Assembly (NCBI RefSeq): GCF_030269365.1
Contig: NZ_BSTF01000008.1
Coordinates: 186,001 to 250,000 of the forward strand
Source of the DNA: Lentzea sp. NBRC 102530
Lineage (GTDB): Bacteria; Actinomycetota; Actinomycetes; Mycobacteriales; Pseudonocardiaceae
Length of the DNA: 64,000 bases
Direction: 5' to 3'
Part shown: positions 1 to 64,000 of the stretch, piece after piece
How positions within the stretch are numbered: position 1 is the first letter of the stretch
How the letters are laid out: each line of letters starts with the position of its first letter
The notes under the pieces: generated by a model
Databases searched by the model: none
Told to the model about the DNA's origin: nothing
What the model saw: only the letters and a program-made list of their open reading frames with translations
Translations under genes and position numbers: made by a program

Positions 1-1179
1 GCCCATCCTTCGGCTGGTGACGATCGCGAAGCAGTCCGGGTTCTCCGGCAGCAACGGCCGGATCTGGTCCGGTGACACCGCGTTGTCCAGCACCACCAGC
101 GTTTTCGTGCCGTAGAGGTGGGTCTGGTAGACCGTTGCCTTGCGCCCCACCGTGTCCGGGATCTGCTCGGCGGGCACGCCGAGCTCGGTCAGCAGCTGGG
201 TCAGCGCCTCCGAGACCGACAACGGCGCCAGGCCGGGCGTGAAACCGTTGAGCCGCACCAGGAGCTGCCCGTCGGGGAACCGGTTGCGCAGCTGGTGCGC
301 GGATTCCACGGCCAGTCCCGTCTTGCCGACCCCGGGCGGACCGCTGATCCACACGGCGCGCCGTTCGTCCGATCCCGCCGCGGCCGCCGCGATCGTGGCG
401 AGCTCCTCGGTGCGGCCGGTGAACCCACCGGGACGCGACGGCAGCGAGCTGCCCGGTTCCCCTCGCCGGGCGCGTTCGGCGAGGTTGCGCAGCACCGTCC
501 CCGGCTCGAGACCCAGGCCGGCGAGTGCGGCGGAGGCGACGTCGAACGCCTTGATCGCCCCGACCCGGTCGCTGCCCGCGATCAGCGCCCGCATCAGCAG
601 TTCCGCGTACTTCTGGTTCTCCGGGGCCGTGCGCACGGCCCGGCGCATGCGGTCGCGGGCGGAGCGGTGGTCACCGGAGAGCAGCTCCAGCTCGGCGAGG
701 TCGCCGAGCACGTCGAGGTAGGTCTCGTCCGGCAGGATGACGTCGGCGCCGCCGACCCGGTCGATGTCGATGTCCGCGAGGAAGTCGCCGCGCCACAACG
801 CCACCGCGTCGCGCAACAGGTCGATGGCCCGGCGCTGGTCGTTGTCCTGCAGCGCGACGGCGGCCTCGGAACGCAGGCGTTCGAAGCGCCGCACGTCGAC
901 CGCGTCCTCGTCGACGCGCAGCACGTACCCGGTGGGGGTCCGCTCGATCTCCGCGTCGGTCCCGTCGAACGCCTTGCGCAGCTTGTTGATGTACCCGCGC
1001 ACCAGCGTCCGGCGTTCCGGTTGGTCGGGCCAGACGACCTCGGTGATGCGTTCGGGTGACACGGGTCTGTTCGCGTTGAACAGGAGCACGACGAGGATGA
1101 AGCGTTGTTGCTGGTCCCCCAACGGTACGGCGGTGTGGTCCTGCCACGCCTCCAGCGGTCCCAGCATCCGAAATTCCAC
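1..1179 (-). CDS. SARP-family regulator with NB-ARC ATPase domain (3' end outside window)
   Basis: AfsR/SARP-type transcriptional activator, first 393 codons only; the reading frame runs off the left edge. Translating the minus strand from GTG at 1179 gives an OmpR-like winged-helix domain (about residues 1-92, beginning MEFRMLGPLEAW), a BTAD helical domain (about 95-240) and an NB-ARC/STAND ATPase with Walker A GPPGVGKT at 280-287 and a Walker B-like LVVLDN stretch near 367. A GGAGG ribosome site sits just upstream of the GTG. Family members bind direct repeats upstream of target promoters, and the ATPase module responds to phosphorylation or ligand. It diverges from the vWA gene at 1300. 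A C-terminal TPR region is expected but lies outside the window. Confidence 0.9.
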   Translation of the reverse strand, partial: MEFRMLGPLEAWQDHTAVPLGDQQQRFILVVLLFNANRPVSPERITEVVWPDQPERRTLVRGYINKLRKAFDGTDAEIERTPTGYVLRVDEDAVDVRRFERLRSEAAVALQDNDQRRAIDLLRDAVALWRGDFLADIDIDRVGGADVILPDETYLDVLGDLAELELLSGDHRSARDRMRRAVRTAPENQKYAELLMRALIAGSDRVGAIKAFDVASAALAGLGLEPGTVLRNLAERARRGEPGSSLPSRPGGFTGRTEELATIAAAAAGSDERRAVWISGPPGVGKTGLAVESAHQLRNRFPDGQLLVRLNGFTPGLAPLSVSEALTQLLTELGVPAEQIPDTVGRKATVYQTHLYGTKTLVVLDNAVSPDQIRPLLPENPDCFAIVTSRRMG

Positions 1180-1299
1180 GCCGCCTCCAGGTCTGAAGCT
1201 TCCGTCTCGGAGGGAATGTCGCGCAATGCGGCGTTGGCGTGTCACCTAATCAGCTTTTTGTCCACGTTTGATCAACGCGATTCCGTAACGGTGCACGTC

Positions 1300-1872
1300 A
1301 TGGAAGCCGATGTGTTGCCGTGCTACCTGGTGTGCGACGTGTCGTTCTCGATGAGCGGCCACCTCGACGAGGTCAACGCGGGACTCCGCGAGTTCCGCGG
1401 CGTGGTGCACGCGAATCGGCGTGCTGCCGCGCAGATCAGGCTGTGCGTGGTGGTGTTCGCGGACAGCCCGCTCGTGGTGCGGCCGTTGCTGCCCGCGATC
1501 GAACCGGCGGAGAATATTCGATTCCGCCAGGAATCCGGTTCCGATTTCGGTTCCGCGTTCACGTTGCTGCGCACCGTCATCGAGAGCGATGTGCGCGCGC
1601 TCAAGTCCGAACGGGTGCGGGTGCGCCGCCCGGTGTTGTTCTTCGTGTCCGACGGCAGGCCGACCGATCCGGCGTGGCCCGCCGCGCTGGCCCGTCTGAC
1701 GGCGACCGCGACCTGCCCGGAGATGATCGCGTTCGGGCTCGGCGCCGTCGACCAGCCCACCCTCGGCCGCATCGGCACGTCGCGGGTCTTCCTCGGCGGC
1801 GACGGCGTGCGGCTGGGCACCGCGCTGGCCTCTTCGGTCGCGCGGACGGTGCTGCGACCGGAGCACCTGTGA
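1300..1872 (+). CDS. von Willebrand factor A domain protein (TerY-like)
   Basis: 190-aa single vWA domain. The N-terminus LPCYLVCDVSFSMSG carries the metal-ion-dependent adhesion motif DxSxS (D13, S15, S17), and the later FFVSDGRPTDP segment supplies the downstream Asp of the site. There is no signal peptide, so it is probably cytoplasmic, as in tellurite-resistance-associated TerY-type proteins; no ter genes are seen here. ATG at 1300 was chosen because the domain starts right after it; an in-frame GTG at 1291 is an alternative. Neither has a clear Shine-Dalgarno. The following gene (1950) is on the same strand with a 77-nt gap and may be co-transcribed. The partner or substrate is unknown. 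Confidence 0.82.
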   Translation: MEADVLPCYLVCDVSFSMSGHLDEVNAGLREFRGVVHANRRAAAQIRLCVVVFADSPLVVRPLLPAIEPAENIRFRQESGSDFGSAFTLLRTVIESDVRALKSERVRVRRPVLFFVSDGRPTDPAWPAALARLTATATCPEMIAFGLGAVDQPTLGRIGTSRVFLGGDGVRLGTALASSVARTVLRPEHL

Positions 1873-1949
1873 CCGATCCACGGCGTGTCCACTTCTCGTC
1901 CACACGCCCGCCGCACCCTTCCGGCGCCGAACGGGAGAGGAGACCGGAG

Positions 1950-2879
1950 ATGATGACGAACCTGGTCAGGGAGCTGAAGACGCTGCGCAAGGGACGGGGT
2001 GTGCACGCGGGCCGGATCGTGGACCGCATCGGCCCGTCGCTCGCCGCCGCCTGCGGGATCACGAGCGCGGACGGGTCGGTCGCGGCGAAGCAGAAGCTCG
2101 TCACCAGGCTCACCGAACTCGTCGAGCAGCTGCCCGACGACCTGCAGTTCGCGGCGCGGGCCGCGTTCGGCCTGATTCCCGACGTCCGCCAGCCGCTCTA
2201 CCAGGAACGCGTCACGTGGGTGGCCGCGCGGATCGACCGCGACTCCCGCACCGTGCGGCGGCGCGTGGACGAGGCCGTCGACCAGCTCGCCGAACTCGCC
2301 GCCACGACGGCCCCGCGCACCGACGGCAGCTGGCACACCGCGGAGCTCAGCGTCGCCGTCGTGCTCGACCAGGGGCAGCCGGAGGTGATCGAGCGCTACC
2401 AGGTCGTCGTGGACCAGGACGGTGTCGAGACGCTCGACTTCGCCTCGGTCTTCCCCGTGCGCCGTCGCGACGTCGACGTGCACCTGCTCTACGGCGGTAC
2501 CTTGCGCGACCGCTCCGACGCCGACCGGCCGGGGTTCACGCTGGTGCCGGCCGAGCCGCTGGCCCGCGGCGTGACGCACGACTTCGCGTTGCGGTACCGG
2601 CTGTCGCACCGCGACGCGATGCACCCGTGCGTGCTGCACGTGCCCGAACGGCCGTGCGAACTGTTCGACCTGAGGGTGCGCTTCGAGCACGACCGCAAGC
2701 GTTTGGTGCGGGCGTTCGACGGCGTCCTGCGGTCCGAAGTGGAGCCGACCGGGTCGCAGCGGACCGTGGACCGGGCGGGGGAGATCCACCTGCGGTTCCG
2801 GCGGCTGCTGCCCGGCCTCGTGTACGGGGCGCGGTGGGGTGCGGCGACGGCGGTGTGCTCGACCCGCCGGGCGTCATGA
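1950..2879 (+). CDS. hypothetical protein, actinobacterial
   Basis: 309-aa protein with no signal peptide or membrane segment and no domain I recognise. The first ~100 residues look helical and charged. The C-terminal ~180 residues look beta-rich, with alternating hydrophobic and charged stretches. Start ATG at 1950 follows a GAGAGGAGACC ribosome site; a second ATG is next to it. Codon use is typical of the window. It sits 77 nt after the vWA gene on the same strand, so the two may act together. The gene ends inside the tail of the convergent PPOX gene (6-nt overlap). Confidence 0.75.
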   Translation: MMTNLVRELKTLRKGRGVHAGRIVDRIGPSLAAACGITSADGSVAAKQKLVTRLTELVEQLPDDLQFAARAAFGLIPDVRQPLYQERVTWVAARIDRDSRTVRRRVDEAVDQLAELAATTAPRTDGSWHTAELSVAVVLDQGQPEVIERYQVVVDQDGVETLDFASVFPVRRRDVDVHLLYGGTLRDRSDADRPGFTLVPAEPLARGVTHDFALRYRLSHRDAMHPCVLHVPERPCELFDLRVRFEHDRKRLVRAFDGVLRSEVEPTGSQRTVDRAGEIHLRFRRLLPGLVYGARWGAATAVCSTRRAS

Positions 2880-3296
2880 GCGGTGCGGCTCGTACCAGGT
2901 CTCGCCGGGCGGGTCGCCCGCCATGTTCCACGCCCAGGCGCGGGTCGGTGTGATGCGGCTGTAGAGGCCGGGGCCCATCATGCCGACCCGGTCGGCCGGG
3001 TCGTCCGCGGTGCCGTAGACGCGGATGGCGCGGGCGACGAACGGGTCGGTGGACACCAGGTCGTCCACCACCAGGGAGACCTGGCGGCGACCGGCGGTGA
3101 TGTTGCGGAACTTGCGGGTGCGCAGAACCTGCTCGCCGACGCCGCCGACCCAGAAGTGCGTGCCGTCGTACTCGAAGGCGAGCGGGACGACATCGGGCCA
3201 GCCGTCCTCGTTGAGGGTTGCCAGGCGGGCGAGGGGTTGTTCGCGCAGGTAGGCGATCTCTTCGTCGGTGAACACGCCTCCCATACGAACAGACAC
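2874..3296 (-). CDS. PPOX-class (pyridoxamine 5'-phosphate oxidase-fold) protein, possibly F420- or FMN-binding
   Basis: 140-aa split-barrel flavin/F420-binding family protein. The pattern FTDEEIAYLREQPLARLATL followed by DGWPDVVPLAFEYDGTHFWVGG is typical of PPOX-class F420-dependent oxidoreductases of actinobacteria (Rv2061c-like), and length fits. GTG at 3296 or ATG at 3284 may start it; there is no strong Shine-Dalgarno. It lies 12 nt downstream of the lipoprotein gene at 3309-3815 on the same strand, so co-transcription is likely. Cofactor and substrate cannot be told from sequence. Confidence 0.82.
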   Translation of the reverse strand: MSVRMGGVFTDEEIAYLREQPLARLATLNEDGWPDVVPLAFEYDGTHFWVGGVGEQVLRTRKFRNITAGRRQVSLVVDDLVSTDPFVARAIRVYGTADDPADRVGMMGPGLYSRITPTRAWAWNMAGDPPGETWYEPHRS

Positions 3297-3308
3297 GCGC
3301 GTTTTCGA

Positions 3309-3815
3309 CTACTGGTGCGGGTACTGCGGCGGGTAGAACGGCGGCTGTTGCACGCGGCGGCGGCGTGAGCGGCGCACGAGGAACACGATCAGGACGATCA
3401 CACCGACGACGAAGAGCAGGAACACCACCGCGGCCACGATCAGCCACGTGATGATCGTGCGGCCCAGGTCGGTGTCGTCGTCCGGCTTCTCGGTGACCCC
3501 GCGCTCGCCGAACTTCACCCGCAGCTCCTCCGCGGTGTACTGGGTGACGGTCGCGTTCAGCATCACCCGCAGCTCGTCGACGTGGCGCGGGTAGCTGTCC
3601 CAGACGATCTCGGCGACGTCGTAGTTGCTCTTCGTCCCGTCCTGCGTGGTCGCCCCGACCTCCACGCGGTCGGTGCCGTTGGTGGAGGTCTGGTAGATCG
3701 CGACACCGGCGTAACCCGCGTCGATGAGGCGGGCCCGGAGGTCCGCGACGTCGCCGATCACGCCGCAACCCGCCAGCGTGACGCACAGCAGGACGAACAG
3801 CGCGAGGCGTCTCAT
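3309..3815 (-). CDS. putative lipoprotein with C-terminal membrane anchor
   Basis: 168-aa protein with an N-terminal lipoprotein signal (lipobox LAGC, lipidated Cys about residue 17), an extracytoplasmic ~105-residue domain, one strong transmembrane helix (about 126-150, LIVAAVVFLLFVVGVIVLIV) and a short basic, proline/tyrosine-rich cytoplasmic tail. An N-terminal lipobox plus a C-terminal TM helix is unusual but occurs in actinobacteria. The function is unknown. A TAACCT hexamer (3822-3827, minus strand) ends 6 nt before the ATG, consistent with a leaderless mRNA. PPOX follows 12 nt downstream. Confidence 0.78.
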   Translation of the reverse strand: MRRLALFVLLCVTLAGCGVIGDVADLRARLIDAGYAGVAIYQTSTNGTDRVEVGATTQDGTKSNYDVAEIVWDSYPRHVDELRVMLNATVTQYTAEELRVKFGERGVTEKPDDDTDLGRTIITWLIVAAVVFLLFVVGVIVLIVFLVRRSRRRRVQQPPFYPPQYPHQ

Positions 3816-3821
3816 GGATCG

Positions 3822-3827
3822 AGGTTA
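3822..3827 (-). promoter_or_regulatory. candidate -10 box for leaderless lipoprotein mRNA
   Basis: TAACCT on the minus strand (matches TAnnnT), placed so that the predicted +1 is the A of the start codon at 3815. There is no Shine-Dalgarno upstream of that start and no convincing -35. Confidence 0.4.
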
Positions 3828-3873
3828 GGGAAGCCCCGGCCGTTCCGCTCCGCTTTTGGGCATGCTGTACGGG

Positions 3874-4362
3874 ATGAGACCGCTGATCCTGCTCGACGTC
3901 GACGGACCGCTCAACCCGTGGGCCGCGAACCCCAAGCCGGACAACTACCGGCCGTTCGACATCAAGGTCGGCTGGCGCCGCAGGCTCCGCGTCTGGCTCG
4001 ACCCCGGGCACGGTCACCAGTTGAGACGGCTGGCCGAGGAAACCGGCGCCGAACTCGCGTGGGCCACGACGTGGCTGCACCGCGCGAACACCGAGATCGG
4101 ACCGCGTGTGGGGCTGCCGGAGCTCAAGGTGGTCGAGTTCCACGACGAAACGGGCTGGAAGTACCCCGCGGTGGCCAGGTACGCGTGGGAACGGCCCCTC
4201 GTGTGGTTCGACGACGACTTCGGTCTGCACCCGTCCCGTCGCGATGAGTTCGTCCACAAGCGACGGCACCTGACCACGGCGCTCGTCCACGTCGATCCCG
4301 GTACCGGCATCTCGGCACAACACCTGGACGAAGCACGGAAAGCATTCAGCGGCAACCCGTAG
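3874..4362 (+). CDS. HAD-like protein, 'Swiss Army Knife RNA repair' HAD (HAD_SAK) type
   Basis: 162-aa HAD-fold protein. Motif I is LLDVDGPLNPW. The middle WATTWLHRAN and WKYPAVARYAWERPLVWFDDD segments and the C-terminal HVDPGTGIS match the small stand-alone HAD domains that resemble the HAD module of polyfunctional RNA-repair proteins in actinobacteria. Phosphatase activity is likely; the RNA-repair link is only by family name. ATG at 3874 places motif I directly after the start; upstream in-frame ATG 3862 and TTG 3856 are alternatives. It stands alone between two operons. Confidence 0.75.
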   Translation: MRPLILLDVDGPLNPWAANPKPDNYRPFDIKVGWRRRLRVWLDPGHGHQLRRLAEETGAELAWATTWLHRANTEIGPRVGLPELKVVEFHDETGWKYPAVARYAWERPLVWFDDDFGLHPSRRDEFVHKRRHLTTALVHVDPGTGISAQHLDEARKAFSGNP

Positions 4363-4415
4363 GGCGCTCAGAATTCACGGTTGGAGTCGAGAAGGTCTCA
4401 ACCGGCGCGGCTGGC

Positions 4416-4445
4416 TTGACAACGAAAGCATCCCGAGCCAATCCT
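4416..4445 (+). promoter_or_regulatory. candidate promoter of the ABC importer operon, leaderless
   Basis: A perfect TTGACA -35 (4416-4421) is followed after 18 nt by AATCCT (4440-4445), whose last base lies 7 nt before the in-frame GTG at 4452. This geometry would make the mRNA start at the GTG. An inverted repeat CGGTTG/CAACCG (4378-4383 and 4399-4404) lies immediately upstream and could be an operator. Confidence 0.45.
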
Positions 4446-4451
4446 CCGCTG

Positions 4452-5573
4452 GTGCTGAAGCGAGGGAACGTCACCACGAAGATGATTGGTGTCGGCGCGT
4501 TGGTGCTGGCGATGGCCGCTTGTGGCGCCCCGCCCGCCAAGGAGACGCCGGCCGGTGCCGCCGGGACCGCCAAGTCGGCGAGTGAGTTCGGTGGCATGGA
4601 CAAGCTCGTCGAGGAGGCCAAGAAGGAGGGCAAGCTCAACGTCATCGCGCTGCCCCCGGACTGGGCCAACTACGGCGAGATCATCAAGGCCTTCGAGGCG
4701 AAGTACGGCATCAAGGTCGACTCGGCCCAGCCGGACGCCTCCAGCCAGGAGGAGATCAACGCCGCCAAGCAGCTCAAGGGCAACGACCGCGCGCCCGACG
4801 TGTTCGACCTCGGTCTGAACGTCGCGCTCGCCAACAAGGACCTCTTCGCCCCTTACAAGGTCAGCACCTGGGACGACATCGCCGCGGAGCTCAAGGACGC
4901 GGACGGCGCCTACTACGGTGACTACGGCGGGTTCATGTCGATCGGCTACGACGCGGCCAAGGTGCCGGCGCCGACGAGCGTGAAGGACCTGCTCAAGCCC
5001 GAGTACAAGGGCAAGGTCGCGCTCAACGGCGACCCGACGCAGGCCGGTGCCGCGTTCTCCGGCGTCATGATGGCGGCGCTGGGCAACGGCGGTTCCGCCG
5101 ACGACATCGCGCCCGGCGTCGAGTTCTTCAAGCAGCTCAAGGCCGCCGGCAACTTCCAGCCGGTCGACCCGTCGCCCGCGACGATCGAGTCGGGCCAGAC
5201 GCCCGTCGTCATCGACTGGGACTACACCAACGCCGCCCAGACCGAGAAGCTCAAGGGCAAGCTCGACTGGAAGGTCGTCGTCCCGTCCGACGCCCAGATC
5301 GGTGCCTACTACAACCAGGCCATCAGCAAGGACGCGCCGCACCCCGCGGCCGCGCGCCTGTGGCAGGAGTTCCTCTACTCCGACGAGGGCCAGAACCTCT
5401 ACCTGAAGGGCATGTCCCGCCCGGTGCGCCTGGACAAGATGGGTGACAAGGCGGACAAGGCCGCGAAGGACAAGCTGCCCAAGACCGAGGGCAAGCAGGT
5501 CTTCCAGACGCAGGCCCAGGCCGACAAGGCCAAGGCCGTCCTGACCGCGACGTGGGCTCAGGCCATCGGATGA
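4452..5573 (+). CDS. ABC transporter substrate-binding lipoprotein
   Basis: Extracytoplasmic solute-binding protein (373 aa from GTG 4452) of the iron/polyamine/phosphonate-type group (family 1/PotD-FutA-like). A lipoprotein signal with MAAC at residues 21-24 is followed by KLVEEAKKEGKLNVIALPPDW and a two-lobed binding protein pattern, with YYGDYGGFMSIGYD in the hinge region. It is rich in Lys and Asp, as is usual for this class. The start is uncertain: TTG 4416 is inside a probable -35 box, ATG 4482 would leave a very short n-region, and GTG 4452 fits a leaderless promoter. The stop overlaps the permease start (ATGA). The substrate could be Fe(III), putrescine/spermidine or 2-aminoethylphosphonate; sequence alone does not decide. 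Confidence 0.88.
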   Translation: MLKRGNVTTKMIGVGALVLAMAACGAPPAKETPAGAAGTAKSASEFGGMDKLVEEAKKEGKLNVIALPPDWANYGEIIKAFEAKYGIKVDSAQPDASSQEEINAAKQLKGNDRAPDVFDLGLNVALANKDLFAPYKVSTWDDIAAELKDADGAYYGDYGGFMSIGYDAAKVPAPTSVKDLLKPEYKGKVALNGDPTQAGAAFSGVMMAALGNGGSADDIAPGVEFFKQLKAAGNFQPVDPSPATIESGQTPVVIDWDYTNAAQTEKLKGKLDWKVVVPSDAQIGAYYNQAISKDAPHPAAARLWQEFLYSDEGQNLYLKGMSRPVRLDKMGDKADKAAKDKLPKTEGKQVFQTQAQADKAKAVLTATWAQAIG

Positions 5574-6490
5574 CCGCGGTCGCTCCCGTAGCGACGACGC
5601 CCGGCGGCTCCACCCCTTCCAAGAAGGGTGGGGCCGCCGGTCGGCCATCTGCGGCCGCCTGGCTGGTCGCGGTGCCGTTCCTCGCGTTCGTCGGCATCTT
5701 CCTCGTCTACCCCACGGTGCTCGTGCTCGTCGGTGCCTTCCAGGACTCCGCCGGCGCGTTCACGTTCGAGAACCTCTCCGCGCTGTTCACGGGCGTCGTC
5801 TTCGACGCTTTCGTGCGCAGCATTGAACTCTCCGCGCTCACCGCGGTCATCGGCGCGGTCTTCGGAGCGCTGCTCACGTGGGCGATCGCGGTCGGCAACC
5901 CGGACGGGATGCTGCGCCGGATCGTCGTCGCGGGCAGCGGTGTGCTCGCCCAGTTCGGTGGCGTGCCACTGGCGTTCGCGTTCCTCGCGACGGTCGGCTT
6001 CGAAGGTCTGGTCACGAAGTTCCTGCGTGACAACGTTGGCATCGACCTGTTCGCCGGCAGCGCGTGGCTGTTCGACCTGCCGGGCCTGACGCTCGTCTAC
6101 ACGTTCTTCCAGATCCCGTTGATGGTCATCGTGTTCCTGCCCGCGCTGGACGGCCTGCGCCCGCAGTGGCGCGAAGCCAACGCGTCACTCGGTGGCACGA
6201 GCTGGACGTACTGGCGCCACGTCGGCGGCCCGATCCTAACGCCGCCGTTCCTCGGCGCGCTGTTGCTGTTGTTCGCCAACGCCTTCAGCGCGTACGCCAC
6301 GGCCGCGGCCCTCGTCTCGCAGGGCAGCCCGATCGTGCCGCTGCAGATCCGCGGGTTCCTCACCGGCGAGGTCGTGCTGGGCCAGGAGAACCTCGGCAAG
6401 GCGCTCGGCCTCGGCATGGTGATCGTCGTGAGCATCGCGATGGGCGTGAACGTGCTGCTGCAGAAGAGGGTGGCCAAGTGGGTTCGCTAG
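5570..6490 (+). CDS. ABC transporter permease (BPD_transp_1), subunit 1
   Basis: 306-aa inner-membrane permease with about six transmembrane helices after a cytoplasmic Pro/Gly/Lys-rich tail of ~25 residues. The EAA loop (EANASLGGTSWTYWRHVGGPIL) near residues 202-223 contacts the ATPase. Start ATG 5570 overlaps the binding-protein stop as ATGA, indicating translational coupling. It forms the membrane channel with the following permease. Genes of the PotB/CysU type are of comparable length. Confidence 0.9.
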   Translation: MTAVAPVATTPGGSTPSKKGGAAGRPSAAAWLVAVPFLAFVGIFLVYPTVLVLVGAFQDSAGAFTFENLSALFTGVVFDAFVRSIELSALTAVIGAVFGALLTWAIAVGNPDGMLRRIVVAGSGVLAQFGGVPLAFAFLATVGFEGLVTKFLRDNVGIDLFAGSAWLFDLPGLTLVYTFFQIPLMVIVFLPALDGLRPQWREANASLGGTSWTYWRHVGGPILTPPFLGALLLLFANAFSAYATAAALVSQGSPIVPLQIRGFLTGEVVLGQENLGKALGLGMVIVVSIAMGVNVLLQKRVAKWVR

Positions 6491-7260
6491 TGAAGCAGCG
6501 CGTCCTGCGCACGATCGTCCTGCTGGTCCTCGGCGTCTACTTCATCCTGCCGCTGGTCGCGATGGCCGAGTTCTCCACGCGCGGCGCGGGCGGTTCGCGC
6601 AGCCTCGAGTCGTGGACGTCCATCGTCGACGACGACGGGCTGATGGAAGCGCTCGTCAACTCGTTGTTGTTGTCGGTGACCTCGGCCGTGCTGATGCTGC
6701 TGCTGTTGGTGCCGACCATGGCGTGGATCCGGTTGCGGCTCCCGCAGCTGCAACGGCTCGTCGAGTTCCTCTGCCTGCTGCCGCTGGCGATTCCCGCGAT
6801 CGTGCTCGTCGTCGGTATGGCGCCGTTGTACGCGTGGGTGAACTACTTCTTCGGCAACTCGGCGCTGACGTTGACGTTCGCGTACACGATTCTCGTGCTG
6901 CCGTTCGCGTACCGCGCGATCGACGCCGGTCTGTCCGCGATCGACCTGAAGACGTTGTCCGAGGCCGCCCGCAGCCTGGGCGCGTCGTGGATCACGGTGC
7001 TGTGGAAGATCGTCGTGCCGAACATCCGGGTGGCGTTGATCGGCGCTTCGTTGCTGAGCGTCGCGTTGGTGCTCGGCGAGTTCACCATCGCGTCGTTGCT
7101 CAACTTCGACACGTTGCAGGTGCAGGTGAACCTCCTGGGCAAGCGGAACGCGGGTGTGTCCATCGCGGTGTCACTGCTGTGCCTGATCTTCGCGTTCGTC
7201 CTTCTGTTCGCACTTTCTTATGTCGGCCAGCGGCGCCGTCAGACCGTGGTCGAGGAGTGA
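6478..7260 (+). CDS. ABC transporter permease (BPD_transp_1), subunit 2
   Basis: 260-aa second permease of the importer, PotC-like, with about six transmembrane helices and the EAA-type loop LSEAARSLGASWITVLWKIVVPNI near residues 160-183. GTG 6478 was chosen because GAGGGTGG precedes it; this makes a 13-nt overlap with the upstream permease. GTG 6490, with a 1-nt overlap, is an alternative. The ATPase gene begins 2 nt after the stop. Confidence 0.9.
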   Translation: MGSLVKQRVLRTIVLLVLGVYFILPLVAMAEFSTRGAGGSRSLESWTSIVDDDGLMEALVNSLLLSVTSAVLMLLLLVPTMAWIRLRLPQLQRLVEFLCLLPLAIPAIVLVVGMAPLYAWVNYFFGNSALTLTFAYTILVLPFAYRAIDAGLSAIDLKTLSEAARSLGASWITVLWKIVVPNIRVALIGASLLSVALVLGEFTIASLLNFDTLQVQVNLLGKRNAGVSIAVSLLCLIFAFVLLFALSYVGQRRRQTVVEE

Positions 7261-7262
7261 AG

Positions 7263-8294
7263 ATGAGTCACCTGGTACTCAAGGGACTGCGCAAGACGTT
7301 CGGCGACAACACCGCGCTCGACGGCCTCGACCTGGAGCTGGCCGAGGGCGAACTGGTGTCGCTGCTCGGCCCGTCGGGCTGCGGCAAGACGACGGCGCTG
7401 CGCATCGTCGCGGGCTTCGAGACGTCCGACTCGGGCACGGTCACCGTGGGCGGCAAGGACATCACGAAGGTCCCCGCCAACAAGCGGGACATGGGCATGG
7501 TGTTCCAGGCCTACAGCCTGTTCCCGAACATGACCGCGGCGCAGAACGTCGCGTTCGGCCTGAAGATGCGCAAGGCGGACGGCAGGAAGGCGGGCGAGCT
7601 GCTGGAACTGGTCGGCCTCTCGCACCTGGGCGGCCGTTACCCGCACCAGATGTCGGGTGGTCAGCAGCAACGCGTCGCGCTGGCGCGGGCGTTGGCGATC
7701 CAGCCGCGCGTGCTGCTGCTGGACGAGCCGCTGTCCGCGCTGGACGCCAAGGTGCGCGTGAACCTGCGCGACGAGATCCGCCGCATCCAGACCGAGCTCG
7801 GCATGACGACCCTGTTCGTCACGCACGACCAGGAGGAGGCGCTGGCCGTCTCCGACCGCGTCGGCGTGATGTCGCACGGACGGCTGGAGCAGCTCGACAC
7901 CCCGTCCGTGGTCTACCGCGAGCCGAAGACGGCGTTCGTGGCGCAGTTCGTCGGCGTCACCAACTCGGTCGAGGCGAAGGCGGAGGGGCAGACCGTCGTG
8001 GTGAACGGGGTCACCGTGGCCGCGACGCACGACCAGCCGTCCGGCAGCGATGTCAGGCTGATCGTCCGCCCGGAGGACATCGGCGTGTCCGCGCACGACG
8101 GCGACGCCGGTGGCAAGATCGTGGGCGATGTGCTGACCCAGTCGTTCCTCGGGCCGGTCACGCGGATCTCGGTGAGGGTGGGTGAGCAGGTGCTGCGGAT
8201 CGACCAGCCCTCCAACACCGCCTCCGCGTACCAGCCGGGCACGCAGGTCGCACTGGACCTCAGCGAATCAAGGATCATGGTGGTGCCTGGATGA
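7263..8294 (+). CDS. ABC transporter ATP-binding protein (PotA/FbpC-like)
   Basis: 343-aa ATPase. Walker A is GPSGCGKT (about residues 36-43), the Q-loop lies in MVFQAYSLFP, the signature is MSGGQQQR, Walker B is VLLLDEPLSALD and the switch His is in VTHDQEEA. The ~110-residue C-terminal region with VRPEDIGVS is a TOBE domain, typical of polyamine/iron/sulfate importers and used in regulation. It energises the two upstream permeases. ATG 7263 lies 2 nt after the permease stop. The LtrA gene start overlaps the last codons by 4 nt, so it is probably in the same transcript. Confidence 0.93.
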   Translation: MSHLVLKGLRKTFGDNTALDGLDLELAEGELVSLLGPSGCGKTTALRIVAGFETSDSGTVTVGGKDITKVPANKRDMGMVFQAYSLFPNMTAAQNVAFGLKMRKADGRKAGELLELVGLSHLGGRYPHQMSGGQQQRVALARALAIQPRVLLLDEPLSALDAKVRVNLRDEIRRIQTELGMTTLFVTHDQEEALAVSDRVGVMSHGRLEQLDTPSVVYREPKTAFVAQFVGVTNSVEAKAEGQTVVVNGVTVAATHDQPSGSDVRLIVRPEDIGVSAHDGDAGGKIVGDVLTQSFLGPVTRISVRVGEQVLRIDQPSNTASAYQPGTQVALDLSESRIMVVPG

Positions 8295-9421
8295 TCAGGA
8301 AGCTCCTCGCGCGCGACACGGCGGAGGCCCACCGGGTCGCGACGCCGTTGGAGCTGTTGTTCGACCTGAGCTTCGTGGTGGCGGTCGCCCAGGCCGCCGC
8401 CTCGTTGCACCACGCCGTCTCCGAGAACCACGCCGGGGCCGGCCTGCTGGCGTTCTGCATGTCGTTCTTCGCGCTCTGGCTGCCGTGGCTGAACTTCACC
8501 TGGTTCGCCAGCGCGTTCGACAACGACGACACGCTGTACCGCGTCATCACGATGGTGCAGATCGCCGGCGTGCTCGTGGTGGCGGCGGGGATCCCCGCCG
8601 TCTTCGAGCACCAGGACTACCGGATCGTGGTCGGCGGCTACGTCGTCATCCGGCTCGCGATGGTGGCGCACTGGCTGCGGGCGTCGCGGGACAACCCGGA
8701 CCACCGGGCCTGCACCCGCCGGTACGCCGGTGGCATCGCGTTCATGCAGGTCCTGTGGGTGTTGTGGGTGCTGGTGGCGCCGCCGGTGCTGCAGGTGCCG
8801 CTGTGGGTCCTGTTCATGATCGGTGAGCTGCTGGTGCCGGCGTGGGCGGAGCGCGCGTCGGCCACGACCTGGCACCCGCACCACATCGCGGAACGGCACG
8901 GGCTGTTCACGCTGATCGTGCTCGGCGAGTCGATCCTCGCGGCCACCCTGGCGTTCCAGAAGGGCTTCGACAGCGGCGAGAACCTCATCTCGCTGGCCGC
9001 CGCGTCGCTGATCATCGTGTTCTCGGTGTGGTGGATCTACTTCGAGGCGCCGACGCACCTGCACAACCTCAAGAAGGCGTTCCTCTGGGGGTACGCGCAC
9101 CTGTTCATCCTCGGAGCGATCGCGGCGCTGGGGGCGGGGCTCGCGGCGTCCGTGGACTACGACCTGCACCTCTCGCACGCGCCGGGGACGACGGTGGCGG
9201 CGTTCACGACCGTGCCGCTGGCGGTGTTCCTCGTGTTCGTCTGGTACGTGCAGGACTGTCCCGGGCAGGACGGGCTGCGCAAGTACCTGCTGCCGGTCGG
9301 GGCGGTGCTGGTGCTGGCGGCGACGTTCGGGCCCGCGCCGATCCACGTGACGGCGGGGATCGTGTTGCTGCTGGTCGTCGCGACCCGGTTGACGCTGGGG
9401 GCTCAGCGCGTCGAGGTGTAG
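8291..9421 (+). CDS. low temperature requirement protein A (LtrA) family membrane protein
   Basis: 376-aa polytopic membrane protein with roughly nine to ten hydrophobic segments. It contains the LtrA hallmark TPLELLFDLSFVVAVAQAA near the N-terminus, and HHIAERHGLFTLIVLGESIL in the centre. LtrA was named from Listeria growth at low temperature, but its biochemical role is not established. The start overlaps the ATPase stop (ATGA), so it is probably transcribed with the importer; a functional link is not implied. The 3' end overlaps the convergent HEAT-repeat gene by 19 nt. Confidence 0.88.
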   Translation: MIRKLLARDTAEAHRVATPLELLFDLSFVVAVAQAAASLHHAVSENHAGAGLLAFCMSFFALWLPWLNFTWFASAFDNDDTLYRVITMVQIAGVLVVAAGIPAVFEHQDYRIVVGGYVVIRLAMVAHWLRASRDNPDHRACTRRYAGGIAFMQVLWVLWVLVAPPVLQVPLWVLFMIGELLVPAWAERASATTWHPHHIAERHGLFTLIVLGESILAATLAFQKGFDSGENLISLAAASLIIVFSVWWIYFEAPTHLHNLKKAFLWGYAHLFILGAIAALGAGLAASVDYDLHLSHAPGTTVAAFTTVPLAVFLVFVWYVQDCPGQDGLRKYLLPVGAVLVLAATFGPAPIHVTAGIVLLLVVATRLTLGAQRVEV

Positions 9422-10530
9422 TCGCGCAGGGCGGCGGGTGAGGTGGGCAGGCCGTGCCTGTCCATCAGGTTCATGAAGCTCGCGAAGTTCCGTCCCTCGA
9501 TCAGCCACGTGCCGGGGGAGCCGGCGAGCACGTCCAGGAGACGGCGTTGGCGTTCGCCCGGGCCGTCGGGGAACGCCATCCGGAGTGCTTCGCCCACGAC
9601 GTGCAGGGCGCTGTAACCGGAGACGGTGGGGATGCCGGCGAGGATCGTGTCGAACGTCCGGTCCGCGTCCCGTTCTCCTGCCTGCCGCAGCACTCTGACC
9701 GCGTAGCTGGCCAGGTCGCCGGAGAGGAACGGGACCTTGTGGTTCGCGGGCAACGCGGTGGCGGCGATCAGGTCGGCGACGGAGGCCAGCGCGATCGCGG
9801 CGCCCCAGCGGGCGATCGGGCGCGGGTCGTCCAGCCCGACGGCGGGGTGGCCGCCGAGCAGGCCCATCGCGACCGAGGCGGTGGCGGCCACCACGCCCTC
9901 CTCGTCGCCGCCGGTCACCTCCGCCAGTGCGGGCAGGCTTTCCGCAGCGTCCTCGGGGAACCAGGCCAGGGTGTACGCGGCCATGCAGGCCACCGGTGGT
10001 TCCCAGGTCAGCAGTTCGCGGAACAGCGGGACGCCGGCGCGGACCGCGTCGTAGGCCCTCACCCAGATGTGCGCGTGCAGCCGGTTCTGGTCTTCTTCGT
10101 CCAGGTCCTCGACGTAGGCGAGGTCTGCCTCGTCCTCGTCGTAGTCGTCGTCGCCGGGGTGAGGAGCGGCGGCCAGCAGAGCGTCGCCGCCGATGGCCTC
10201 GGCGCGGTACCTCGCGACGGGGAACCCGGCGGGCAGCCACCCCTCGTCGTGCCCGACGGCGATGTGGCACAGCAGGTCCAGCAGCTGCGGCTGCTCGTCG
10301 CACTCGGGGGCGGTCAGCGCCTGCAGCAGGAACGGGACCGCGGCGGCGGTGGCCTCGTAGATGGTGCCCTGGTGGAGGATGTTGCCGTTGAGGTCGGACA
10401 GGGCTTCGAGCCGGATCCGCTCGTCCGGCGACACCAGGTCGCGGAGTTGGGCGGGAACGTCGTCCGCCGGCCCGTATGCGTGCGAGAGCCGCGCCCAGTC
10501 CACCTGATCGAGTCCGTCCACGACGGTCAT
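9403..10530 (-). CDS. HEAT-repeat-like protein with acidic insert
   Basis: 375-aa soluble protein made of alternating helical segments resembling HEAT repeats (for example PVACMAAYTLAWFPEDAAESLPAL and GVVAATASVAMGLLG). A strongly acidic insert, DDDYDEDEADLAYVEDLDEEDQ, lies near residues 127-148. No catalytic motif is visible; such proteins normally act as interaction scaffolds. A GGCAGG ribosome site precedes the ATG. It is transcribed against LtrA (19-nt overlapping 3' ends) and divergently from the glyoxalase-fold gene 51 nt away. Similar proteins are common hypotheticals in streptomycetes. Confidence 0.78.
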   Translation of the reverse strand: MTVVDGLDQVDWARLSHAYGPADDVPAQLRDLVSPDERIRLEALSDLNGNILHQGTIYEATAAAVPFLLQALTAPECDEQPQLLDLLCHIAVGHDEGWLPAGFPVARYRAEAIGGDALLAAAPHPGDDDYDEDEADLAYVEDLDEEDQNRLHAHIWVRAYDAVRAGVPLFRELLTWEPPVACMAAYTLAWFPEDAAESLPALAEVTGGDEEGVVAATASVAMGLLGGHPAVGLDDPRPIARWGAAIALASVADLIAATALPANHKVPFLSGDLASYAVRVLRQAGERDADRTFDTILAGIPTVSGYSALHVVGEALRMAFPDGPGERQRRLLDVLAGSPGTWLIEGRNFASFMNLMDRHGLPTSPAALRDYTSTR

Positions 10531-10580
10531 CCTGCCAGGCCGGTTTCGCGGCTTCTCTCCTTTCTGACACCGGTGCTGGA

Positions 10581-10988
10581 ATGATCGTCACCATGACCGG
10601 TGTCCGTGAACTCCGCTTGGTCGTCACCGCCGACGACTACGACGAGGCCCTGCGTTTCTACCGAGACGTGCTCGGTCTGGAACAACGGGCGGCGTTCGCG
10701 TCCGACGGCGGGCGGGTCACGATCCTCGAGGCCGGGCGGGCGACGCTGGAGATCACCGATCCGCCGCACGCCGAGTTCATCGACTCCGTCGAGGTCGGCA
10801 AGAGGGTCGCGGGGCACGTCCGGGTGGCGTTCGAGGTCACGGACTCCGAGGGGACGACCCGCCGGCTCGAGGCGGCGGGGGCCGAGGTGATCGCGGAACC
10901 CACGCGCACGCCGTGGAACTCGCTGAACGCGCGGCTGAAAGCGCCCGCGGGGTTGCAGCTGACGTTGTTCCAGGAGCTGGGCGAGTAG
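10581..10988 (+). CDS. VOC (glyoxalase/bleomycin-resistance fold) protein
   Basis: 135-aa single-domain vicinal oxygen chelate protein: beta-alpha-beta-beta-beta modules with DYDEALRFYRDVLGLEQ at the start and ITDPPHAEF plus LQLTLFQELGE at the end. It could be a metal-dependent enzyme or a drug-binding resistance protein; the family is too broad to say. Start ATG 10581 follows GGTGCTGGA; ATG 10593 is an alternative. The MFS transporter gene begins at the base after its stop codon, so the two are very likely co-expressed. That pairing favours a detoxification role (inference). Confidence 0.85.
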   Translation: MIVTMTGVRELRLVVTADDYDEALRFYRDVLGLEQRAAFASDGGRVTILEAGRATLEITDPPHAEFIDSVEVGKRVAGHVRVAFEVTDSEGTTRRLEAAGAEVIAEPTRTPWNSLNARLKAPAGLQLTLFQELGE

Positions 10989-12149
10989 ATGACGATCTCC
11001 GCTGCCGGGTACCGCGACCTCGCGAACCGGGACGTGCTGGCGTGCGCCGTGGTGACGGTCGCCGCGAAGTTACCGATGTCGATGACGCCGCTGATGATGG
11101 TGTTCCTGACGAGGGGACTGCCGGGCGGGTACGTGCTGGCGGCGTCGCTGGTGGCCGTGTACGTGCTGGGCGAGGTGCTCGGGGCGGCGCTGCTCGGGCT
11201 GTTCCTCGACCCGTCGCGGATGCGCGGGCAGCTGTCGATCGGGCTGGTCGTGGGGGCGGCGGCGTTCACCACGCTCGCGCTCACGCAGAACGTGACGGTG
11301 CTGGCGATCGCGGCGTTCGTGGCCGGGGCCGGGCCCTCGACGACGCCGGGCGGGCTGCGGGCGATGTTGCTCGGGCTGGTGCCCGATGCGTTGGTGCCCA
11401 AGGCGATGGGCTTCGACGCCATGATCACGCAGGTGGTGTGGGCGGTGGCGCCCGCGCTCGTCACGGTGCTGGCGCTGAGCGTCGACCACCGGGCGCCCGT
11501 CGTGGTGTCGGTCAGCCTGGTCGTCGTGGCGGCGTGGCTGGTGTTCATCCTGCCGCGCGGGCACGTGACGTCGAGGTCCGGCACCGCGAAGCCGCGGGTG
11601 GTGGCGTCGGCCTGGCCGATCTACCTGGTGAGCGCGGCGGCGCTGGCGCAGCTCGCGGTGGCGGAGCTCGTGCTGCCCGCGCTGCTGGAACACCGCGGGA
11701 TCGGGATCGGCTGGATCGGGCCGCTGCTCATGGGGTTCGCGGCGTGCAGTGCGCTCGGGGCGGTGCTGTACGGGCTGCGGCCGTGGCCGGGCACGTTCCG
11801 CACGCAGGGGCTGGTGCTGCTGGTCGTCACGGCGACGTGCGTCGGGGCGCTGGCGTTGTTCCCGAACCTGCCGGGCATCGCGGGCGCGTTGCTCGCGGCG
11901 GGGCTGTTCCAGTCGGGGGTGCTGGTGACGCGCAGTCTCGCGTTGCGCGAACGGCTTCCGGTCGGCGCGCACGCGGCCGGGTTCTCGATGATGTACGCGG
12001 TGACCGGCGCGGGGTACGGGCTCACGGCCGTCGTGGCCGCGTGGGCGATGGACGCCGGCAACCCCGTGTGGGCCGTTTTCGGTGGTGTGGCGGTGACCCT
12101 GGTCCTGACAGCGGTCAGCGCGGCCGCCGAACGTCGGCAGCCGCGCTGA
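10989..12149 (+). CDS. MFS transporter
   Basis: 386-aa major facilitator with about 12 transmembrane helices. The loop between TM2 and TM3 contains LFLDPSRMRGQ, a degenerate form of the MFS motif A region. There is no large extramembrane domain. It starts immediately at the stop codon of the VOC gene, so export of a compound recognised by the VOC protein is plausible but unproven. GC at third positions is very high, as in neighbours. It ends 14 nt from the convergent LVIVD gene. Confidence 0.85.
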   Translation: MTISAAGYRDLANRDVLACAVVTVAAKLPMSMTPLMMVFLTRGLPGGYVLAASLVAVYVLGEVLGAALLGLFLDPSRMRGQLSIGLVVGAAAFTTLALTQNVTVLAIAAFVAGAGPSTTPGGLRAMLLGLVPDALVPKAMGFDAMITQVVWAVAPALVTVLALSVDHRAPVVVSVSLVVVAAWLVFILPRGHVTSRSGTAKPRVVASAWPIYLVSAAALAQLAVAELVLPALLEHRGIGIGWIGPLLMGFAACSALGAVLYGLRPWPGTFRTQGLVLLVVTATCVGALALFPNLPGIAGALLAAGLFQSGVLVTRSLALRERLPVGAHAAGFSMMYAVTGAGYGLTAVVAAWAMDAGNPVWAVFGGVAVTLVLTAVSAAAERRQPR

Positions 12150-12163
12150 AGCTTCGGAACTGA

Positions 12164-13645
12164 CTACCCGCGGTAGAAGTTGCCCTGCGTCTGGACGTTG
12201 AGCTCGTCCGTGCGGAACAGCTTCGCGATGAACGTGCGCGGGTCGCGCATGTCGATCACGTCGAAGCCGCGGCCCATCTCCGAGGAGTAGATGTAGCCGT
12301 TGTACCAGTAGGTCGACCAGGTGCCGCCACTGCCGAGGTTCGGCATCGGGCCGCGCTCGAAGAAGCCGATCTCACGCGGCTTGGCCGAGTTGGTGAAGTC
12401 CCACACCGAGATGCCGCCCTGGTACCAGGACTGCACCATGATGTCCTTGCCGGGCACCGGGATCAGCGATCCGTTGTGCGCGACGCAGTTCTCCGAGTCG
12501 GTCTGCATGCGCGGGATCTTGTAGTAGGACTTGAACACCAGCTTGCGGTTCTTGCCCTTGCCGACGATGTCGTAGATGCCGTTGGCGCCGCGGTTCGGGC
12601 CGATCTTCTCGTTGCACGTCGCCGCGCCACCGCCACCGAGCTCGTCGGTGAAGACGACCTTGGTGCCGCTGTTGTTGAACGTGGCGGAGTGCCAGAACGC
12701 GAAGTGCTCGTCGTCCTGCACGCGGTTGATCTCGACCAGGTTCTCCCGGTTCGAGATGTCCCAGAGGACGCCGTCACCCATGCAGGCGCCGGCCGCGAGG
12801 TCGAGCTGCGGGTAGACGGTGATGTCGTGGCAACCCGAGGTGGCCGAGGTGTAGCCGGTCTCGATGTCGCCGACGACGCCGGGGTTACCGCCGTCCGGGA
12901 AGAGGACCGGTGCCTTGAGCAGCGAGGCAGCGGCCGGGTTCTTCACCGGCACCTTGACGATCGAGATCTTGTCGTGCGGCGGCTGGCAGTCCGGGAACGT
13001 GGCGTTCGGCGAGTACGAGGAGACGTAGAGGTAGACGTCCTTCTTGTTCTTGCTCGGCACCATCGTGTGGGTGTGCGAACCGCAGGCGGTCTCGACGGCG
13101 GCGACGTAGCGCGGGGCGCTCTTGTCGCTGATGTCGAAGACCTTGATGCCCTCCCACGACTCCTTGATCGTCGCGGACTGGGAGACGCTCGAGCAGGAGT
13201 TGTCACTGCGCGACGAGTCGGTCGACAGGAACAGCAGGTTCCCGTACACCGAGATGTCGTTCTGGGAGCCGGGGCAGAGGACCTGGCTCTTGATCGAGGG
13301 CTTCTTCGGGTTCCGGATGTCGTAGATCACGAAACCGTCGTAGTTGCCGACGAACGCGTAGTTGTCCTGGAACGCGATGTCCGTCTGCGTCGAGTTGAGC
13401 GGAGCCTGCTTGTCCAGGTGGGCGACCGGGACCATGTTGCGGCTGCGGCTGATCTCGTCGACGCCGGGCAGCGCGGCGGATCCCTCCGCCCGCGACTCGA
13501 GCTGAGCCTCGCTCAGTCCGGCGCCGTCGGCGGGCAGATCAGGCTCCGCGTACGCGGGCCCGGTCGCCGTCGACAGCGTCAGCGCGAGCGCCCCCAGAAC
13601 CGCGAGTGACGCTCTGCGTCGCCGGGTCGTTGCGCGTGAAGACAC
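12164..13645 (-). CDS. secreted LVIVD-repeat beta-propeller protein
   Basis: 493-aa exported protein. An Arg-rich signal peptide (about residues 1-33, cleavage after AYA) is followed by repeated blades of the form AFVGNYDGFVIYDIRNPKKP, IKVFDISDKSAP, GVLWDISNRENL, ISVWDFTNSAKP and FDVIDMRDP, which are LVIVD repeats. Actinobacterial members are abundant secreted proteins of unknown role. Start GTG 13645 has GAGGGGG at the right distance. Asn, Ser and Lys use is higher than in neighbours, as expected for a secreted protein. There is no obvious operon partner. Confidence 0.88.
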   Translation of the reverse strand: MSSRATTRRRRASLAVLGALALTLSTATGPAYAEPDLPADGAGLSEAQLESRAEGSAALPGVDEISRSRNMVPVAHLDKQAPLNSTQTDIAFQDNYAFVGNYDGFVIYDIRNPKKPSIKSQVLCPGSQNDISVYGNLLFLSTDSSRSDNSCSSVSQSATIKESWEGIKVFDISDKSAPRYVAAVETACGSHTHTMVPSKNKKDVYLYVSSYSPNATFPDCQPPHDKISIVKVPVKNPAAASLLKAPVLFPDGGNPGVVGDIETGYTSATSGCHDITVYPQLDLAAGACMGDGVLWDISNRENLVEINRVQDDEHFAFWHSATFNNSGTKVVFTDELGGGGAATCNEKIGPNRGANGIYDIVGKGKNRKLVFKSYYKIPRMQTDSENCVAHNGSLIPVPGKDIMVQSWYQGGISVWDFTNSAKPREIGFFERGPMPNLGSGGTWSTYWYNGYIYSSEMGRGFDVIDMRDPRTFIAKLFRTDELNVQTQGNFYRG

Positions 13646-13735
13646 AGCTTTACCCCCTCTATACGGGTTGGTGGGGGCGAGTATGACCCTTTCGCCTTGC
13701 TAAAGGCCAGGTTCTTTCGGAGGGTTGTGCACTCT

Positions 13736-13753
13736 TTGTCCACACTCGGACAA
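13736..13753. promoter_or_regulatory. inverted repeat TTGTCC-N6-GGACAA upstream of DUF305 gene
   Basis: A perfect inverted repeat (TTGTCC 13736-13741, GGACAA 13748-13753), followed by another TTGTCCG copy at 13776-13782. It lies in the gap between the LVIVD and DUF305 starts and may be an operator. A related pair occurs at 62016-62032. Confidence 0.35.
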
Positions 13754-13837
13754 CCAGTGGGGCAGCTCGGAGTGATTGTCCGGTTTCGCCCTGTCATCGG
13801 CCGTGTGCCAGGTCGAAGGGCCTGGACCGGCGGCTCG

Positions 13838-13853
13838 CGGACTGTATTGTCCG
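13838..13853 (+). promoter_or_regulatory. candidate promoter/operator of DUF305 gene
   Basis: Inverted repeat CGGAC-N6-GTCCG containing TATTGT (13845-13850), a TAnnnT -10 box ending 7 nt before the ATG at 13858. A repressor bound here would cover the -10. There is no Shine-Dalgarno, so the mRNA is probably leaderless. Confidence 0.4.
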
Positions 13854-13857
13854 AAGC

Positions 13858-14463
13858 ATGCGTTCTGGGGTCATGGCCGTCGTCGCTGCGGCCGCACTGC
13901 TCGCCGGCTGCACTTCGTCCGAACCCGCCGCCGCGCCGATCATCGCGCCGGACACCCCCGGTGGTTCGGCGCCGACCGTCGCCCTGTCGGACGTGACGGG
14001 GGCGACCCAGGCGCCGCCGAACGACGCCGACCGCGAGTACGTGGCGATGATGATCGCCCACCACGAGCAGGCGATCGCCATGACGAGGTTCGCCCCCGAA
14101 CGCGCGGAGAACGCGACCCTGAAGGGGCTGGCCGACCGGATCCGGTTCAGCCAGGAACCCGAGATCGGCGCCATGAAGCAGTGGCAGCGCACGTTCAACG
14201 CCATCGGCACGCACGGCGACCACTCGACGATGCCGGGCATGGCCACCCAGGAACAGCTGAACGCGCTGGGAGCGGCGCGCGGCAAGGACTTCGACCGCAT
14301 GTTCCTGGAGCTGATGATCAAGCACCACGAGGGTGCGATCAAGATGGCGACCGACGTGCGCGGCTCCGGGGTCAACGTCCAGGTCGAGGAGATGGCGGAC
14401 GACGTGGTCGCCACCCAGGACGACGAGATCAACCGGATGAGGAAGCTGCTGACTGAGCTGTGA
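13858..14463 (+). CDS. DUF305 lipoprotein
   Basis: 201-aa exported protein with lipobox LAGC (Cys about residue 18), a Pro/Ala-rich linker, and the DUF305 four-helix region with its two His-rich signatures YVAMMIAHHEQAIAM and FLELMIKHHEGAIKM. The paired HH motifs suggest metal (copper) binding; DUF305 proteins often occur with copper resistance genes, though none are adjacent here. It is preceded by a set of TTGTCC/GGACAA repeats. The 3' end overlaps the convergent SARP gene by 35 nt. Confidence 0.88.
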   Translation: MRSGVMAVVAAAALLAGCTSSEPAAAPIIAPDTPGGSAPTVALSDVTGATQAPPNDADREYVAMMIAHHEQAIAMTRFAPERAENATLKGLADRIRFSQEPEIGAMKQWQRTFNAIGTHGDHSTMPGMATQEQLNALGAARGKDFDRMFLELMIKHHEGAIKMATDVRGSGVNVQVEEMADDVVATQDDEINRMRKLLTEL

Positions 14464-16801
14464 GCTTGGCCCGCACGGCCTCGGCTTCCGGACGTCGGAG
14501 GGCCTCGAACATGTGCAACGCGTCGGACCACGCCGCACGCGCGAGTTCGACCTCACCCAGGTCGAGGTGCACGTCGCCGAGTGACTCCTGCGTGACCGCG
14601 ACCCCGTAACGGTCTCCCGCGGTGCGCGCTGCCTCCACCGACAGCCGGTAGTGGTGCGCGGACTCCGCCAGATCGCCGAGTGCGCGCAGGTTGTACGCGA
14701 TGCTGTCGAGGGTCTCCGCCTCGGAGAACCGGTTGCCGAGCTCGCGATGCAGCTCGAGCGCCCGCCGGCACGTCCGCAGAGCTTCCTCGTGCCTGCCCAT
14801 CCGGCCGATGCCCCAGCCGAAGTCGCCCATGGCGTTGGCCAGTCCCATGCGGTCGTCCGCCTTGGCGAAGAGCTCCATGGCGAGGCTCACGTGGCGGACG
14901 GCGAGTTCCAGATCACCGAGCCGTTCGTGCACCGCGAAGATGCTGCGGTGCACGCGTGCGGCGCCGCTGTTGTTCCCGTGCTCCTCGTAGAGCGCGGACG
15001 CTTCGAGCAGATGTGCGATGCACGTGTCGAAGTCGTTGAGGCGGAACCACGTGTGGGCGACGAGGTGGTGCATGCGTGCGACCGCGTCGTCGTCGCCGAG
15101 GCGTTGTGCGGCTTCGAGTGCCGTGGTCAGCAGGGTGTTCCATTCGCGCCAGCGCGCCTCGCGGTCGAAGTACAGGTGCAGGCACCACGGCAGCTGCCAC
15201 GCCTGAGCGTCGAACCGTTCCGCGGCTGCGAGCGCGCTCAGCGAGATCAGGACCTGGTTCTCCGTCTCGAACCACTGCCACGCCTGCTCCTCGTCGACGA
15301 CCAGTTCGGGCACGACTCCTGGCTGGGCGGCGGCGATCGCGAAGTGCCTGCGGTCCTCGCCGAGCAGGCCGTCCGCGTGGTGCGCGCTGTGCAGGTAGTG
15401 GTCGACGGCGCGGTGCAACGCCGCGCGGGTTTCGCCGGGACCGGCCAGTTCCCGCGCGTAGACGCGGACGAGGTCGTGCAGCTCGTAGCGGTCCTTCGCC
15501 AGGGTGACGAGGTTCGCGCGGGTCAGGTCGCGCAACGCCGCCCCGGCGTCGGAGCCGGCGAGGCTCGTGGCCGCGGCCGCGGAGATGTCCGGTCCGGGGT
15601 GGACACCCAGCAACCGGAACAACGTCGCCGCCGCGGTGCTCAACCTGCTGTAGGACAAGGAGAACGCGGCGCGCACGCTGGTGGACGGATCGCCGGTGTC
15701 GAGGAAGTCGAGCCTGTTCCGCTCGTCGGCGAGCTCGTCCGCCAGGGCCGCGAGCGAGAGGTGGGGAGTGGTCGCCGCGCGGGCGCCGACGATCGACAGC
15801 GCGAGCGGCAGCCCGCCGCACGACGCGACCAGCCGTGCCACCGCGTCCGGTTCCGCGGCGACGGGGGCGCCGACGCGTTCGGTCAGCAGGGCGACGGCCT
15901 CGGCGCCGGGCAGCACGTCCAGGTCCAGCACGCGGGCGCCATCGAGGTCCGCCAGGCGGTGGCGGCTGGTGACGACCACCGCGCAGGCGTCGTGGCCGGG
16001 CAGCAGCGGGAGGACCTGCGCCGCGTCGCGCGCGTTGTCCAGCAGGACGACGAGTTTCCTGGCGGCCACCAGTTTCCGGTAGCGGGTGACCTGGTCGTCG
16101 AGGTCCACCGGCACGTGGCCGGTGGGGACGCCGAGCGCGGTGAGGAACCCGCGCAGCGCCTGTTCCGGCCGCACGGGTTCGAGGGCGGGGTCGAAGCCGC
16201 GCAGGTTGACGTGCAGCAGTCCGTCGGGGAAGCGGTTGTTCGCCGCGTCGCACCAGCGGACGGCGAGAGTCGTCTTGCCGACGCCCGCCGGGCCGCTGAC
16301 GACGGTGAGCGGAGCGGGCTCGTCGAGCACGGCCAGTTCGCGACCCCGCCCGGCGAACTGGGCGAGCGGAGCGGGCAGCCGGTGCGGCGCGGGGACGAGC
16401 GCCCCGGCGGCCTCGCGTTCGTCGTCCAGCGCGCCGGCCAGGTGCTCCACGCCGTCGACGTCCTCGAAGGCCCTGCCCCGCCACACCGTGAGCGCCTCGG
16501 CGTGCCGGCCCTGGTCGCGCAGTGAGCGGAAGTCGAGCAGGTCCGAGTCCGTGACGTGGAGCAGGTAGCCGGTGCCGTGCGTGTGCAGGAAGCCCGAGGC
16601 CCCGCCCAGAGCCTGCCGGAGCCTGCTGACGGCCTTGCGGGTGGACGAGACGTCGCCCAGGTCCTCGACCGGCACGACCTCGCCGGCACGCGCGAGCAGG
16701 GTGGCGAGGATGGTCCTGCCGCGTCCGGCGGGCACCGGGACCTCCTGCCCGCCGACCAGCACCCGCAACGGTCCCAGCAACTCGAAACGGACGTCCCCCA
16801 T
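14429..16801 (-). CDS. SARP-like regulator with NB-ARC and TPR domains (reduced BTAD)
   Basis: 790-aa STAND regulator. A winged-helix domain (about residues 1-85, MGDVRFELLGPLRVLVGGQE) is followed by only ~45 residues where the ~150-residue BTAD normally sits. The NB-ARC ATPase comes next (Walker A GPAGVGKTT 170-178, Walker B-like LVVLLDN, GLPL motif in CGGLPLALSIVGA), then a long TPR array to the C-terminus. It probably binds DNA and switches through ATP and peptide or small-molecule sensing by the TPRs. Minus-strand neighbours are not obviously co-transcribed. The reduced BTAD sets it apart from the SARPs at 1-1179 and 36689-39577. Confidence 0.9.
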   Translation of the reverse strand: MGDVRFELLGPLRVLVGGQEVPVPAGRGRTILATLLARAGEVVPVEDLGDVSSTRKAVSRLRQALGGASGFLHTHGTGYLLHVTDSDLLDFRSLRDQGRHAEALTVWRGRAFEDVDGVEHLAGALDDEREAAGALVPAPHRLPAPLAQFAGRGRELAVLDEPAPLTVVSGPAGVGKTTLAVRWCDAANNRFPDGLLHVNLRGFDPALEPVRPEQALRGFLTALGVPTGHVPVDLDDQVTRYRKLVAARKLVVLLDNARDAAQVLPLLPGHDACAVVVTSRHRLADLDGARVLDLDVLPGAEAVALLTERVGAPVAAEPDAVARLVASCGGLPLALSIVGARAATTPHLSLAALADELADERNRLDFLDTGDPSTSVRAAFSLSYSRLSTAAATLFRLLGVHPGPDISAAAATSLAGSDAGAALRDLTRANLVTLAKDRYELHDLVRVYARELAGPGETRAALHRAVDHYLHSAHHADGLLGEDRRHFAIAAAQPGVVPELVVDEEQAWQWFETENQVLISLSALAAAERFDAQAWQLPWCLHLYFDREARWREWNTLLTTALEAAQRLGDDDAVARMHHLVAHTWFRLNDFDTCIAHLLEASALYEEHGNNSGAARVHRSIFAVHERLGDLELAVRHVSLAMELFAKADDRMGLANAMGDFGWGIGRMGRHEEALRTCRRALELHRELGNRFSEAETLDSIAYNLRALGDLAESAHHYRLSVEAARTAGDRYGVAVTQESLGDVHLDLGEVELARAAWSDALHMFEALRRPEAEAVRAKLTAQSAASSSG

Positions 16802-16820
16802 GCGAGGGGAGGCTAACGCC

Positions 16821-17150
16821 CTACTGCTCGGTGCGCTGCTGTGGCAGCACCATGTCCTCGGCGTGCTGGAACGTCTCGACCGCGTTGCCGGTGACGTGCC
16901 GGGCGATGCCGCGGTTGCGCTTGTGGGCCTCGCGGAACGAGTCGGACTTCACCCACGCCCGGAAGTCGTCCTCGGTCTCGAACTCGTTGACCGACACGTA
17001 GGGCTGGTCGTCGCGGGTCGGCTTGAGCAACGTGCTGCGCAGCAGGCCGGGAACACCGGGCAGGAACGTGCGCATGTTGCTGCGGAAGTGGGCCTCGAAC
17101 TCCTCCGCCCGGTCGGCGGGCACGAACAGGCGGTTCGTTGCGATGAACAT
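16821..17150 (-). CDS. antibiotic biosynthesis monooxygenase (ABM) domain protein
   Basis: 109-aa ferredoxin-like dimeric alpha-beta barrel protein. MFIATNRLFVPADRAEEFEAHF, PGLLRSTLLKP and YVSVNEFETEDDFRAWVKSDSFREAHKR match ABM/heme-degrading monooxygenase-like proteins (IsdG/MhuD group in Actinobacteria); the GNAVETFQ end is also typical. Heme degradation is possible but not certain. Start ATG 17150 has GGAGGG upstream. It diverges from a TetR gene over a 81-nt region full of repeats, suggesting that TetR controls it. Confidence 0.82.
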   Translation of the reverse strand: MFIATNRLFVPADRAEEFEAHFRSNMRTFLPGVPGLLRSTLLKPTRDDQPYVSVNEFETEDDFRAWVKSDSFREAHKRNRGIARHVTGNAVETFQHAEDMVLPQQRTEQ

Positions 17151-17160
17151 GAGGGCCCTC

Positions 17161-17214
17161 CTTGATTCCGACGCTCTGTCGGGAACTATTCCAACTCCCC
17201 GTCGGGAAATCAAG
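17161..17214. promoter_or_regulatory. candidate TetR operator between ABM and TetR genes
   Basis: CTTGATTCCGAC (17161-17172) faces GTCGGGAAATCAAG (17201-17214) as an imperfect inverted repeat. A second GTCGGGAA (17178-17185) faces the left arm more closely. The arrangement in a short divergent gap is typical of autoregulated TetR systems. Confidence 0.5.
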
Positions 17215-17219
17215 CGCGA

Positions 17220-17225
17220 TACGAT
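17220..17225 (+). promoter_or_regulatory. candidate -10 box for leaderless TetR mRNA
   Basis: TACGAT matches TAnnnT, and its last base is 7 nt before the first base of the GTG start at 17232. There is no Shine-Dalgarno. It directly follows the operator-like repeat 17161-17214. Confidence 0.45.
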
Positions 17226-17231
17226 CCTGGT

Positions 17232-17822
17232 GTGCCGAGGATCAGCGCAGACACCGTCGCCGAGCATCGCGCCAACCGGCTGCGCGCCCTTCTGGACGCC
17301 GGGCGGGACATCGTCGCGACCGAGGGAGCGGAGGCGCTGACGCTCGCGTCGCTCGCCAGACGGGTCGGGCTGTCGCGGCCGAGCCTCTACGAGTACTTCC
17401 GCTCGCGTGAGGAACTGGTCGCCGCGATCGTCTCGGACGCGCTGCCGGAGTGGGCGGACAAGCTGGAGGACGCGGTCAACGGCGCGGCGTCGGTGCCCGC
17501 GAAGATCGAGGCGTACCTGCGCACCGAACTCGCGATCATCACCGACGGCAGCCACGGCGCGGTGGTGGCGTTGTCCGCGCACACGTTGCCGGACACGGCA
17601 CGCGAGCAGATCCGGGCCGAGCACGAACGGCTGCTGGCGCCGCTGGTCGGGGTGTTCAAGACCGCCGGGGTGGAACGGGCTCAGCTGCGGGCGATGCTGG
17701 TGCACGCCATGGTCGAGGCGACGTCCCGGATGATCACGCCGGGCCGCAGCGAGCACAACGAGGCGGTCATCCGGACGTTGCTCGACCAGGTGGTGCACGG
17801 GCTGGACAAGCCCATCAGCTGA
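17232..17822 (+). CDS. TetR-family transcriptional regulator
   Basis: 196-aa repressor-type protein. The N-terminal helix-turn-helix is clear (LDAGRDIVATEGAEALTLASLARRVGLSRPSLYEYFRSREELV, about residues 20-62), and the C-terminal ligand-binding region ends in a helical DQVVHGLDKPIS. GTG 17232 is supported by a -10 box positioned for leaderless transcription. It probably controls the divergent ABM gene, and perhaps the ABC exporter 228 nt downstream, which has its own perfect palindrome at 17976. The ligand is unknown. Confidence 0.9.
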   Translation: MPRISADTVAEHRANRLRALLDAGRDIVATEGAEALTLASLARRVGLSRPSLYEYFRSREELVAAIVSDALPEWADKLEDAVNGAASVPAKIEAYLRTELAIITDGSHGAVVALSAHTLPDTAREQIRAEHERLLAPLVGVFKTAGVERAQLRAMLVHAMVEATSRMITPGRSEHNEAVIRTLLDQVVHGLDKPIS

Positions 17823-17975
17823 ACGGGACCACCGCGCCGTGGCGGACGAGGTGCTGACGTCCCACGGCTTTCGCTCGGCCGTCCCGCGCCTCGTCGCGCC
17901 AGCGGGCGACCTGCGCGTCCAGTTCGCCGCTCCGCCCAGGTGCGTCGCGGGCCGTTCCGGAGAACGACGTGGGGC

Positions 17976-17993
17976 ATCAACCGATCGGTTGAT
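17976..17993. promoter_or_regulatory. perfect 18-bp palindrome, candidate TetR-type operator
   Basis: ATCAACCGATCGGTTGAT is identical to its reverse complement. It lies 57 nt upstream of the ABC exporter ATPase start, in a 227-nt gap after a TetR gene with no other visible coding potential. ACCGATCGGT-type cores are common TetR-family operators. Confidence 0.6.
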
Positions 17994-18049
17994 CGCGGTC
18001 GCGCTCGTCGTTCGATGATCTTTCGTACCCGGTCTCCGAGGCTGGGGGC

Positions 18050-18943
18050 ATGGCAATCATCGAAGTGCGCGGCCTGGGCAAGAGGTACGGGCCCCGGGTC
18101 GCCGTGGACGCCGTGTCGTTCGAGGTCGCCGAGGGGGAGATCTTCGGTGTGCTCGGGCCGAACGGGGCGGGCAAGACGACGACGGTCGAGTGCGTGGCCG
18201 GGCTGCGGACGCCCGACTCCGGCAGCGTGACGGTGCTCGGGCGGGCGCCGGGGGACGTGCGGGCGGCGATCGGCGTGCAGTTGCAGGCATCGGCACTGCC
18301 GGAACGGATGCGGGTCCGCGAGGCGCTGGAACTGTTCTCGTCGTTCTACCCCTCGCCGGTCGACTGGTCGGAACGCCTCGGGCTGGGCGGGCACCTGCGG
18401 TCCGAGTTCGGGCAGCTGTCGGGCGGGTTGAAGCAGCGGTTGTCGATCGCGCTGGCGCTGGTCGGGTCGCCGCGGATCGCGATCCTCGACGAGCTGACGA
18501 CCGGGCTCGACCCGCAGGCGCGGCGCGACACCTGGTCGGTGATCGAGGAGGTGCGCGCGGCCGGCGTGACGATCGTGCTGGTCACGCACTTCATGGAGGA
18601 GGCGGAACGGCTCTGCGACCGGGTGGCGGTGTTCCGCGACGGCCGGATCGTGGCGCTGGACTCGCCCTCGGCGCTGGTGTCGCGGGTGGACGGTGCGACG
18701 CGGGTGCGGTTCGTGCCGTCCGGTTCTCTGGACGTGGCGTTGCTGGAGGCACTGCCGGAGGTCACCTCGGTTTCTCTGCTGGGGGAGCAGGTGGTGGTGT
18801 CTGGGTCGGAGGACCTGCTGCACGCCGTGACCTCGTTGCTGGCGCGGCGGTCCGTCGTCGCGCGTCAGCTCCGCGTCGACCAGGTCTCGCTGGACGACGC
18901 CTACGTCGAACTCACCGGGGGTCGTGATGTGGAAGATCGTTGA
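18050..18943 (+). CDS. ABC exporter ATP-binding protein (DrrA-like)
   Basis: 297-aa ATPase of an ABC-2 exporter. Walker A is GPNGAGKT (about residues 35-42), the signature LSGGLKQRLSIALAL, Walker B IAILDELTTGLD and the switch His lies in VTHFMEEAERL. The C-terminal ~80 residues are the divergent domain of drug/antibiotic exporters. Note DELTTGLD in place of the usual DEPTTGLD. GGCTGGGGGC precedes ATG 18050. It is the first gene of a four-gene operon with its permease and a two-component system. Confidence 0.92.
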   Translation: MAIIEVRGLGKRYGPRVAVDAVSFEVAEGEIFGVLGPNGAGKTTTVECVAGLRTPDSGSVTVLGRAPGDVRAAIGVQLQASALPERMRVREALELFSSFYPSPVDWSERLGLGGHLRSEFGQLSGGLKQRLSIALALVGSPRIAILDELTTGLDPQARRDTWSVIEEVRAAGVTIVLVTHFMEEAERLCDRVAVFRDGRIVALDSPSALVSRVDGATRVRFVPSGSLDVALLEALPEVTSVSLLGEQVVVSGSEDLLHAVTSLLARRSVVARQLRVDQVSLDDAYVELTGGRDVEDR

Positions 18944-19652
18944 GGTCGAGGCGCGGTTGTTCCTGCGCGATCGGCTGAACTCGTTGTTCGCGATCGTGTT
19001 CCCGTCGGTGCTGTTGCTGGTGCTGGGGGCCGTTCCGACGTTGCGGACGCCTGACCCGAACTTCGGCGGGCTGCGGTTCATCGACAGCTACATGTCGGCG
19101 CTGGTCGTGTTCACGTTGGTGTTCATCGGGTTGCAGCGCCTGCCCGCGGTCGTGGCCACCTATCGCGAGACGGGGGTGCTGCGGCGGCTGTCGACGACGC
19201 CCATGCACCCCGCGCGGTTGCTGGTCGGGCAGCTGGTCGTGAACTTCGCGGCGACGATCTTGTCGGTGCTGCTCCTTACAGTGGTGGGGTACGTCGTTTT
19301 CGGCGTCGACCTGCCTCACCACCCCCTCGGCCTGGCGTGTGCCGTGGTGCTGGGAGGCGCGAGCACGTTCGCGCTGGGCCTGGTGATCGCCGCACTGGCA
19401 CCCACCGCGCGGGCGGCCGGTGGCGTGGCGACGGTGGTGTTCATGCTGCTGATGTTCTTCGGCGGCGTGTACCTGCCGCGGTTCATGCTGCCCTCGGTGA
19501 TCCAGACGATCGGTTCGTACACGCCTCCCGGAGTGGAGGCCCTGCAACAGGCGTGGCTCGGCAGCGCGCCGGACTGGAGGCATCTCGCGATCATGGGGCT
19601 CGTGGGCCTCGTGGCGGGTACCGTCGCGGCCAAGACGTTCCGCTGGGAGTAG
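18927..19652 (+). CDS. ABC-2 type exporter permease
   Basis: 241-aa membrane protein with six predicted transmembrane helices and the ABC-2 pattern RETGVLRRLSTTPMHPARLLVGQL after TM2, then LGLVIAALAPTARAAGGVATVVFMLLMFFGGVYLP. It pairs with the upstream ATPase, whose 3' end it overlaps. ATG 18927 and GTG 18924 are adjacent alternatives behind a GGGGG ribosome site. The substrate is unknown; the family exports antibiotics and lipids. Confidence 0.9.
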   Translation: MWKIVEVEARLFLRDRLNSLFAIVFPSVLLLVLGAVPTLRTPDPNFGGLRFIDSYMSALVVFTLVFIGLQRLPAVVATYRETGVLRRLSTTPMHPARLLVGQLVVNFAATILSVLLLTVVGYVVFGVDLPHHPLGLACAVVLGGASTFALGLVIAALAPTARAAGGVATVVFMLLMFFGGVYLPRFMLPSVIQTIGSYTPPGVEALQQAWLGSAPDWRHLAIMGLVGLVAGTVAAKTFRWE

Positions 19653-19655
19653 CTC

Positions 19656-20813
19656 GTGGACATGGCCGCGTTGGACAGGTGGGAGCGCAGGCTCGTCTCG
19701 ATCGCCCGCGTGATCCCGTACTTCGTGCTGACCGTGACGACGGTGCTGTACTCGATCTTCACCACGCAGACGGGTGCGGAGCGCTGGTTCACCTACGGCG
19801 TCGTGGCGTTCGGCTACGTGTGGATGACGTGGTGGTTCACGCTGCATCCCGCGTGGCACGGGCGTTCCGACCTCATGGCCGTGTTCGTCGGCGGCATGGT
19901 CGTGTTCTACGGCGTGCTCGGCATGCAGGAGCACTGGTTCGGCGCGGTGTCCTACGCGGTCTACATCTACGCGAGCGAACTCCTGCGCGGCCGCTGGATG
20001 TTCTTCGTGGTGGCGTTGACGGCGGGCCTCGCGACGCTGTCGTTGTTCGGCGGGTACCCGTCCGAGGCTCCGGCGGCGTTCTGGTTGCTGCTGCTCGTGT
20101 TCGTGGTGGTGGCGTGCACCTTCACGTACGTGGGCCACGTGACGACCGAACAGTCCAGGCTGCGCAAGGAACTCCTGGAGGAGAACGAGGGCCTGCACGC
20201 CCAGCTCCTGGTGCAGGCGCACGAGGCAGGCGTGCAGGACGAACGCCACCGCATGGCGGGCGAGATCCACGACACCCTCGCCCAGGGCCTGGCGGGCATC
20301 ATCACGCAGCTGTCCGCGGCGTCCGCCGACGACTGGGAACGCCGCGTGGCGGTGGCGACCGACCTGGCCCGTTCGAACCTGACCGAGGCCCGTCGCTCGG
20401 TGCACGCCCTGCGCCCACCCGCGCTGGACTCCGCGGCCCTGCACGAGGCGCTGGACGACGTCGCCTCCGGCTGGTCGACGATCAACGGCGTGCCCGTCTC
20501 GGTCACGCTGACCGGAGCCGTGCGCACGATGCACCCCGAGGTGGAGGTCGCGCTGCTGCGCACCGCCCAGGAGGCGCTGTCGAACGTGGCGAAGCACGCC
20601 TGCGCCTCGCGGGTCGGGCTCACCCTGTCGTACATGGAGGACGTCGTGACGTTGGACGTGCGGGACGACGGCGTGGGGTTCGACCTGACGCGGCCGTCGC
20701 ACGGCTTCGGCCTGCCCGCGATGCGCCACCGCGTGCACCGCCTGTCCGGCGCGCTCTTCGTGGAGTCGGAACCGGGAGCGGGCACGGCGATCTCGGCGAG
20801 GGTGCCGTCGTGA
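19656..20813 (+). CDS. sensor histidine kinase, NarL-type partner (HisKA_3)
   Basis: 385-aa membrane kinase. About six N-terminal transmembrane segments form a sensor with little extracellular material, then a coiled segment (QSRLRKELLEENEGLHAQLL). HisKA_3 carries the phospho-acceptor His in ERHRMAGEIHDTLAQGL (about residue 206), and a HATPase_c domain has AQEALSNVAKHA and DDGVGFD. It is an intramembrane-sensing type, often responsive to cell-envelope stress or to substrates of the adjacent exporter. It begins 3 nt after the permease stop, and its stop overlaps the regulator start. Confidence 0.93.
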   Translation: MDMAALDRWERRLVSIARVIPYFVLTVTTVLYSIFTTQTGAERWFTYGVVAFGYVWMTWWFTLHPAWHGRSDLMAVFVGGMVVFYGVLGMQEHWFGAVSYAVYIYASELLRGRWMFFVVALTAGLATLSLFGGYPSEAPAAFWLLLLVFVVVACTFTYVGHVTTEQSRLRKELLEENEGLHAQLLVQAHEAGVQDERHRMAGEIHDTLAQGLAGIITQLSAASADDWERRVAVATDLARSNLTEARRSVHALRPPALDSAALHEALDDVASGWSTINGVPVSVTLTGAVRTMHPEVEVALLRTAQEALSNVAKHACASRVGLTLSYMEDVVTLDVRDDGVGFDLTRPSHGFGLPAMRHRVHRLSGALFVESEPGAGTAISARVPS

Positions 20814-21436
20814 TCCGGTTGGTCATCGTGGACGACCACCCGGTGGTGCGGGACGGCCTGCGCGGCATGCTGTCCTCGGCGGCCGACTTCGAGGTCGTGG
20901 GCGAGGCGGCGTCGGGGGACGAGGCCGTCGCGGTGGTGACGGCCGTGTCGCCGGACGTGGTGTTGATGGACCTGCGGATGCCGGGGTCGGACGGGCTGTC
21001 GGCCATCGAACGGTTGCGCGGGCACTCGTGCCGGGTGCTGGTGCTGACGACCTACGACACGGACCGGGACGTGCTGCCCGCCATCAAGGCCGGGGCGACC
21101 GGGTACCTGTTGAAGGACACGCCGCGCGACGAGTTGCAGCGGGCGATCCGGGCCGCGCACGCCGGGGAGGCGGTGTTGTCGCCGGCGGTGGCCACGCGCC
21201 TGCTCGGGCAGGTGCGGGAGCCCGCGCTGGAGCCGTTGTCGACCCGCGAGCTGGACGTGCTGGGGCTGGTGGCCAAGGGGTCCACGAACCGGGCGGTGGC
21301 GGCGGCGTTGTTCATCAGCGAGGCGACGGTGAAGACGCACCTGTTGCACGTCTACGCGAAGCTCGGGGTGTCGGACCGGGCCGCTGCCGTCGCGGTGGCG
21401 TACGAGCGCGGGCTGCTCAAGGGCCGGGGGCGCTGA
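20810..21436 (+). CDS. response regulator, NarL/FixJ family
   Basis: 208-aa regulator. The receiver domain has the DDHPVVRDGL acidic pair and phospho-acceptor Asp in VVLMDLRMPGSDG (about residue 55), the Lys in LLKDTP, and a C-terminal LuxR-type helix-turn-helix (LSTRELDVLGLVAKGSTNRAVAAALFISEATVKTHL). GTG 20810 overlaps the kinase stop (GTGA). It probably regulates the ABC exporter operon in response to the partner kinase. Confidence 0.93.
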   Translation: MIRLVIVDDHPVVRDGLRGMLSSAADFEVVGEAASGDEAVAVVTAVSPDVVLMDLRMPGSDGLSAIERLRGHSCRVLVLTTYDTDRDVLPAIKAGATGYLLKDTPRDELQRAIRAAHAGEAVLSPAVATRLLGQVREPALEPLSTRELDVLGLVAKGSTNRAVAAALFISEATVKTHLLHVYAKLGVSDRAAAVAVAYERGLLKGRGR

Positions 21437-21484
21437 GACGGGGGAGTGCTGCGACCGGGAACGCCGAGCCCGGGAACGGGACCT

Positions 21485-21515
21485 GCGGCGGGACCACTTC
21501 GGTCGGTCCCGCCGC
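21485..21515 (+). terminator. hairpin terminator between convergent operons
   Basis: GCGGCGGGACC (21485-21495) pairs perfectly with GGTCCCGCCGC (21505-21515), with a 9-nt loop. There is no U tract, as is usual in high-GC actinobacteria. It lies between the response regulator stop and the convergent purine operon end, so it may act in both directions. Confidence 0.6.
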
Positions 21516-21563
21516 CTGCGGCAACTCCCCCTTGCCGGCGGCATCCCCCCGGTGCCGCTTCCC

Positions 21564-21950
21564 TCACCCCTCGCGATGAAGGAACTCGCGCCAGTCGCCC
21601 AGATACGAGATGTCCCGGATGTCACCCGATCGGAGCAGCGGATCGACCAGGCCGTCGCGCAGGACGGTGGCCAGGGCGGCACTGCCGTCCTCCAGTTCGA
21701 TGACGCCGATCTCCAGTTCGGCGGGCTCGGCGGGGACGAGGTGGTCGCGCAGGATCTTCAGGGGCAGGTCGTAGAGCTCACCGACCACCGAGGCCGAACC
21801 CGACTCGTGCATCGCGGGGAACTTCCCCCGCACCGAGAAGTAGCGGTACTTGGCCGCACTGCGCGCCCGGCACACCATCGGGGTGCCCTGGAGCTGTGAG
21901 TGCAGCGGTCCGTCCTTCATGCCGCCGCCGTTGAGGAAGATCAGGGCCAT
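21564..21950 (-). CDS. gamma-glutamylcyclotransferase-fold / allophanate hydrolase-related protein
   Basis: 128-aa single domain. MALIFLNGGGMKDGPLHSQLQGTP followed by KYRYFSVRGKFPAMHE resembles the small domain found at the end of allophanate hydrolase (AtzF-type) and as stand-alone proteins in purine/urea utilisation clusters. CTGGAG precedes the ATG at 21950. It is the last gene of the purine operon, and its 5' end overlaps the XdhC reading frame by 173 nt. The role is probably linked to ureide or amide nitrogen recovery (inference). Confidence 0.7.
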   Translation of the reverse strand: MALIFLNGGGMKDGPLHSQLQGTPMVCRARSAAKYRYFSVRGKFPAMHESGSASVVGELYDLPLKILRDHLVPAEPAELEIGVIELEDGSAALATVLRDGLVDPLLRSGDIRDISYLGDWREFLHREG

Positions 21951-22860
21951 GACTCTCCAGGGTTCGGTGGATGGGGGTGGACAGCACGGACAGGGGGAGA
22001 CCGGTGCCGCCGTGCTGGACGGCGACGAGTTCGGCGGCGATGGACACCGCGGTCTCGGCCGGGCTGCGGCCGCCGAGGTCGAGGCCGACGGGGGAGCGGA
22101 GGCGGGCCAGGGACGTCTCCGGCACGCCGGCCTCGCGCAGTCGTTCCCACCGTTCCGCGTGGGTGCGGCGGGAGCCGAGGGCGCCGACGAACGCCAGCGG
22201 GCGCGACAACGCCTCGGTCAGCACGGGGATGTCGAACTTCGGGTCGTGGGTGAGCACGACGACGGCGGTGGACGAGTCGGTGTGCGTGGAGGCGAGGTAG
22301 CGGTGCGGCCAGTCGACGACGACTGAATGAGCCGCCGGGAAACGGGCCTCCGTGGCGAACACGGCGCGCGCGTCGCACACGGTCACGTGGTAGCCGAGGA
22401 AGCGGCCCATCTCGGCCACGGCGGCGGCGTGGTCGATGGCACCGAACACCAGCAGCCGGGGCGGGGGCAGCCACGACTCGGTGAACGTCCGGCCCTCCGC
22501 CTCGAACCGCACGGAAACCGGAACCCCCTCGGCCGATGCCGACAGGGCCGCGCGCAACGACGGGGTGTCGCGTTGCACGAGCACGTCCAGCGAACCGCCG
22601 CAGGTCAGGCCGACGGCGAACGCGGTGTCGTCGGAGTAGCCGAACGACGCGAGCGCCGGAACGCCCGAGGCGAGCACCTGGCAGGCGAGGTCGTAGACCT
22701 CGGCCTCCACGCAGCCGCCGGACACGCTGCCGATCACCTCGCCGGACGGTCCCACCGCCAGCGCGGCGCCGACCGGGCGGGGCGCGCTGCCCCGCACCGC
22801 GACGACCGACGCGACCGCGAACCGGTCCCACGAGAGCAGGGTCGTTGCCAGATCACGCAT
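21778..22860 (-). CDS. XdhC family protein (xanthine dehydrogenase maturation factor)
   Basis: 360-aa XdhC/CoxI protein, which inserts sulfurated molybdenum cofactor into xanthine dehydrogenase. The N-terminal XdhC_CoxI domain is clear (VVAVRGSAPRPVGAALAVGPSGEVIGSVSGGCVEAEV, with the conserved GGC motif), followed by the C-terminal Rossmann-like domain (LLVFGAIDHAAAVAEMGRFLGYHVTVCDAR, FVGALGSRRTH, GLDLGGRSPAETAVSIAAEL). Homology-like sequence ends near residue 305. The remaining ~57 residues are out-of-frame translation of the next gene, so the stop at 21778 looks abnormally distal. A GGAGG ribosome site precedes ATG 22860. Confidence 0.85.
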   Translation of the reverse strand: MRDLATTLLSWDRFAVASVVAVRGSAPRPVGAALAVGPSGEVIGSVSGGCVEAEVYDLACQVLASGVPALASFGYSDDTAFAVGLTCGGSLDVLVQRDTPSLRAALSASAEGVPVSVRFEAEGRTFTESWLPPPRLLVFGAIDHAAAVAEMGRFLGYHVTVCDARAVFATEARFPAAHSVVVDWPHRYLASTHTDSSTAVVVLTHDPKFDIPVLTEALSRPLAFVGALGSRRTHAERWERLREAGVPETSLARLRSPVGLDLGGRSPAETAVSIAAELVAVQHGGTGLPLSVLSTPIHRTLESHGPDLPQRRRHEGRTAALTAPGHPDGVPGAQCGQVPLLLGAGEVPRDARVGFGLGGR

Positions 22861-22915
22861 GGAAGTCCTCCCGAACGGGGCTCGGCCGGGTGGCCGCCCG
22901 GCCGAGCCCCGGCGG

Positions 22916-24322
22916 TCACTTGCCGCTGATCAGGTCCACCGCGAAGTACACGGCGAACATCAGCGCCAGGCCGGTCATCAGCCAGCCGGGCCAGCGGCCC
23001 TTGCAGATGCGCAGCACGACGAACGACACGAGGCCGGCGCCGATGCCGTTGGTGATGGAGTAGGTGAACGGGATGATGGCGATCGTCAGGAAGACGGGGA
23101 TCGTGTAATCCGTTTCCTGCCAAGGGATTCGGCGGATCTGGGTCATCATCAGGCCACCGATCACCACCAGCGCGGGTGCCGCCGCCTGGGCGGGCACGAC
23201 CGTCGCGAGCGGCGTGAAGAGCAACGCCACCAGGAAGAGGCCGCCGGTCACCACCGAGGCCAGGCCGGTCCGGGCGCCTTCGCCAACGCCCGCGGCCGAC
23301 TCCAGGAACACGGTGTTCGGGGCGGACCCCGTGACGCCACCGGCGATCGCGCCGGCACCGTCGACCATGAGGATCCTGCCCATCCCCTCGACCTTGCCGT
23401 CCTTGCGCAGCCCGGCCTCCTCGGCGACGGACGTGATCGTGCCCATCGCGTCGAAGAACCCGGACAGCACCAGCGTGAACAGGAAGATCGTCGCCGCGAT
23501 CACGCCCGCCGACACGAAGCCGCCGAACAGGTCCACGCGCCCGAACAACCCGAAGTCCGGCGTGCTCACCACCGAGTCGGGCAGCGTCGGCGTGACGAGC
23601 CCCCACCCCTGCACGTCGAACGCCGCGTTCACGCCGATCGCGACGAGCGTGGCCACCACGATGCTGATCAGCACGGCGCCGGGCACGCCCCGCGCCATCA
23701 GCACGATCATCAGCAGCAGACCGAGGCAGAAGATCGCGATCGGCCAGCCGCTCAGGTGGCCGTCGATCCCCATCCGCACCGGCACCGTCGAGTGCGCGGC
23801 GTCGGGCGTGCGGGTCACGAAACCGGCGGAGACCAGGCCCACCAACGCGATGTAGAGGCCGATGCCGACGGTGATCGCGATCTTCAACGGCTCCGGGATC
23901 GCGTTGATGATCCGCTCGCGGACCCCGGAGACGGCCATGACCACGATGCAGATGCCTTCCAGCACCACGAGACCGAAGGCCTGCGCCCACGTCATCTCCG
24001 GTGCCATCTGGAAGGCCACCACGCCGTTGACGCCGAGTCCGGCGGCGATGGCGAGGGGTGCGTTGCCGACGAGTCCCATGAGGACGGTCATCACGCCGGC
24101 GGCCAGTGCCGTGGCGGTGGTGATCTCGGCGATGGTGAGCTTGGCGCCGGTGATGTCCGCGGACGCGCCGAGGATCAACGGGTTCAGCAGCACGATGTAC
24201 GACATCGCGACGAACGTCGTGATGCCACCGCGCACTTCACGGCCTAACGTGCTGCCGCGGTCGGTGATGCGGAAGAACTGATCGAGGGCCGACGTCGGTT
24301 GTCGGCTCCGCAACTGGGTCAT
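22916..24322 (-). CDS. NCS2/AzgA-type purine permease
   Basis: 468-aa membrane protein with about 12-14 transmembrane segments. The hallmark N-terminus FFRITDRGSTLGREVRGGITTFVAMSYIVLLNPLIL and AIAAGLGVNGVVAFQ are typical of AzgA-like hypoxanthine/adenine/guanine permeases. It would import purine bases for the surrounding catabolic enzymes. It lies 95 nt downstream of the deaminase on the same strand; the gap holds a perfect inverted repeat (24351-24372), so expression may be separately adjusted. Confidence 0.92.
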   Translation of the reverse strand: MTQLRSRQPTSALDQFFRITDRGSTLGREVRGGITTFVAMSYIVLLNPLILGASADITGAKLTIAEITTATALAAGVMTVLMGLVGNAPLAIAAGLGVNGVVAFQMAPEMTWAQAFGLVVLEGICIVVMAVSGVRERIINAIPEPLKIAITVGIGLYIALVGLVSAGFVTRTPDAAHSTVPVRMGIDGHLSGWPIAIFCLGLLLMIVLMARGVPGAVLISIVVATLVAIGVNAAFDVQGWGLVTPTLPDSVVSTPDFGLFGRVDLFGGFVSAGVIAATIFLFTLVLSGFFDAMGTITSVAEEAGLRKDGKVEGMGRILMVDGAGAIAGGVTGSAPNTVFLESAAGVGEGARTGLASVVTGGLFLVALLFTPLATVVPAQAAAPALVVIGGLMMTQIRRIPWQETDYTIPVFLTIAIIPFTYSITNGIGAGLVSFVVLRICKGRWPGWLMTGLALMFAVYFAVDLISGK

Positions 24323-24350
24323 GGAGGACGGCCTTTCCCATGCCGGTGGG

Positions 24351-24372
24351 CGCGTTCCAACGCCGGAACGCG
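24351..24372. repeat. perfect inverted repeat within the purine operon
   Basis: CGCGTTCC (24351-24358) and GGAACGCG (24365-24372) flank AACGCC. It lies between the deaminase stop (24418) and permease start (24322). It could be an operator for an internal promoter or an mRNA hairpin that sets relative expression; no U tract follows. Confidence 0.45.
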
Positions 24373-24417
24373 TTTAAACAAGTGCAAGCTCCGGTCAGCT
24401 AGACAGGCTTTTGGCCG

Positions 24418-24879
24418 TCAGTAATCGATTCGGGTCGCGAGTGACGTCCACGCGGTGAACGGGGCGTTGTCCTCGCCTGTGGAGATCTGCAGCACCGGGA
24501 GTTCCCATTCCGAGCGGGACTTGCTGAACAGCTCGTAGAACTCCCGGTCGTCGAAACCGGCGGCCGCCGCGTCGTCGCGGTCGGCCGCGTAGATCACCTT
24601 GTCCACCCGCGCCCACAGCGCGGCGGACAGGCACAGCGGGCACGGCTCGCACGACGAGATCAGCGTGCAGCCGGTCAGGCGGAAGTCACCGAGGGCCTGG
24701 CAGGCCGCGCGGATCGCGACGACCTCGGCGTGTGCGGTGGGGTCGAGCGTCGGCGTCACCTGGTTCACGCCGGTGGCGATCACCTCGCCGTCACGGACGA
24801 TCATCGCGCCGAACGGGCCTCCGCCGGAGGCCACGTTCCGGGTCGCGAGATCGATGGTGGCGAGCAGATGTGCGTTCAC
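24418..24879 (-). CDS. nucleoside/guanine deaminase (CDA fold)
   Basis: 153-aa zinc deaminase of the cytidine-deaminase-like family. The zinc site is HAEVVAIRAA (His plus catalytic Glu) and SCEPCPLC (two Cys). The C-terminal SEWELPVLQISTGEDNAPFTAW region matches guanine deaminases of the GuaD type (Bacillus-like). It would convert guanine to xanthine, the substrate of the adjacent xanthine dehydrogenase. GTG 24879 was chosen because a GGAG ribosome site lies 12 nt upstream. It starts 20 nt after the XdhD stop. Confidence 0.88.
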   Translation of the reverse strand: MNAHLLATIDLATRNVASGGGPFGAMIVRDGEVIATGVNQVTPTLDPTAHAEVVAIRAACQALGDFRLTGCTLISSCEPCPLCLSAALWARVDKVIYAADRDDAAAAGFDDREFYELFSKSRSEWELPVLQISTGEDNAPFTAWTSLATRIDY

Positions 24880-24899
24880 AGCAACAAACTCCAAAAAGC

Positions 24900-27086
24900 T
24901 CAGGTACCTGTGAGGTGTTCCGGGCGGACCGGGACGCGGGTGAGCGCCAGTCCGGTCGCCGCGCGGATCGCCGCCACGATCGCCGGGGTCGACGAGATGG
25001 TGGGCGGTTCGCCGACGCCGCGGATGCCGTACGGCGCGTGGGGGTCGGCGAGTTCGAGCACGTCGATGCTCATCGGGGGCATGTCGAGCACGGTCGGGAT
25101 GAGGTAGTCGGTGAACGACGGGTTGCGCACCTTGCCGCCGGAGGTCTGGATCTCCTCCATCACCGCGAGGCCGAGCCCCTGGGCGGAACCGCCCTGGATC
25201 TGACCCACCACGGCCTGCGGGTTCAACGCGCGGCCCACGTCCTGGGCGCAGTCGAGCGACACCACGCGCACCAGGCCGAGGTCCACGTCCACGTCGACCA
25301 CCGCGCGGTGGGCGGCGAACCCGTACTGCACGTGCGCGTTGCCCTGCCCGGTCTCGGGGTCGATGGGCTCGGTGGCGCGGTGCCGCCACTCGGTGACCTC
25401 GTCGATCACCTCGTCGCCGATGTCGGTGCGCCCGGCCAGCCGGTCCTTCACCAGAGCACAGGCGGCCTTCACCGCACCACCGGTCACGTACGTCTGGCGC
25501 GACGCCGAGGTCGAGCCGCCGTTGCCGATCGTGGTGTCCATCGGCAGCACGGTCACGCGTTCGATGCCGAGTTCGGTCCGCACGATCTGCTGCATGATCG
25601 TCACCAGGCCTTGGCCGACCTCGCACGCCGCGGTGTGCACGGCGGCGGCCAGCTCCCCGTTGACCATCGAGACGCGCACCCGAGCGGTCGAGTAGTCGTC
25701 GTAGCCCTCGGAGAAGCAGATGTTCTTGATGCCGACGGCATATCCGACACCACGAACGACGCCCTCGCCGTGCGTGGTGTTCGAGACGCCACCGGGCAGT
25801 TCACGGATGTCGGTCGACGTGCCGGCGGGCAACGGCTTGTCCTGCACGAGTTTGAGCAGCTGCGCGACGGGCGCGGCCGAGTCGACGACCTGGCCGGTCG
25901 GCATCACGGAACCCTCGGTCATCGCGTTGCGGACCCGGACGTCGACGGGCGACATCCCCAGCGCCTCGGCCAGCTTGTCCATCTGCGACTCGTAGGCGAA
26001 ACCCGCCTGCACAGCACCGAATCCGCGCATCGCACCGCACGGCGGGTTGTTCGTGTAGACGCCGTACGCGTCGACCGTCACGTTGTCGACCTCGTACGGA
26101 CCGACACCGAGAGTCGCCGCGTTCGCCACGACGGCGGGCGTCGACGAGGCGTACGCGCCGCCGTCCAGGTACATCCGGGTGCGGACGTAGACGAGCTTGC
26201 CCGTGTGGTCCGCGCCGTGCTCGTAGTACAGCACGGCCGGATGCCGGTGCACATGCCCGTAGAACGACTCCTCGCGGTTGTAGACCATCTTCACGGGCTT
26301 GCCGGTGTGCAGCGCCAGCAGGCACGCGTGCACCTGCATCGACAGGTCCTCCCGGCCGCCGAACGCCCCGCCCACGCCGGACAACGTCAGCCGCACCTGC
26401 TCCTGCGGCAACCCGAGCGCGGCCGCGATCTGGTCGCGGTCGACGTGCAGCCACTGCGTCGCGATGTACAGGTCCACCGACCCGTCGGTGGCCGGCACCG
26501 CGAGTCCGGACTCCGGCCCGAGGAACGCCTGGTCCTGCATGCCGACCTCGTACCGCCCGGTCACCACGACCTCGGCCGTGACGTCCTGCGAGCCGCGCCG
26601 GATCGGCACGTGCCGCACCAGGTTCCCGCCGGGGTGCAACGGCGTGTCGTCGGCCGCGGTCTCCATGTCCACCACGGGTTCCAGCACGTCGTAGGTCACG
26701 ACGATCTTCTTCATCGCCCGCAGCGCGGTCTCCGGGTGGTCGGCGCCGACCAGCGCGATCGGTTCGCCCTGGTAGCGCACGACGTCCACGGCCAGCACCG
26801 GCTGGTCCTTGTGCTCCAGGCCGTACAGGTTGCGGCCCGGTACGTCCTCGTGCGTCAGCACCGCGTACACGCCCGGCACCTGCAACGCCTCGGTCAGGTC
26901 GATCGACGTGATCCGGGCGTACGGGTGCGGCGAGCGCAGGGTCGAGCCCCAGATCATGTCCTCGTGCCACAGGTCGGACGCGTACGCGAACTCGCCGCGC
27001 ACCTTGAGGTTGCCGTCCGGGCGTTGCGGCGACGTCCCGATGCCACCCGACACCGCGGAGGTGAGTTCGGCGGGAGTGAGGGTCAT
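24900..27086 (-). CDS. pucD: xanthine dehydrogenase, molybdopterin-binding subunit
   Basis: 728-aa large subunit of the heterotrimeric Mo enzyme that oxidises hypoxanthine and xanthine to urate. Visible features include the N-terminal KVRGEFAYASDLWHEDMIWGSTLRSPHPYARI domain, VGGAFGGREDLSMQVHACLLAL and NPPCGAMRGFGAVQAGFAYESQMD (Mo-cofactor contact loop), and the C-terminal GGSAQGLGLAVMEE and APYGIRGVGEPPTISSTPAIVAAI, the last holding the catalytic Glu region (GxGEPP). Start ATG 27086 overlaps the upstream amidohydrolase stop (ATGA). FAD and Fe-S subunits are encoded upstream on the same strand. Confidence 0.93.
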   Translation of the reverse strand: MTLTPAELTSAVSGGIGTSPQRPDGNLKVRGEFAYASDLWHEDMIWGSTLRSPHPYARITSIDLTEALQVPGVYAVLTHEDVPGRNLYGLEHKDQPVLAVDVVRYQGEPIALVGADHPETALRAMKKIVVTYDVLEPVVDMETAADDTPLHPGGNLVRHVPIRRGSQDVTAEVVVTGRYEVGMQDQAFLGPESGLAVPATDGSVDLYIATQWLHVDRDQIAAALGLPQEQVRLTLSGVGGAFGGREDLSMQVHACLLALHTGKPVKMVYNREESFYGHVHRHPAVLYYEHGADHTGKLVYVRTRMYLDGGAYASSTPAVVANAATLGVGPYEVDNVTVDAYGVYTNNPPCGAMRGFGAVQAGFAYESQMDKLAEALGMSPVDVRVRNAMTEGSVMPTGQVVDSAAPVAQLLKLVQDKPLPAGTSTDIRELPGGVSNTTHGEGVVRGVGYAVGIKNICFSEGYDDYSTARVRVSMVNGELAAAVHTAACEVGQGLVTIMQQIVRTELGIERVTVLPMDTTIGNGGSTSASRQTYVTGGAVKAACALVKDRLAGRTDIGDEVIDEVTEWRHRATEPIDPETGQGNAHVQYGFAAHRAVVDVDVDLGLVRVVSLDCAQDVGRALNPQAVVGQIQGGSAQGLGLAVMEEIQTSGGKVRNPSFTDYLIPTVLDMPPMSIDVLELADPHAPYGIRGVGEPPTISSTPAIVAAIRAATGLALTRVPVRPEHLTGT

Positions 27087-28435
27087 CGCGCTGCCTCCTG
27101 GAGCTTGGTGCTGGCGGCGGTGAGGTCACGCGCCAGCTCGTCGGTCGACGCCGTGAGCAGGACGCCGTCCCGCACCACGACCTCTCCGCCCACGATCAAC
27201 AGTTTCAACGGCGGGGGCGTGCCGAGCACCAGTGCCGCCACCGGGTCCGCGATCCCCGCGTAGTCCAAACCGGACAGGTCCCAGACCGCGAGGTCGGCGA
27301 CCTTGCCGGGTTCGATCGAGCCCAGCGCGTCCGAACGCCCCAGCACCTGCGCACCGCCCATCGTGCCCATCCACAACGCCTTGCGGGCGTCCAGTGCGCC
27401 CGGCCCGCCGCGCTGGCGTGCCTGGTACAACGCCGAGCGCAGCTCGACGACGAGTCCACCGTCCTCGTTGGACGCCGCTCCGTCGACACCGAGGCCGACC
27501 GGTGCTCCCGCGTCCAGCAGGTCACGGACGGGCGCGATGCCGGTGCCCAGCCGCCCGTTGGACGTCGGGCAGTGCGCGGACCCGGTCCGGGTGGCCCCGA
27601 GCCGCTTCACCGCGTCCGAGTTGAGGTGCACGGTGTGCGCGAGCCACACGTCCGGCCCGAGCCAGCCGAGCTGCTCCGCGTACTCGGTCGGCGTGCAGCC
27701 GTTCTCCGCCTGGCACTGCTCTTCCTCGTCGAGCGTCTCGGCGAGGTGCGTGTGCAGCCGGACGTCGTGGCGGCGCGCCAGCTCCGCCGCCCCGGTCATC
27801 AGCTCGCGCGACACCGAGAACGGCGAGCACGGCCCGACGGCGACGCGGACCAGCGCGTCGGCCGCGGTCGAGTGGTGGTCGCCGATGGCCTGCTCGGTCG
27901 CGATCAACGCGGCCTCGGTCTCCTCGACCAGGTTGTCCGGCGGCAGTCCGCCGTGCGACTGGCCGCGGTCCATCGACCCGCGGATCGCCTCCAGCCGGAT
28001 GCCGATCCGGCGCCCGGCCGACACCAGCGCGTCGAACACGTCACCGCCACCGGACGGGAACACGTAGTGGTGGTCGGCGGCCAGCGTGCAGCCCGTCAGC
28101 GCGAGCCGGGCGAGGCCGGCCGACGCCGCCGCGTGCGTCACGGTGTCGTCCAGCCCGCGCCACACCGGGTACAGCGTGGTCAGCCACTCGAACAGGGTGG
28201 CGTCGGTCGCGAGCCCGCGCGTCGCCCACTGGTAGAGGTGGTGGTGGGTGTTGATCAGGCCGGGCGTGACCAGGCACGACGACGCGTCGACGTAGGTGTG
28301 CGCCGCGGTGGGCCGTGGTGCCGCGCCCGAACCGACCGAGACGATCCGGCCGCCGTCGACGACGACGTGCCCGGACGCGTGCTCGGTCCCTGATTCGTCC
28401 ACAGTGGACACCGCGCAGCGGTCGAGGACGATCAT
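27083..28435 (-). CDS. amidohydrolase, 8-oxoguanine deaminase-like
   Basis: 450-aa amidohydrolase of the ATZ/TRZ group. The metal site has VTPGLINTHHHLYQWATRGL (HxH), a His in LHTHLAET, a His in GSAHCPTSNGRL and the Asp in GLGVDGAASNEDGG. Actinobacterial proteins with this pattern, located in xdh operons, are annotated as 8-oxoguanine deaminase, which makes urate directly from 8-oxoguanine. A hydroxydechloroatrazine-like activity is the alternative. ATG 28435 overlaps the Fe-S subunit stop, and its own stop overlaps the large subunit start. Confidence 0.85.
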   Translation of the reverse strand: MIVLDRCAVSTVDESGTEHASGHVVVDGGRIVSVGSGAAPRPTAAHTYVDASSCLVTPGLINTHHHLYQWATRGLATDATLFEWLTTLYPVWRGLDDTVTHAAASAGLARLALTGCTLAADHHYVFPSGGGDVFDALVSAGRRIGIRLEAIRGSMDRGQSHGGLPPDNLVEETEAALIATEQAIGDHHSTAADALVRVAVGPCSPFSVSRELMTGAAELARRHDVRLHTHLAETLDEEEQCQAENGCTPTEYAEQLGWLGPDVWLAHTVHLNSDAVKRLGATRTGSAHCPTSNGRLGTGIAPVRDLLDAGAPVGLGVDGAASNEDGGLVVELRSALYQARQRGGPGALDARKALWMGTMGGAQVLGRSDALGSIEPGKVADLAVWDLSGLDYAGIADPVAALVLGTPPPLKLLIVGGEVVVRDGVLLTASTDELARDLTAASTKLQEAAR

Positions 28436-28893
28436 CGGCGCGACGCCGCCAATCGCACGGCGTCCAGGATCTTCTCGTACCCCGTGCAGCGGCACAGGTT
28501 CCCGGCGAGCGCCTCGCGGATCTCCGGGTCGGACGGGTTCGGCACGCGGTCGAGCAGGTCGTGCGCCTGCACCACCAGACCGGGTGTGCAGAACCCGCAC
28601 TGCACCGCGCCCGCCTCGACGAACGCCTCCTGCACCGGGTCCAGCTGGTCCCCGGAAGCGAGACCTTCGACGGTCCTCACCTCGCGGTCCTGCGCCTGAC
28701 CGGCGGCGACCAGGCACGCGCACACCGGCACGTCGTCGAGGTACACCGTGCACGAGCCGCACTCGCCCTGCTCGCAGGCGTTCTTCGACCCGGGCAGGCC
28801 GAGCCGCTCGCGCAGCACGAACAGCAGCGACTCGCCCTCCCACACGTCGTCGGCCTGGCGCTGCTCGCCGTTGACCGTCACGTTCACGCGCAT
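28432..28893 (-). CDS. xanthine dehydrogenase, 2Fe-2S subunit
   Basis: 153-aa protein with two [2Fe-2S] clusters. The plant-ferredoxin type N-terminal site is NACEQGECGSCTVYLDDVPVCAC, and the helical C-terminal site comprises VQCGFCTPGLVVQ and NLCRCTGYEKI. It passes electrons from the Mo site to FAD. Start ATG 28893 lies within the end of the FAD subunit gene (10-nt overlap), showing tight coupling in the operon. Confidence 0.93.
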   Translation of the reverse strand: MRVNVTVNGEQRQADDVWEGESLLFVLRERLGLPGSKNACEQGECGSCTVYLDDVPVCACLVAAGQAQDREVRTVEGLASGDQLDPVQEAFVEAGAVQCGFCTPGLVVQAHDLLDRVPNPSDPEIREALAGNLCRCTGYEKILDAVRLAASRR

Positions 28894-29744
28894 GCCTTGT
28901 CCCCGTCCAAGAGTTCCTGCCAGGCCCAGCCCAGCGTCCTGCGTGCCATCACTGCCAAGGCGTGCTTGCGGTACTCGGCGGACCCGCGCACGTCGTCGAT
29001 CGGCGACGCGGCCCGCGACACCAGCTCGCCGAACTCGCGCTTCACCGAGTCCAGCAACGGCTTCGGGTTCGCGAAGTCCAGCTCCGCCGCCAGGAACGCC
29101 TCGGCCTCGGGTGCCCGGCGCGGCGTGGGAGCCGCCGACCCGACCGCCGCGCCGACCCGGTTCTCCGCCGGGAACAACGAGATCGCGAACGAGCACACCG
29201 CGATCACCATCGCGTTGCGCGTACCCACCTTGGAGAACTGCTGCGGCCCCGCGGCGGGGGTGAGGTGCACGGCGGTGATCAGCTCGTCGGCCTCCAGGGC
29301 GTTGCGCTTGACGCCCAGGTAGAACTCGGTGGCGGGGATCATCCGGGTGCCGCGCACCGACGCCACCTCGATCACCGCACCGGATGCCAGCAGCACGGGG
29401 TGCGTGTCCCCGGCGGGCGAGGCCGCGCCGAGGTTGCCGCCGACGGTGCCGCGGTTGCGGATCTGCGGCGATCCGACCGTGCGGGACGCCATCGCGAGGC
29501 CCGGCAGCTGAGCGCCCAGCTCGTCGATGATCCGCACGTAGGGCACCCCGGCGCCGACGCGCAGGCCTTCGGTCCACTGCTGGAGTTCGGCGATCCTGGT
29601 CAGGTCGAGCAGCGCGGACGGCCTGCGGTGGTCGTAGTTCATCTCCACCATGACGTCCGTGCCGCCGGCGATCGGCACGGCATCAGGGCGCTGGGCCTTG
29701 AGCTCCAACGCCTCCGCGAGCGTTTCCGGTCGAAGGAAGTCCAT
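28884..29744 (-). CDS. xanthine dehydrogenase, FAD-binding subunit
   Basis: 286-aa FAD subunit (CoxM/PucC-type). The FAD pyrophosphate loop AQRPDAVPIAGGTDVMVEMNY, the second loop GSPQIRNRGTVGGNLGAASPAGD, and the C-terminal CO dehydrogenase flavoprotein domain are present. It transfers electrons to NAD+. ATG 29744 is 2 nt after the HIU hydrolase stop, so the operon continues from uraH. Length matches the family. Confidence 0.92.
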   Translation of the reverse strand: MDFLRPETLAEALELKAQRPDAVPIAGGTDVMVEMNYDHRRPSALLDLTRIAELQQWTEGLRVGAGVPYVRIIDELGAQLPGLAMASRTVGSPQIRNRGTVGGNLGAASPAGDTHPVLLASGAVIEVASVRGTRMIPATEFYLGVKRNALEADELITAVHLTPAAGPQQFSKVGTRNAMVIAVCSFAISLFPAENRVGAAVGSAAPTPRRAPEAEAFLAAELDFANPKPLLDSVKREFGELVSRAASPIDDVRGSAEYRKHALAVMARRTLGWAWQELLDGDKACA

Positions 29745-29746
29745 CG

Positions 29747-30061
29747 TCAGCTACCTCGGTAGGTGGAGTAGGCGAACGGCGACAGCAGCAACGGCACGTG
29801 GTAGTGCTGCGCCGGATCGGAGTAGTCGAAGGTGAGCACGACCTCGGGGAAGAACGGCGCCGCCTCGGCCGTGTCGAACACCAGCCGGTACACCCCGGCC
29901 GCCAGGCCTTCACCCCATCCGGTGATCCGGCCGTCGGCGTTCGTCTCGGCGTTCGCCACCTCGGTCCCGTCGCGCCGTTGCAGCGACACGGCGATGCCGG
30001 CGAACGGCCTGCCGCGGGCCGCGTCCAGCACGTGCGTGGAGATCGTCACTCGCCCTCCCAT
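29747..30061 (-). CDS. uraH: 5-hydroxyisourate hydrolase (transthyretin-related)
   Basis: 104-aa protein. STHVLDAARGRPFAGIAVSLQ at the N-terminus supplies the catalytic His, DGRITGW the central motif, and the C-terminal HYHVPLLLSPFAYSTYRGS is the family signature tetrapeptide YRGS. It hydrolyses 5-hydroxyisourate to OHCU in urate breakdown. It is the first gene of the purine operon and is divergent from pucR. Uricase and OHCU decarboxylase genes, which should act next to it, are not in the window. Confidence 0.94.
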   Translation of the reverse strand: MGGRVTISTHVLDAARGRPFAGIAVSLQRRDGTEVANAETNADGRITGWGEGLAAGVYRLVFDTAEAAPFFPEVVLTFDYSDPAQHYHVPLLLSPFAYSTYRGS

Positions 30062-30146
30062 CTGGTTGTGAGCCAGTACACAGAGCGCATGTGTCCCTGA
30101 GCTACGGCCGCATTACATGAATCGTCAGGCTCCTACAGCCCGCAGA

Positions 30147-30164
30147 TTTGTGCTTTCCTACAAA
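30147..30164. promoter_or_regulatory. inverted repeat in the uraH-pucR divergent region
   Basis: TTTGT (30147-30151) and ACAAA (30160-30164) flank 8 nt, in an AT-richer stretch of the 128-nt divergent gap. A likely place for control of both the purine operon and the regulator; it does not match the Bacillus PucR box that I know. Confidence 0.3.
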
Positions 30165-30189
30165 CACGAATGGACGAAAGTGACCTGTC

Positions 30190-31629
30190 ATGTTGTTGCT
30201 GCGGACGTTGCTGCAGATGCCGGAGCTGCGCCTGAGCCTGCACACCGGTGAGGACCAGCTCGACCGCACGGTCACGCGCGTGTACGGAACGGAGCTGCCC
30301 GACCCCAGCCGGTACCTGTCCGGCGGGGAGCTGGTGCTCTCCGGCCTGCTCTGGCACCACGGACCGCAGGACTCCGAGACGTTCGTCCGCTCGCTCGCGT
30401 CCGCCCGCGTGGCCGGGCTCGCCGCGTCCGACACCGGCCGCAAGGACCTCCCGGACGACCTGGTCGAAGCCTGCGTCCGGCACCACGTGCCGTTGCTGGA
30501 GGTGCCGGTCGACCTCTCGTTCGCGACCATCACCGAACGCGTGTCGATGGAACTCGTCGGGCTGTCGCGGCACCGCAGGCTGCTCAACGTCGTGGCGGAG
30601 GGCTCCGGTCTGCCGGCGTTGTTGTTGGCGGGCGGCCACGAGCTGAACGCGCCGTGCTGGGTGCTTTCGACGACCGGCCGGGTGGTCGGCGGCGGCGAAC
30701 TGCCGGACCGCGTCGGGCTGGTGAAGGAGTTCCTGCAGGCCGACCGGCTGCCGAAGACGGTGCGCGGCATGACCCTGGTGCCCGTCTCCGAACGCGGCGG
30801 CACCCGGCTGACGAGCTGGATCCTCGTCGTGGGCGGCTCGGTGCAGCCGGAGGCCGCCGCCGAACTGGCGTCGCTGGTCGGCCTGGAACGCCTGCGCGAG
30901 GCGCAGGGCAGGCAGATCGAGAACCGCACGGCCGCGCCCCTGGTCGCCGCCGTGCTGAGCGGCTCGGCGGACGTCGAGTCCCGGCTGGCCGCGGCGGGGC
31001 TGGAGGACGCGAGGCTGCGGGTCATCAGCGCCGTCACGTCCGACCAGCGCTGCGACCTCGCGGCCGCCGTGCTGGAGGAGGCGCTGCCGCAGGCGTTGGT
31101 GACCCCGGTCGGCGACACCGTGTACGCGGTGGCGAAGGCGGGTGACTCGGTGCCCGACGACGTGCGCGACGCGATGCGCGTGATGGAACCGGGCCTCGGC
31201 TCGTCGCGCGTGCTCGTCGGCATCAGCTCACCGGCCACCTCGCGCGGATTGCGTGGCGCCGCGGAGGAAGCCACGCACGCGCGTCGGCTGGGAGAGCGCC
31301 GTGGCGGTCGCACGTGCGTGGTGGCGGGCGAGGAGATCGCACTGCACCAGTTGCTGCTCGCGGGCGTGCCGGAGGAGCTGCGCACGTCGTTGCGCCGCCG
31401 CCTGCTCGGGCCGGTGCTGGACTACGACGCCGAACACGGATCGGACCTGGTCGGCACGCTGAAGGTGTTCCTCGACTGCTCGGGTTCGTGGACGGCGGCG
31501 GCCGGGAAGCTGCACGTGCACGTCAACACGTTGCGGTACCGGGTGGGGCGCGTCGAGGAGCTGCTCGGCACCGACCTCGCGGAGTTCGAGGCTCGCGTCG
31601 ACCTCTTCCTGGCCCTTCAGGCGGGCTGA
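30190..31629 (+). CDS. pucR: PucR-family transcriptional regulator
   Basis: 479-aa regulator. The N-terminal purine-catabolism PucR domain (about 1-125, LLRTLLQMPELRLSLHTGEDQLDRTVTRVYGTELPDPSRYLSGGELVLSG), a central GGDEF-like region, and the C-terminal PucR helix-turn-helix (FLDCSGSWTAAAGKLHVHVNTLRYRVGRVEELLG) are all present. It is divergent from the xanthine dehydrogenase operon and very likely controls it. The inducer is probably a purine or ureide intermediate. Confidence 0.93.
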   Translation: MLLLRTLLQMPELRLSLHTGEDQLDRTVTRVYGTELPDPSRYLSGGELVLSGLLWHHGPQDSETFVRSLASARVAGLAASDTGRKDLPDDLVEACVRHHVPLLEVPVDLSFATITERVSMELVGLSRHRRLLNVVAEGSGLPALLLAGGHELNAPCWVLSTTGRVVGGGELPDRVGLVKEFLQADRLPKTVRGMTLVPVSERGGTRLTSWILVVGGSVQPEAAAELASLVGLERLREAQGRQIENRTAAPLVAAVLSGSADVESRLAAAGLEDARLRVISAVTSDQRCDLAAAVLEEALPQALVTPVGDTVYAVAKAGDSVPDDVRDAMRVMEPGLGSSRVLVGISSPATSRGLRGAAEEATHARRLGERRGGRTCVVAGEEIALHQLLLAGVPEELRTSLRRRLLGPVLDYDAEHGSDLVGTLKVFLDCSGSWTAAAGKLHVHVNTLRYRVGRVEELLGTDLAEFEARVDLFLALQAG

Positions 31630-31704
31630 CGGCCACCCGTTGTCAGTCTGATGGCTGATGCCGCACGAGCCTTCAGGCTGATGCTTCGTCGCAGGGTCTG
31701 TACC

Positions 31705-31710
31705 TACAGT
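31705..31710 (+). promoter_or_regulatory. candidate -10 box, leaderless lipoprotein mRNA
   Basis: TACAGT matches TAnnnT and ends 7 nt before the ATG at 31718. No Shine-Dalgarno is visible. Confidence 0.35.
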
Positions 31711-31717
31711 TCCTGGC

Positions 31718-32041
31718 ATGAAGACCGCCGCCTTACTCGTGGGCCTGCTGCTGGCCGGAAGCGCCGGCTGTGCGGCAGCGCCCAGCGTCCGCGTGGTGGT
31801 GGAGGGTTCGGGCACGACCGACAAGCTCAGCTACACCTTCCCCGGCGAGGAGGAACGCACGCTGCGCAACCCCGACCTGCCGTTCGAGCGGCGGGGCAAG
31901 CGCAAGGGCCGGGTCGTGATCCGGCTGGAGGGCGTGCACGGCGAACTCACCTGCAAGATCATCATCAACGGCCGCCAGGTGCGGTCCTCGACCTCGCGGA
32001 CCGGCGCCGCGCTCACGTGCGATCACTCGATGGCCGTCTGA
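31718..32041 (+). CDS. small secreted MmpS-like lipoprotein
   Basis: 107-aa exported protein with a signal peptide ending SAGC (lipidated Cys about residue 18, non-canonical -3 residue). The mature part VRVVVEGSGTTDKLSYTFPGEEERTLRNPDLPFERRGKRKGRVVIRLEGVHGELTCKIIINGRQV resembles the beta-sandwich of MmpS transport accessory proteins, including the two Cys that would form a disulfide (about 78 and 101). There is no mmpL gene nearby. It is 49 nt upstream of the NB-ARC gene on the same strand. Confidence 0.7.
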   Translation: MKTAALLVGLLLAGSAGCAAAPSVRVVVEGSGTTDKLSYTFPGEEERTLRNPDLPFERRGKRKGRVVIRLEGVHGELTCKIIINGRQVRSSTSRTGAALTCDHSMAV

Positions 32042-32090
32042 TGAAAGCCGGGGAAAGACCGTAACTTCAGGTGTTCGGGGAGGTACGGGG

Positions 32091-34076
32091 ATGAAGAACG
32101 TGGTGAAGGGCAGTGCGGGCAGCGTCGTGCAGGCGGAGGCCGTGCGGGACGTGCACATCCACCCGTCGCACCGGGAGGTGCCGCCGCCGTTCCAGCTACC
32201 GCCGGTGCCCCGGTGCTTCGTCAGCAGGAAGGCCGAGTTGGCGGCGCTGCGGCCCGGTGAGCTCGTGGTGCTGAGCGGTCCTGGCGGGGTCGGCAAGACG
32301 TCGCTCGCCCTGCACTGGCTGCAGGACCGGCGGTCCACCTTCCCCGACGGGCAGCTCTACGCCGATCTCGGCGCGCACGCGCCGGGCGGGCCGGTTGCTC
32401 CTGAGGACGTGCTGGAGGGGTTCCTGCACGCGCTCGGCGTCACCGACGTTCCCCCGCAGCTCGCGCGCCGTGCGGCGTTGTTCAGGTCTGTGACGGCCCG
32501 GCGCCGACTTTCTCTGTTGCTCGACGACGCCGTGAGCGTCGCCCAGGTGCGCACGCTGCTGCCGACGTCCGGCACGGTGGTGGTCACGAGCCGATGGCGG
32601 CTCAGTTCGCTCGGTCTCGACGGCGCGCGGTTCGTGGACGTCGCGCCGATGGGCGTCGAGGACTCGGTCGAGCTGCTCGAAACGGTGGTGGGGCGGGGAA
32701 GACTCGCGCTGGAGCCGGACGCGGCGCACGAGGTGGCGCGGCTGTGCGGCGGACTGCCGATCGCGTTGTCCGTGGTGGGGGCGCGCTTGTCGACGCGACC
32801 GCGGCGAACGTTCTCGCGGGAGGCCGCGGAGTTGCGCGACGACCGGTTGCCCGCGATAGGCACGGACACGTCGGTGGGTTCCGTGCTGGACCTGTCGTAT
32901 GTGGACCTTCCGGAACGGCAGGCGCGGCTGTACCGGTTGTGTGCCTGGCTTCCCGGTGGCCATTTCGACGTGTCCGTGGCGGCGGCGATGATCGAGGAAC
33001 CCGAGTACGACGTCGAGGACGCGCTGGAGGACCTCGTCGAGAAGTCGTTGCTGAGCGAGGCCGGCGACGACAGGTTCCGATTTCATGATCTTTTGCGGGT
33101 GCACGCGCGCGGCAAGGCGGATCCGGACAGGGACGGCGCCGTGCGCAGGGCCGTCGAGTGGTACCTCGCGCGTGCCGTCGAGGCGGATCTGGCCCTGGTG
33201 TCCGACCGGCTGCGGGCGGGACCCGCCTACGCCGCGGCGCGCAAGGACGCCTACTCCTCGCCTGAGGAAGCCATGCGATGGCTGCTCGGCGAACGGGAGA
33301 ACCTCGTGCGCGCGGTCGAGATCGCTCCGGTCGACCTGCGGTGGCAGCTGTGCGAACCGTTGTGGCAGCTGTTCAGCCGGTACCACCTCTACCGCGACTG
33401 GATCCTGACCCACCGGCTCGGCGTCGCCGCGGCGGGTGAGTGCGGAGAGCCCATCGCGCAGGCGCGATTGAGGACGCGGCTCGCACTCGCGCTGATCAAC
33501 ACCGGCGCGGTCGACGAGGCCGTGGCAGAGCTGGAACCCGTGCTGGCGCTCGATGATCTGCCCAGCAAGTCGACTGCGCTGACGCTGCTCGGCCGCGTGA
33601 GCAGGAAGCGCGACGAACCGGAACGGGCGTTGGAGCTGTATCGGCAGGTACTGGCGATGCGCACGCGCGACCGGGGCCGCGGGCAGGCCCGGCGGCGCAT
33701 CGGTGAGGTGCTGGTCGAGCTGGGGCGGTACGAGGAGGCGGTCGCGGAACTGGAACTCGCCGAGTCTTTGCTGACCTGTCCTACCGAGAAGGCCCGCACG
33801 TGGATGTTCCTCGGACGTGCCCACCGGCTCGCCGGGCGTCCGGCGCAGGCGAAGGCGCTGCTCGACTGCGCACTGGAAGGGTCGCTCCGCTCACCGGCGC
33901 ACCTCGCCGACGTGCATCTCGAACTCGCCGAGTTGGCCGAAGACCCGCGCCCGCACCGGCTGGCCGCGCTCGCGTGCTACCACGACCAGACCGACCCAGA
34001 GGCCGTGCGCATCCAGGCGTTGCTCGACCAGGACGGCGGTGCAACCGGGGTGGTCCCGCAGCGCCGCGAGGGGTGA
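32091..34076 (+). CDS. NB-ARC/TPR STAND protein with amyloid-like N-terminal motif
   Basis: 661-aa NLR-like protein without a DNA-binding domain. A short N-terminal stretch MKNVVKGSAGSVVQAEAVRD followed by VHIH resembles the RHIM-like bacterial amyloid signalling motifs found at the start of actinobacterial NB-ARC proteins (a VQ core between Gly and small hydrophobics). The NB-ARC domain follows (Walker A GPGGVGKT 63-70, LLLDDA Walker B, CGGLPIALSVVGAR) and TPR repeats fill residues ~400-650. GGGGAGG precedes ATG 32091. It could be a signalling or self-defence ATPase whose effector is in trans, and no partner carrying the same motif is next to it. Confidence 0.85.
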   Translation: MKNVVKGSAGSVVQAEAVRDVHIHPSHREVPPPFQLPPVPRCFVSRKAELAALRPGELVVLSGPGGVGKTSLALHWLQDRRSTFPDGQLYADLGAHAPGGPVAPEDVLEGFLHALGVTDVPPQLARRAALFRSVTARRRLSLLLDDAVSVAQVRTLLPTSGTVVVTSRWRLSSLGLDGARFVDVAPMGVEDSVELLETVVGRGRLALEPDAAHEVARLCGGLPIALSVVGARLSTRPRRTFSREAAELRDDRLPAIGTDTSVGSVLDLSYVDLPERQARLYRLCAWLPGGHFDVSVAAAMIEEPEYDVEDALEDLVEKSLLSEAGDDRFRFHDLLRVHARGKADPDRDGAVRRAVEWYLARAVEADLALVSDRLRAGPAYAAARKDAYSSPEEAMRWLLGERENLVRAVEIAPVDLRWQLCEPLWQLFSRYHLYRDWILTHRLGVAAAGECGEPIAQARLRTRLALALINTGAVDEAVAELEPVLALDDLPSKSTALTLLGRVSRKRDEPERALELYRQVLAMRTRDRGRGQARRRIGEVLVELGRYEEAVAELELAESLLTCPTEKARTWMFLGRAHRLAGRPAQAKALLDCALEGSLRSPAHLADVHLELAELAEDPRPHRLAALACYHDQTDPEAVRIQALLDQDGGATGVVPQRREG

Positions 34077-34149
34077 GGTGCCCGGCGGGCAGAGCAGCAC
34101 GTCGGCCAGGCCGGCTGCCGCTGTGCCCGCCCTCGCGGTGATCCACCGA

Positions 34150-35220
34150 TCAGACATGGTGTGCCGCAACGGGTTCCGCGCACGCCCGGCGGGCAGGCTC
34201 CGGTAGCCGCATCAGCCGGTACATGGTCGTCCGCAGCAGCTCGGCCGCCTGGTCGAGACGTGAGCTGAGAGCGGACGCGATGTCCGGCGCGCCCCGGGCG
34301 ACCAGGTCCGCGAGGCTGCCTGGTCGGACCTGTGCTCTGGTCCCGAGTTCGACGGGAACGCCGACCGCAGCGGCGTACTGCGTGACGCTGCCGTGGTCGC
34401 CGAGCACCCGGTCGCTCGCGATCACCGCCGCGCGCCAGCCCTCCTCCGGGGGAATGATGATCAGGTCGGGCCGGTCCGCCAGCCAAGCACGCACCTGCCA
34501 CGGACCGTGCACTGACCACGTCGTCGGATGGATCACCACGGCTGTGCGATGCCCGTCTGCCCGATAGAGCTCCGGCCTTCCTCCGAACACCGATTCCGGC
34601 CGCCAGGTCGAGCTGATCGTCACGAGCATCTCGCCCGGCGCGACCCCAAGCGCCGCGCGGTAGGACTCCCTGTGCGGCAGGCTCGACCGCATCCGGTCCA
34701 GGCACAGGTCGCCGGCGACCACCGCGTGCGGTACCGCCTCCGGGCACGACCGTTCCAGCACCCTCAGCTCGTCGTCGTGGCTCAGGACCAACGCGGCTGC
34801 CGTCACCCGCCCGCCCCGCATGAGTTCATGGCGGTCGAGGCCGTGCCCGGTGAGCCGTCGCGACTTCAACGCTCCCGCGCCGTGCGGCAGCACCAGCACG
34901 GGGCCGAGGACGTGCTCGACGTCGCGGCGGCTGGCGGCCAGCACGAGGTCGAACTCCACCCCGATCGCCTGCTGCCAGGGCAACGTCAGCACGCCGTGCC
35001 GCTGCAGGAACTCGTGCGTGCCGTAGGAGACCCCGCCCACGTCAGGCACCGTGCAGACGACCTGAACCCGCCGGTCGGCCTTGAGCAGGTCCAGTACGTC
35101 GAACAGGCGCGTGGCCGCGACGACGTGCGGTACGAGCACCAGCACGGTCCGGCATCCTGGCACCGTCACCCGCCGGCCGGCCCTGGGACCGACCGGCGCG
35201 TCCACCCACGTCCCGTTCAC
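34150..35220 (-). CDS. GT-B-like protein of unknown substrate (glycosyltransferase/glycerophosphotransferase-like)
   Basis: 356-aa soluble protein. Two Rossmann-like halves are suggested: an N-terminal VLVLVPHVVAATRLFDVLDLLKADRRVQVVCTVPD and PVLVLPHGAGALKSRR, and a C-terminal VTISSTWRPESVF, VVIHPTTWSVHG, IIIPPEEGWRAAVIASDRVLGDHGSVTQYAAAVGVPVEL, which resembles the donor-binding half of GT-B enzymes (GDHGSVT in the place of a nucleotide-phosphate loop). GTG 35220 overlaps the dehydrogenase stop (GTGA), so the two are coupled and a sugar acid product might be the donor (inference). Exact function is unknown. Confidence 0.65.
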   Translation of the reverse strand: MNGTWVDAPVGPRAGRRVTVPGCRTVLVLVPHVVAATRLFDVLDLLKADRRVQVVCTVPDVGGVSYGTHEFLQRHGVLTLPWQQAIGVEFDLVLAASRRDVEHVLGPVLVLPHGAGALKSRRLTGHGLDRHELMRGGRVTAAALVLSHDDELRVLERSCPEAVPHAVVAGDLCLDRMRSSLPHRESYRAALGVAPGEMLVTISSTWRPESVFGGRPELYRADGHRTAVVIHPTTWSVHGPWQVRAWLADRPDLIIIPPEEGWRAAVIASDRVLGDHGSVTQYAAAVGVPVELGTRAQVRPGSLADLVARGAPDIASALSSRLDQAAELLRTTMYRLMRLPEPARRACAEPVAAHHV

Positions 35221-36422
35221 GCGGCCAGCACCGCGTCGCCGGCCGTGCAGTCGATCACCAGCGTGGAGGTCCGCAGCGACACCGAGGCGTGCCGCGTCAT
35301 GATCAGTACGACATCCGCGCTGGCGTCGACGGGCTGACTCGTGAGCTTGCTCCCGTTGTCCAGCACCAGGTCTGGCACGAACGGGTCGTGGTAGCTGACG
35401 ACCGCCTCCCGGCTCAGCTCGTTGATCACCCGCAGCGCCGGTGACTGCCGGACGTTGGCGACACCGGGCTTGTAGGTCACGCCGAGCACGTGAACGCGCC
35501 GCATCGGGACGCCGAGCTCGGTCAGCTTGGTCCTCACGCGGTGCAGCGTGTGCGCGGGCATCGAGTCGTTGACCGCGATTGAGGCGTCGACGACCGGCGA
35601 GTGCAGACCGTGCCGCCGGGCGTTGGCGACGAAGAATCCTGCAGACACCGGGATGCAGTCGCCACCCGCACCGGGGCCCGGCCGATGCCGCAAGAACCCG
35701 AACGGCTTGGTGCCGGCCGCGTCCAGCACCTCGTGCACGTCCACTCCCTGAGCGCGGCACAGGGTCGCGAGCTCGTTCGCGAGGGAGATGTTGACGAGGC
35801 GGAAGGTGTTCTCGAAGACCTTCGTGAGTTCCGCGGCGCGCAACGTGCTCATGGTGACGCACTCGGACGAGAGGCGTCGCAGCAACGATGCCGCGCGCTC
35901 GGTGCACTCGGGCGTCAGGCCCGCGACGATCCGCGGGGTCGGCGTGGAGTTGCCGGGGTCCGTGCGCACCGGCGAATGCGCCAGGTGGAAGTCGAGCCCT
36001 GCACGCAGTTCCGACGCGCTTTCCAGCCGGGGCGCGAGGATCCGTTCCACGGTTCCCGGTTCGCAGGTGCTCTGCACGATCACCAGCGCACCACGCCTCA
36101 GCACCGCACCCACGCGGTCCACGGCGTCGGCGAGCATCGCGGTGTCGAGCGCGCCATGCCGGTCGGGTGGCGTCGGCACGCACACGACGTAGCTGTCCGC
36201 GGCGACGATCTCGTTGTGTCGCAGGGACAGTCGGCCGGACCTGATGACTTCGGCGAGTGCGCTCTCGTCGGTGGTGGTGAGTCCGCAGCCCGGCGTGCAG
36301 GCCGTGACGTGCCGGACCCGGTGGGCGTCGGCGTCCACGCCGAGCACCCGCAGGCCGGCCTTGGCGGCGGCGACGGCCACGGGCAGACCGGTGAATCCGA
36401 GCCCGATGACGACGGTGTCCAT
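35217..36422 (-). CDS. nucleotide-sugar (UDP-/GDP-sugar) dehydrogenase
   Basis: 401-aa NAD-dependent four-electron dehydrogenase of the UDP-glucose/UDP-ManNAc/GDP-mannose family. It has the Rossmann motif GLGFTG (residues 7-12), SPVRTDPGN, the Lys/Asn pair in ELTKVFENTFR (K201, N205) and the catalytic Cys256 in GAGGDCIPVS. The C-terminal domain has VLGVTYKPGVANVRQSPAL. It oxidises an NDP-hexose to the uronate. GAAGGAGG sits just before ATG 36422. It is divergent from the large SARP gene 266 nt away and coupled to the GT-B-like gene downstream. Confidence 0.88.
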   Translation of the reverse strand: MDTVVIGLGFTGLPVAVAAAKAGLRVLGVDADAHRVRHVTACTPGCGLTTTDESALAEVIRSGRLSLRHNEIVAADSYVVCVPTPPDRHGALDTAMLADAVDRVGAVLRRGALVIVQSTCEPGTVERILAPRLESASELRAGLDFHLAHSPVRTDPGNSTPTPRIVAGLTPECTERAASLLRRLSSECVTMSTLRAAELTKVFENTFRLVNISLANELATLCRAQGVDVHEVLDAAGTKPFGFLRHRPGPGAGGDCIPVSAGFFVANARRHGLHSPVVDASIAVNDSMPAHTLHRVRTKLTELGVPMRRVHVLGVTYKPGVANVRQSPALRVINELSREAVVSYHDPFVPDLVLDNGSKLTSQPVDASADVVLIMTRHASVSLRTSTLVIDCTAGDAVLAA

Positions 36423-36688
36423 TTGGCCTCCTTCAGGTGGTGTGGCACCAGGCTGCGGCGTGGTTCTGTCCAAACCGCTTCCGCTCGATCCACGTTCCGC
36501 TGAACGCGCAGGTGGGAAGCGCCTGAATGATCATCTTCCAGGTGCAATGGACTGCGAGCGCTTTCCGATTGCTTTCCGTGATTTGTGGACAATAAGTGAC
36601 TCGAAACGACAACAAAGCTGGATCGGCCCGCGGGATCGCGGCAGACTGCACAGCGGGAGCAGTGCGCCCGGGGGAGGGGTGGCCGCCG

Positions 36689-39577
36689 GTGGAGATCGCA
36701 TTCAGGATCCTCGGCCGGACGCGCGTGCGCGTCGACGGCGAGTTCGTCGCGGACTGGGGAAAGCCGAAGGCCCGCGCGGTGCTCGCGGTCCTGTTGCTGA
36801 ACGCGGGCAACGCGATTTCGGTGAACACCATCGCGGATTGGGTGTGGGCGGATCGCCGCCCGGCCAATCTGTACCCGACCGTGCAGACGGCCATTACGAG
36901 TGTGCGCGCCGCATTGCAGCGGACCGGTGTGCGGTTCGCGCTGCGCAACGAAGATCGCTCGTACCGGCTCGAGATCGACAGGTCCCTGATCGACCTCCAC
37001 GTCTTCCGCAAGCTCGTGGACCGTGCCCGCGCCATCGGCGGGACCGATCACCGGGCGGCGTGCGAACTGGTCGAACAGGCGCTGGAGCTGTGGGGTGACG
37101 AACCGCTCGCCGACCTGGAGGGCGAACTGGCTTCGCGTCGGCGCCAGCACCTGGTCCGCACCTACTACCTGACCGCTTCCCACGCGTTGCTCTACGGACT
37201 CGGCAAACTGGGCGACTACGCGCGCATGCTGGAACACCTCGACGAAATCCCGCCGGAACACGATCTGGAAATACTGCTCGCGAAGCACCGGCTCACCGCG
37301 CTGTACGGACTTCGCCGCGCACAGGAGGCGCTGAACTATCTGGTCACGATCCGGCGCCGGATCGTGAACGAGATCGGTGACGGTTCCGAGGTGGACCTGA
37401 ACTCGTTGCACGAACGCCTGAGAGTGCGGCACGAACAGTCTGCGGTGACCAGATCTCCCGGGCCGCGTTATCTGCCGCACGACGTCGACGTGTTCGTCGG
37501 GCGCGAAGACCTGTTGTCGGAACTGGACGCGCTCGTTCTGCCGGGAACAGCCCCGCGACTGATCACTCTCGACGGTCAGCCAGGAATGGGGAAGACGACT
37601 CTCGCGGTGCATTGGGCACATCGCGTGCAACGGCGTTTCCCGGACGGTTGCTGGTTCGCGTCCCACACGGACGGCGGAGAGGTGGTCGCGGACCTCCTGG
37701 TGGCGCTCGGCGTGCCGATCGAGCCGATCCAATCGGTGCCCGCGCGCGTCGCCAGGTTGCGCGAAGAGCTGGCATCACGACGCATGCTCCTCGTGCTGGA
37801 CGACGTCACCGGTGTGGAACCGCTGCTGCCGGCGTTGTCGACGAGCGTGGTGCTCGTGGCGAGCCGGGCTCGGATGAGTTCGCTCGTGCTCCAGCACCGA
37901 GCGCGTGCGTTCACGGTTCTGCCTCTGGGCAACGACGAGATCGCCCACTGGCTGACCACCCTGCTCGGTGACCGCGCCGCTGTCGCACCGGAAGTCGTTG
38001 CGCGACTTGCGGAACGCACCGGCGGAATGCCGTTGGTGATGCAGCTGATGGCGGAGCAGATCGCGGCGCAGCCGGACAGGTCACTGGCCGACCTGGTGCC
38101 GATGCTGTCCGATGGCCGGACGTTGCTGTCTTTGCAGGGCAACAACGTCCGCGTTCACTTCGAACGTTCCTACGATGCGTTGAACCCCGCGCAGGCACGC
38201 CTCTTCCGGCTGTTCGGGCTGCACCCCTCGCACGAGGTCCCGTTGCTCGTGGTCGCCGCACTGGCCGGCCTGCCTGTCGAGCGGGCCCGCGTGCTCGTCG
38301 ACGAGCTGGTGTGGAAGCGCCTCGTGGAGACCGTCGACGGTGGTCGCTGCAGGACGCACGACCTGCTGCGCGAGTTCGCGGCCGACCGGCTCGCGCAGGA
38401 CGAGCCGGCAGAGGAGCAGGACGCGGCGGTCACCCGGTTGATGAGCTGGTACCTGCACTCGGTCAACAACGCGGACCGCCTCGTGTTCGGTTACCGCGAC
38501 GAGGTGCCGATGCTGCCGTTGCCCGACGGCGTGCACCCGGCGGAGTTCGCGGACGAGGACGACGTCGCGCGGTGGATCGCGAAAGACAAGGCCAGCATCG
38601 TCGGCGTGCTGCGTTCCTCGCCGCAGCCAGGTTACGTGTGGCGGATAGCGAACGGCGCGGGGGAGCTGTTCCTGCGCTACGGCCACTACGAGGAGGTGGT
38701 GGCGGTGATGACCGCGGGAGCGGAGGCGGCGCGGGCCAACGGCGACGTCCACGCGGAGACGGACACCAACTCGAACCTCGCGCACTTCTTCATCGAACGG
38801 CGCGACTACTCGGCCGCGGAACGCCTCCTCGAACGCGCGCAACGGGTCTTCGGTGACCGCGACGACCCGGAGACGCTGGCCGTGCTGCTGCGCAACAAGG
38901 CCGACTGCATCCGCGGCGCGGACGGTGTCCCACGAGCCCTTGAGCTGTACCAGGAGGCCCTCGCGCTGGCCGAGGGGTTCGAGGACACGCGGAGCGGAAT
39001 CCTGCACCGCATGGGAGCCGCCTGCCGTGTGGGAGGCCGGCTCGACGAGGCGGCCGTCCACCTCGTCCAGGCCCGCCTGATCCGGCAGCGCACCGGTGAC
39101 TACAAAGGGGAAGCGGATTCTCTGGTCGAACTGGCGTGGCTCGCCCGCGAGAGCGGAGACGACTTCTCCGCCCGCACGAACTGCCACGAGGCCCACGCCC
39201 GCTACGCCCAGGCCCACCACCAGCCAGGCCGCGCCGCCGCCATGGTGCTGCTCGGACTCATCGCCAGGGACAACGACGACCCGGCGCTCGCGTTGACCTA
39301 CGCGACCGAGGCGCTGGAGCTCTGCACGGGCCTCGACCGCGAGCTGGAGGCGCGGGCGCACGACCTGCTCGGTCAGCTCGCGTGGAAGGCGGGGCAGCAC
39401 GACACGTCCATCGAGCACCTCGAACAGGCCTACCGGGCCTTCCGCGACATCGGGGACGACCGCGCCCGGTCGGTGGCCGCGCAGCTCGACGAACACGTGG
39501 CACAGAGCGGACCGGTGCTGCCTTCGTCGAGGTCGGAGAGCACCGGTATATGGTTCGAGAGCGGCCTGCTGGAATAA
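36689..39577 (+). CDS. SARP-family regulator with NB-ARC and TPR domains (AfsR-like)
   Basis: 962-aa AfsR-like regulator. The winged-helix domain spans about 1-95 (VEIAFRILGRTRVRVDG..), BTAD about 100-245, NB-ARC from about 265 with GREDLL and Walker A GQPGMGKTT (296-304), LLVLDDV Walker B and GGMPLVMQLMA, and the TPR array fills about 560-930. GTG 36689 was chosen because the DNA-binding domain begins there and GGGGGAGGGG precedes it; an upstream GTG at 36596 would add 31 unrelated residues. It may control the divergent nucleotide-sugar genes or the secreted peptide gene downstream (inference). Confidence 0.92.
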   Translation: MEIAFRILGRTRVRVDGEFVADWGKPKARAVLAVLLLNAGNAISVNTIADWVWADRRPANLYPTVQTAITSVRAALQRTGVRFALRNEDRSYRLEIDRSLIDLHVFRKLVDRARAIGGTDHRAACELVEQALELWGDEPLADLEGELASRRRQHLVRTYYLTASHALLYGLGKLGDYARMLEHLDEIPPEHDLEILLAKHRLTALYGLRRAQEALNYLVTIRRRIVNEIGDGSEVDLNSLHERLRVRHEQSAVTRSPGPRYLPHDVDVFVGREDLLSELDALVLPGTAPRLITLDGQPGMGKTTLAVHWAHRVQRRFPDGCWFASHTDGGEVVADLLVALGVPIEPIQSVPARVARLREELASRRMLLVLDDVTGVEPLLPALSTSVVLVASRARMSSLVLQHRARAFTVLPLGNDEIAHWLTTLLGDRAAVAPEVVARLAERTGGMPLVMQLMAEQIAAQPDRSLADLVPMLSDGRTLLSLQGNNVRVHFERSYDALNPAQARLFRLFGLHPSHEVPLLVVAALAGLPVERARVLVDELVWKRLVETVDGGRCRTHDLLREFAADRLAQDEPAEEQDAAVTRLMSWYLHSVNNADRLVFGYRDEVPMLPLPDGVHPAEFADEDDVARWIAKDKASIVGVLRSSPQPGYVWRIANGAGELFLRYGHYEEVVAVMTAGAEAARANGDVHAETDTNSNLAHFFIERRDYSAAERLLERAQRVFGDRDDPETLAVLLRNKADCIRGADGVPRALELYQEALALAEGFEDTRSGILHRMGAACRVGGRLDEAAVHLVQARLIRQRTGDYKGEADSLVELAWLARESGDDFSARTNCHEAHARYAQAHHQPGRAAAMVLLGLIARDNDDPALALTYATEALELCTGLDRELEARAHDLLGQLAWKAGQHDTSIEHLEQAYRAFRDIGDDRARSVAAQLDEHVAQSGPVLPSSRSESTGIWFESGLLE

Positions 39578-39751
39578 CGTCACCCGTACGGCGAGGCTGT
39601 TACCGAAGGTGGCCTTCTGGCCGTGTCGAGCCAGGACACCCCGGTCGGCAGGTGAAAAGTTTTGGTGAGCTCGTTGCTCCGAAAGGGGCACGGGTTGCTC
39701 TGTGTCTACCCCGGTGATCTAGACCGTCTGGTGTCACGGCAAGATCCGCGC

Positions 39752-39940
39752 ATGGCAAATAGAACGCTTCTGTGCAGCGTCGTAGTAGCAGCGGCACTGG
39801 CCGCTGGAGTGCCCGGTAGCGCGCTGGCGGGCACCGCCGCGGCTACCGAGCAGGCGGGAGTTCCCGCCGACCGTGCCCTCGATGCAGAGTTCGGCACGGC
39901 CTCCATGAAGTGGGGTTCCGCACCGGCTGTTCTCAACTAG
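39752..39940 (+). CDS. small secreted peptide (62 aa), unknown
   Basis: 62-aa precursor with a clear signal peptide (MANRTLLCSVVVAAALAAGV plus PGSALA, cleavage after residue 26) and a mature part of about 36 residues that ends FGTASMKWGSAPAVLN. It has no Cys in the mature peptide and only one Trp. A strong terminator follows 15 nt after the stop, so it is a dedicated transcription unit. It lies 174 nt after the SARP gene. No ribosome site is obvious and no processing enzymes are adjacent. A signalling peptide, or the product of a dedicated small gene of unknown role, is possible; I do not recognise it. Confidence 0.6.
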   Translation: MANRTLLCSVVVAAALAAGVPGSALAGTAAATEQAGVPADRALDAEFGTASMKWGSAPAVLN

Positions 39941-39955
39941 CAGTTGCTTCACCCT

Positions 39956-39992
39956 CGGCCTGTCCCGGTTGCCGCCGGGACAGGCCGTTTTT
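39956..39992 (+). terminator. Rho-independent terminator
   Basis: CGGCCTGTCCCGG (39956-39968) pairs perfectly with CCGGGACAGGCCG (39975-39987) over a 6-nt loop and is followed by TTTTT (39988-39992). It is the clearest canonical terminator in the window and ends the small-peptide transcript. Confidence 0.92.
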
Positions 39993-40260
39993 ACATTAGC
40001 GCGTCCAAGCGAGAATTTGCTGCGATCTGCATCTCAAGTTGGTGCACTCTTGATCTCGGAATCGGAATTGCCTATATGTGCCGTGCGTGCCCTTATGGCC
40101 GTGTGCTTGTTGATGATGGTGGCATGTGCCATAGGACGTGAACGACCTCTGTGGCCGATAAAACCGCAGGTGAGGCGCAGAAGACTCGATCGGGGGGTCT
40201 GAACAGTTGTCCACATGGGTCTCACCCTGAACCCCTCCGCAAAGCGTCTAATCTCCGCTC
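39993..40260. other. non-coding AT-richer stretch before XRE gene
   Basis: Together with the terminator this gap is 320 nt. Its base composition is visibly lower in GC than neighbours (for example TTGCCTATATGTGCC) and I see no coding region. It contains TGGCA-TG-TGCCA (short inverted repeat near 40122-40133), a TTGTCC half-site at 40207-40212 and the -10 box of the XRE gene at 40249-40254. Confidence 0.4.
40249..40254 (+). promoter_or_regulatory. candidate -10 box, leaderless XRE mRNA
   Basis: TAATCT matches TAnnnT; its last base is exactly 7 nt before the A of the start ATG at 40261. No Shine-Dalgarno is visible. Confidence 0.5.
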
Positions 40261-41100
40261 ATGCCGAAGGATTTCCGTGCGACCACGCTCGAACGCGCGA
40301 TTGGACGTAGCCTGGCCTCGTGGCGCAATGAGCGCGGGTTCAGCCTCACCGAGGCGGGCATGCGAGTGGGGTTCAGCAGCGCGAAACTGTCGACCATGGA
40401 GAACGCGGTGCAGCCGTCGGCGCCCGTGGACATCATGGCCCTGGGTTACGTGTACCGGGTGTCAGCCGAGACGTGGCAGAGGGTCGTGCTGCAGGCTCAG
40501 CAGGCCGAGCGCGAGCGGTCCGCGCCGCATCGTCCGAAGTTGTTCGACCCGGTGGCGGACTTCGCGAACCTGGTGTTCGAGGCGACGTCGTTGCGCGTGT
40601 TCACCCTCGACCTCGTGCCCGCCGTGTTCCAACTCGGCGACTACGCGAACGCCGTGGTCCGGGCGAACGACCCGGAACGGGGCGAGGTGCTCGCACGCGT
40701 GCGGGAGTCGTGGTCTGCCCGGCGGCACGACAAGGATCCGCTGGAGGTGGAGGCGGTGTTCCCCGAAGCGGTGCTGCGCCAGGTGGTCGGCGGCCCGCGG
40801 GTGATGAAGGCACAACTGCTGCACCTCATGGAGGTCAGCGAGCAGCCGTCGGTGAGCCTGCGGATCGTGCCGCGTGCGGCCGGGGCGTACCCGGCGATGG
40901 GGTCGCCGTTCACGCTGCTCGGCTTCCCGCATCGCCAGCACAGCGACGTCGTGTACTTCGAATCGGTCGTGAAGGGCGAGTACGTCGAGGACCCGGCGTT
41001 GTGCGAGCGGTTCGCGCAGCGGTTCGGCCGGCTGCGTCAGATCGCGCTAGGGGAGGGGGAGTCGCTGGAACTCATCGCGGAGGCCGCGGCCGAGCTGTAG
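40261..41100 (+). CDS. XRE-family regulator with DUF5753 (Scr1-like)
   Basis: 279-aa Scr1-type protein. An N-terminal helix-turn-helix (LASWRNERGFSLTEAGMRVGFSSAKLSTMENAVQPS, about 17-55) is followed by the DUF5753 ligand/partner domain (LVPAVFQLGDYANAVV, RQVVGGPRVMKAQLLHLMEVSEQPSVSLRIVPRAAGAYPAMGSPFTLLGFP). These are typically paired with a small DUF397 protein; none is present here. The start is supported by a leaderless promoter. The related gene at 62229-63068 has the same layout. Confidence 0.9.
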   Translation: MPKDFRATTLERAIGRSLASWRNERGFSLTEAGMRVGFSSAKLSTMENAVQPSAPVDIMALGYVYRVSAETWQRVVLQAQQAERERSAPHRPKLFDPVADFANLVFEATSLRVFTLDLVPAVFQLGDYANAVVRANDPERGEVLARVRESWSARRHDKDPLEVEAVFPEAVLRQVVGGPRVMKAQLLHLMEVSEQPSVSLRIVPRAAGAYPAMGSPFTLLGFPHRQHSDVVYFESVVKGEYVEDPALCERFAQRFGRLRQIALGEGESLELIAEAAAEL

Positions 41101-41198
41101 GGCTGACCTGTGGAGATGTCGGATTCCTGAGAAAACTCCTGTTCGCCGCCCAGCGGGGGAAGGATCTGGGGTGCAGTCCAATCCGAGGAGGAGGCGGC

Positions 41199-42098
41199 AT
41201 GTACCGCAGATTCGGTGTCCTGCTCGCGGCGGTCCTGGGCGTCACGCTCACCGCTGCCGCGCCGGCCACCGCAGGCGCGTCGAAGCACTTCCCGACCGAG
41301 TTCTCCCTGCCCAACGGATGGCAGCCCGAAGGCATCGCGATCAGCGGCACCACGGCCTACTTCGGGTCGCGCGCCGACGGGTCGATCTACGCGGCAGACC
41401 TGCGCACCGGCAAGGGCAGGGTGCTGGCCAAGGGGCCCGGCACGCCGTCGCTCGGCATGAAGGTCGATGCGCGCAAACGGCTGTGGGTCGCCGGTGGTGT
41501 CGGTGGCGACGCTCGGGTCTACGACACGCGGTCCGGCGCGTTGCTGGCCACGTTCCAGTTCGCCACGGCGGACACGTTCGTCAACGACGTGGTGCTGACC
41601 GAGAAGTCGGCGTGGTTCACCGACTCGCGCAAGGCGGTGCTCTACGAGGTGCCGCTGAGCCTCGAACCGCACAGGACGCTGGCGTTGACCGGCGACCTCG
41701 TGGTGACTCCGGGAGCGACTAACCTCAACGGCATCGTCACGGGTCTGGACGGCGGTCTGATCGTCGTGCAGAGCAACACCGGAAAGCTGTTCGGGGTCGA
41801 TCCTCGGAGCGGCAAAACGGCCGAGATCAATTTGAGCGGTCAAACACTCACCAATGGCGACGGTCTGTTGCGTGAGGGGCGGCAGTTGTACGTGGTGCAA
41901 AACCGGCTGAACAAAGTCGCGCGCTACACGCTGAGTCGTGATGGCGCGTCGCTCGCTGCGGAACGGACGGACGCGCGCTTCGACGTGCCGACGACGGTCG
42001 CGGCGTTCGGCAAGCGCCTCTACCTGCCGAATGCCCGGTTCAGCACGCCTCCGACGCCGGAGACGACGTACACCGTCGTGGCGGTCGAGAGGCCGTAG
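41199..42098 (+). CDS. secreted SMP-30/NHL-like beta-propeller protein
   Basis: 299-aa exported protein. The signal peptide is about residues 1-25 (cleavage after ATA). The mature part is a beta-propeller with repeated blades such as WQPEGIAISGTTAYFGSRADGSIYAADLRTGKGRV, GATNLNGIVTGLDGGLIVVQSNTGKLFGVDPRSGKT and NGDGLLREGRQLYVVQNRLNKVARY, like SMP-30/gluconolactonase-type and NHL proteins. Enzymatic activity cannot be assigned. GAGGAGGAGG is upstream of ATG 41199. A strong hairpin follows the stop. Confidence 0.85.
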   Translation: MYRRFGVLLAAVLGVTLTAAAPATAGASKHFPTEFSLPNGWQPEGIAISGTTAYFGSRADGSIYAADLRTGKGRVLAKGPGTPSLGMKVDARKRLWVAGGVGGDARVYDTRSGALLATFQFATADTFVNDVVLTEKSAWFTDSRKAVLYEVPLSLEPHRTLALTGDLVVTPGATNLNGIVTGLDGGLIVVQSNTGKLFGVDPRSGKTAEINLSGQTLTNGDGLLREGRQLYVVQNRLNKVARYTLSRDGASLAAERTDARFDVPTTVAAFGKRLYLPNARFSTPPTPETTYTVVAVERP

Positions 42099-42109
42099 AG
42101 AACTAGCCC

Positions 42110-42144
42110 GTACGGGGGTTCTCACAAGCCAAGAACCCCCGTAC
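42110..42144 (+). terminator. hairpin terminator after beta-propeller gene
   Basis: GTACGGGGGTTCT (42110-42122) pairs perfectly with AGAACCCCCGTAC (42132-42144), loop 9 nt, starting 11 nt after the stop codon. No U tract follows. Confidence 0.75.
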
Positions 42145-42311
42145 CGGGTGTTGCTCCAGTCACTCGACTGGGTAGCCTGCCCACCGCGTACTGCGTGTGA
42201 TTGCTGTCATTGGGTAACGAAGATCCCCCGTCGTAACCTAATTACAGCCGAAGGAGTTACTCAGGTAACCCGCAGCGCTAGCCGTGGGCCACAGGAGACC
42301 GTGAGAGCGCT

Positions 42312-44675
42312 GTGAACGAGAAGAGCGGGTACACACCGACCAACTACCGGACCATTCGGTCGCGGCTGGCCGGTGTCGTGGTCGTTCCCAGCGTGGTGCT
42401 GCTGGTCATGTGGGCCGTTTTCTCCTCTTACACCCTCTTCGACGGTTTCTACATGCGGTCGGTCGCGGCCGGCGTCAAGGGCGCGGCGATCCCGTCCGTC
42501 GAGGCGCTCGCGGGGCTGCAGAAGGAACGGCAGCTGAGTCTCGAGGTCCTCAGCAACGCCCAGGGCGTCGACCGGGGCGGGCTCGGGCGCCAGCACGCCG
42601 TCACCGACGAGGCCGTGCGGAAGATGCGCGAGGCGTTCACCGACCTCGCCGAGAGCGCGCCGCAGGACACCACGGACCGCGTCAACGCCCTCAACGCCGT
42701 GCTGGACGAACTGCCGCAGCAACGCCAGCGCATCACGTCCGGGGCGGCGAACCCGCAGGCGGTCTACGACTACTACAACAGCCTCCTCGACTCGGGCATC
42801 GGGCTGCTGGCCCGGCAGGCCCGCCTCGTGCCCGACTCGGAGGCGAGCCAGGCAGGCGTCCAGGCCGTCACGATCTTCCAGGCCTCCGACTGGCTCTCCC
42901 GCGGCGCCACGATCGGCTCGCGCGGACTGCTCAACGGCACCTTCACCCCGGCCGAACGGGTCGAGTTCTCCCGGCTGATCGGCGCCTACCACGGCAGCCT
43001 CGACGCCACGATCCCGTTCGCGCTGGAGCAGCCGCGCTCGCAGTACGACGCGCTGCGCGGCAGTACCGAGTACCGGACGTTGCTCGACCTCGAGGGCAAG
43101 ATCGTCAACGGCGAGCAGGGCGTGACCGACGCGCAGTGGCGCGGGGTGGCCGCGCCGGTGCACGACAACCTCGTCGGACTCGCCGTCACGCAGGCCCGCG
43201 ACGCCGCCGACCTCGGCCTCGACAAGGCCGACAGCCGGGTCGCCGCCGTCCTGATCGGCAGCCTGATCGCGTTGCTCGCGGTCGTCGTCGGCATCGTGCT
43301 GGCGTTGCGCATCTCGAACCGCCTGGTGTCGCGCGCCCTGGTCACGCGCCTGGCGTCGCTGCGGGAGGACACGCTCCGGCTCGCGCAGGAACGGCTGCCG
43401 CACATCGTCGCGAGGTTGCGCGGCGGCGAGCAGGTGGACGTGCACCGCGACATGCCGCCGCTCGACTACGGCAACGACGAGATCGGCCAGGTCGCCGACG
43501 CGTTCAACGCCGCCCAGTACACGGCCGTCGCGGCCGCGGTGAAGGAGACGCAGGCACGCGAGGGCGTGAACCGGGTGTTCCTCGACATCGCGCACCGCAA
43601 CCAGGGCCTCGTGCACCGCCAGCTCAAGATCCTCGACAAGCTCGAACGCGAAGAGGAACACCCCGAGCAGCTCGACCAGCTCTTCCAGCTCGACCACCTG
43701 GCGACCCGCGCCCGCCGCAACGCGGAGAACCTGATCATCCTCGCGGGCGAGCAGCCGGGCAGGCAGTGGCGCAAGCCGGTGCGCCTGAGCGACGTCATCC
43801 GCTCGGCCGTGGCCGAGACCGAGCAGTACGTCCGGGTGCGGGTCAACCCGGTGCCCGACCGCGCGCTGGTGGGTGTGGCCGTCGCCGACACCATCCACCT
43901 GCTCGCGGAACTCGTCGACAACGCGACGGCGTTCTCGTCGCCGCGCTCCGAGGTCGTCATCCACTCCAGTTCCGCGCCGCACGGGCTCGTGATCGAGATC
44001 GAGGACCACGGTCTCGGGCTGACGCAGGAGGAACGACTCCAGGCCAACGCCAAGCTCTCCAACCCGCCGGACTTCGAGACGATGGCGTTCCGGGGCGAGT
44101 CCCGCCTCGGCCTGTTCGTCGTCGCGAGGCTCGCCGCACGGCGGGGCATCAAGGTGGAGCTGCGCGACTCGCCGTACGGCGGGACCGTCGCGTTGTGCGT
44201 GCTGCCGCCGAACATCGTCGCCCCGCACAACGCGGCGGGCGACATCACCGAGACCACCCAGATGCCGGTGCGGTCGTTCCACGACCAGCACCACGGGCAC
44301 GTCGAAGACCACCCGAGCCTGCCGGTGAAGGTGAATCCCGAAGTGCTGGAAGCCGTGAACGCGGGCCTGCACGCGCTCGTAGACCCTGACGTGAACACTT
44401 CCGCGCCCACGGCCGTGTCCGAAGCATCGGTGGACCAGAAGACCCCAGCGGCCCCTCCGGCCCAGGACGGGAAGGCACCCCTTCCCCGCAGGAAGAAGCG
44501 GCAGAGCCTCGCGCCGCAACTCATGCACCCCTCGGAGGAGCCGCCGCACGCCGAGCCGGTGACCGGCGAACGGTCGGCCGAGCGGACCCGTGACGGTTTC
44601 GCCGCGTTCCAGCGCGGTACCCGTGACGCCCGGCTGACCGACGACTGGAGATCAGAAGGAGCCCCCTCGTCATGA
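42312..44675 (+). CDS. cvnA: conservon sensor ATPase (CvnA-like) with nitrate/nitrite sensor domain
   Basis: 787-aa membrane protein, first of a conservon. TM1 (about 18-42, LAGVVVVPSVVLLVMWAVFSSYTLF), an extracytoplasmic NIT domain (about 45-305, including LQKERQLSLEVLSN), TM2 (about 313-336) and a HAMP-like region are followed by a histidine-kinase-like HATPase (ELVDNATAFSSP, EIEDHGLGL, GLFVVARLAARRGI). FLDIAHRNQGLVHRQLKILDKLE replaces a typical H-box. The Pro-rich tail of ~170 residues is probably disordered. The CvnA-D complex resembles eukaryotic GPCR-G-protein modules. The stop overlaps cvnB by 4 nt. Confidence 0.92.
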   Translation: MNEKSGYTPTNYRTIRSRLAGVVVVPSVVLLVMWAVFSSYTLFDGFYMRSVAAGVKGAAIPSVEALAGLQKERQLSLEVLSNAQGVDRGGLGRQHAVTDEAVRKMREAFTDLAESAPQDTTDRVNALNAVLDELPQQRQRITSGAANPQAVYDYYNSLLDSGIGLLARQARLVPDSEASQAGVQAVTIFQASDWLSRGATIGSRGLLNGTFTPAERVEFSRLIGAYHGSLDATIPFALEQPRSQYDALRGSTEYRTLLDLEGKIVNGEQGVTDAQWRGVAAPVHDNLVGLAVTQARDAADLGLDKADSRVAAVLIGSLIALLAVVVGIVLALRISNRLVSRALVTRLASLREDTLRLAQERLPHIVARLRGGEQVDVHRDMPPLDYGNDEIGQVADAFNAAQYTAVAAAVKETQAREGVNRVFLDIAHRNQGLVHRQLKILDKLEREEEHPEQLDQLFQLDHLATRARRNAENLIILAGEQPGRQWRKPVRLSDVIRSAVAETEQYVRVRVNPVPDRALVGVAVADTIHLLAELVDNATAFSSPRSEVVIHSSSAPHGLVIEIEDHGLGLTQEERLQANAKLSNPPDFETMAFRGESRLGLFVVARLAARRGIKVELRDSPYGGTVALCVLPPNIVAPHNAAGDITETTQMPVRSFHDQHHGHVEDHPSLPVKVNPEVLEAVNAGLHALVDPDVNTSAPTAVSEASVDQKTPAAPPAQDGKAPLPRRKKRQSLAPQLMHPSEEPPHAEPVTGERSAERTRDGFAAFQRGTRDARLTDDWRSEGAPSS

Positions 44676-45103
44676 ACAACGCAACCCAGCACGGCGAACT
44701 GAACTGGTTGCTGGAGGACCTGATCCAGCGCGTGGTCGGAGCCCGCCACGCGGTCGTGCTGTCGGCGGACGGCCTCCTGCTCGGCCGCTCGGCCGGGCTG
44801 TCCCGCGACGACTCGGAGCACCTGTCCGCGATGGCGTCCGCGTTCCAGTCGCTCGCCCGCGGGACCGGCCGCCATTTCGGTGGTGGCGCCGTCCGGCAGA
44901 CCATCGTGGAGATGGAGCACGCATACTTGTTCGTGACCGCCGCCGGTCACGGTGCCTGCCTGGCCGTGCTAGGTGAGGAGGACGCTGACATGGGCATGAT
45001 CGCCTACGAGATGAACATGCTGGTCAAGCGCGTCGGCACGTACCTGTCGTCGGCCCCGCGCGCGGAGACCGCGACCGTGCCATCGGCGCGTGAGTCGCGC
45101 TGA
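44672..45103 (+). CDS. cvnB: roadblock/LC7 domain protein (CvnB-like)
   Basis: 143-aa roadblock fold (LNWLLEDLIQRVVGARHAVVLSADGLLLGRSAGLSRDDSEHLSAMASAF). In conservons it is the GTPase-activating-like partner of the CvnD GTPase. ATG 44672 overlaps the cvnA stop (ATGA), and it ends on the base at which cvnC starts. No membrane segment is present. Confidence 0.93.
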   Translation: MNNATQHGELNWLLEDLIQRVVGARHAVVLSADGLLLGRSAGLSRDDSEHLSAMASAFQSLARGTGRHFGGGAVRQTIVEMEHAYLFVTAAGHGACLAVLGEEDADMGMIAYEMNMLVKRVGTYLSSAPRAETATVPSARESR

Positions 45104-45468
45104 TGACCTCGCGCGACGACTGGTGGTACGACGAGGCCGCAGGACCGTTGGTGCGGCCTTACGCCATGGTGCGCGGCCGCACTCGGCCGAACGCGCCTGA
45201 CCTCCACCTCGTCACGCAGGTCCGCGCGTCCTCGTTTGCGTCCGACCAGACGTCGCTGACGGTCGAACATCGCGAGATCATGGCCCTGTGCGCACGCCCG
45301 CTCTCGGTCGCCGAGGTCGCCGCCTACCTCGACGTCCCGCTCGTCGTGGTGAAGGTCCTGCTGTCGGACCTCATCGAGCGCGGTGACGTGCTCGTGCAGA
45401 CCTCCTCCCCCAAGGTTCCCGACAGGGATCTCCTGCAGGCCGTACTGGATGGTGTTCGTGGGATCTGA
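45103..45468 (+). CDS. cvnC: DUF742 protein (CvnC-like)
   Basis: 121-aa DUF742 protein: DDWWYDEAAGPLVRPYAMVRGRTRPNAPDLHLVTQVRA at the N-terminus and a winged-helix-like C-terminal part (EIMALCARPLSVAEVAAYLDVPLVVVKVLLSDLIERGDVLV). It overlaps cvnB by one base and cvnD by 20 nt. It has no established activity, but is an invariant conservon member. Confidence 0.93.
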   Translation: MTSRDDWWYDEAAGPLVRPYAMVRGRTRPNAPDLHLVTQVRASSFASDQTSLTVEHREIMALCARPLSVAEVAAYLDVPLVVVKVLLSDLIERGDVLVQTSSPKVPDRDLLQAVLDGVRGI

Positions 45469-46030
45469 TGGCCAGCTGACCGTGCCGACCGCGGTCAAGA
45501 TCGTCATCGCGGGCGGGTTCGGCACCGGCAAGACCACCATGGTCGCGTCGGTGTCCGAGATCCCGCCGTTGCGCACCGAGGAACTGCTCACCGAGGCCGG
45601 TGTGCACGTCGACGACCTCGCCGGCATCGAGGGCAAGGACACCACCACCGTCGCCCTGGACTTCGGGCGCATCACCATCAACACCAAGGTGGTGCTGTAC
45701 CTGTTCGGCACGCCGGGGCAGAACCGGTTCTGGTTCATGTGGGACGAACTGGCCACCGGGGCGATCGGGGCGGTGGTGCTGGTCGACACGCGGCGGTTGG
45801 ACTCCTCGTTCCCGTCGATCGACTTCTTCGAGCACCGCGGGATTCCGTTCATCGTGGCCGTGAACTGCTTCGACGGGTCGCAGATGTACACGGTGGACGA
45901 GGTTCGGCACGCCCTGGACCTGGACGAGGCGATCCCGGTGGTCCTGTGCGACGCGCGGGACCGCGAGTCGTCGAAGGCGGTGCTGGTGGCGTTGATCCAG
46001 CACTCGATGAACCGGCTGGCGGCTGTTTAG
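45449..46030 (+). CDS. cvnD: conservon small GTPase (CvnD-like)
   Basis: 193-aa ATP/GTP-binding protein of the Rab/MglA-like family. The P-loop is GGFGTGKTT (about 22-30), the G3-like stretch LFGTPGQNRFWFMWDELATGAIGAVVLVD, and NCFD replaces the usual NKxD guanine motif. ATG 45449 is chosen, with overlap into cvnC; GTG 45458 is an alternative. In conservons the GTPase cycles with CvnA-C. Some conservons also carry a cytochrome P450 (CvnE); none follows here. Confidence 0.93.
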   Translation: MVFVGSDGQLTVPTAVKIVIAGGFGTGKTTMVASVSEIPPLRTEELLTEAGVHVDDLAGIEGKDTTTVALDFGRITINTKVVLYLFGTPGQNRFWFMWDELATGAIGAVVLVDTRRLDSSFPSIDFFEHRGIPFIVAVNCFDGSQMYTVDEVRHALDLDEAIPVVLCDARDRESSKAVLVALIQHSMNRLAAV

Positions 46031-46036
46031 GCCGGT

Positions 46037-46399
46037 CTAGCGGTCGCTGACGTGGTGTGCGTCCGCCGGCCAGGTGCCCGTGCGGACGACGTGCTCGGCG
46101 ATGGTCAGGGCTTTGGGCAGCGCAACGGTGTCCGCGTCCGGGTACTCGTCGTTCTGGCCGTTGGACAGCACGAAGCCGTCGCTCGCGCCTTCCACGCCGG
46201 GGGTCGTCGCGTGCTCACCCGCGTCACCTTCGCCGTCGAGCAGCATCAGCATGGCGCGTTCGGCGTTGGTGACGAACGTGAGCGATCGCCCGGACGCGCT
46301 GGTCAGCCACGTTTCGAGGTGCCCGGCGTCGATCCGTGCGCGCAGCAACGCCACGACATCGGACACCGGGCTGCCGTCGTGCGTCCAGGGCTCGGTCAC
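46037..46399 (-). CDS. Imm1-like immunity-family protein
   Basis: 120-aa soluble protein. RSLTFVTNAERAMLMLLDGEGD, GFVLSNGQNDEYPDADTVALPKALTIAEHVVRTGTWPADAHH follow the pattern of the Imm1 family (SNGQxDE core and a C-terminal tG..P segment). Imm1 proteins normally neutralise a toxin encoded nearby; no toxin gene is seen, so it may be an orphan with another role. The start overlaps the methyltransferase stop (ATGA), so the two are translationally coupled. Confidence 0.65.
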   Translation of the reverse strand: MTEPWTHDGSPVSDVVALLRARIDAGHLETWLTSASGRSLTFVTNAERAMLMLLDGEGDAGEHATTPGVEGASDGFVLSNGQNDEYPDADTVALPKALTIAEHVVRTGTWPADAHHVSDR

Positions 46400-47103
46400 G
46401 CGGTCAGCACGAAGAACAGGAAACTCGGGCTCGTCGTCAGCGCCCGGTAGTGGTCGGGGAACTTCTCCCGCGCCTCCGGCACCGGCAGCGGCTCGGCGAT
46501 CTCGGTGATGGCGAACCCGGCCGAGGTGAACGCGTTCGTCATGGCGTGCAGCGGCCGGTTCCAGAACGACATCTCGACGGGTTCGCCGGTGTAGTCCCAG
46601 GTCTCGAGGTAGTTGTAGGTCTCGAAGTAGTTGGTCTTGCGGCCTTCGGCTCGGTGGATCATGTGCATCGCGAACGGGTGGTCGACCGAGACCAGCAGGC
46701 GGCCGCCGGGCTTGACGACGCGGTGCAGTTCCGCGAGCGACGGGCCCCAGTCACCGAGGTAGTGCAGGACGAGGGACGCGATGACGTCGTCGAACTTCGC
46801 GTCGGCGTAGGGGAGCGGTTCGGCGATGTCGGCCACGTGCAGGTCGGCGTCCGGGACGCGACCGCGGGCGAGGTCCAGCATCTTCCGGCTCAGGTCGAAG
46901 CCGCTGACGTCGGCGCCGCGGGCGTGCAGTGCGGCGAGCAGCGGGCCCGCGCCGCAGCCGGCGTCGAGGATCCTGCGGCCCGTGACGTCACCGGCCAGGG
47001 CGAGCATCGCCGGGCGTTCGTAGTAGGCGTTGAAGATGTCGTCGTGGTTCGACTTGTCGTACCCGGCGGCGAGCTTGTCGTAGTCGTTGAGGACCCCAGT
47101 CAT
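46396..47103 (-). CDS. class I SAM-dependent methyltransferase
   Basis: 235-aa methyltransferase. Motif I is RRILDAGCGAGPLLAALHARGADVSGFDLS (about 44-73), and the motif II/III region is FDDVIASLVLHYLGDW followed by LHRVVKPGGRLLVSVDHPF. The substrate is unknown; the family includes ubiquinone/menaquinone-type and small-molecule methylases. ATG 47103 (MTGVLNDYDKLAAGYD) is preferred, ATG 47112 is an alternative; an 18-bp hairpin stands immediately upstream. It is coupled to the Imm1-like gene. Confidence 0.85.
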   Translation of the reverse strand: MTGVLNDYDKLAAGYDKSNHDDIFNAYYERPAMLALAGDVTGRRILDAGCGAGPLLAALHARGADVSGFDLSRKMLDLARGRVPDADLHVADIAEPLPYADAKFDDVIASLVLHYLGDWGPSLAELHRVVKPGGRLLVSVDHPFAMHMIHRAEGRKTNYFETYNYLETWDYTGEPVEMSFWNRPLHAMTNAFTSAGFAITEIAEPLPVPEAREKFPDHYRALTTSPSFLFFVLTA

Positions 47104-47114
47104 GTGATCCATAC

Positions 47115-47152
47115 AAGCAGAAGGCCCGCTCCGGGGAGCGGGCCTTCTGCTT
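47115..47152 (-). terminator. 18-bp perfect hairpin terminator
   Basis: AAGCAGAAGGCCCGCTCC (47115-47132) and GGAGCGGGCCTTCTGCTT (47135-47152) pair without mismatch over a 2-nt spacer; the actual loop must open a few pairs. It lies right at the stop codon of the 98-aa gene and ends the five-kb minus-strand operon. The downstream methyltransferase needs its own promoter or read-through. Confidence 0.8.
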
Positions 47153-47448
47153 CACATGCCGCGCAGGCGGCGTACCTCGTCGAGCAGGCGTCTGACGTCC
47201 TCAGCCGAGTTTCCGACGAAGTCCACGAGCGCGTCGAGCCGGGCGTCGGGCGAAATCCACTGCTCGTTCCCGGCGAAGACGTCCACGTACAGCTCCAGGT
47301 CGTCGGGTGAGTCGCCGTCGAGCGCGACGAAGCTGCACCCGCCGGTTGCGCCCTGGGTCTCGAGCCACGTCGTCCACGGCTGCGGTGCCACGTCGAGCGC
47401 GCGGGTCAGGCGTTGCTCGATGGCCGCGAGGTCGTCGTCGGAGATCAC
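47152..47448 (-). CDS. small hypothetical protein (98 aa)
   Basis: 98-aa acidic soluble protein (ISDDDLAAIEQRLTRALDVAPQPWTTWLETQGATGGCSFVALDGD..) with no membrane or export signal. It starts within the stop of the 3-hydroxyacyl-CoA dehydrogenase gene (4-nt overlap) and is the last gene of the operon before a strong hairpin. I do not recognise a domain. Confidence 0.7.
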   Translation of the reverse strand: MISDDDLAAIEQRLTRALDVAPQPWTTWLETQGATGGCSFVALDGDSPDDLELYVDVFAGNEQWISPDARLDALVDFVGNSAEDVRRLLDEVRRLRGM

Positions 47449-48308
47449 TTCGCGTAGTTGTGGAAGCCGCGGCCCGACTTCTTGCCGAGCAGGCCCGCGT
47501 CCACCATGCGCAGCAGCAGCGGCGGCGGGGAGAACAGCGGCTCCTTGAACTCGTCGTACATCGACTCGGCGATGGCCTTGGTGGTGTCGAGGCCGATCAG
47601 GTCGGTGAGGCGCAGCGGGCCCATCGGGTGGGCGCAGCCGAGCACCATGCCGTTGTCGATGTCGTCGGCCGAGGCGAAGCCGGACTCCAGCATGCGGATC
47701 GACGAGAGCAGGTACGGGATCAGCAGCGCGTTGACCACGAAGCCGGCGCGGTCCTGAGAGCGGATGACCTCCTTGCCCAGCACCGTGCGCACGAACGTCT
47801 CGGCGCGGTCCTGGGTGGCGGCGCCGGTCAGCAGCGACGGCACGATCTCGACCAGCTTCAGCACCGGCACCGGGTTGAAGAAGTGCACGCCGATGACCTG
47901 CTCGGGGCGGTTGGTCGCCATGCCGAGCTTCATGATCGGGATGGACGACGTGTTGGACGCGAAGATGGCGTCCTCGTCCTTCACGACCTTGTCGAGGGCG
48001 GTGAAGATCTCGGTCTTGATCTGCTCGTTCTCGGCGACGGCCTCGACCACGAACTGGCGGTCGGCGAAGTCACCGATGTCGGTGGTGAACCGGATGCGCG
48101 CGAGCGCGGCGTCGCGGTCCTCCTCGCTGAGCTTGCCGGACTTGACGCCCCTGGCGAGCGAGGTGGCGATCCGCCCCTGCGCTGCCTCGGCCGCGCTCGC
48201 GTTGACCTCGACGACGATGACGTCGAGACCGGCACGAGCGCTCACTTCGGCGATTCCGGAGCCCATGAGACCGGAACCGACGACTCCTACCCGCTGAATG
48301 TCACTCAC
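47445..48308 (-). CDS. 3-hydroxybutyryl-CoA dehydrogenase
   Basis: 287-aa enzyme. The NAD-binding Rossmann motif GSGLMGSGIAEVSARAGLDVIVVEVN is at residues 11-36; the catalytic His and Glu lie in IGVHFFNPVPVLKLVEIV, and the C-terminal 3HCDH domain is present (GFVVNALLIPYLLSSIRMLESGFASADDIDNGMVLGCAHPMGPLRLTDLIGLD). It reduces or oxidises 3-hydroxyacyl-CoA in butyrate/PHB or beta-oxidation metabolism. Overlaps: 8 nt with the upstream epimerase, 4 nt with the small gene downstream. Confidence 0.93.
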   Translation of the reverse strand: MSDIQRVGVVGSGLMGSGIAEVSARAGLDVIVVEVNASAAEAAQGRIATSLARGVKSGKLSEEDRDAALARIRFTTDIGDFADRQFVVEAVAENEQIKTEIFTALDKVVKDEDAIFASNTSSIPIMKLGMATNRPEQVIGVHFFNPVPVLKLVEIVPSLLTGAATQDRAETFVRTVLGKEVIRSQDRAGFVVNALLIPYLLSSIRMLESGFASADDIDNGMVLGCAHPMGPLRLTDLIGLDTTKAIAESMYDEFKEPLFSPPPLLLRMVDAGLLGKKSGRGFHNYAK

Positions 48309-49191
48309 GCGCCCGATACTGCCATGAGCTGGTCGAAGCCAGGTCGTGGAGAGTCTCCTGCACGGTGGTCGCGTAGTCGCCGACCGGCCGGTAGCCCAGC
48401 GCCACCGCCGCCGAGGTGTCGAGGACGAAGCCGCGGCGCCACGGGTGCAGGCCCGCCTCGGAGTGGTCCAGCAGGATCTCGTGCCACCGGTGGCCGAAGT
48501 GGCCCGCGATGATCCGCGAGATCTCCAGGCCGTTCGGCGCGTCCGGGTCGGCGGCGTTCAGCACGCGGGCGCCGGGGTGCGCAGCGACCGTCTCGATCAA
48601 CGCGGCCAGGTTCGCGGCGGCGGTCGGGTGGTCGACGCCCTCGCCCCGGTCCGCCAGCACGACGACCTTGTGGCCCGCGGCGATCCGGTCGACGAAGTAC
48701 GACTCCAGCGGGCGCCGGTTGCCCGGACCGTGCACTTTGGACGGCCGCAGCACGGTGACCGGCAGGCCGCTGTCGAGCAACGTCCGTTCCGCCGCCACCT
48801 TGTTCGGTCCGTAGCCGTCGCGGGTGAACGGGTCCGACTCGAGCGGAGCCAGCGTCGGCTGCTCCTCGGTCACCGGACCGTCGAAGCGCGGCGCGTCAGC
48901 CGAGTTCGCATGGCGGCCGGCCGAGTCCACGTACACGGCCTTGGCCGAGATCATCACGACGGAACGGGCCTTGCGCGCCAACGGCAGCAAGGTCCGCGCA
49001 TTCGTGGCCGAGTAGCAGAGGCAGTCGACCAGGAGGTCCGCGCCGTCGCCCATCGCGCGGTCCAGCGCGGCGGGGTCGGCCCGGTCCACCTCGCTGCCGA
49101 CCGCGTCCACGGTCCAGCCGGAGGCCCGCAGACGGCGAGCGGCGGCACGGCCGATGAGGCCCGTGCCGCCGAGGATCAACGCTCGTCTCAA
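48301..49191 (-). CDS. NAD-dependent epimerase/dehydratase family protein
   Basis: 296-aa extended short-chain dehydrogenase. It has GGTGLIGRAAARRLRASGW (NAD site), the AKAVYV segment, GYGPNKVAAERTLL (YxxxK) and VLRPSKVHGPGNRRPLESYFVDRI. The substrate is likely a nucleotide sugar or other small molecule, but is not determinable. The start overlaps the permease stop (ATGA) and the stop overlaps the next gene by 8 nt, so it is in the middle of a tight operon. Confidence 0.85.
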   Translation of the reverse strand: MRRALILGGTGLIGRAAARRLRASGWTVDAVGSEVDRADPAALDRAMGDGADLLVDCLCYSATNARTLLPLARKARSVVMISAKAVYVDSAGRHANSADAPRFDGPVTEEQPTLAPLESDPFTRDGYGPNKVAAERTLLDSGLPVTVLRPSKVHGPGNRRPLESYFVDRIAAGHKVVVLADRGEGVDHPTAAANLAALIETVAAHPGARVLNAADPDAPNGLEISRIIAGHFGHRWHEILLDHSEAGLHPWRRGFVLDTSAAVALGYRPVGDYATTVQETLHDLASTSSWQYRARE

Positions 49192-50612
49192 TCGAGTTCC
49201 GCCTCTGCCTTGGCGATCGCCGCGAACTCCTCCTCCGGAGCGTTCGCGACCAGGTGATGCCGACTGTAGAACCAGTAGTACGCAACGGCGACCACGACGA
49301 TGCCCGCCGTCACGGCAGCAGCGACCTCGTCCACGAAGAACGTCGCGATGACCGCCGCAACGGCCAGAACGAGCGCCACGCCCGTGGTCACCACACCGCC
49401 AGGAGTCCGGTACGGCCGGGGGAGATCTGGCGCCGTCTTACGCAACACGATGTGCGACACCATCATCAGCACGTACGACAACGCGGCACCGAACACCGCG
49501 ATGTTGATGAGCCGCGCGCCACCCGTGACGGGGTCGATCGTCTTCATCGTGGTGGCCAGGACGAAACCGATGGTGCCCGGCACGATCAACGCCAGGTACG
49601 GCGTCTTGCGCTTGCCGGTCTTGGACAGCCAGCGGGGCAGGTATCCGGCGCGCGACAACGCGAACAGCTGCCGCGAGTACGCGTAGATGATCGAGAAGAA
49701 CGACGCGACCAGACCGGCCAGGCCGACGTAGTTCACGAGCTGGGCCAGGAAGGTGTCGCCGCCGTAGGCCGCCCGCACGGCTTCGGGCAACGGGTTTCCG
49801 GACGCCTCCAGCACCTTCGCGCCCGCACCGCCGGGGGCCACCAGGAGGATCGCCGCCGCGAACACCAGCAGCACCACCATCGCGCCGATGATGCCGCGCG
49901 GCATGTCCCGCTTGGGATCGCGCGCTTCCTCTGCGGCCAGTGGCACGCCCTCCACCGCCAGGAAGAACCAGATCGCGAACACGATCGCGCCCCAGGCACC
50001 GGTCACGCCCATCGGCAGGAACGAGCCGTCGCCGATGTCGAACAGCTTGGAGGAGTCGAACTTCGGGATCATGCCCGCCACGAACGCGACCAGCGCGACG
50101 ACCGCCACACCGGTGATCACGAACATCACCCGCAACGCCTCGCCGACGCCGTACAGGTGGATGCCGACGAACACGATGTAGCAGGCGAGGTACACCGGCC
50201 ACGTCGCGTCCAGCAGCCCCAGGGCCTTGATGTAGTCGCCGATGAACACCGAGATCGCCGCGGGAGCGATGGCGTACTCGATCAGGATGGCGATACCTGT
50301 TGCGTACCCGCCCAACGGGCCGAGCGCGCGCCTCGCGAAACCGTAGCCCGCACCCGCCACGGGGAGCGCGGAGGCCAGTTCGGCGAGACCGAACACCATG
50401 CACGTGTACATCGTCGCCATCAGGATCGTGGCGATCAGCAGCCCGCCCCAGCCGCCCTGGGCGAGGCCGAAGTTCCACCCGGCGAAGTCGCCGGAGATCA
50501 CGTACGAGACTCCCAGCCCGGCCAGCAGGACCCACCCCGCCGCGCCACGTTTGAGCTGTCGGTGCTCCAGGTAGTCGCTGCTCACCTTCTCGTACTCGAC
50601 GTGCTTGGCCAT
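49188..50612 (-). CDS. ethanolamine/amino-acid permease (APC family, Eat-like)
   Basis: 474-aa transporter with about 12 transmembrane helices. The YLEHRQLKRGAAGWVLLAGLGVSYVISGDFAGWNFGLAQGGWGGLLIATILMATMY N-terminus and YGFARRALGPLGGYATGIAILIEYAIAPAAISVFIGDY closely follow ethanolamine permeases. AGGAGT precedes ATG 50612. It is divergent from the gamma-glutamyl ligase operon over 111 nt, which supports ethanolamine (or a related amine) as substrate. An inverted repeat GGACT-N6-AGTCC (50615-50630) overlaps its ribosome site. Confidence 0.85.
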   Translation of the reverse strand: MAKHVEYEKVSSDYLEHRQLKRGAAGWVLLAGLGVSYVISGDFAGWNFGLAQGGWGGLLIATILMATMYTCMVFGLAELASALPVAGAGYGFARRALGPLGGYATGIAILIEYAIAPAAISVFIGDYIKALGLLDATWPVYLACYIVFVGIHLYGVGEALRVMFVITGVAVVALVAFVAGMIPKFDSSKLFDIGDGSFLPMGVTGAWGAIVFAIWFFLAVEGVPLAAEEARDPKRDMPRGIIGAMVVLLVFAAAILLVAPGGAGAKVLEASGNPLPEAVRAAYGGDTFLAQLVNYVGLAGLVASFFSIIYAYSRQLFALSRAGYLPRWLSKTGKRKTPYLALIVPGTIGFVLATTMKTIDPVTGGARLINIAVFGAALSYVLMMVSHIVLRKTAPDLPRPYRTPGGVVTTGVALVLAVAAVIATFFVDEVAAAVTAGIVVVAVAYYWFYSRHHLVANAPEEEFAAIAKAEAELD

Positions 50613-50723
50613 ATGGACTCCTAATAGTCCTTTGAGCGGTGGTTGAGGGTGGCGCTCGTCACCCGGTGGTGTCAAGATGATGCCGCCAATGGCTCGCAGA
50701 CATACCTTTGGAGGAACGCGGAG

Positions 50724-52064
50724 ATGCTGACCGTCGAGGAGTTGCGCGAGGCCGTGGACGCCGGTGAGATCGACACCGTCCTGGTCGCGATCGTGGACAT
50801 GCAGGGCCGCCTGCAGGGCAAGCGCTGTGCCGCGCAGTACTTCCTCGACGAGGTCCTCGGCCACTCCGCGGAGGGCTGCAACTACCTGATGGCCGTCGAC
50901 GTCGAGATGAACCCCGTCAGCGGCTTCGAGATGTCGAGCTGGGAACGCGGGTACGGCGACTTCGTCATGAAGCCCGACATCGACACGCTCCGCCGCGTGC
51001 CGTGGCAGGAGGGCACCGCCCTCGTCCTGTGCGACGTCGTCTGGGAGAACGGCGACCCGGTCGTCGCGTCGCCGCGGCAGGTCCTGCGCAAGCAGCTCGA
51101 CCGGCTCGCCGCGCTCGGCCTCGACTGCTACGTCGGCACCGAGCTGGAGTTCATCGTCTTCGACGACACCTACGAGCAGGCCTGGAACGCCGGCTACCGC
51201 AACCTCACGCCGTCCAACCAGTACAACGTCGACTACTCGTTGCTCGGCACCGCGCGCGTGGAACCGTTGCTGCGCGCCATCCGCAACGGGATGACGGGCG
51301 CGGGCATGGTGGTGGAGTCGGCCAAGGGCGAGTGCAACCCCGGCCAGCACGAGATCGCGTTCAAGTACACGACGGCGTTGCGCACGTGCGACCAGCACGC
51401 GATCTACAAGAACGGCTCCAAGGAGATCGCCTCCCAGCAGGGCAAGGCGCTCACGTTCATGGCGAAGTACAACGAACGCGAGGGCAACTCCTGCCACATC
51501 CACCTCTCCCTGCGCTCCAAGGAAGGCGAGCCGGTCTTCGCCGAGGGCCACGGCATGTCCGAGCTGATGAAGCACTTCCTCGCCGGGCAGCTGGCGGGGC
51601 TGCGCGAGCTCACCTACTTCCTCGCCCCGAACATCAACTCCTACAAGCGGTACGTGCAGGGTTCGTTCGCCCCGACCGCCGTCGCGTGGGGCCGGGACAA
51701 CCGCACGTGCGCGCTGCGCGTCGTCGGCCACGGCCACGGGTTGCGGTTCGAGAACCGGGTACCTGGCGGCGACGTGAACCCGTACCTCGCGGTGGCGGCG
51801 CTGATCGCGGCCGGCCTGCACGGCGTCGAGCAGAAGCTGGAACTGGAGGACGAGTTCGTCGGCAACGCCTACGCGTCCGACCGGCCGACCGTGCCCACGA
51901 CGCTGAAGGAAGCCGCGGACCTGCTGGCGGGCAGCAAGATCGCACGCGAGGCGTTCGGCGAGGACGTCGTCACCCACTACCTCAACGCGGCCGAGGTCGA
52001 GCTGGCCGCGTTCGAGGCGGCGGTCACGGACTGGGAGAAGGTGCGCGGGTTTGAGCGCCTCTAA
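50724..52064 (+). CDS. glutamine-synthetase-like gamma-glutamyl ligase (GlnA4/PuuA-type)
   Basis: 446-aa GS-fold ligase. The active-site signatures YVGTELEFIVF, ESAKGECNPGQHEIAFKYT, GKALTFMAKYNEREGNSCHIHLSL and NSYKRYVQGSFAPTAVAWGRDNRTCALRV are present; the C-terminal adenylylation tyrosine region of true GSI is not recognisable. GlnA-like proteins of this type ligate glutamate to amines: GlnA3 acts on polyamines and GlnA4 on monoethanolamine in Streptomyces coelicolor. The adjacent ethanolamine-type permease favours the latter (inference). GGAGG precedes ATG 50724. First gene of the operon. Confidence 0.85.
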   Translation: MLTVEELREAVDAGEIDTVLVAIVDMQGRLQGKRCAAQYFLDEVLGHSAEGCNYLMAVDVEMNPVSGFEMSSWERGYGDFVMKPDIDTLRRVPWQEGTALVLCDVVWENGDPVVASPRQVLRKQLDRLAALGLDCYVGTELEFIVFDDTYEQAWNAGYRNLTPSNQYNVDYSLLGTARVEPLLRAIRNGMTGAGMVVESAKGECNPGQHEIAFKYTTALRTCDQHAIYKNGSKEIASQQGKALTFMAKYNEREGNSCHIHLSLRSKEGEPVFAEGHGMSELMKHFLAGQLAGLRELTYFLAPNINSYKRYVQGSFAPTAVAWGRDNRTCALRVVGHGHGLRFENRVPGGDVNPYLAVAALIAAGLHGVEQKLELEDEFVGNAYASDRPTVPTTLKEAADLLAGSKIAREAFGEDVVTHYLNAAEVELAAFEAAVTDWEKVRGFERL

Positions 52065-52743
52065 GCCACTCATCGGCATCAGCACCTACCTGGAGCGCAC
52101 GCGGTTCGGGCTCTGGGACGTGGAAGCGGCGGTGCTCTACCGCGGCTACCTCGACTGCGTGGTGCAGGCCGGTGCCAACCCGGTCATGCTGCCGCCGGTC
52201 GGCACCTGGACCGCCGAGTCCATCGGATTCCTCGACGGCCTGGTGATCGCGGGCGGCGCGGACATCGACCCCGCCGCCTACGGGGCCGAGCGCGACGAAC
52301 GCACCGGGCAGCCGAGCCGGGACCGCGACGACGCCGAGTTCGCGCTCGTCGAGGCCGCGCTCAAGCTCGACCTGCCGGTGCTCGGCGTGTGCCGGGGCAT
52401 GCAGGTGCTCAACGTGGCGCTCGGCGGCACGCTGCACCAGCACATCGAGGGCCACAACGAGGCACCGGGCGTGTTCGGGCACACCGAGATCACCGTCGCG
52501 CCGGGCACACTGCTGCACGGCGTCCTGGGCGATCGAACGACCGTTCAGTGCCACCACCACCAGTCGCTGGACCGGATCGCGGACGGGCTGAGGATCACCG
52601 CGCAGGCCCCGGACGGCACGGTCGAGGCCGTCGAACTGGAGGGCGCGCGGTTCGTCGTCGGGGTGCAGTCGCACCCGGAGCAGGACATCGAGGACCTGAG
52701 GCTGTTCGACGCTCTTGTCGACGTTGCAAGGAGAAAAGCGTGA
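52051..52743 (+). CDS. gamma-glutamyl hydrolase, class I GATase-like (PuuD-type)
   Basis: 230-aa peptidase C26/GATase1-fold hydrolase. The nucleophile Cys sits in VLGVCRGMQVLNVALGGTLHQ (about residue 114), the His/Glu pair in FVVGVQSHPEQD. It cleaves gamma-glutamyl bonds, here probably after oxidation of the gamma-glutamylated amine. TTG 52051 is the only practical start before GISTYLERTRFG and overlaps the ligase gene by 14 nt. Confidence 0.9.
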   Translation: MSASKPLIGISTYLERTRFGLWDVEAAVLYRGYLDCVVQAGANPVMLPPVGTWTAESIGFLDGLVIAGGADIDPAAYGAERDERTGQPSRDRDDAEFALVEAALKLDLPVLGVCRGMQVLNVALGGTLHQHIEGHNEAPGVFGHTEITVAPGTLLHGVLGDRTTVQCHHHQSLDRIADGLRITAQAPDGTVEAVELEGARFVVGVQSHPEQDIEDLRLFDALVDVARRKA

Positions 52744-54092
52744 CCTTTGACGTCATCAACCCGGCCACCGAGAAGGTCGTGCGGTCCGTGCCGCACACGA
52801 CCCTCGGCGACACGGACGCGGCGATCGGCCGGGCGCAGAAGGCGTTCGAGACGTGGCGGCACGTCGCTCCCGGCGACCGCGCCCGGCTGCTGCGCAGGTT
52901 CGCCGAGGTCGTCGACTCCCACGTCGAGGAACTCGCGCTGCTGGAGGTCGAGAACTCCGGTCACACCATCGGCAACGCGCGGTGGGAGGCGGGCAACGTC
53001 CGCGACGTCCTGCAGTACTACTCGGCCGCGCCGGAACGCCAGTTCGGCCGGCAGATCCCAGTCGCGGGCGGCCTGGACGTGACGTTCCACGAACCGCTCG
53101 GCGTCGTCGGCGTGATCGTGCCGTGGAACTTCCCGATGCCCATCGCGGGCTGGGGGTTCGCCCCGGCGCTGGCGGCGGGCAACACGGTCGTCCTGAAGCC
53201 CGCCGAAGTGACTCCGCTGACCGCGATCCGCCTGGGCGAACTCGCCCTGGAAGCAGGCATCCCGGAAGGCGTTTTCCAGGTGCTGCCCGGCAAGGGCAGC
53301 GTCGTGGGCAACCGGTTCGTCACGCATCCGTTGGTGCGCAAGGTGGTCTTCACCGGCTCCACCGAGGTCGGCAAGCAGATCATGGCGGGCTGCGCCGACC
53401 AGGTGAAGCGGGTGACGCTGGAACTCGGCGGCAAGTCCGCCAACATCGTCTTCGCCGACTCGGACCTGGAGAAGGCCGCCGCCACCGCGCCGTACGGGGT
53501 GTTCGACAACGCAGGGCAGGACTGCTGCGCGCGGTCGCGGATCCTGGTGCAGGCAAGCGTCTACGACAGGTTCATGGAACTGCTGGAGCCCGCGGTCAAG
53601 GGCGTCAAGGTCGGCGAACCCGGCGACGAGGCCACCGAGATGGGGCCGCTCATCACCGCCGCGCACCTCGGCAAGGTCGCGTCTTACGTGCCAGACGACG
53701 AGCACGTGGCGTTCCGCGGCACCTCGCCGGACGGACCCGGTTTCTGGTTCCCGCCGACGGTGCTCACGCCGCCCGCAGACCACGTGACGGTCACCGAGGA
53801 GATCTTCGGCCCGGTCGTCGTCGTGCTGCCGTTCACCGACGAGGCCGACGCGATCCGCATCGCGAACGACTCGGAGTACGGGCTGTCCGGGTCGATCTGG
53901 ACGAACGACGTGGGCCGCGCGATCCGGGTGTCCCGTGCGGTCGAGGCCGGGAACCTGTCGGTGAACTCGCATTCGTCCGTCCGCTACTGGACCCCGTTCG
54001 GCGGCGTGAAGCAGTCGGGGCTCGGCCGTGAGCTCGGCCCCGACGCGCTGGACGCCTTCACCGAAGTCAAGAACGTCTTCATCGCAACCTGA
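52740..54092 (+). CDS. aldehyde dehydrogenase (PuuC-type)
   Basis: 450-aa NAD(P)+-dependent aldehyde dehydrogenase. The catalytic Cys lies in DNAGQDCCARSRI, the Glu in VTLELGGKSANIVF, with NFPMPI near the N-terminus for coenzyme binding and EEIFGPVVVV in the C-terminal part. It would oxidise the gamma-glutamyl aldehyde to the acid. AAGGAG precedes GTG 52740, which overlaps the hydrolase stop (GTGA). The N-terminus is about 25-30 residues shorter than most family members. Confidence 0.92.
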   Translation: MTFDVINPATEKVVRSVPHTTLGDTDAAIGRAQKAFETWRHVAPGDRARLLRRFAEVVDSHVEELALLEVENSGHTIGNARWEAGNVRDVLQYYSAAPERQFGRQIPVAGGLDVTFHEPLGVVGVIVPWNFPMPIAGWGFAPALAAGNTVVLKPAEVTPLTAIRLGELALEAGIPEGVFQVLPGKGSVVGNRFVTHPLVRKVVFTGSTEVGKQIMAGCADQVKRVTLELGGKSANIVFADSDLEKAAATAPYGVFDNAGQDCCARSRILVQASVYDRFMELLEPAVKGVKVGEPGDEATEMGPLITAAHLGKVASYVPDDEHVAFRGTSPDGPGFWFPPTVLTPPADHVTVTEEIFGPVVVVLPFTDEADAIRIANDSEYGLSGSIWTNDVGRAIRVSRAVEAGNLSVNSHSSVRYWTPFGGVKQSGLGRELGPDALDAFTEVKNVFIAT

Positions 54093-54124
54093 GTCCAGCC
54101 GGACCCGAGCAAGGAGAACAACTG

Positions 54125-54892
54125 ATGGTGCAGCGACTCGAAGGCCGCGTGGCCGTCGTGACGGGTGGCGGCAGCGGCATCGGACTCGCGACGGTGCGCC
54201 GGTTCGCGAGCGAGGGCGCGAAGGTCGTCGTCGCCGATCTCGACCCGGCGACCGGCAAAGCGGCGGCGGACGAGGTGGGCGGCCTGTTCGTCGGGGTCGA
54301 CGTGACCGACGAGGAACAGGTCAAGGCCCTCTTCCAGACCACAGTGGACACTTACGGCAAGCTGGACATCGCGTTCAACAACGCCGGCATTTCCCCGCCC
54401 GACGACGACTCGATCCTGACGACGGGCATCGAGGCGTGGGACCGCGTGCAGAAGGTGAACCTCACGTCGGTTTATTTGTGTTGCAAGTACGCCATCCCGC
54501 ACATGCAGGCCAACGGCAAGGGTTCCATCATCAACACGGCGTCGTTCGTGGCGACGATGGGCGCGGCGACGTCGCAGATCTCCTACACGGCGTCGAAGGG
54601 CGGCGTGCTCGCGATGTCGCGTGAGCTCGGTGTGCAGTTCGCGCGCGAGGGCATCCGCGTCAACGCCCTGTCGCCCGGCCCGGTGAACACCCCGCTGCTG
54701 CGGGAACTGTTCGCCAAGGACCCGGAGCGGGCCGCGCGCCGGCTCGTGCACGTGCCGATGGGCCGGTTCGCCGAACCTGAGGAAATCGCCGCCGCGGTCG
54801 CGTTCCTCGCGTCCGACGACTCGTCGTTCATGACCGCGTCGAACTTCCTCGTGGACGGCGGCATCGCCGGCGCGTACGTGACACCGCTCTAG
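54125..54892 (+). CDS. SDR-family oxidoreductase
   Basis: 255-aa classical short-chain dehydrogenase: TGGGSGIG cofactor loop (about 14-21), NNAG, catalytic Tyr/Lys in SYTASKGG and SPGPVNTPLL. In this operon it may oxidise the hydroxyl of the gamma-glutamylated substrate (for example gamma-glutamylethanolamide) to the aldehyde used by the upstream dehydrogenase (inference). AGGAG precedes ATG 54125; 32-nt gap from the aldehyde dehydrogenase and 2 nt to the regulator gene. Confidence 0.92.
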   Translation: MVQRLEGRVAVVTGGGSGIGLATVRRFASEGAKVVVADLDPATGKAAADEVGGLFVGVDVTDEEQVKALFQTTVDTYGKLDIAFNNAGISPPDDDSILTTGIEAWDRVQKVNLTSVYLCCKYAIPHMQANGKGSIINTASFVATMGAATSQISYTASKGGVLAMSRELGVQFAREGIRVNALSPGPVNTPLLRELFAKDPERAARRLVHVPMGRFAEPEEIAAAVAFLASDDSSFMTASNFLVDGGIAGAYVTPL

Positions 54893-54894
54893 AC

Positions 54895-55593
54895 ATGATG
54901 GAGCACGCGCAGGACGCGTTGTTCCGCCCCGTGCGGGCGGGCAACGCGTTCGAGGAGACCGTCGAACGGCTCATGCAGTCCATCCGGCTCGGCGTCGTCG
55001 CGCCGGGGGAGCGTCTGCCGTCCGAACGAGACCTGGCCACCCGGCTCGGCGTGAGCCGGGTGACCGTGCGCGAGGCCATCAGGTCGTTGCAGGAGAACCA
55101 TTACGTCGAGTCCCGAAGGGGGCGCTACGGGGGCACGTTCGTCAACGAGGTGCTGCCGAAGTCCGCGCCCGGCAAGGACTTCGGTGACCTGCACGACGTG
55201 CTGACGTTGCGCAGGGTGCTGGAGACCGGCGCGGCGGAGACGGCGGCGGGCCGGTCGCTCGGTCCCGCCGAACGCCGGGGTTTGCGCGCCCGGCTGGAAG
55301 AAGCGTCCACTTCGACGCTCGCCGAATACCGCCGCAAGGACTCGCGGCTGCACCTCGCGATCGCCGAGGCCACCGGGTCCGCGGCGCTCACCGCCGCCGT
55401 CGCCGAGGCGCGGATGCGCGCCAACGAGCTGCTGGACCACATCCCGCTGCTCGAACCGAACCTCGCGCACTCCAACGCCCAGCACGAGCGCATCATCGCT
55501 TCCATTTTGGACGGAGACCCGGCGACGGCCCGGCAGGCGATGGCCGAACACCTCGACGGGACGGCGTCGTTGTTGCGCGGATTCCTGGTCTGA
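54895..55593 (+). CDS. FadR/GntR-family transcriptional regulator
   Basis: 232-aa regulator. The GntR winged helix lies at about 18-75 (VERLMQSIRLGVVAPGERLPSERDLATRLGVSRVTVREAIRSLQENHYVESRRGRYGGTFV), and the C-terminal FCD domain contains a probable metal/ligand site (Asp/His residues in LHLAIAEATGS and HERIIASILDGD). It begins 2 nt after the SDR stop and is the last gene of the gamma-glutamyl operon, so is its probable regulator and perhaps that of the divergent permease. Confidence 0.93.
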   Translation: MMEHAQDALFRPVRAGNAFEETVERLMQSIRLGVVAPGERLPSERDLATRLGVSRVTVREAIRSLQENHYVESRRGRYGGTFVNEVLPKSAPGKDFGDLHDVLTLRRVLETGAAETAAGRSLGPAERRGLRARLEEASTSTLAEYRRKDSRLHLAIAEATGSAALTAAVAEARMRANELLDHIPLLEPNLAHSNAQHERIIASILDGDPATARQAMAEHLDGTASLLRGFLV

Positions 55594-55669
55594 CCCGTCA
55601 GACTTCCCCGCGCGCGGTGGTGTGGCAGGCTGCCCGTGCGGGTACAGGGTGATCGTGCGGGTGCAGGGC

Positions 55670-55689
55670 GCGTGTAAACGTTTACACGC
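55670..55689. promoter_or_regulatory. perfect 20-bp palindrome, LacI/GalR-type operator
   Basis: GCGTGTAAACGTTTACACGC is its own reverse complement and its TGTAAACGTTTACA core matches LacI/GalR-family operators and the CcpA cre consensus. It sits 111 nt upstream of the acyl-CoA synthetase ATG, in otherwise GC-rich sequence. No LacI-family gene is in the window. Confidence 0.75.
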
Positions 55690-55799
55690 CCACATGTCCC
55701 GTTGTCATGCGAATTCCGCATGGAACAAGGCTTGGCTTGGGCTTTGCGGACAGTTACCGTCCGAATACCTCGGGGGACTTGCAGCGCGAGGAGCTGTTG

Positions 55800-57443
55800 A
55801 TGCCAGGGTTGCGCAAGGTGTTTCGCGACGCCATGGGCCGGGTGCACTCACTCCGTGTTCTCTCCGCGGCGGGCATGGTGAGCCTGACGAACTTCAAGAT
55901 GTCCGTGGAGGCGCTGCGAGAGGTCAAGGTCTGGGGGCCGAACGTGACGGCGCTGCGGCGGTCCGTCCGGCTGAACCCCGACGGCGTCGCGGTCGTCGAC
56001 GAACGCGGTTCGGTGACCTACCGGCAACTCGACCGGCGTTCCAACGCGATCGCCCAGGGCCTGCGGTCACTGGGCGTGCAGCACACGCACATCGTCGCGT
56101 TGATGTGCCGCAACCACCGCGGCATGGTCGAGTCGCTGCTCGCGTGCGCGAAGCTCGGCGTCCGCGTCCTGCTGGTCAACACGGGCTTCGGCGCGCCCGT
56201 AGTGCTGGACCTGCTGCAACGCGAACGCGCGTCGCTGGTGATCCACGACGAGGAGTTCACCCCGCTGTTCCACCAGTTGCCGCCGTCGATCCCGCGCTGG
56301 CTCGCCTGGTCGCGCGACGGCCTCGACCGCCGCACGCCGACGCTGGACCAACTGGTCGCCAAGGCGCCGCGGGGTGAGCTGGAACCGCCGCGCGAACCCG
56401 GCGTCGTGATCCAGCTGACCTCCGGCACCACCGGCACGCCGAAGGGCACGGCCCGCGAGATCAAGTCGGTGCTGACGGCGTCGGACTTCCTCGACCGCAT
56501 CCCGATGCGCTCGGGCGAGTCGACGTTCATCGCCGCGCCGATCTTCCACTCCGTCGGCTACTCGCACCTGACGCTCGCGATGTCGCTGGGCTCGCGCGCG
56601 GTGCTGCACCGCCGGTTCGACCCGCGCAAGACGCTGTGGTCGGTGCAGGGCCAGCGGTGCACGACGCTGGTGCTGGTGCCGACGATGCTGCAGCGGATCA
56701 TGGAACTCGACCGGCACGTGATCGACTCGTTCGACCTGTCGCACCTGAGCGTCGTGTTCTCCTCGGGCGCGCCGATCTCGCCGGACCTCGTCGAACGCAC
56801 CCAGGCCGTGCTCGGCCCCGTGCTCTACAACCTCTACGGCTCAACGGAAGTCGCCGTCGCCACCGTCGCCACCCCCGAGGACCTCGCGGCCGCGCCGTCC
56901 AGCGTCGGCCTGCCCCCGCACAACTGCCTCGTGCGCCTCTACGACGAAGAAGGCAACCGCATCACGCGTTCGTTCGTGACCGGCCGCATCTACGTGCGCG
57001 GCTCGTTGACCGTGGACCTCTACACGGACGGCACGCAGAAGGACTCCATCGACGGCCTCGTGTCGACCGGCGACCTAGGCCACTTCGACCCCAGTGGCCG
57101 GCTGTACTTCGACGGACGCGAGGACGACATGATCGTCTCCGGCGGCGAGAACGTGTACCCGGTCGAGGTCGAGAACCTGCTGATGACGCACTACCGGGTG
57201 CGTGACGCGGCGGTGCTCGGCGTACCGGACGCCGAGTACGGGCAACGGTTGCGCGCGTTCGTGGTGCCGGTGGCGGGGACGCGGATCGACGTGCGCGAGC
57301 TGCGCGAGTTCGTGCGGACCAGGCTGGCGCGGCACAAGGTCCCGCGCGAGGTCGTGGTCGTGCCGCAGCTGCCGCGCAACGCGACCGGCAAGGTGGTGCG
57401 GCGCCAGCTGCTCGCGATCCGGCTGGGACCGCAGGGTCACTAG
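55800..57443 (+). CDS. acyl-CoA synthetase (AMP-forming, ANL superfamily)
   Basis: 547-aa adenylating enzyme. The P-loop-like A3 motif is LTSGTTGTPKGT, A5 is LYGSTEVA, A7 STGDLG, A8 RLYFDGREDDMIVSGGENVYPVEVE and A10 PRNATGKVVRR (catalytic Lys). The acid substrate is unknown (fatty or aryl acid). ATG 55800 follows GAGGAG; translation from 55707 would add 31 residues over a promoter-like region. The palindromic operator at 55670 suggests LacI-family control. Confidence 0.9.
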   Translation: MPGLRKVFRDAMGRVHSLRVLSAAGMVSLTNFKMSVEALREVKVWGPNVTALRRSVRLNPDGVAVVDERGSVTYRQLDRRSNAIAQGLRSLGVQHTHIVALMCRNHRGMVESLLACAKLGVRVLLVNTGFGAPVVLDLLQRERASLVIHDEEFTPLFHQLPPSIPRWLAWSRDGLDRRTPTLDQLVAKAPRGELEPPREPGVVIQLTSGTTGTPKGTAREIKSVLTASDFLDRIPMRSGESTFIAAPIFHSVGYSHLTLAMSLGSRAVLHRRFDPRKTLWSVQGQRCTTLVLVPTMLQRIMELDRHVIDSFDLSHLSVVFSSGAPISPDLVERTQAVLGPVLYNLYGSTEVAVATVATPEDLAAAPSSVGLPPHNCLVRLYDEEGNRITRSFVTGRIYVRGSLTVDLYTDGTQKDSIDGLVSTGDLGHFDPSGRLYFDGREDDMIVSGGENVYPVEVENLLMTHYRVRDAAVLGVPDAEYGQRLRAFVVPVAGTRIDVRELREFVRTRLARHKVPREVVVVPQLPRNATGKVVRRQLLAIRLGPQGH

Positions 57444-57582
57444 TGCGATGGGGCGGAACGCACGCCACAGCAGAACGAGGGGGACTAATCCGGCTGTGGC
57501 GCGCGTTCCTGGCTTTGGGGAGCGCACGGCTCCGCGTCGGTCGTCGGGGAATCGGATGACGCGGGGCCGTGCGCTCGGTCGG

Positions 57583-58182
57583 TCACCGCTCGAAGCGGTC
57601 GCCGGGACGCCCCTCCCCGAAGGGGCCGCGCTGGTCGAAGCGGTCGCCCGGACCGCGGTCACCGCGATCGGGGCCGCGCTCGTACATCCGCACGTGGCCG
57701 GGGCCGCCGCGGTCGTCGAACCGGTTGGCCGCCACGGCACCCACGATCCCGCCACCGAGGACGAGGCCCAGCAGGCCGACGGCGACGAGCTGGGTAGCCC
57801 GGTGGCCGGCGACTCTCCGCACGCGGCCGGAGCGGCGCGGCGGCGGTGGAGGAAGTGGGGCGGACGGGTACTGGGCCGCGCCGGGAGGGGGTGGTGCGGC
57901 GGGGCCTTCGGCGGCGGTCGCGGTCGGCTGGTCCGGCTGGGCCGTGCCGGGTGTGGGCTGGCTCGCCACACCGGGGTGCTGGCTCGCCACACCGGGGTGC
58001 TGGCCCGACGCTGCAGGCTGGTGGCCTGCCGCACCCGGTGCGGCGGCGGTGGGCTGCTGGCCAGGCGTGGCCGTGGCGTCGGCCGGCAGCGGGGTCGTCA
58101 CCTGGTCCGGTGCGGGCTGGGCGGCCCGCGGTGTGTCTCCTGACGGCTCCTGCGGCGGAGGCGTCTGTCCCTGCTCGCTCAT
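57583..58182 (-). CDS. proline-rich single-pass membrane protein with charged tail
   Basis: 199-aa protein. The cytoplasmic N-terminal ~125 residues are Pro/Gln/Ala-rich, with the 7-residue repeat QHPGVAS twice in tandem; a transmembrane helix follows (about 134-155, LVAVGLLGLVLGGGIVGAVAA), then an outside tail of ~45 residues rich in Asp, Arg, Gly (ERGPDRGDRGPGDRFDQRGPFGEGRPGDRFER). The layout resembles actinobacterial envelope proteins of unknown function. It is translationally coupled (ATGA) to the gene at 58179-58493. Confidence 0.72.
   Translation of the reverse strand: MSEQGQTPPPQEPSGDTPRAAQPAPDQVTTPLPADATATPGQQPTAAAPGAAGHQPAASGQHPGVASQHPGVASQPTPGTAQPDQPTATAAEGPAAPPPPGAAQYPSAPLPPPPPRRSGRVRRVAGHRATQLVAVGLLGLVLGGGIVGAVAANRFDDRGGPGHVRMYERGPDRGDRGPGDRFDQRGPFGEGRPGDRFER
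57961..58002 (-). repeat. 21-bp perfect tandem duplication
   Basis: Two identical 21-bp units at 57961-57981 and 57982-58002 (unit begins GCTCGCCACACC on the plus strand) encode the repeated QHPGVAS of the membrane protein. A degenerate third copy is next to them. Indicates slippage in low-complexity DNA. Confidence 0.85.
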
Positions 58183-58493
58183 GTCCTCAACGATGCGCCG
58201 CTCTGCTGAGCTGGGGCTGACAGCCACCTGTTCGTTTCCTGAAGCTCGCCAGGGCTGTGCGCGGAGTTCAGCACGGGCCTCGTACCAGCGAAAACATGGC
58301 GTTGATCGGCGAAGGTCGCGCCGAACAGCTCGTCGTCGAGCTTGCCCGACCACAGGAAGTGCAGGGCCGTGCGCGTGCCGTCGCGGGCGTCTCGGCGCGT
58401 GTAGTGGTCGCGCAGGTCGGCGTACAGCAGGCGCAGATCGTCCCGGTTGGACTCGGTGAGGCGAACGGGGCATGTGACGACCAGGTCGGACAT
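58179..58493 (-). CDS. small hypothetical protein (104 aa)
   Basis: 104-aa soluble protein (MSDLVVTCPVRLTESNRDDLRLLYADLRDHYTRRDARDGTRTALHFLWSGKLDDELFGATFADQRHVFAGTRP..) with normal codon use and no export signal. Its stop overlaps the start of the membrane protein gene by 4 nt (ATGA), which supports it being real. Function not recognised. It diverges from the GNAT gene. Confidence 0.65.
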   Translation of the reverse strand: MSDLVVTCPVRLTESNRDDLRLLYADLRDHYTRRDARDGTRTALHFLWSGKLDDELFGATFADQRHVFAGTRPVLNSAHSPGELQETNRWLSAPAQQSGASLRT

Positions 58494-58595
58494 GTCGACC
58501 AGGGTGCTCGCGCCCGTCACCGCGGCGCATCCGGAAAACCACTCAGAAGCGTGTACGTAGGTAAAGCGGTTGCGTGGACCGGCTTCAATCGGGGC

Positions 58596-59087
58596 ATGGA
58601 ACTCGTACCGCTCCGCCTGGAGTTCGCCCCAGCCATGCTCGCCGGTGGGCCGCGGGAACGCGAGGTCGCCCGGCTCACGGGCACTCACGCGACGTTCGAA
58701 CTGGCGGATGTCGAGGCCTACATCGAACGGACCCTGAACGACCCGAACCGCTACACCCGCGCCATCACCGAGGACGGGAAGTTCCTCGGCGAGGTCGTGC
58801 TCACGATCGATCCGCCCAACCGGTCCGCGGGGCTGCGGATCGCGATGTGGGACGGGTTCGGCAAGGGCTACGGGACCGCCGCCCTGAAGCACGTGCTGGA
58901 CCACGCGTTCCACGAGCGGAACCTGCACCGGGTGGACCTGGAGGTGTACGACTTCAACGAGCGGGCCATCCACGTGTACCAGAAGCTGGGCTTCCGCGAG
59001 GAGGGCCGGCTCCGCGACGCCCTGCTCTGGGACGGCGTCTTCCACGACGCGATCGTCATGTCCATCTTGAGCACCGATAACATCTGA
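58596..59087 (+). CDS. GNAT-family N-acetyltransferase (RimJ/RimL-like)
   Basis: 163-aa acetyltransferase. The acetyl-CoA pocket motif A (IAMWDGFGKGYGTAALKHVLDHAFHERNLHRVDLEV) and B (NERAIHVYQKLGFREEGRLRDALLWDGVFHDAIVMSIL) match ribosomal-protein-type N-acetyltransferases. The target is unknown. It ends 33 nt before thrS. Confidence 0.88.
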   Translation: MELVPLRLEFAPAMLAGGPREREVARLTGTHATFELADVEAYIERTLNDPNRYTRAITEDGKFLGEVVLTIDPPNRSAGLRIAMWDGFGKGYGTAALKHVLDHAFHERNLHRVDLEVYDFNERAIHVYQKLGFREEGRLRDALLWDGVFHDAIVMSILSTDNI

Positions 59088-59120
59088 TCCGCAATCACCT
59101 CTTCGAACGTAGGAGTCACC

Positions 59121-61169
59121 GTGTCCGAGTCGCGCCCAGCAGTCGCCCAGAACCCGCCTCGCGTGGTGGTTCCGGCTGGGACGACGGCGGGCACGGCCGT
59201 GCGCGAAGCCGGCCTCCCGGGCAAGGGCGCCGACGCGATCGTCGTCGTGCGCGACGCCGAGGGCCACCTGCGCGACCTGTCGTGGACCCCGCAGGTCGAC
59301 GTCGAGGTCGAGGCCGTCGCCGCGGACACCGAGGACGGCCGCAGCGTCATCCGCCACTCCGCCGCGCACGTGCTGGCGCAGGCCGTGCAGCAGCAGTTCC
59401 CCGAGGCCAAGCTCGGCATCGGCCCGCCCGTGAAGGACGGCTTCTACTACGACTTCCAGGTCGAGAAGCCGTTCACGCCCGAGGACCTGCAGGCGCTGGA
59501 GAAGCGCATGAAGCAGATCATCAAGTCCTCGCAGCGGTTCTCGCGCCGCGTCGTCGAGTCGATCGACTCCGCGAAGGCCGAGCTCGCGTCCGAGCCGTTC
59601 AAGCTGGAGCTCGTCGACATCAAGAGCGACGTCGACACCAGCGAGGTCATGGAGGTCGGCGGCGGCGAGCTGACGATCTACGACAACGTCGACCCGCGCT
59701 CGGGTGAGCAGGTGTGGGGCGACCTGTGCCGCGGCCCGCACGTGCCGACCACCAAGCACATCCCGGCGTTCAAGCTGACCCGTGTGGCCGCCGCCTACTG
59801 GCGCGGCAACGAGAACAACCCGCAGCTGCAGCGCATCTACGGCACCGCGTGGGAGTCCGCCGAGGCGCAGGACGCGTACCTGGAGCGCCTGGCCGAGGCC
59901 GAGCGCCGCGACCACCGCAAGCTGGGCGTCGAGCTCGACCTGTTCTCGTTCCCGGACGAGATCGGTTCCGGCCTCGCGGTGTTCCACCCCAAGGGCGGCA
60001 TCATCCGCAAGGCGATGGAGGACTACTCCCGCCAGCGCCACACCGAGGCGGGCTACGAGTTCGTCTACTCGCCGCACATCACCAAGGGCAAGCTGTTCGA
60101 GGTCTCCGGTCACCTGGACTGGTACAAGGACGGCATGTACCCGGCGATGCACCTCGACGCCGAGGTCGACGAGGACGGCACGGTCCGCAAGCCCGGCCAG
60201 GACTACTACCTGAAGCCGATGAACTGCCCGTTCCACGACCTGATCTTCAAGTCGCGCGGGCGTTCCTACCGCGAGCTGCCGCTGCGCATGTTCGAGTTCG
60301 GCTCGGTGTACCGCTACGAGAAGTCCGGCGTGGTGCACGGCCTGACCCGCGTGCGCGGCATGACGCAGGACGACGCGCACATCTTCTGCACCCGCGACCA
60401 GATCCGCGACGAGCTCAAGTCGTTGCTGAACTTCGTGCTGGACCTGTTGCGCGACTACGGCCTGGACGACTTCTACCTGGAGCTGTCGACCAAGAACCCG
60501 GAGAAGTTCGTCGGACCGGACGACATCTGGGAGGAGGCGACCGCGACGCTCGCGTCGGTTGCCGAGGAGTCCGGCCTGGACCTCGTGCCCGACCCCGGTG
60601 GCGCCGCGTTCTACGGCCCGAAGATCTCCGTGCAGGCGAAGGACGCGCTGGGCCGCACCTGGCAGATGTCGACGATCCAGCTCGACTTCATGCTGCCGGA
60701 GAAGTTCGAACTGGAGTACACCGGTCCGGACGGCTCCCGCCAGCGCCCGGTCATGATCCACCGCGCGTTGTTCGGCACGGTCGAGCGCTTCTTCGGCGTG
60801 CTGACCGAGCACTACGCGGGCGCGTTCCCGGCGTGGCTCGCGCCGGTGCAGGTCATGGGCATCCCGGTCACCTCCGAGAACGCCGACCACCTGTTCGCGG
60901 TCCGCGAGACGCTGAAGAAGGCCGGCATCCGGGTCGAGGTGGACGCCTCCGACGACCGCATGCAGAAGAAGATCCGCAACCACACCATGCAGAAGGTGCC
61001 GTTCATGCTCCTGGCCGGTGCCAAGGACGTGGAGGCGAACGCGGTGTCGTTCCGGTTCCGCGACGGCACGCAGATCAACGGCGTGCCGGTGGAGCGGGCC
61101 GTGGAGCAGATCGTGGAGTGGGTCGGCCGTCGCGAGAACGCCTCGCCCACGGCGGAACTGCTCTCGTGA
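59121..61169 (+). CDS. thrS: threonyl-tRNA synthetase
   Basis: 682-aa class II synthetase. N-terminal TGS domain, editing domain with the [16 protein letters not shown] metal site, and catalytic core with Zn ligands in [18 protein letters not shown] and [13 protein letters not shown]; class II motif 2 is around [12 protein letters not shown], and the C-terminal anticodon-binding domain ends the protein. GTG 59121 follows GTAGGAGTCACC. Length fits the family. Its stop overlaps the HIT gene start (GTGA), part of a conserved actinobacterial block. Confidence 0.97.
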
Positions 61170-61714
61170 CGCCTGAGTACTCCGCTCAGGACGGTGTGGG
61201 GGTCCCGGACGCGTTGCAGCGCCTGTGGACCCCGCACCGCCTGTCGTACGTGCAGGGCGCGGGCAAGGCGGCCGGTGACGAACCCGCCGGGTGCCCGTTC
61301 TGCCAGGTGGTCTCGCTGTCCGACGAGGACGGCCTGATCATCGCGCGCGGGGCCGAGGTGTTCGCGCTGCTCAACCTGTACCCGTACAACCCCGGGCACC
61401 TGATGGTGCTGCCGTACCGGCACGTCGCGGACTACACGTCGCTGACGGTGTCGGAGGTCGCCGAGCTCGGCGCGTTCACGCAGAAGGCGATGCGGGTGGC
61501 GCGGCACGTGGCGGCGCCGCACGGGTTCAACATCGGCATGAACCAGGGCGTCGTCGCCGGCGCCGGGATCGCCGCCCACCTGCACCAGCACGTCGTGCCG
61601 CGGTGGGGCGGGGACGCGAACTTCATGCCGGTCATCGGGCACACCAAGGTGCTGCCCCAGCTGCTGGGCGAGACCCGGCAGCTGCTCGCCGACGGTTGGA
61701 AGGCCATCGACTGA
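61166..61714 (+). CDS. HIT-family protein (Ap4A phosphorylase-like)
   Basis: 182-aa HIT protein with [23 protein letters not shown], the same extended motif as mycobacterial diadenosine tetraphosphate phosphorylase (Rv2613c), and CPFCQVVSL near the N-terminus as a Zn-site element. It degrades Ap4A, possibly balancing the alarmone made by aminoacyl-tRNA synthetases such as the coupled thrS. GTG 61166 overlaps the thrS stop. Confidence 0.92.
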
Positions 61715-61735
61715 TCGTTTAACGACGCCTATCTG

Positions 61736-61764
61736 TTGACTTTCGATAGGTGGCGCGCGATAGT
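61736..61764 (+). promoter_or_regulatory. candidate SigA-type promoter, leaderless
   Basis: TTGACT (61736-61741), 17-nt spacer, GATAGT (61759-61764); the predicted +1 is the A of the ATG at 61771. Confidence 0.6.
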
Positions 61765-61770
61765 CGATCT

Positions 61771-61950
61771 ATGCCTCGACTTCTGCTGCCCCTGTTGGGC
61801 TCCGTGCTGCTCATCGCGCTCGGCGTGGGCGCGCTCCTGTACGGCCAGCACGACGACGCGCCCGGTCTCGGGCTCATCGGCTTCGTGCTGATTCTTGGTG
61901 CTCTCGTGGTGGGTGTTCGCGCAGTTTTGCGAGCTAAACGGGGCGTTTAG
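61771..61950 (+). CDS. small membrane protein (59 aa)
   Basis: 59-aa protein with two hydrophobic helices (about 3-21 and 34-51) and a basic C-terminus (RAVLRAKRGV), so a hairpin-type membrane protein of unknown function. The start is supported by a promoter spaced for leaderless transcription. It lies between the HIT gene and an XRE regulator inside an otherwise conserved phospholipid block. Confidence 0.65.
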   Translation: MPRLLLPLLGSVLLIALGVGALLYGQHDDAPGLGLIGFVLILGALVVGVRAVLRAKRGV

Positions 61951-62015
61951 TCGACGTCGGTGTGATTGAACCCCGTACTAATTGTTGGACAAAAGAGTGA
62001 CAAAAACCACTCAGT

Positions 62016-62032
62016 TTGTCCGGTGCGGACAA
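62016..62032. promoter_or_regulatory. inverted repeat TTGTCCG-N3-CGGACAA
   Basis: A perfect 7-bp inverted repeat, with a nearby TTGGACAA at 61985-61992. It is in the 278-nt gap between the small membrane protein and the XRE gene. It shares the TTGTCC/GGACAA arms with sites at 13736-13753. Confidence 0.4.
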
Positions 62033-62129
62033 TCGGCCAAGTTTCCACGTGGCAAGGAATGGCTTTCGACTACGTCTTTCGGGTGCATTTCTTCGATCGA
62101 TCGAGACGTAACACCAGCACAAAGCGATT

Positions 62130-62155
62130 CCAGGTAGGTGAGATCACCCACCTGG
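62130..62155. promoter_or_regulatory. near-perfect inverted repeat upstream of XRE gene
   Basis: CCAGGTAGGTG (62130-62140) and CACCCACCTGG (62145-62155) pair at 10 of 11 positions over 4 nt. It is a candidate autoregulatory operator of the XRE regulator, or an RNA hairpin if transcription starts upstream. Confidence 0.35.
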
Positions 62156-62216
62156 AGGTGTCAACTGCGAGTCAAGTCCCCGCCTATGGCCGATCGTCTC
62201 ACTGTGCGCGAATGGT

Positions 62217-62222
62217 TACGGT
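62217..62222 (+). promoter_or_regulatory. candidate -10 box, leaderless XRE mRNA
   Basis: TACGGT matches TAnnnT; its last base is exactly 7 nt before the A of the start ATG at 62229. The -35 is weak. Confidence 0.5.
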
Positions 62223-62228
62223 GCGAAC

Positions 62229-63068
62229 ATGACCGCACCTGAGCGTTCGCGATTAGCGAGAGAGCGGCTTTCGCGTGAACTACGCCGGTTGCGCACCGAG
62301 GCGAAGATGACCGGCACGGCCACCGCCCGTGCCACCGGGATGAGCCAGTCAAAGCTGTCGAAGATCGAGAACGGCATGCTGCTCCCGTCCGTGACGGACG
62401 TGGAGCGTCTCGTGGCGGAACTGGCCGCCGCGAGGGAGACGCGCATCGAACTGGTCGAACTCGCCAGGTCGCTGCACGCGGAGGCGGAAACCCGCCGCGT
62501 CGTGCTGCACCGAGGAGCGCACCGCCACCAGCAGACGATCACCCGCGTGGAGGCGCGGGCTGCGACGTCGAGGTTCTTCCAGGTCAACCTGGTGCCCTCG
62601 CTGCTGCAGTCCGAGGCCTACCTGCGGGTCGTGCTGGGGACGATGCCGCATTCGGAGCAGGAGGCCGCGGTGGCCGCCCTGCGCACCCGCCGTTCCCGGA
62701 TGGACGACCTGGCCAAGCAGTTCGTGTTCGTGCTCTCCGAAAGCGCCCTGCGCTGGCGGATGGGCTCGGCCGACCTGATGGCCGAACAGGTCGAACACCT
62801 GGCCGCCCTGCAACGCCGCCCGAACGTCCGCCTGGGCGTCGTGCCGTGGAACGTCGACGCGAACATCGTCGCGCTGCACGGGTTCCACATCTACGACGAG
62901 CGCGTGGTGACGGTCAGCGTGCTGACCGGCAACGCCACCATCACCGATCCGCTGGACGTGCGCGAGTACCTCGCGTTGTTCGGCCGGCTGGAGAGGCTGG
63001 CGGTGCGAGGGGAGGAGTTGCAGGCGTTGCTGAAGCGCATCGCCGAAGACCACCGCCGGCTGGGGTAG
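62229..63068 (+). CDS. XRE-family regulator with DUF5753 (Scr1-like)
   Basis: 279-aa protein with the same architecture as the gene at 40261: N-terminal helix-turn-helix (LRRLRTEAKMTGTATARATGMSQSKLSKIENGMLLPSVTDVERLV, about 18-62) and DUF5753 (FFQVNLVPSLLQSEAYLRVVLG, EQVEHLAALQRRPNVRLGVVPWNV, YLALFGRLERLAVRGEELQALL). There is no DUF397 partner. It interrupts the conserved block between the HIT gene and pgsA. Confidence 0.9.
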   Translation: MTAPERSRLARERLSRELRRLRTEAKMTGTATARATGMSQSKLSKIENGMLLPSVTDVERLVAELAAARETRIELVELARSLHAEAETRRVVLHRGAHRHQQTITRVEARAATSRFFQVNLVPSLLQSEAYLRVVLGTMPHSEQEAAVAALRTRRSRMDDLAKQFVFVLSESALRWRMGSADLMAEQVEHLAALQRRPNVRLGVVPWNVDANIVALHGFHIYDERVVTVSVLTGNATITDPLDVREYLALFGRLERLAVRGEELQALLKRIAEDHRRLG

Positions 63069-63266
63069 CCGGGTTGATCCGCCGGGCTCGTGGGAGCGGC
63101 CTGGCAAGAGTTCCCGTGAGGGGGTCGGGCGGGCTGCCCGTGCTGGTTCGCCCGCCTGCCGTCCCGTCCCGCACCGGCGGGACCACGGGCGAACCGTGCG
63201 TTCCAGGCGCCGAACGACCGCCCGCGGAACGCCTGTTTCAGCAGTCCAGCTAGGCTGCGACCTGCC

Positions 63267-63869
63267 ATGCTGAACATCTTCGCTCGCGCGTCCGTCTCGC
63301 GCGTCACCGATCCGATCGGGGCGTGGCTGCTGGCGCGTGGCCTCACGCCCAACGCCGTGACCGTCGCCGGAACGATCGGCGCCGTCGCCAGCGCGCTGTG
63401 GTTCATCCCCCGCGGTCAGCTGTTCCTCGGCTGCGCGCTCGTGACGTTCTTCGTGCTCCTCGACCTGATCGACGGGGCGATGGCCCGCGCTCAGGGGCCC
63501 ACGAAGTTCGGGGCCGTGCTCGACGCCACCTGCGACCGCATCGCGGACGGGGCGTTGTTCGCGGCGCTCACCTGGTACGCGTTCGACACCGGCAACCGGT
63601 GGACGGCGGCGGCCGGGTTCATCTGCCTGGTGGCCTCGCAGGTCATCTCCTACGTCAAGGCCCGTGCCGACGCGTCCGGGCTCAGCGCGGACGGTGGACT
63701 GGCGGAACGGGCCGAGCGGTTCATCGTCGCGCTGGTCGGCGCCGGGGTGCAGGGGCTCGGGGTGCCGTACCTGATGGACATCTCGCTGTGGTTGCTCGCG
63801 GCCATGACGGTGGTGACGGTCCTGCAGCGCATCACGGCCGTCGCGAAGTCCGCCAAGGAGGCGGCGTGA
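63267..63869 (+). CDS. pgsA: phosphatidylinositol phosphate synthase (CDP-alcohol phosphatidyltransferase)
   Basis: 200-aa integral membrane enzyme with about six helices. The CDP-alcohol signature D-x2-DG-x2-AR-x8-G-x3-D-x3-D is complete in DLIDGAMARAQGPTKFGAVL followed by DATCDRIAD. It joins CDP-diacylglycerol to inositol-3-phosphate to make PIP, the precursor of PI and phosphatidylinositol mannosides. Position after thrS/HIT and before the PIM acyltransferase agrees with mycobacterial Rv2612c. The stop overlaps the acyltransferase start (GTGA). Confidence 0.92.
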   Translation: MLNIFARASVSRVTDPIGAWLLARGLTPNAVTVAGTIGAVASALWFIPRGQLFLGCALVTFFVLLDLIDGAMARAQGPTKFGAVLDATCDRIADGALFAALTWYAFDTGNRWTAAAGFICLVASQVISYVKARADASGLSADGGLAERAERFIVALVGAGVQGLGVPYLMDISLWLLAAMTVVTVLQRITAVAKSAKEAA

Positions 63870-64000
63870 ACCTCGCGACGCTCGGGTACGGCGCCGGGTG
63901 GCGGTTGATCAGGTTGCTGCCCGAGTCCTGGGCGCGCGGGCTGTTCCGGGCGGGCGCCGACCACGCGGCCAGGAAGAACGGCGCCGGCGTCCAGCAGCTG
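63866..64000 (+). CDS. phosphatidylinositol mannoside acyltransferase (5' part)
   Basis: First 45 codons (VNLATLGYGAGWRLIRLLPESWARGLFRAGADHAARKNGAGVQQL) of a lysophospholipid-type acyltransferase; the N-terminus is typical of the PIM acyltransferase/LpxL-like family (Rv2611c). It runs off the right edge. The start overlaps the pgsA stop as GTGA. Synteny with pgsA supports the call; the catalytic HX4D motif lies outside the window. Confidence 0.8.
   Translation, partial: MNLATLGYGAGWRLIRLLPESWARGLFRAGADHAARKNGAGVQQL

Follow-up and report, generated by a model that had tools for sequence, protein, structure and literature searches.

Organization of the gene cluster

In the 64,000-nucleotide stretch of DNA analysed here (the window), a permease gene diverges from genes for a ligase, a hydrolase, an aldehyde dehydrogenase, an SDR and a GntR/FCD regulator, all of which were named in an earlier note on this DNA and are present and intact. 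The permease (49188..50612, reverse strand) is an APC transporter and predicted ethanolamine importer, scoring 549.5 bits against the ethanolamine permease family model TIGR00908 (curated cut-off 381.75). Among nine TIGR00908 matches in the 9.53 Mb genome, it alone lies above the cut-off. Its gene is overlapped by 4 bp by that of an epimerase, which in turn overlaps a 3-hydroxyacyl-CoA dehydrogenase (HBDH) gene by 8 bp.

On the forward strand, the ligase gene (50724..52064), encoding a putative gamma-glutamylethanolamide synthetase, overlaps the hydrolase gene (52051..52743; TTG start) by 14 bp, and the latter overlaps the aldehyde dehydrogenase gene (52740..54092; GTG start) by 4 bp, confirming the overlaps previously claimed. 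The hydrolase is of the Peptidase C26/PuuD type (PF07722), with motifs GVCRG at 112 and HPEQ at 208, and is a predicted gamma-glutamylglycine hydrolase and counterpart of SCO1615 from Streptomyces coelicolor. The aldehyde dehydrogenase (PF00171; GQDC at 259, LELGG at 227), counterpart of SCO1612, is predicted to act on gamma-glutamyl-aminoacetaldehyde, a substrate that sequence does not decide because profile searches return sub-cut-off matches to several different aldehyde dehydrogenase families. The SDR (54125..54892, forward strand), counterpart of SCO1611 and a predicted gamma-glutamylethanolamide dehydrogenase, scores 506.1 bits against NF004713 (cut-off 404) and carries TGGGSGIG, NNAG and YTASK motifs. 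A 2 bp gap, without overlap, separates it from the regulator gene (54895..55593, forward strand), whose product has GntR and FCD domains and is the counterpart of EpuRI (SCO1614) and a predicted repressor.

Ligase identity and phylogeny

The ligase is a member of PF00120 that scores below the cut-offs of the GSI model (TIGR00653; 233.5 bits versus 429.15), the type III glutamine synthetase model (242.6 versus 469.6) and the gamma-glutamylputrescine synthetase model (PuuA, NF045547; 190.2 versus 650). Searching with the published glnA4 RT-PCR primers as a pair at a gap of ~221 located 11 Streptomyces loci; because SCO1613 itself was not among them, its Streptomyces coelicoflavus orthologue, which both primers match exactly, stands in as the GlnA4 reference. 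The S. coelicoflavus GlnA3 was recognized by its downstream gene, amidohydrolase-like by eye, as described for SCO6961. Identity of the window ligase is 69.6% to S. coelicoflavus GlnA4 and 27.8–31.9% to GlnA1, GlnA2, GlnA3 and PuuA (GlnA3, 27.8%; GlnA2 and PuuA, 31.9% each).

Phylogenetic analysis, which the earlier note had proposed as a check, places the ligase with Streptomyces GlnA4 and leaves GlnA1 (GSI), GlnA2, GlnA3 and PuuA outside, in support of that note's ethanolamine reading; tree and identity agree that the ligase does not group with GlnA3 (SCO6962 type, amidohydrolase downstream). The tree comprises 61 of 84 ligase rows; manual pruning took out the other 23, namely near-copies together with L059, whose sequence is truncated by its stretch. 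GlnII (L132) yielded no usable match and is not represented. A 47-row side that includes PDB 5dm3 and 11zs received support of 98/96 (starred), and the 45-row side without both received 91/99 (not starred), and the program flagged long branches (PuuA and others) and deviating composition (11zs, GlnA3, L108 and L116). Five divergent ligases (L107–L111, 48–55% identical) also fall inside the drawn GlnA4 side, and no aldehyde dehydrogenase, SDR or hydrolase homologue of at least 60 bits adjoins them, so membership of this side alone is no proof of substrate.

Active-site residues provide a further comparison. From the GlnA4 metal, glutamate, ATP and flap residues listed in PMC6529630, all 13 that were placed are kept in the window ligase, eight located by number and five from the same alignment once it was offset by two residues. 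Also kept is D186, an ammonium-pocket position that depends on the model, and D186, E269 and F331 are common to both proteins; by number, D69 and D81 fall on N and V in both proteins and so could not be placed, and the window ligase has leucine in place of V189. The ligase is 47.1% identical to 5dm3, which we take to be from Chromohalobacter salexigens and in which the residue aligned with GlnA4 E269 is alanine. By these sequence measures, the window ligase is a GlnA4 (SCO1613) orthologue.

Gene linkage in other genomes

Homologues of the hydrolase, aldehyde dehydrogenase and SDR adjoin the ligase in all 20 congeneric loci, and each does so in 29 of 30 GlnA4-type loci from other genera. Within eight-kilobase slices beside the Streptomyces GlnA4 genes, we found the aldehyde dehydrogenase in 11/11, the SDR in 8/11, the hydrolase in 9/11 and the regulator in 10/11. 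Linkage across so many loci rules out a chance neighbourhood, and the window, in which SDR, aldehyde dehydrogenase, C26 hydrolase and EpuRI-type regulator accompany the ligase, has the membership of a GlnA4 ethanolamine cluster. The importer slot is more variable, being occupied by the ethanolamine-permease type in 14 of 20 congeneric loci and by another APC permease in five; judged by gene content, the importer is exchangeable between APC permeases.

In a sister genus (L147 and L148), the SDR gene is followed on the same strand by gcvP, gcvT, gcvH, glyA and sdaA and then by the regulator orthologue. Such an extension would be expected if glycine is the product, and the gene content fits that product. 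Found in one part of one family, this linkage is probably a single event.

A candidate operator

A candidate operator, CAATGG-N12-CCTTTG (50687..50710, forward strand), supported by pattern counts across loci, ends 13 bp upstream of the start codon of the ligase gene, and a second, weaker operator-like site read off the sequence, ATATGG-N12-CCTTTG (50611..50634; 10/12), overlaps the permease start codon. The element was first seen by eye in 26 loci (congeners and six of the family) and the window, and its consensus was adjusted twice on the same data, the last letter being fixed to G and the first half then set to CAAWGG. In 71 loci (1.14 Mb), all 43 near-matches to the symmetric pattern CAAWGG-N12-CCWTTG lie just upstream of cluster genes. 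By locus, the symmetric pattern occurs in 20/20 congeneric, 10/11 Streptomyces, 10/30 other-genus and 0/10 paralogue loci, and one shuffled control reached 14/20, 1/11 and 8/30 of the first three sets, respectively.

Occurrence of the site follows that of the regulator. Outside the genus, it is found in 20 of 30 loci with a regulator versus none of 21 where none was found, and it did not reach threshold in 10 of the 20 regulator-bearing loci that are neither Streptomyces nor congeneric. Regulator presence was judged on the fetched stretch (the L059 slice ends within the cluster), supplemented by whole-genome searches of seven genomes (L087, L089–L093 and the window's own); these placed the orthologue further downstream in L089–L093, where it was counted as present, and found none at 1e-40 in L087.

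Outside the by-eye set, the pattern CAATGG-N12-CCWTTR was found in 10/11 Streptomyces and 6/24 other-genus loci, counted at ≥11/12 anywhere in the locus without a shuffled control; of these six, L090 and L091 belong to the same genus as L089, a member of the by-eye set. When G was required as the last letter and counting was restricted to sites lying upstream of cluster genes, the pattern occurred in 9/11 Streptomyces and 7/30 other-genus loci (3/24 held-out). Of 200 shuffled patterns drawn as controls for this form, 60 were run; none of the 60 matched a Streptomyces locus upstream of cluster genes, and one reached 8/20 congeneric loci. The weaker site at the permease start has counterparts at 10–11/12 in 18 of 20 congeneric loci, below the threshold of both the G-fixed and the symmetric counts. 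CAATGG-N12-CCWTTR occurs once in the window's own genome, which is weak by itself because about one occurrence is expected by rough estimate. Overall, these counts suggest that the window regulator binds the candidate operator. The main text of PMC8998196 contains neither "operator" nor "palindrom", and that of PMC6529630 neither "palindrom" nor "inverted repeat".

Proposed pathway and alternatives

The orthology, gene linkage, conserved residues and conserved site observed here argue that the cluster processes ethanolamine by GlnA4-type gamma-glutamylation under the control of a dedicated repressor, a reading to which we assign a probability of roughly 0.85. In this scheme, the permease would import ethanolamine, which the ligase would attach, using ATP, to the gamma-carboxyl group of glutamate. 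From the gene assignments we infer that the SDR converts the remaining alcohol to the aldehyde, that the aldehyde dehydrogenase yields gamma-glutamylglycine, and that the C26 hydrolase frees glycine and returns glutamate. The regulator would occupy CAAWGG-N12-CCWTTG before both divergent units and be released when substrate is present. Because the amine would remain capped, no free aminoacetaldehyde or acetaldehyde should arise, and a microcompartment would therefore be unnecessary. A search of the window's genome for EutB, the classical lyase, gave no matches with a positive E. coli control, and the classical eut route (EutBC lyase), which shares the substrate, was rejected.

The ethanolamine route is already known from a related bacterium. 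As a whole, SDR included, it was proposed in 2019 for SCO1611–1615 (PMC6529630), where a short-chain dehydrogenase is named in the cluster and SCO1611 is assigned exactly the alcohol step, so the SDR is not the less expected part that the earlier note had considered it. Work by others in S. coelicolor has shown that GlnA4 ligates ethanolamine in vitro, that the mutant fails to grow on ethanolamine, and that EpuRI acts as a repressor and binds the glnA4 promoter. New here are the candidate operator, the exchangeable importer and the relatives carrying the next steps.

The chemistry proposed here is that put forward for S. coelicolor SCO1610–SCO1615 (GlnA4, EpuRI; PMC6529630), and the S. coelicoflavus counterpart has an orthologous ligase with homologous aldehyde dehydrogenase, SDR, C26 hydrolase and GntR/FCD regulator, but gene order differs, the hydrolase and regulator genes being divergent from the ligase gene there. 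In contrast to the TIGR00908 permease of the window, the S. coelicolor cluster has no permease gene, and Streptomyces permeases are described as unlike EutH and Eat (PMC6529630). The route predicted for C. salexigens likewise combines a PF00120 ligase and a PF00171 aldehyde dehydrogenase, but there the SDR is replaced by a PF00465 iron-dependent dehydrogenase and the C26 hydrolase by a PF05013 amidohydrolase (PMC9397018, Table 2). The ethanolamine gamma-glutamylase cluster of Phaeobacter MED193, likened here by description rather than by sequence, follows the same reaction scheme with a TRAP transporter (EtoVWX) and an RpiR regulator, and its proteins were raised on phosphatidylethanolamine (PMC10132767). 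The E. coli Puu pathway (PuuA, PuuC, PuuD) shares the logic of glutamate capping, oxidation and hydrolysis, but acts on putrescine and uses the PuuB oxidase where the window has a predicted alcohol dehydrogenase.

Among alternatives, it is unlikely that the cluster mainly recycles ethanolamine from the cell's own phosphatidylethanolamine instead of supporting growth on external ethanolamine. S. coelicolor has the enzymes without a permease, and internal recycling was suggested by the authors (PMC6529630), but in the window an ethanolamine-family permease gene is transcribed away from the ligase gene, and each end of the intergenic region between them carries an operator-like site. Slightly less likely again is a ligase acting on another small amino alcohol or monoamine, such as 1-amino-2-propanol or ethylamine, rather than on ethanolamine. 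Identity of 69.6% alone cannot give substrate range, and L107–L111 share the tree side without partner enzymes; however, GlnA4 is called specific for ethanolamine in a published panel (PMC6529630), D186, E269 and F331 are shared with it, and the permease family and gcv/glyA/sdaA linkage fit ethanolamine and glycine.

It is very improbable that HBDH and the epimerase are working parts of the route, although the epimerase frame overlaps both the HBDH and the permease genes. HBDH lies near the ligase in 20/20 congeneric loci but in 1/30 others and 0/11 Streptomyces slices, and persists in loci with a substituted permease; the corresponding counts for the epimerase are 9/20, 0/30 and 0/11, and neither is required at any point of the proposed route. 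Contrary to their earlier listing as route parts, both are, on this comparison, neighbours within the genus and not conserved parts. Degradation of putrescine, cadaverine or spermidine by a PuuA/GlnA3-like route, a form of the polyamine reading raised in the earlier note, is the most improbable reading: the ligase, aldehyde dehydrogenase and C26 hydrolase match PuuA, PuuC and PuuD models, whose genes stand together in E. coli, but all three matches are below cut-off, ligase identities and tree favour GlnA4, profile searches of the cluster genes revealed no oxidase resembling PuuB, and S. coelicolor GlnA4 mutants are reported to grow on polyamines (PMC5403932, PMC8998196).

Implications

The GlnA4-type route for ethanolamine would extend beyond Streptomyces, with an ethanolamine-family permease built in, and the candidate operator offers a precise site for testing EpuRI-type repressors. 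Natural clusters with gcvP, gcvT, gcvH, glyA and sdaA support glycine as the product, which in the cited papers is a proposal. More broadly, we are slightly inclined to the view that one EpuRI/FadR-type regulator and the CAAWGG-N12-CCWTTG operator define a modular actinomycete regulon in which the importer is freely swapped between APC families and of which the window is a short form. If so, ligase, SDR, aldehyde dehydrogenase and hydrolase, followed by glycine cleavage, serine hydroxymethyltransferase and serine ammonia-lyase, could carry ethanolamine to pyruvate.

Gene content and ligase identity

All eight open reading frames at 47445-55593 of the window are intact, and their families agree with those assigned in the earlier note. 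The divergent permease (49188-50612, minus strand) scored 549.5 bits against TIGR00908, the equivalog model for ethanolamine permeases, whose cut-off is 381.75; none of the other eight matches in the 9.53 Mb genome exceeded that value. EutB had no match in this genome. A profile search located a glutamine synthetase catalytic domain, a family with five matches in the genome, in the ligase (50724-52064, plus strand), which fell below the curated cut-offs of GSI, type III GS and gamma-glutamylputrescine synthetase.

Published glnA4 RT-PCR primers matched 11 contigs exactly and with correct spacing (by title, ten Streptomyces and one 'Actinobacteria bacterium OV320'; hereafter the Streptomyces loci), and the ligases of these loci were therefore taken as orthologues of GlnA4 (SCO1613 of S. 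coelicolor). Against GlnA4 of S. coelicoflavus, the window ligase shows 69.6% identity; the corresponding values are 30.7, 31.9 and 27.8% for GlnA1, GlnA2 and GlnA3 of that species, 31.9% for E. coli PuuA, and 50.6 and 47.1% for PDB chains 11zs and 5dm3. GlnA1 and GlnA2 were separated by score and place, and GlnA3 was recognised by a downstream gene resembling an amidohydrolase, as described for SCO6961. In a 61-row tree, for which the program warned of long branches including that of PuuA, the window ligase fell on the Streptomyces GlnA4 side (45 rows, 91/99, not starred); this side together with 5dm3 and 11zs comprised 47 rows (98/96, starred). GlnA1, GlnA2, GlnA3 and PuuA lay outside, so that the phylogeny proposed as a check in the earlier note places the window ligase with GlnA4.

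PMC6529630 lists GlnA4 residues, with some ammonium-pocket positions given as model-dependent. Read off an alignment with S. coelicoflavus GlnA4, the window ligase keeps E156, E158, E219, E226, E269, G270, H274 and H276 by number, as well as R325, F331, R348, E359 and R361, which lie two positions later in S. coelicoflavus numbering. Among the model-dependent pocket positions, D186 is kept, and the numbering of D69 and D81 fits neither protein; ammonium-pocket position 189 is leucine in the window ligase and valine in S. coelicoflavus.

More distant ligases were also encountered. Those of loci L107-L111 (genomes G059, G046, G035, G049 and G043, respectively) are 48-55% identical to the window ligase, and no homologues of the window aldehyde dehydrogenase (ALDH), SDR or hydrolase were found in the fetched stretches at ≥60 bits; by sequence, these ligases are a divergent group on the GlnA4 side. 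At L112-L115, the ligases are 34-38% identical, with SDR, ALDH, C26 hydrolase and GntR/FCD genes nearby but just distantly related; these loci perhaps gamma-glutamylate some other amine by a separate route. One ligase copy (G056:C97:165534-166886) carries a single in-frame TGA in a genome that is 74% complete. In the window's own genome, a glutamine-synthetase-like gene (G000:C10:358220-359209) that adjoins a gene resembling a helicase by eye forms its own long branch in the 61-row tree, without a clear counterpart among Streptomyces GlnA1-GlnA4.

A known route and its linked genes

According to PMC6529630, GlnA4 produces gamma-glutamylethanolamide, a glnA4 mutant does not grow on ethanolamine, and the regulator EpuRI (SCO1614) represses glnA4; oxidation via SCO1611 and SCO1612 and hydrolysis by SCO1615 are proposed to yield glycine and glutamate, and the Fig. 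2 legend names a short-chain dehydrogenase. EpuRI bound the glnA4 and epuRI promoters in EMSA, as stated in PMC8998196. For a marine bacterium with a TRAP transporter, PMC10132767 sets out the same scheme. The ethanolamine route of the earlier note, SDR step included, is the scheme proposed in PMC6529630; it is very probably right for ethanolamine, and the pathway is already known. What is new, as far as searched, is a candidate operator, importer exchange and extended clusters.

The ligase was detected in 32 of 40 relatives; across the order, 85 of 150 genomes gave a match at E up to 1e-60, a figure that includes paralogues. Hydrolase, ALDH and SDR homologues each accompany the ligase at 20/20 congeneric loci and at 29/30 GlnA4-type loci of other genera, a sample selected from order-wide ligase matches; in the 11 Streptomyces loci, taken as 8 kb slices, the counts were 9, 11 and 8. 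A regulator homologue lies near the ligase at 20/20, 15/30 and 10/11 loci, respectively, and further downstream at five more of the 30. The 3-hydroxyacyl-CoA dehydrogenase and epimerase, which the earlier note had counted as less expected parts of the system, are not conserved components of it: they occur near the ligase at 20/20 and 9/20 congeneric loci, respectively, versus 1/30 and 0/30 other-genus and 0/11 Streptomyces loci each.

Beyond the regulator, a gene resembling an acyl-CoA synthetase by eye (55800-57443, plus strand) adjoins the cluster at 20/20 congeneric loci and none of the 30 others, and is thus probably a neighbour only. Four of the 30 other-genus loci (L097, L106, L120 and L122) encode an FAD oxidoreductase plus aminomethyltransferase-domain protein within ~5.5 kb upstream of the ligase (domains checked in L097 alone), which perhaps breaks down sarcosine or dimethylglycine to glycine.

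The importer varies. At congeneric loci the divergent slot holds a TIGR00908-type permease in 14/20, another APC permease in 5/20 and neither type in 1/20; the one tested of the five had TIGR00907 as its best model, below cut-off. Near the 30 other-genus ligases we found the TIGR00908 type (>500 bits versus the window permease) three times, the second type four times and a third, related type nine times.

A candidate operator

Inspection of the divergent region first suggested the candidate operator CAATGG-N12-CCWTTR. In the window the site spans 50687-50710, leaving 13 bp to the start codon of the ligase, and a weaker operator-like site (50611-50634) overlaps the permease start codon. The pattern (≥11/12) occurred at 10/11 Streptomyces loci and at 6/24 other-genus loci not previously inspected. 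With the final letter fixed to G, sites lay upstream of cluster genes at 20/20 congeneric, 9/11 Streptomyces, 7/30 other and 0/10 paralogue loci, versus maxima of 8, 0, 2 and 1 (means 0.18, 0, 0.15 and 0.05) across 60 shuffled controls. The symmetric form CAAWGG-N12-CCWTTG was found at 20/20, 10/11, 10/30 and 0/10 loci, respectively, and all 43 sites in the 1.14 Mb scanned were upstream of cluster genes. Here 100 shuffled half-sites gave maxima of 14, 1, 8 and 1, the first three from one single control, and means of 0.34, 0.01, 0.43 and 0.04.

Outside the genus, Streptomyces included, the site accompanied 20/30 loci with the regulator and 0/11 without it (0/21 adding the 10 paralogue loci). 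Five loci seemingly lacking the regulator at first possess an orthologue (67-71% identical) further downstream; for L087, a locus without a site, a search of the whole genome yielded no regulator orthologue at 1e-40. Together, this distribution and the positions of the window sites point to the GntR/FCD protein as the predicted repressor of both divergent units.

Extended clusters

Among nine fetched GlnA4-type loci from the same family but outside the genus, six carry gcvP 3' of the cluster; the one tested scored 1345.9 bits against TIGR00461 (cut-off 859.2). This extension is probably one event, given its narrow phylogenetic spread. In the window's own genome, the single gcvP match lies on a different contig from the window. 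No such extended cluster is described in the titles or abstract openings among the literature matches listed for ethanolamine and glycine cleavage.

The longest runs, in two species of one genus (L147 and L148), have the same-strand order ligase, hydrolase, ALDH, SDR, gcvP, gcvT, gcvH, glyA, sdaA and regulator, with gaps of up to ~1 kb; gcvT, gcvH, glyA and sdaA exceed NCBIfam cut-offs in L147 and were identified by sequence similarity in L148. L149 and L150 show gcvP, a gcvT-like gene (L149) or frame (L150), a profile-tested sdaA and then the regulator. No regulator was found for L151, which carries gcvP together with a gcvT-like gene. The extended gene order is consistent with a fate in which the glycine product would be converted to serine and then pyruvate.
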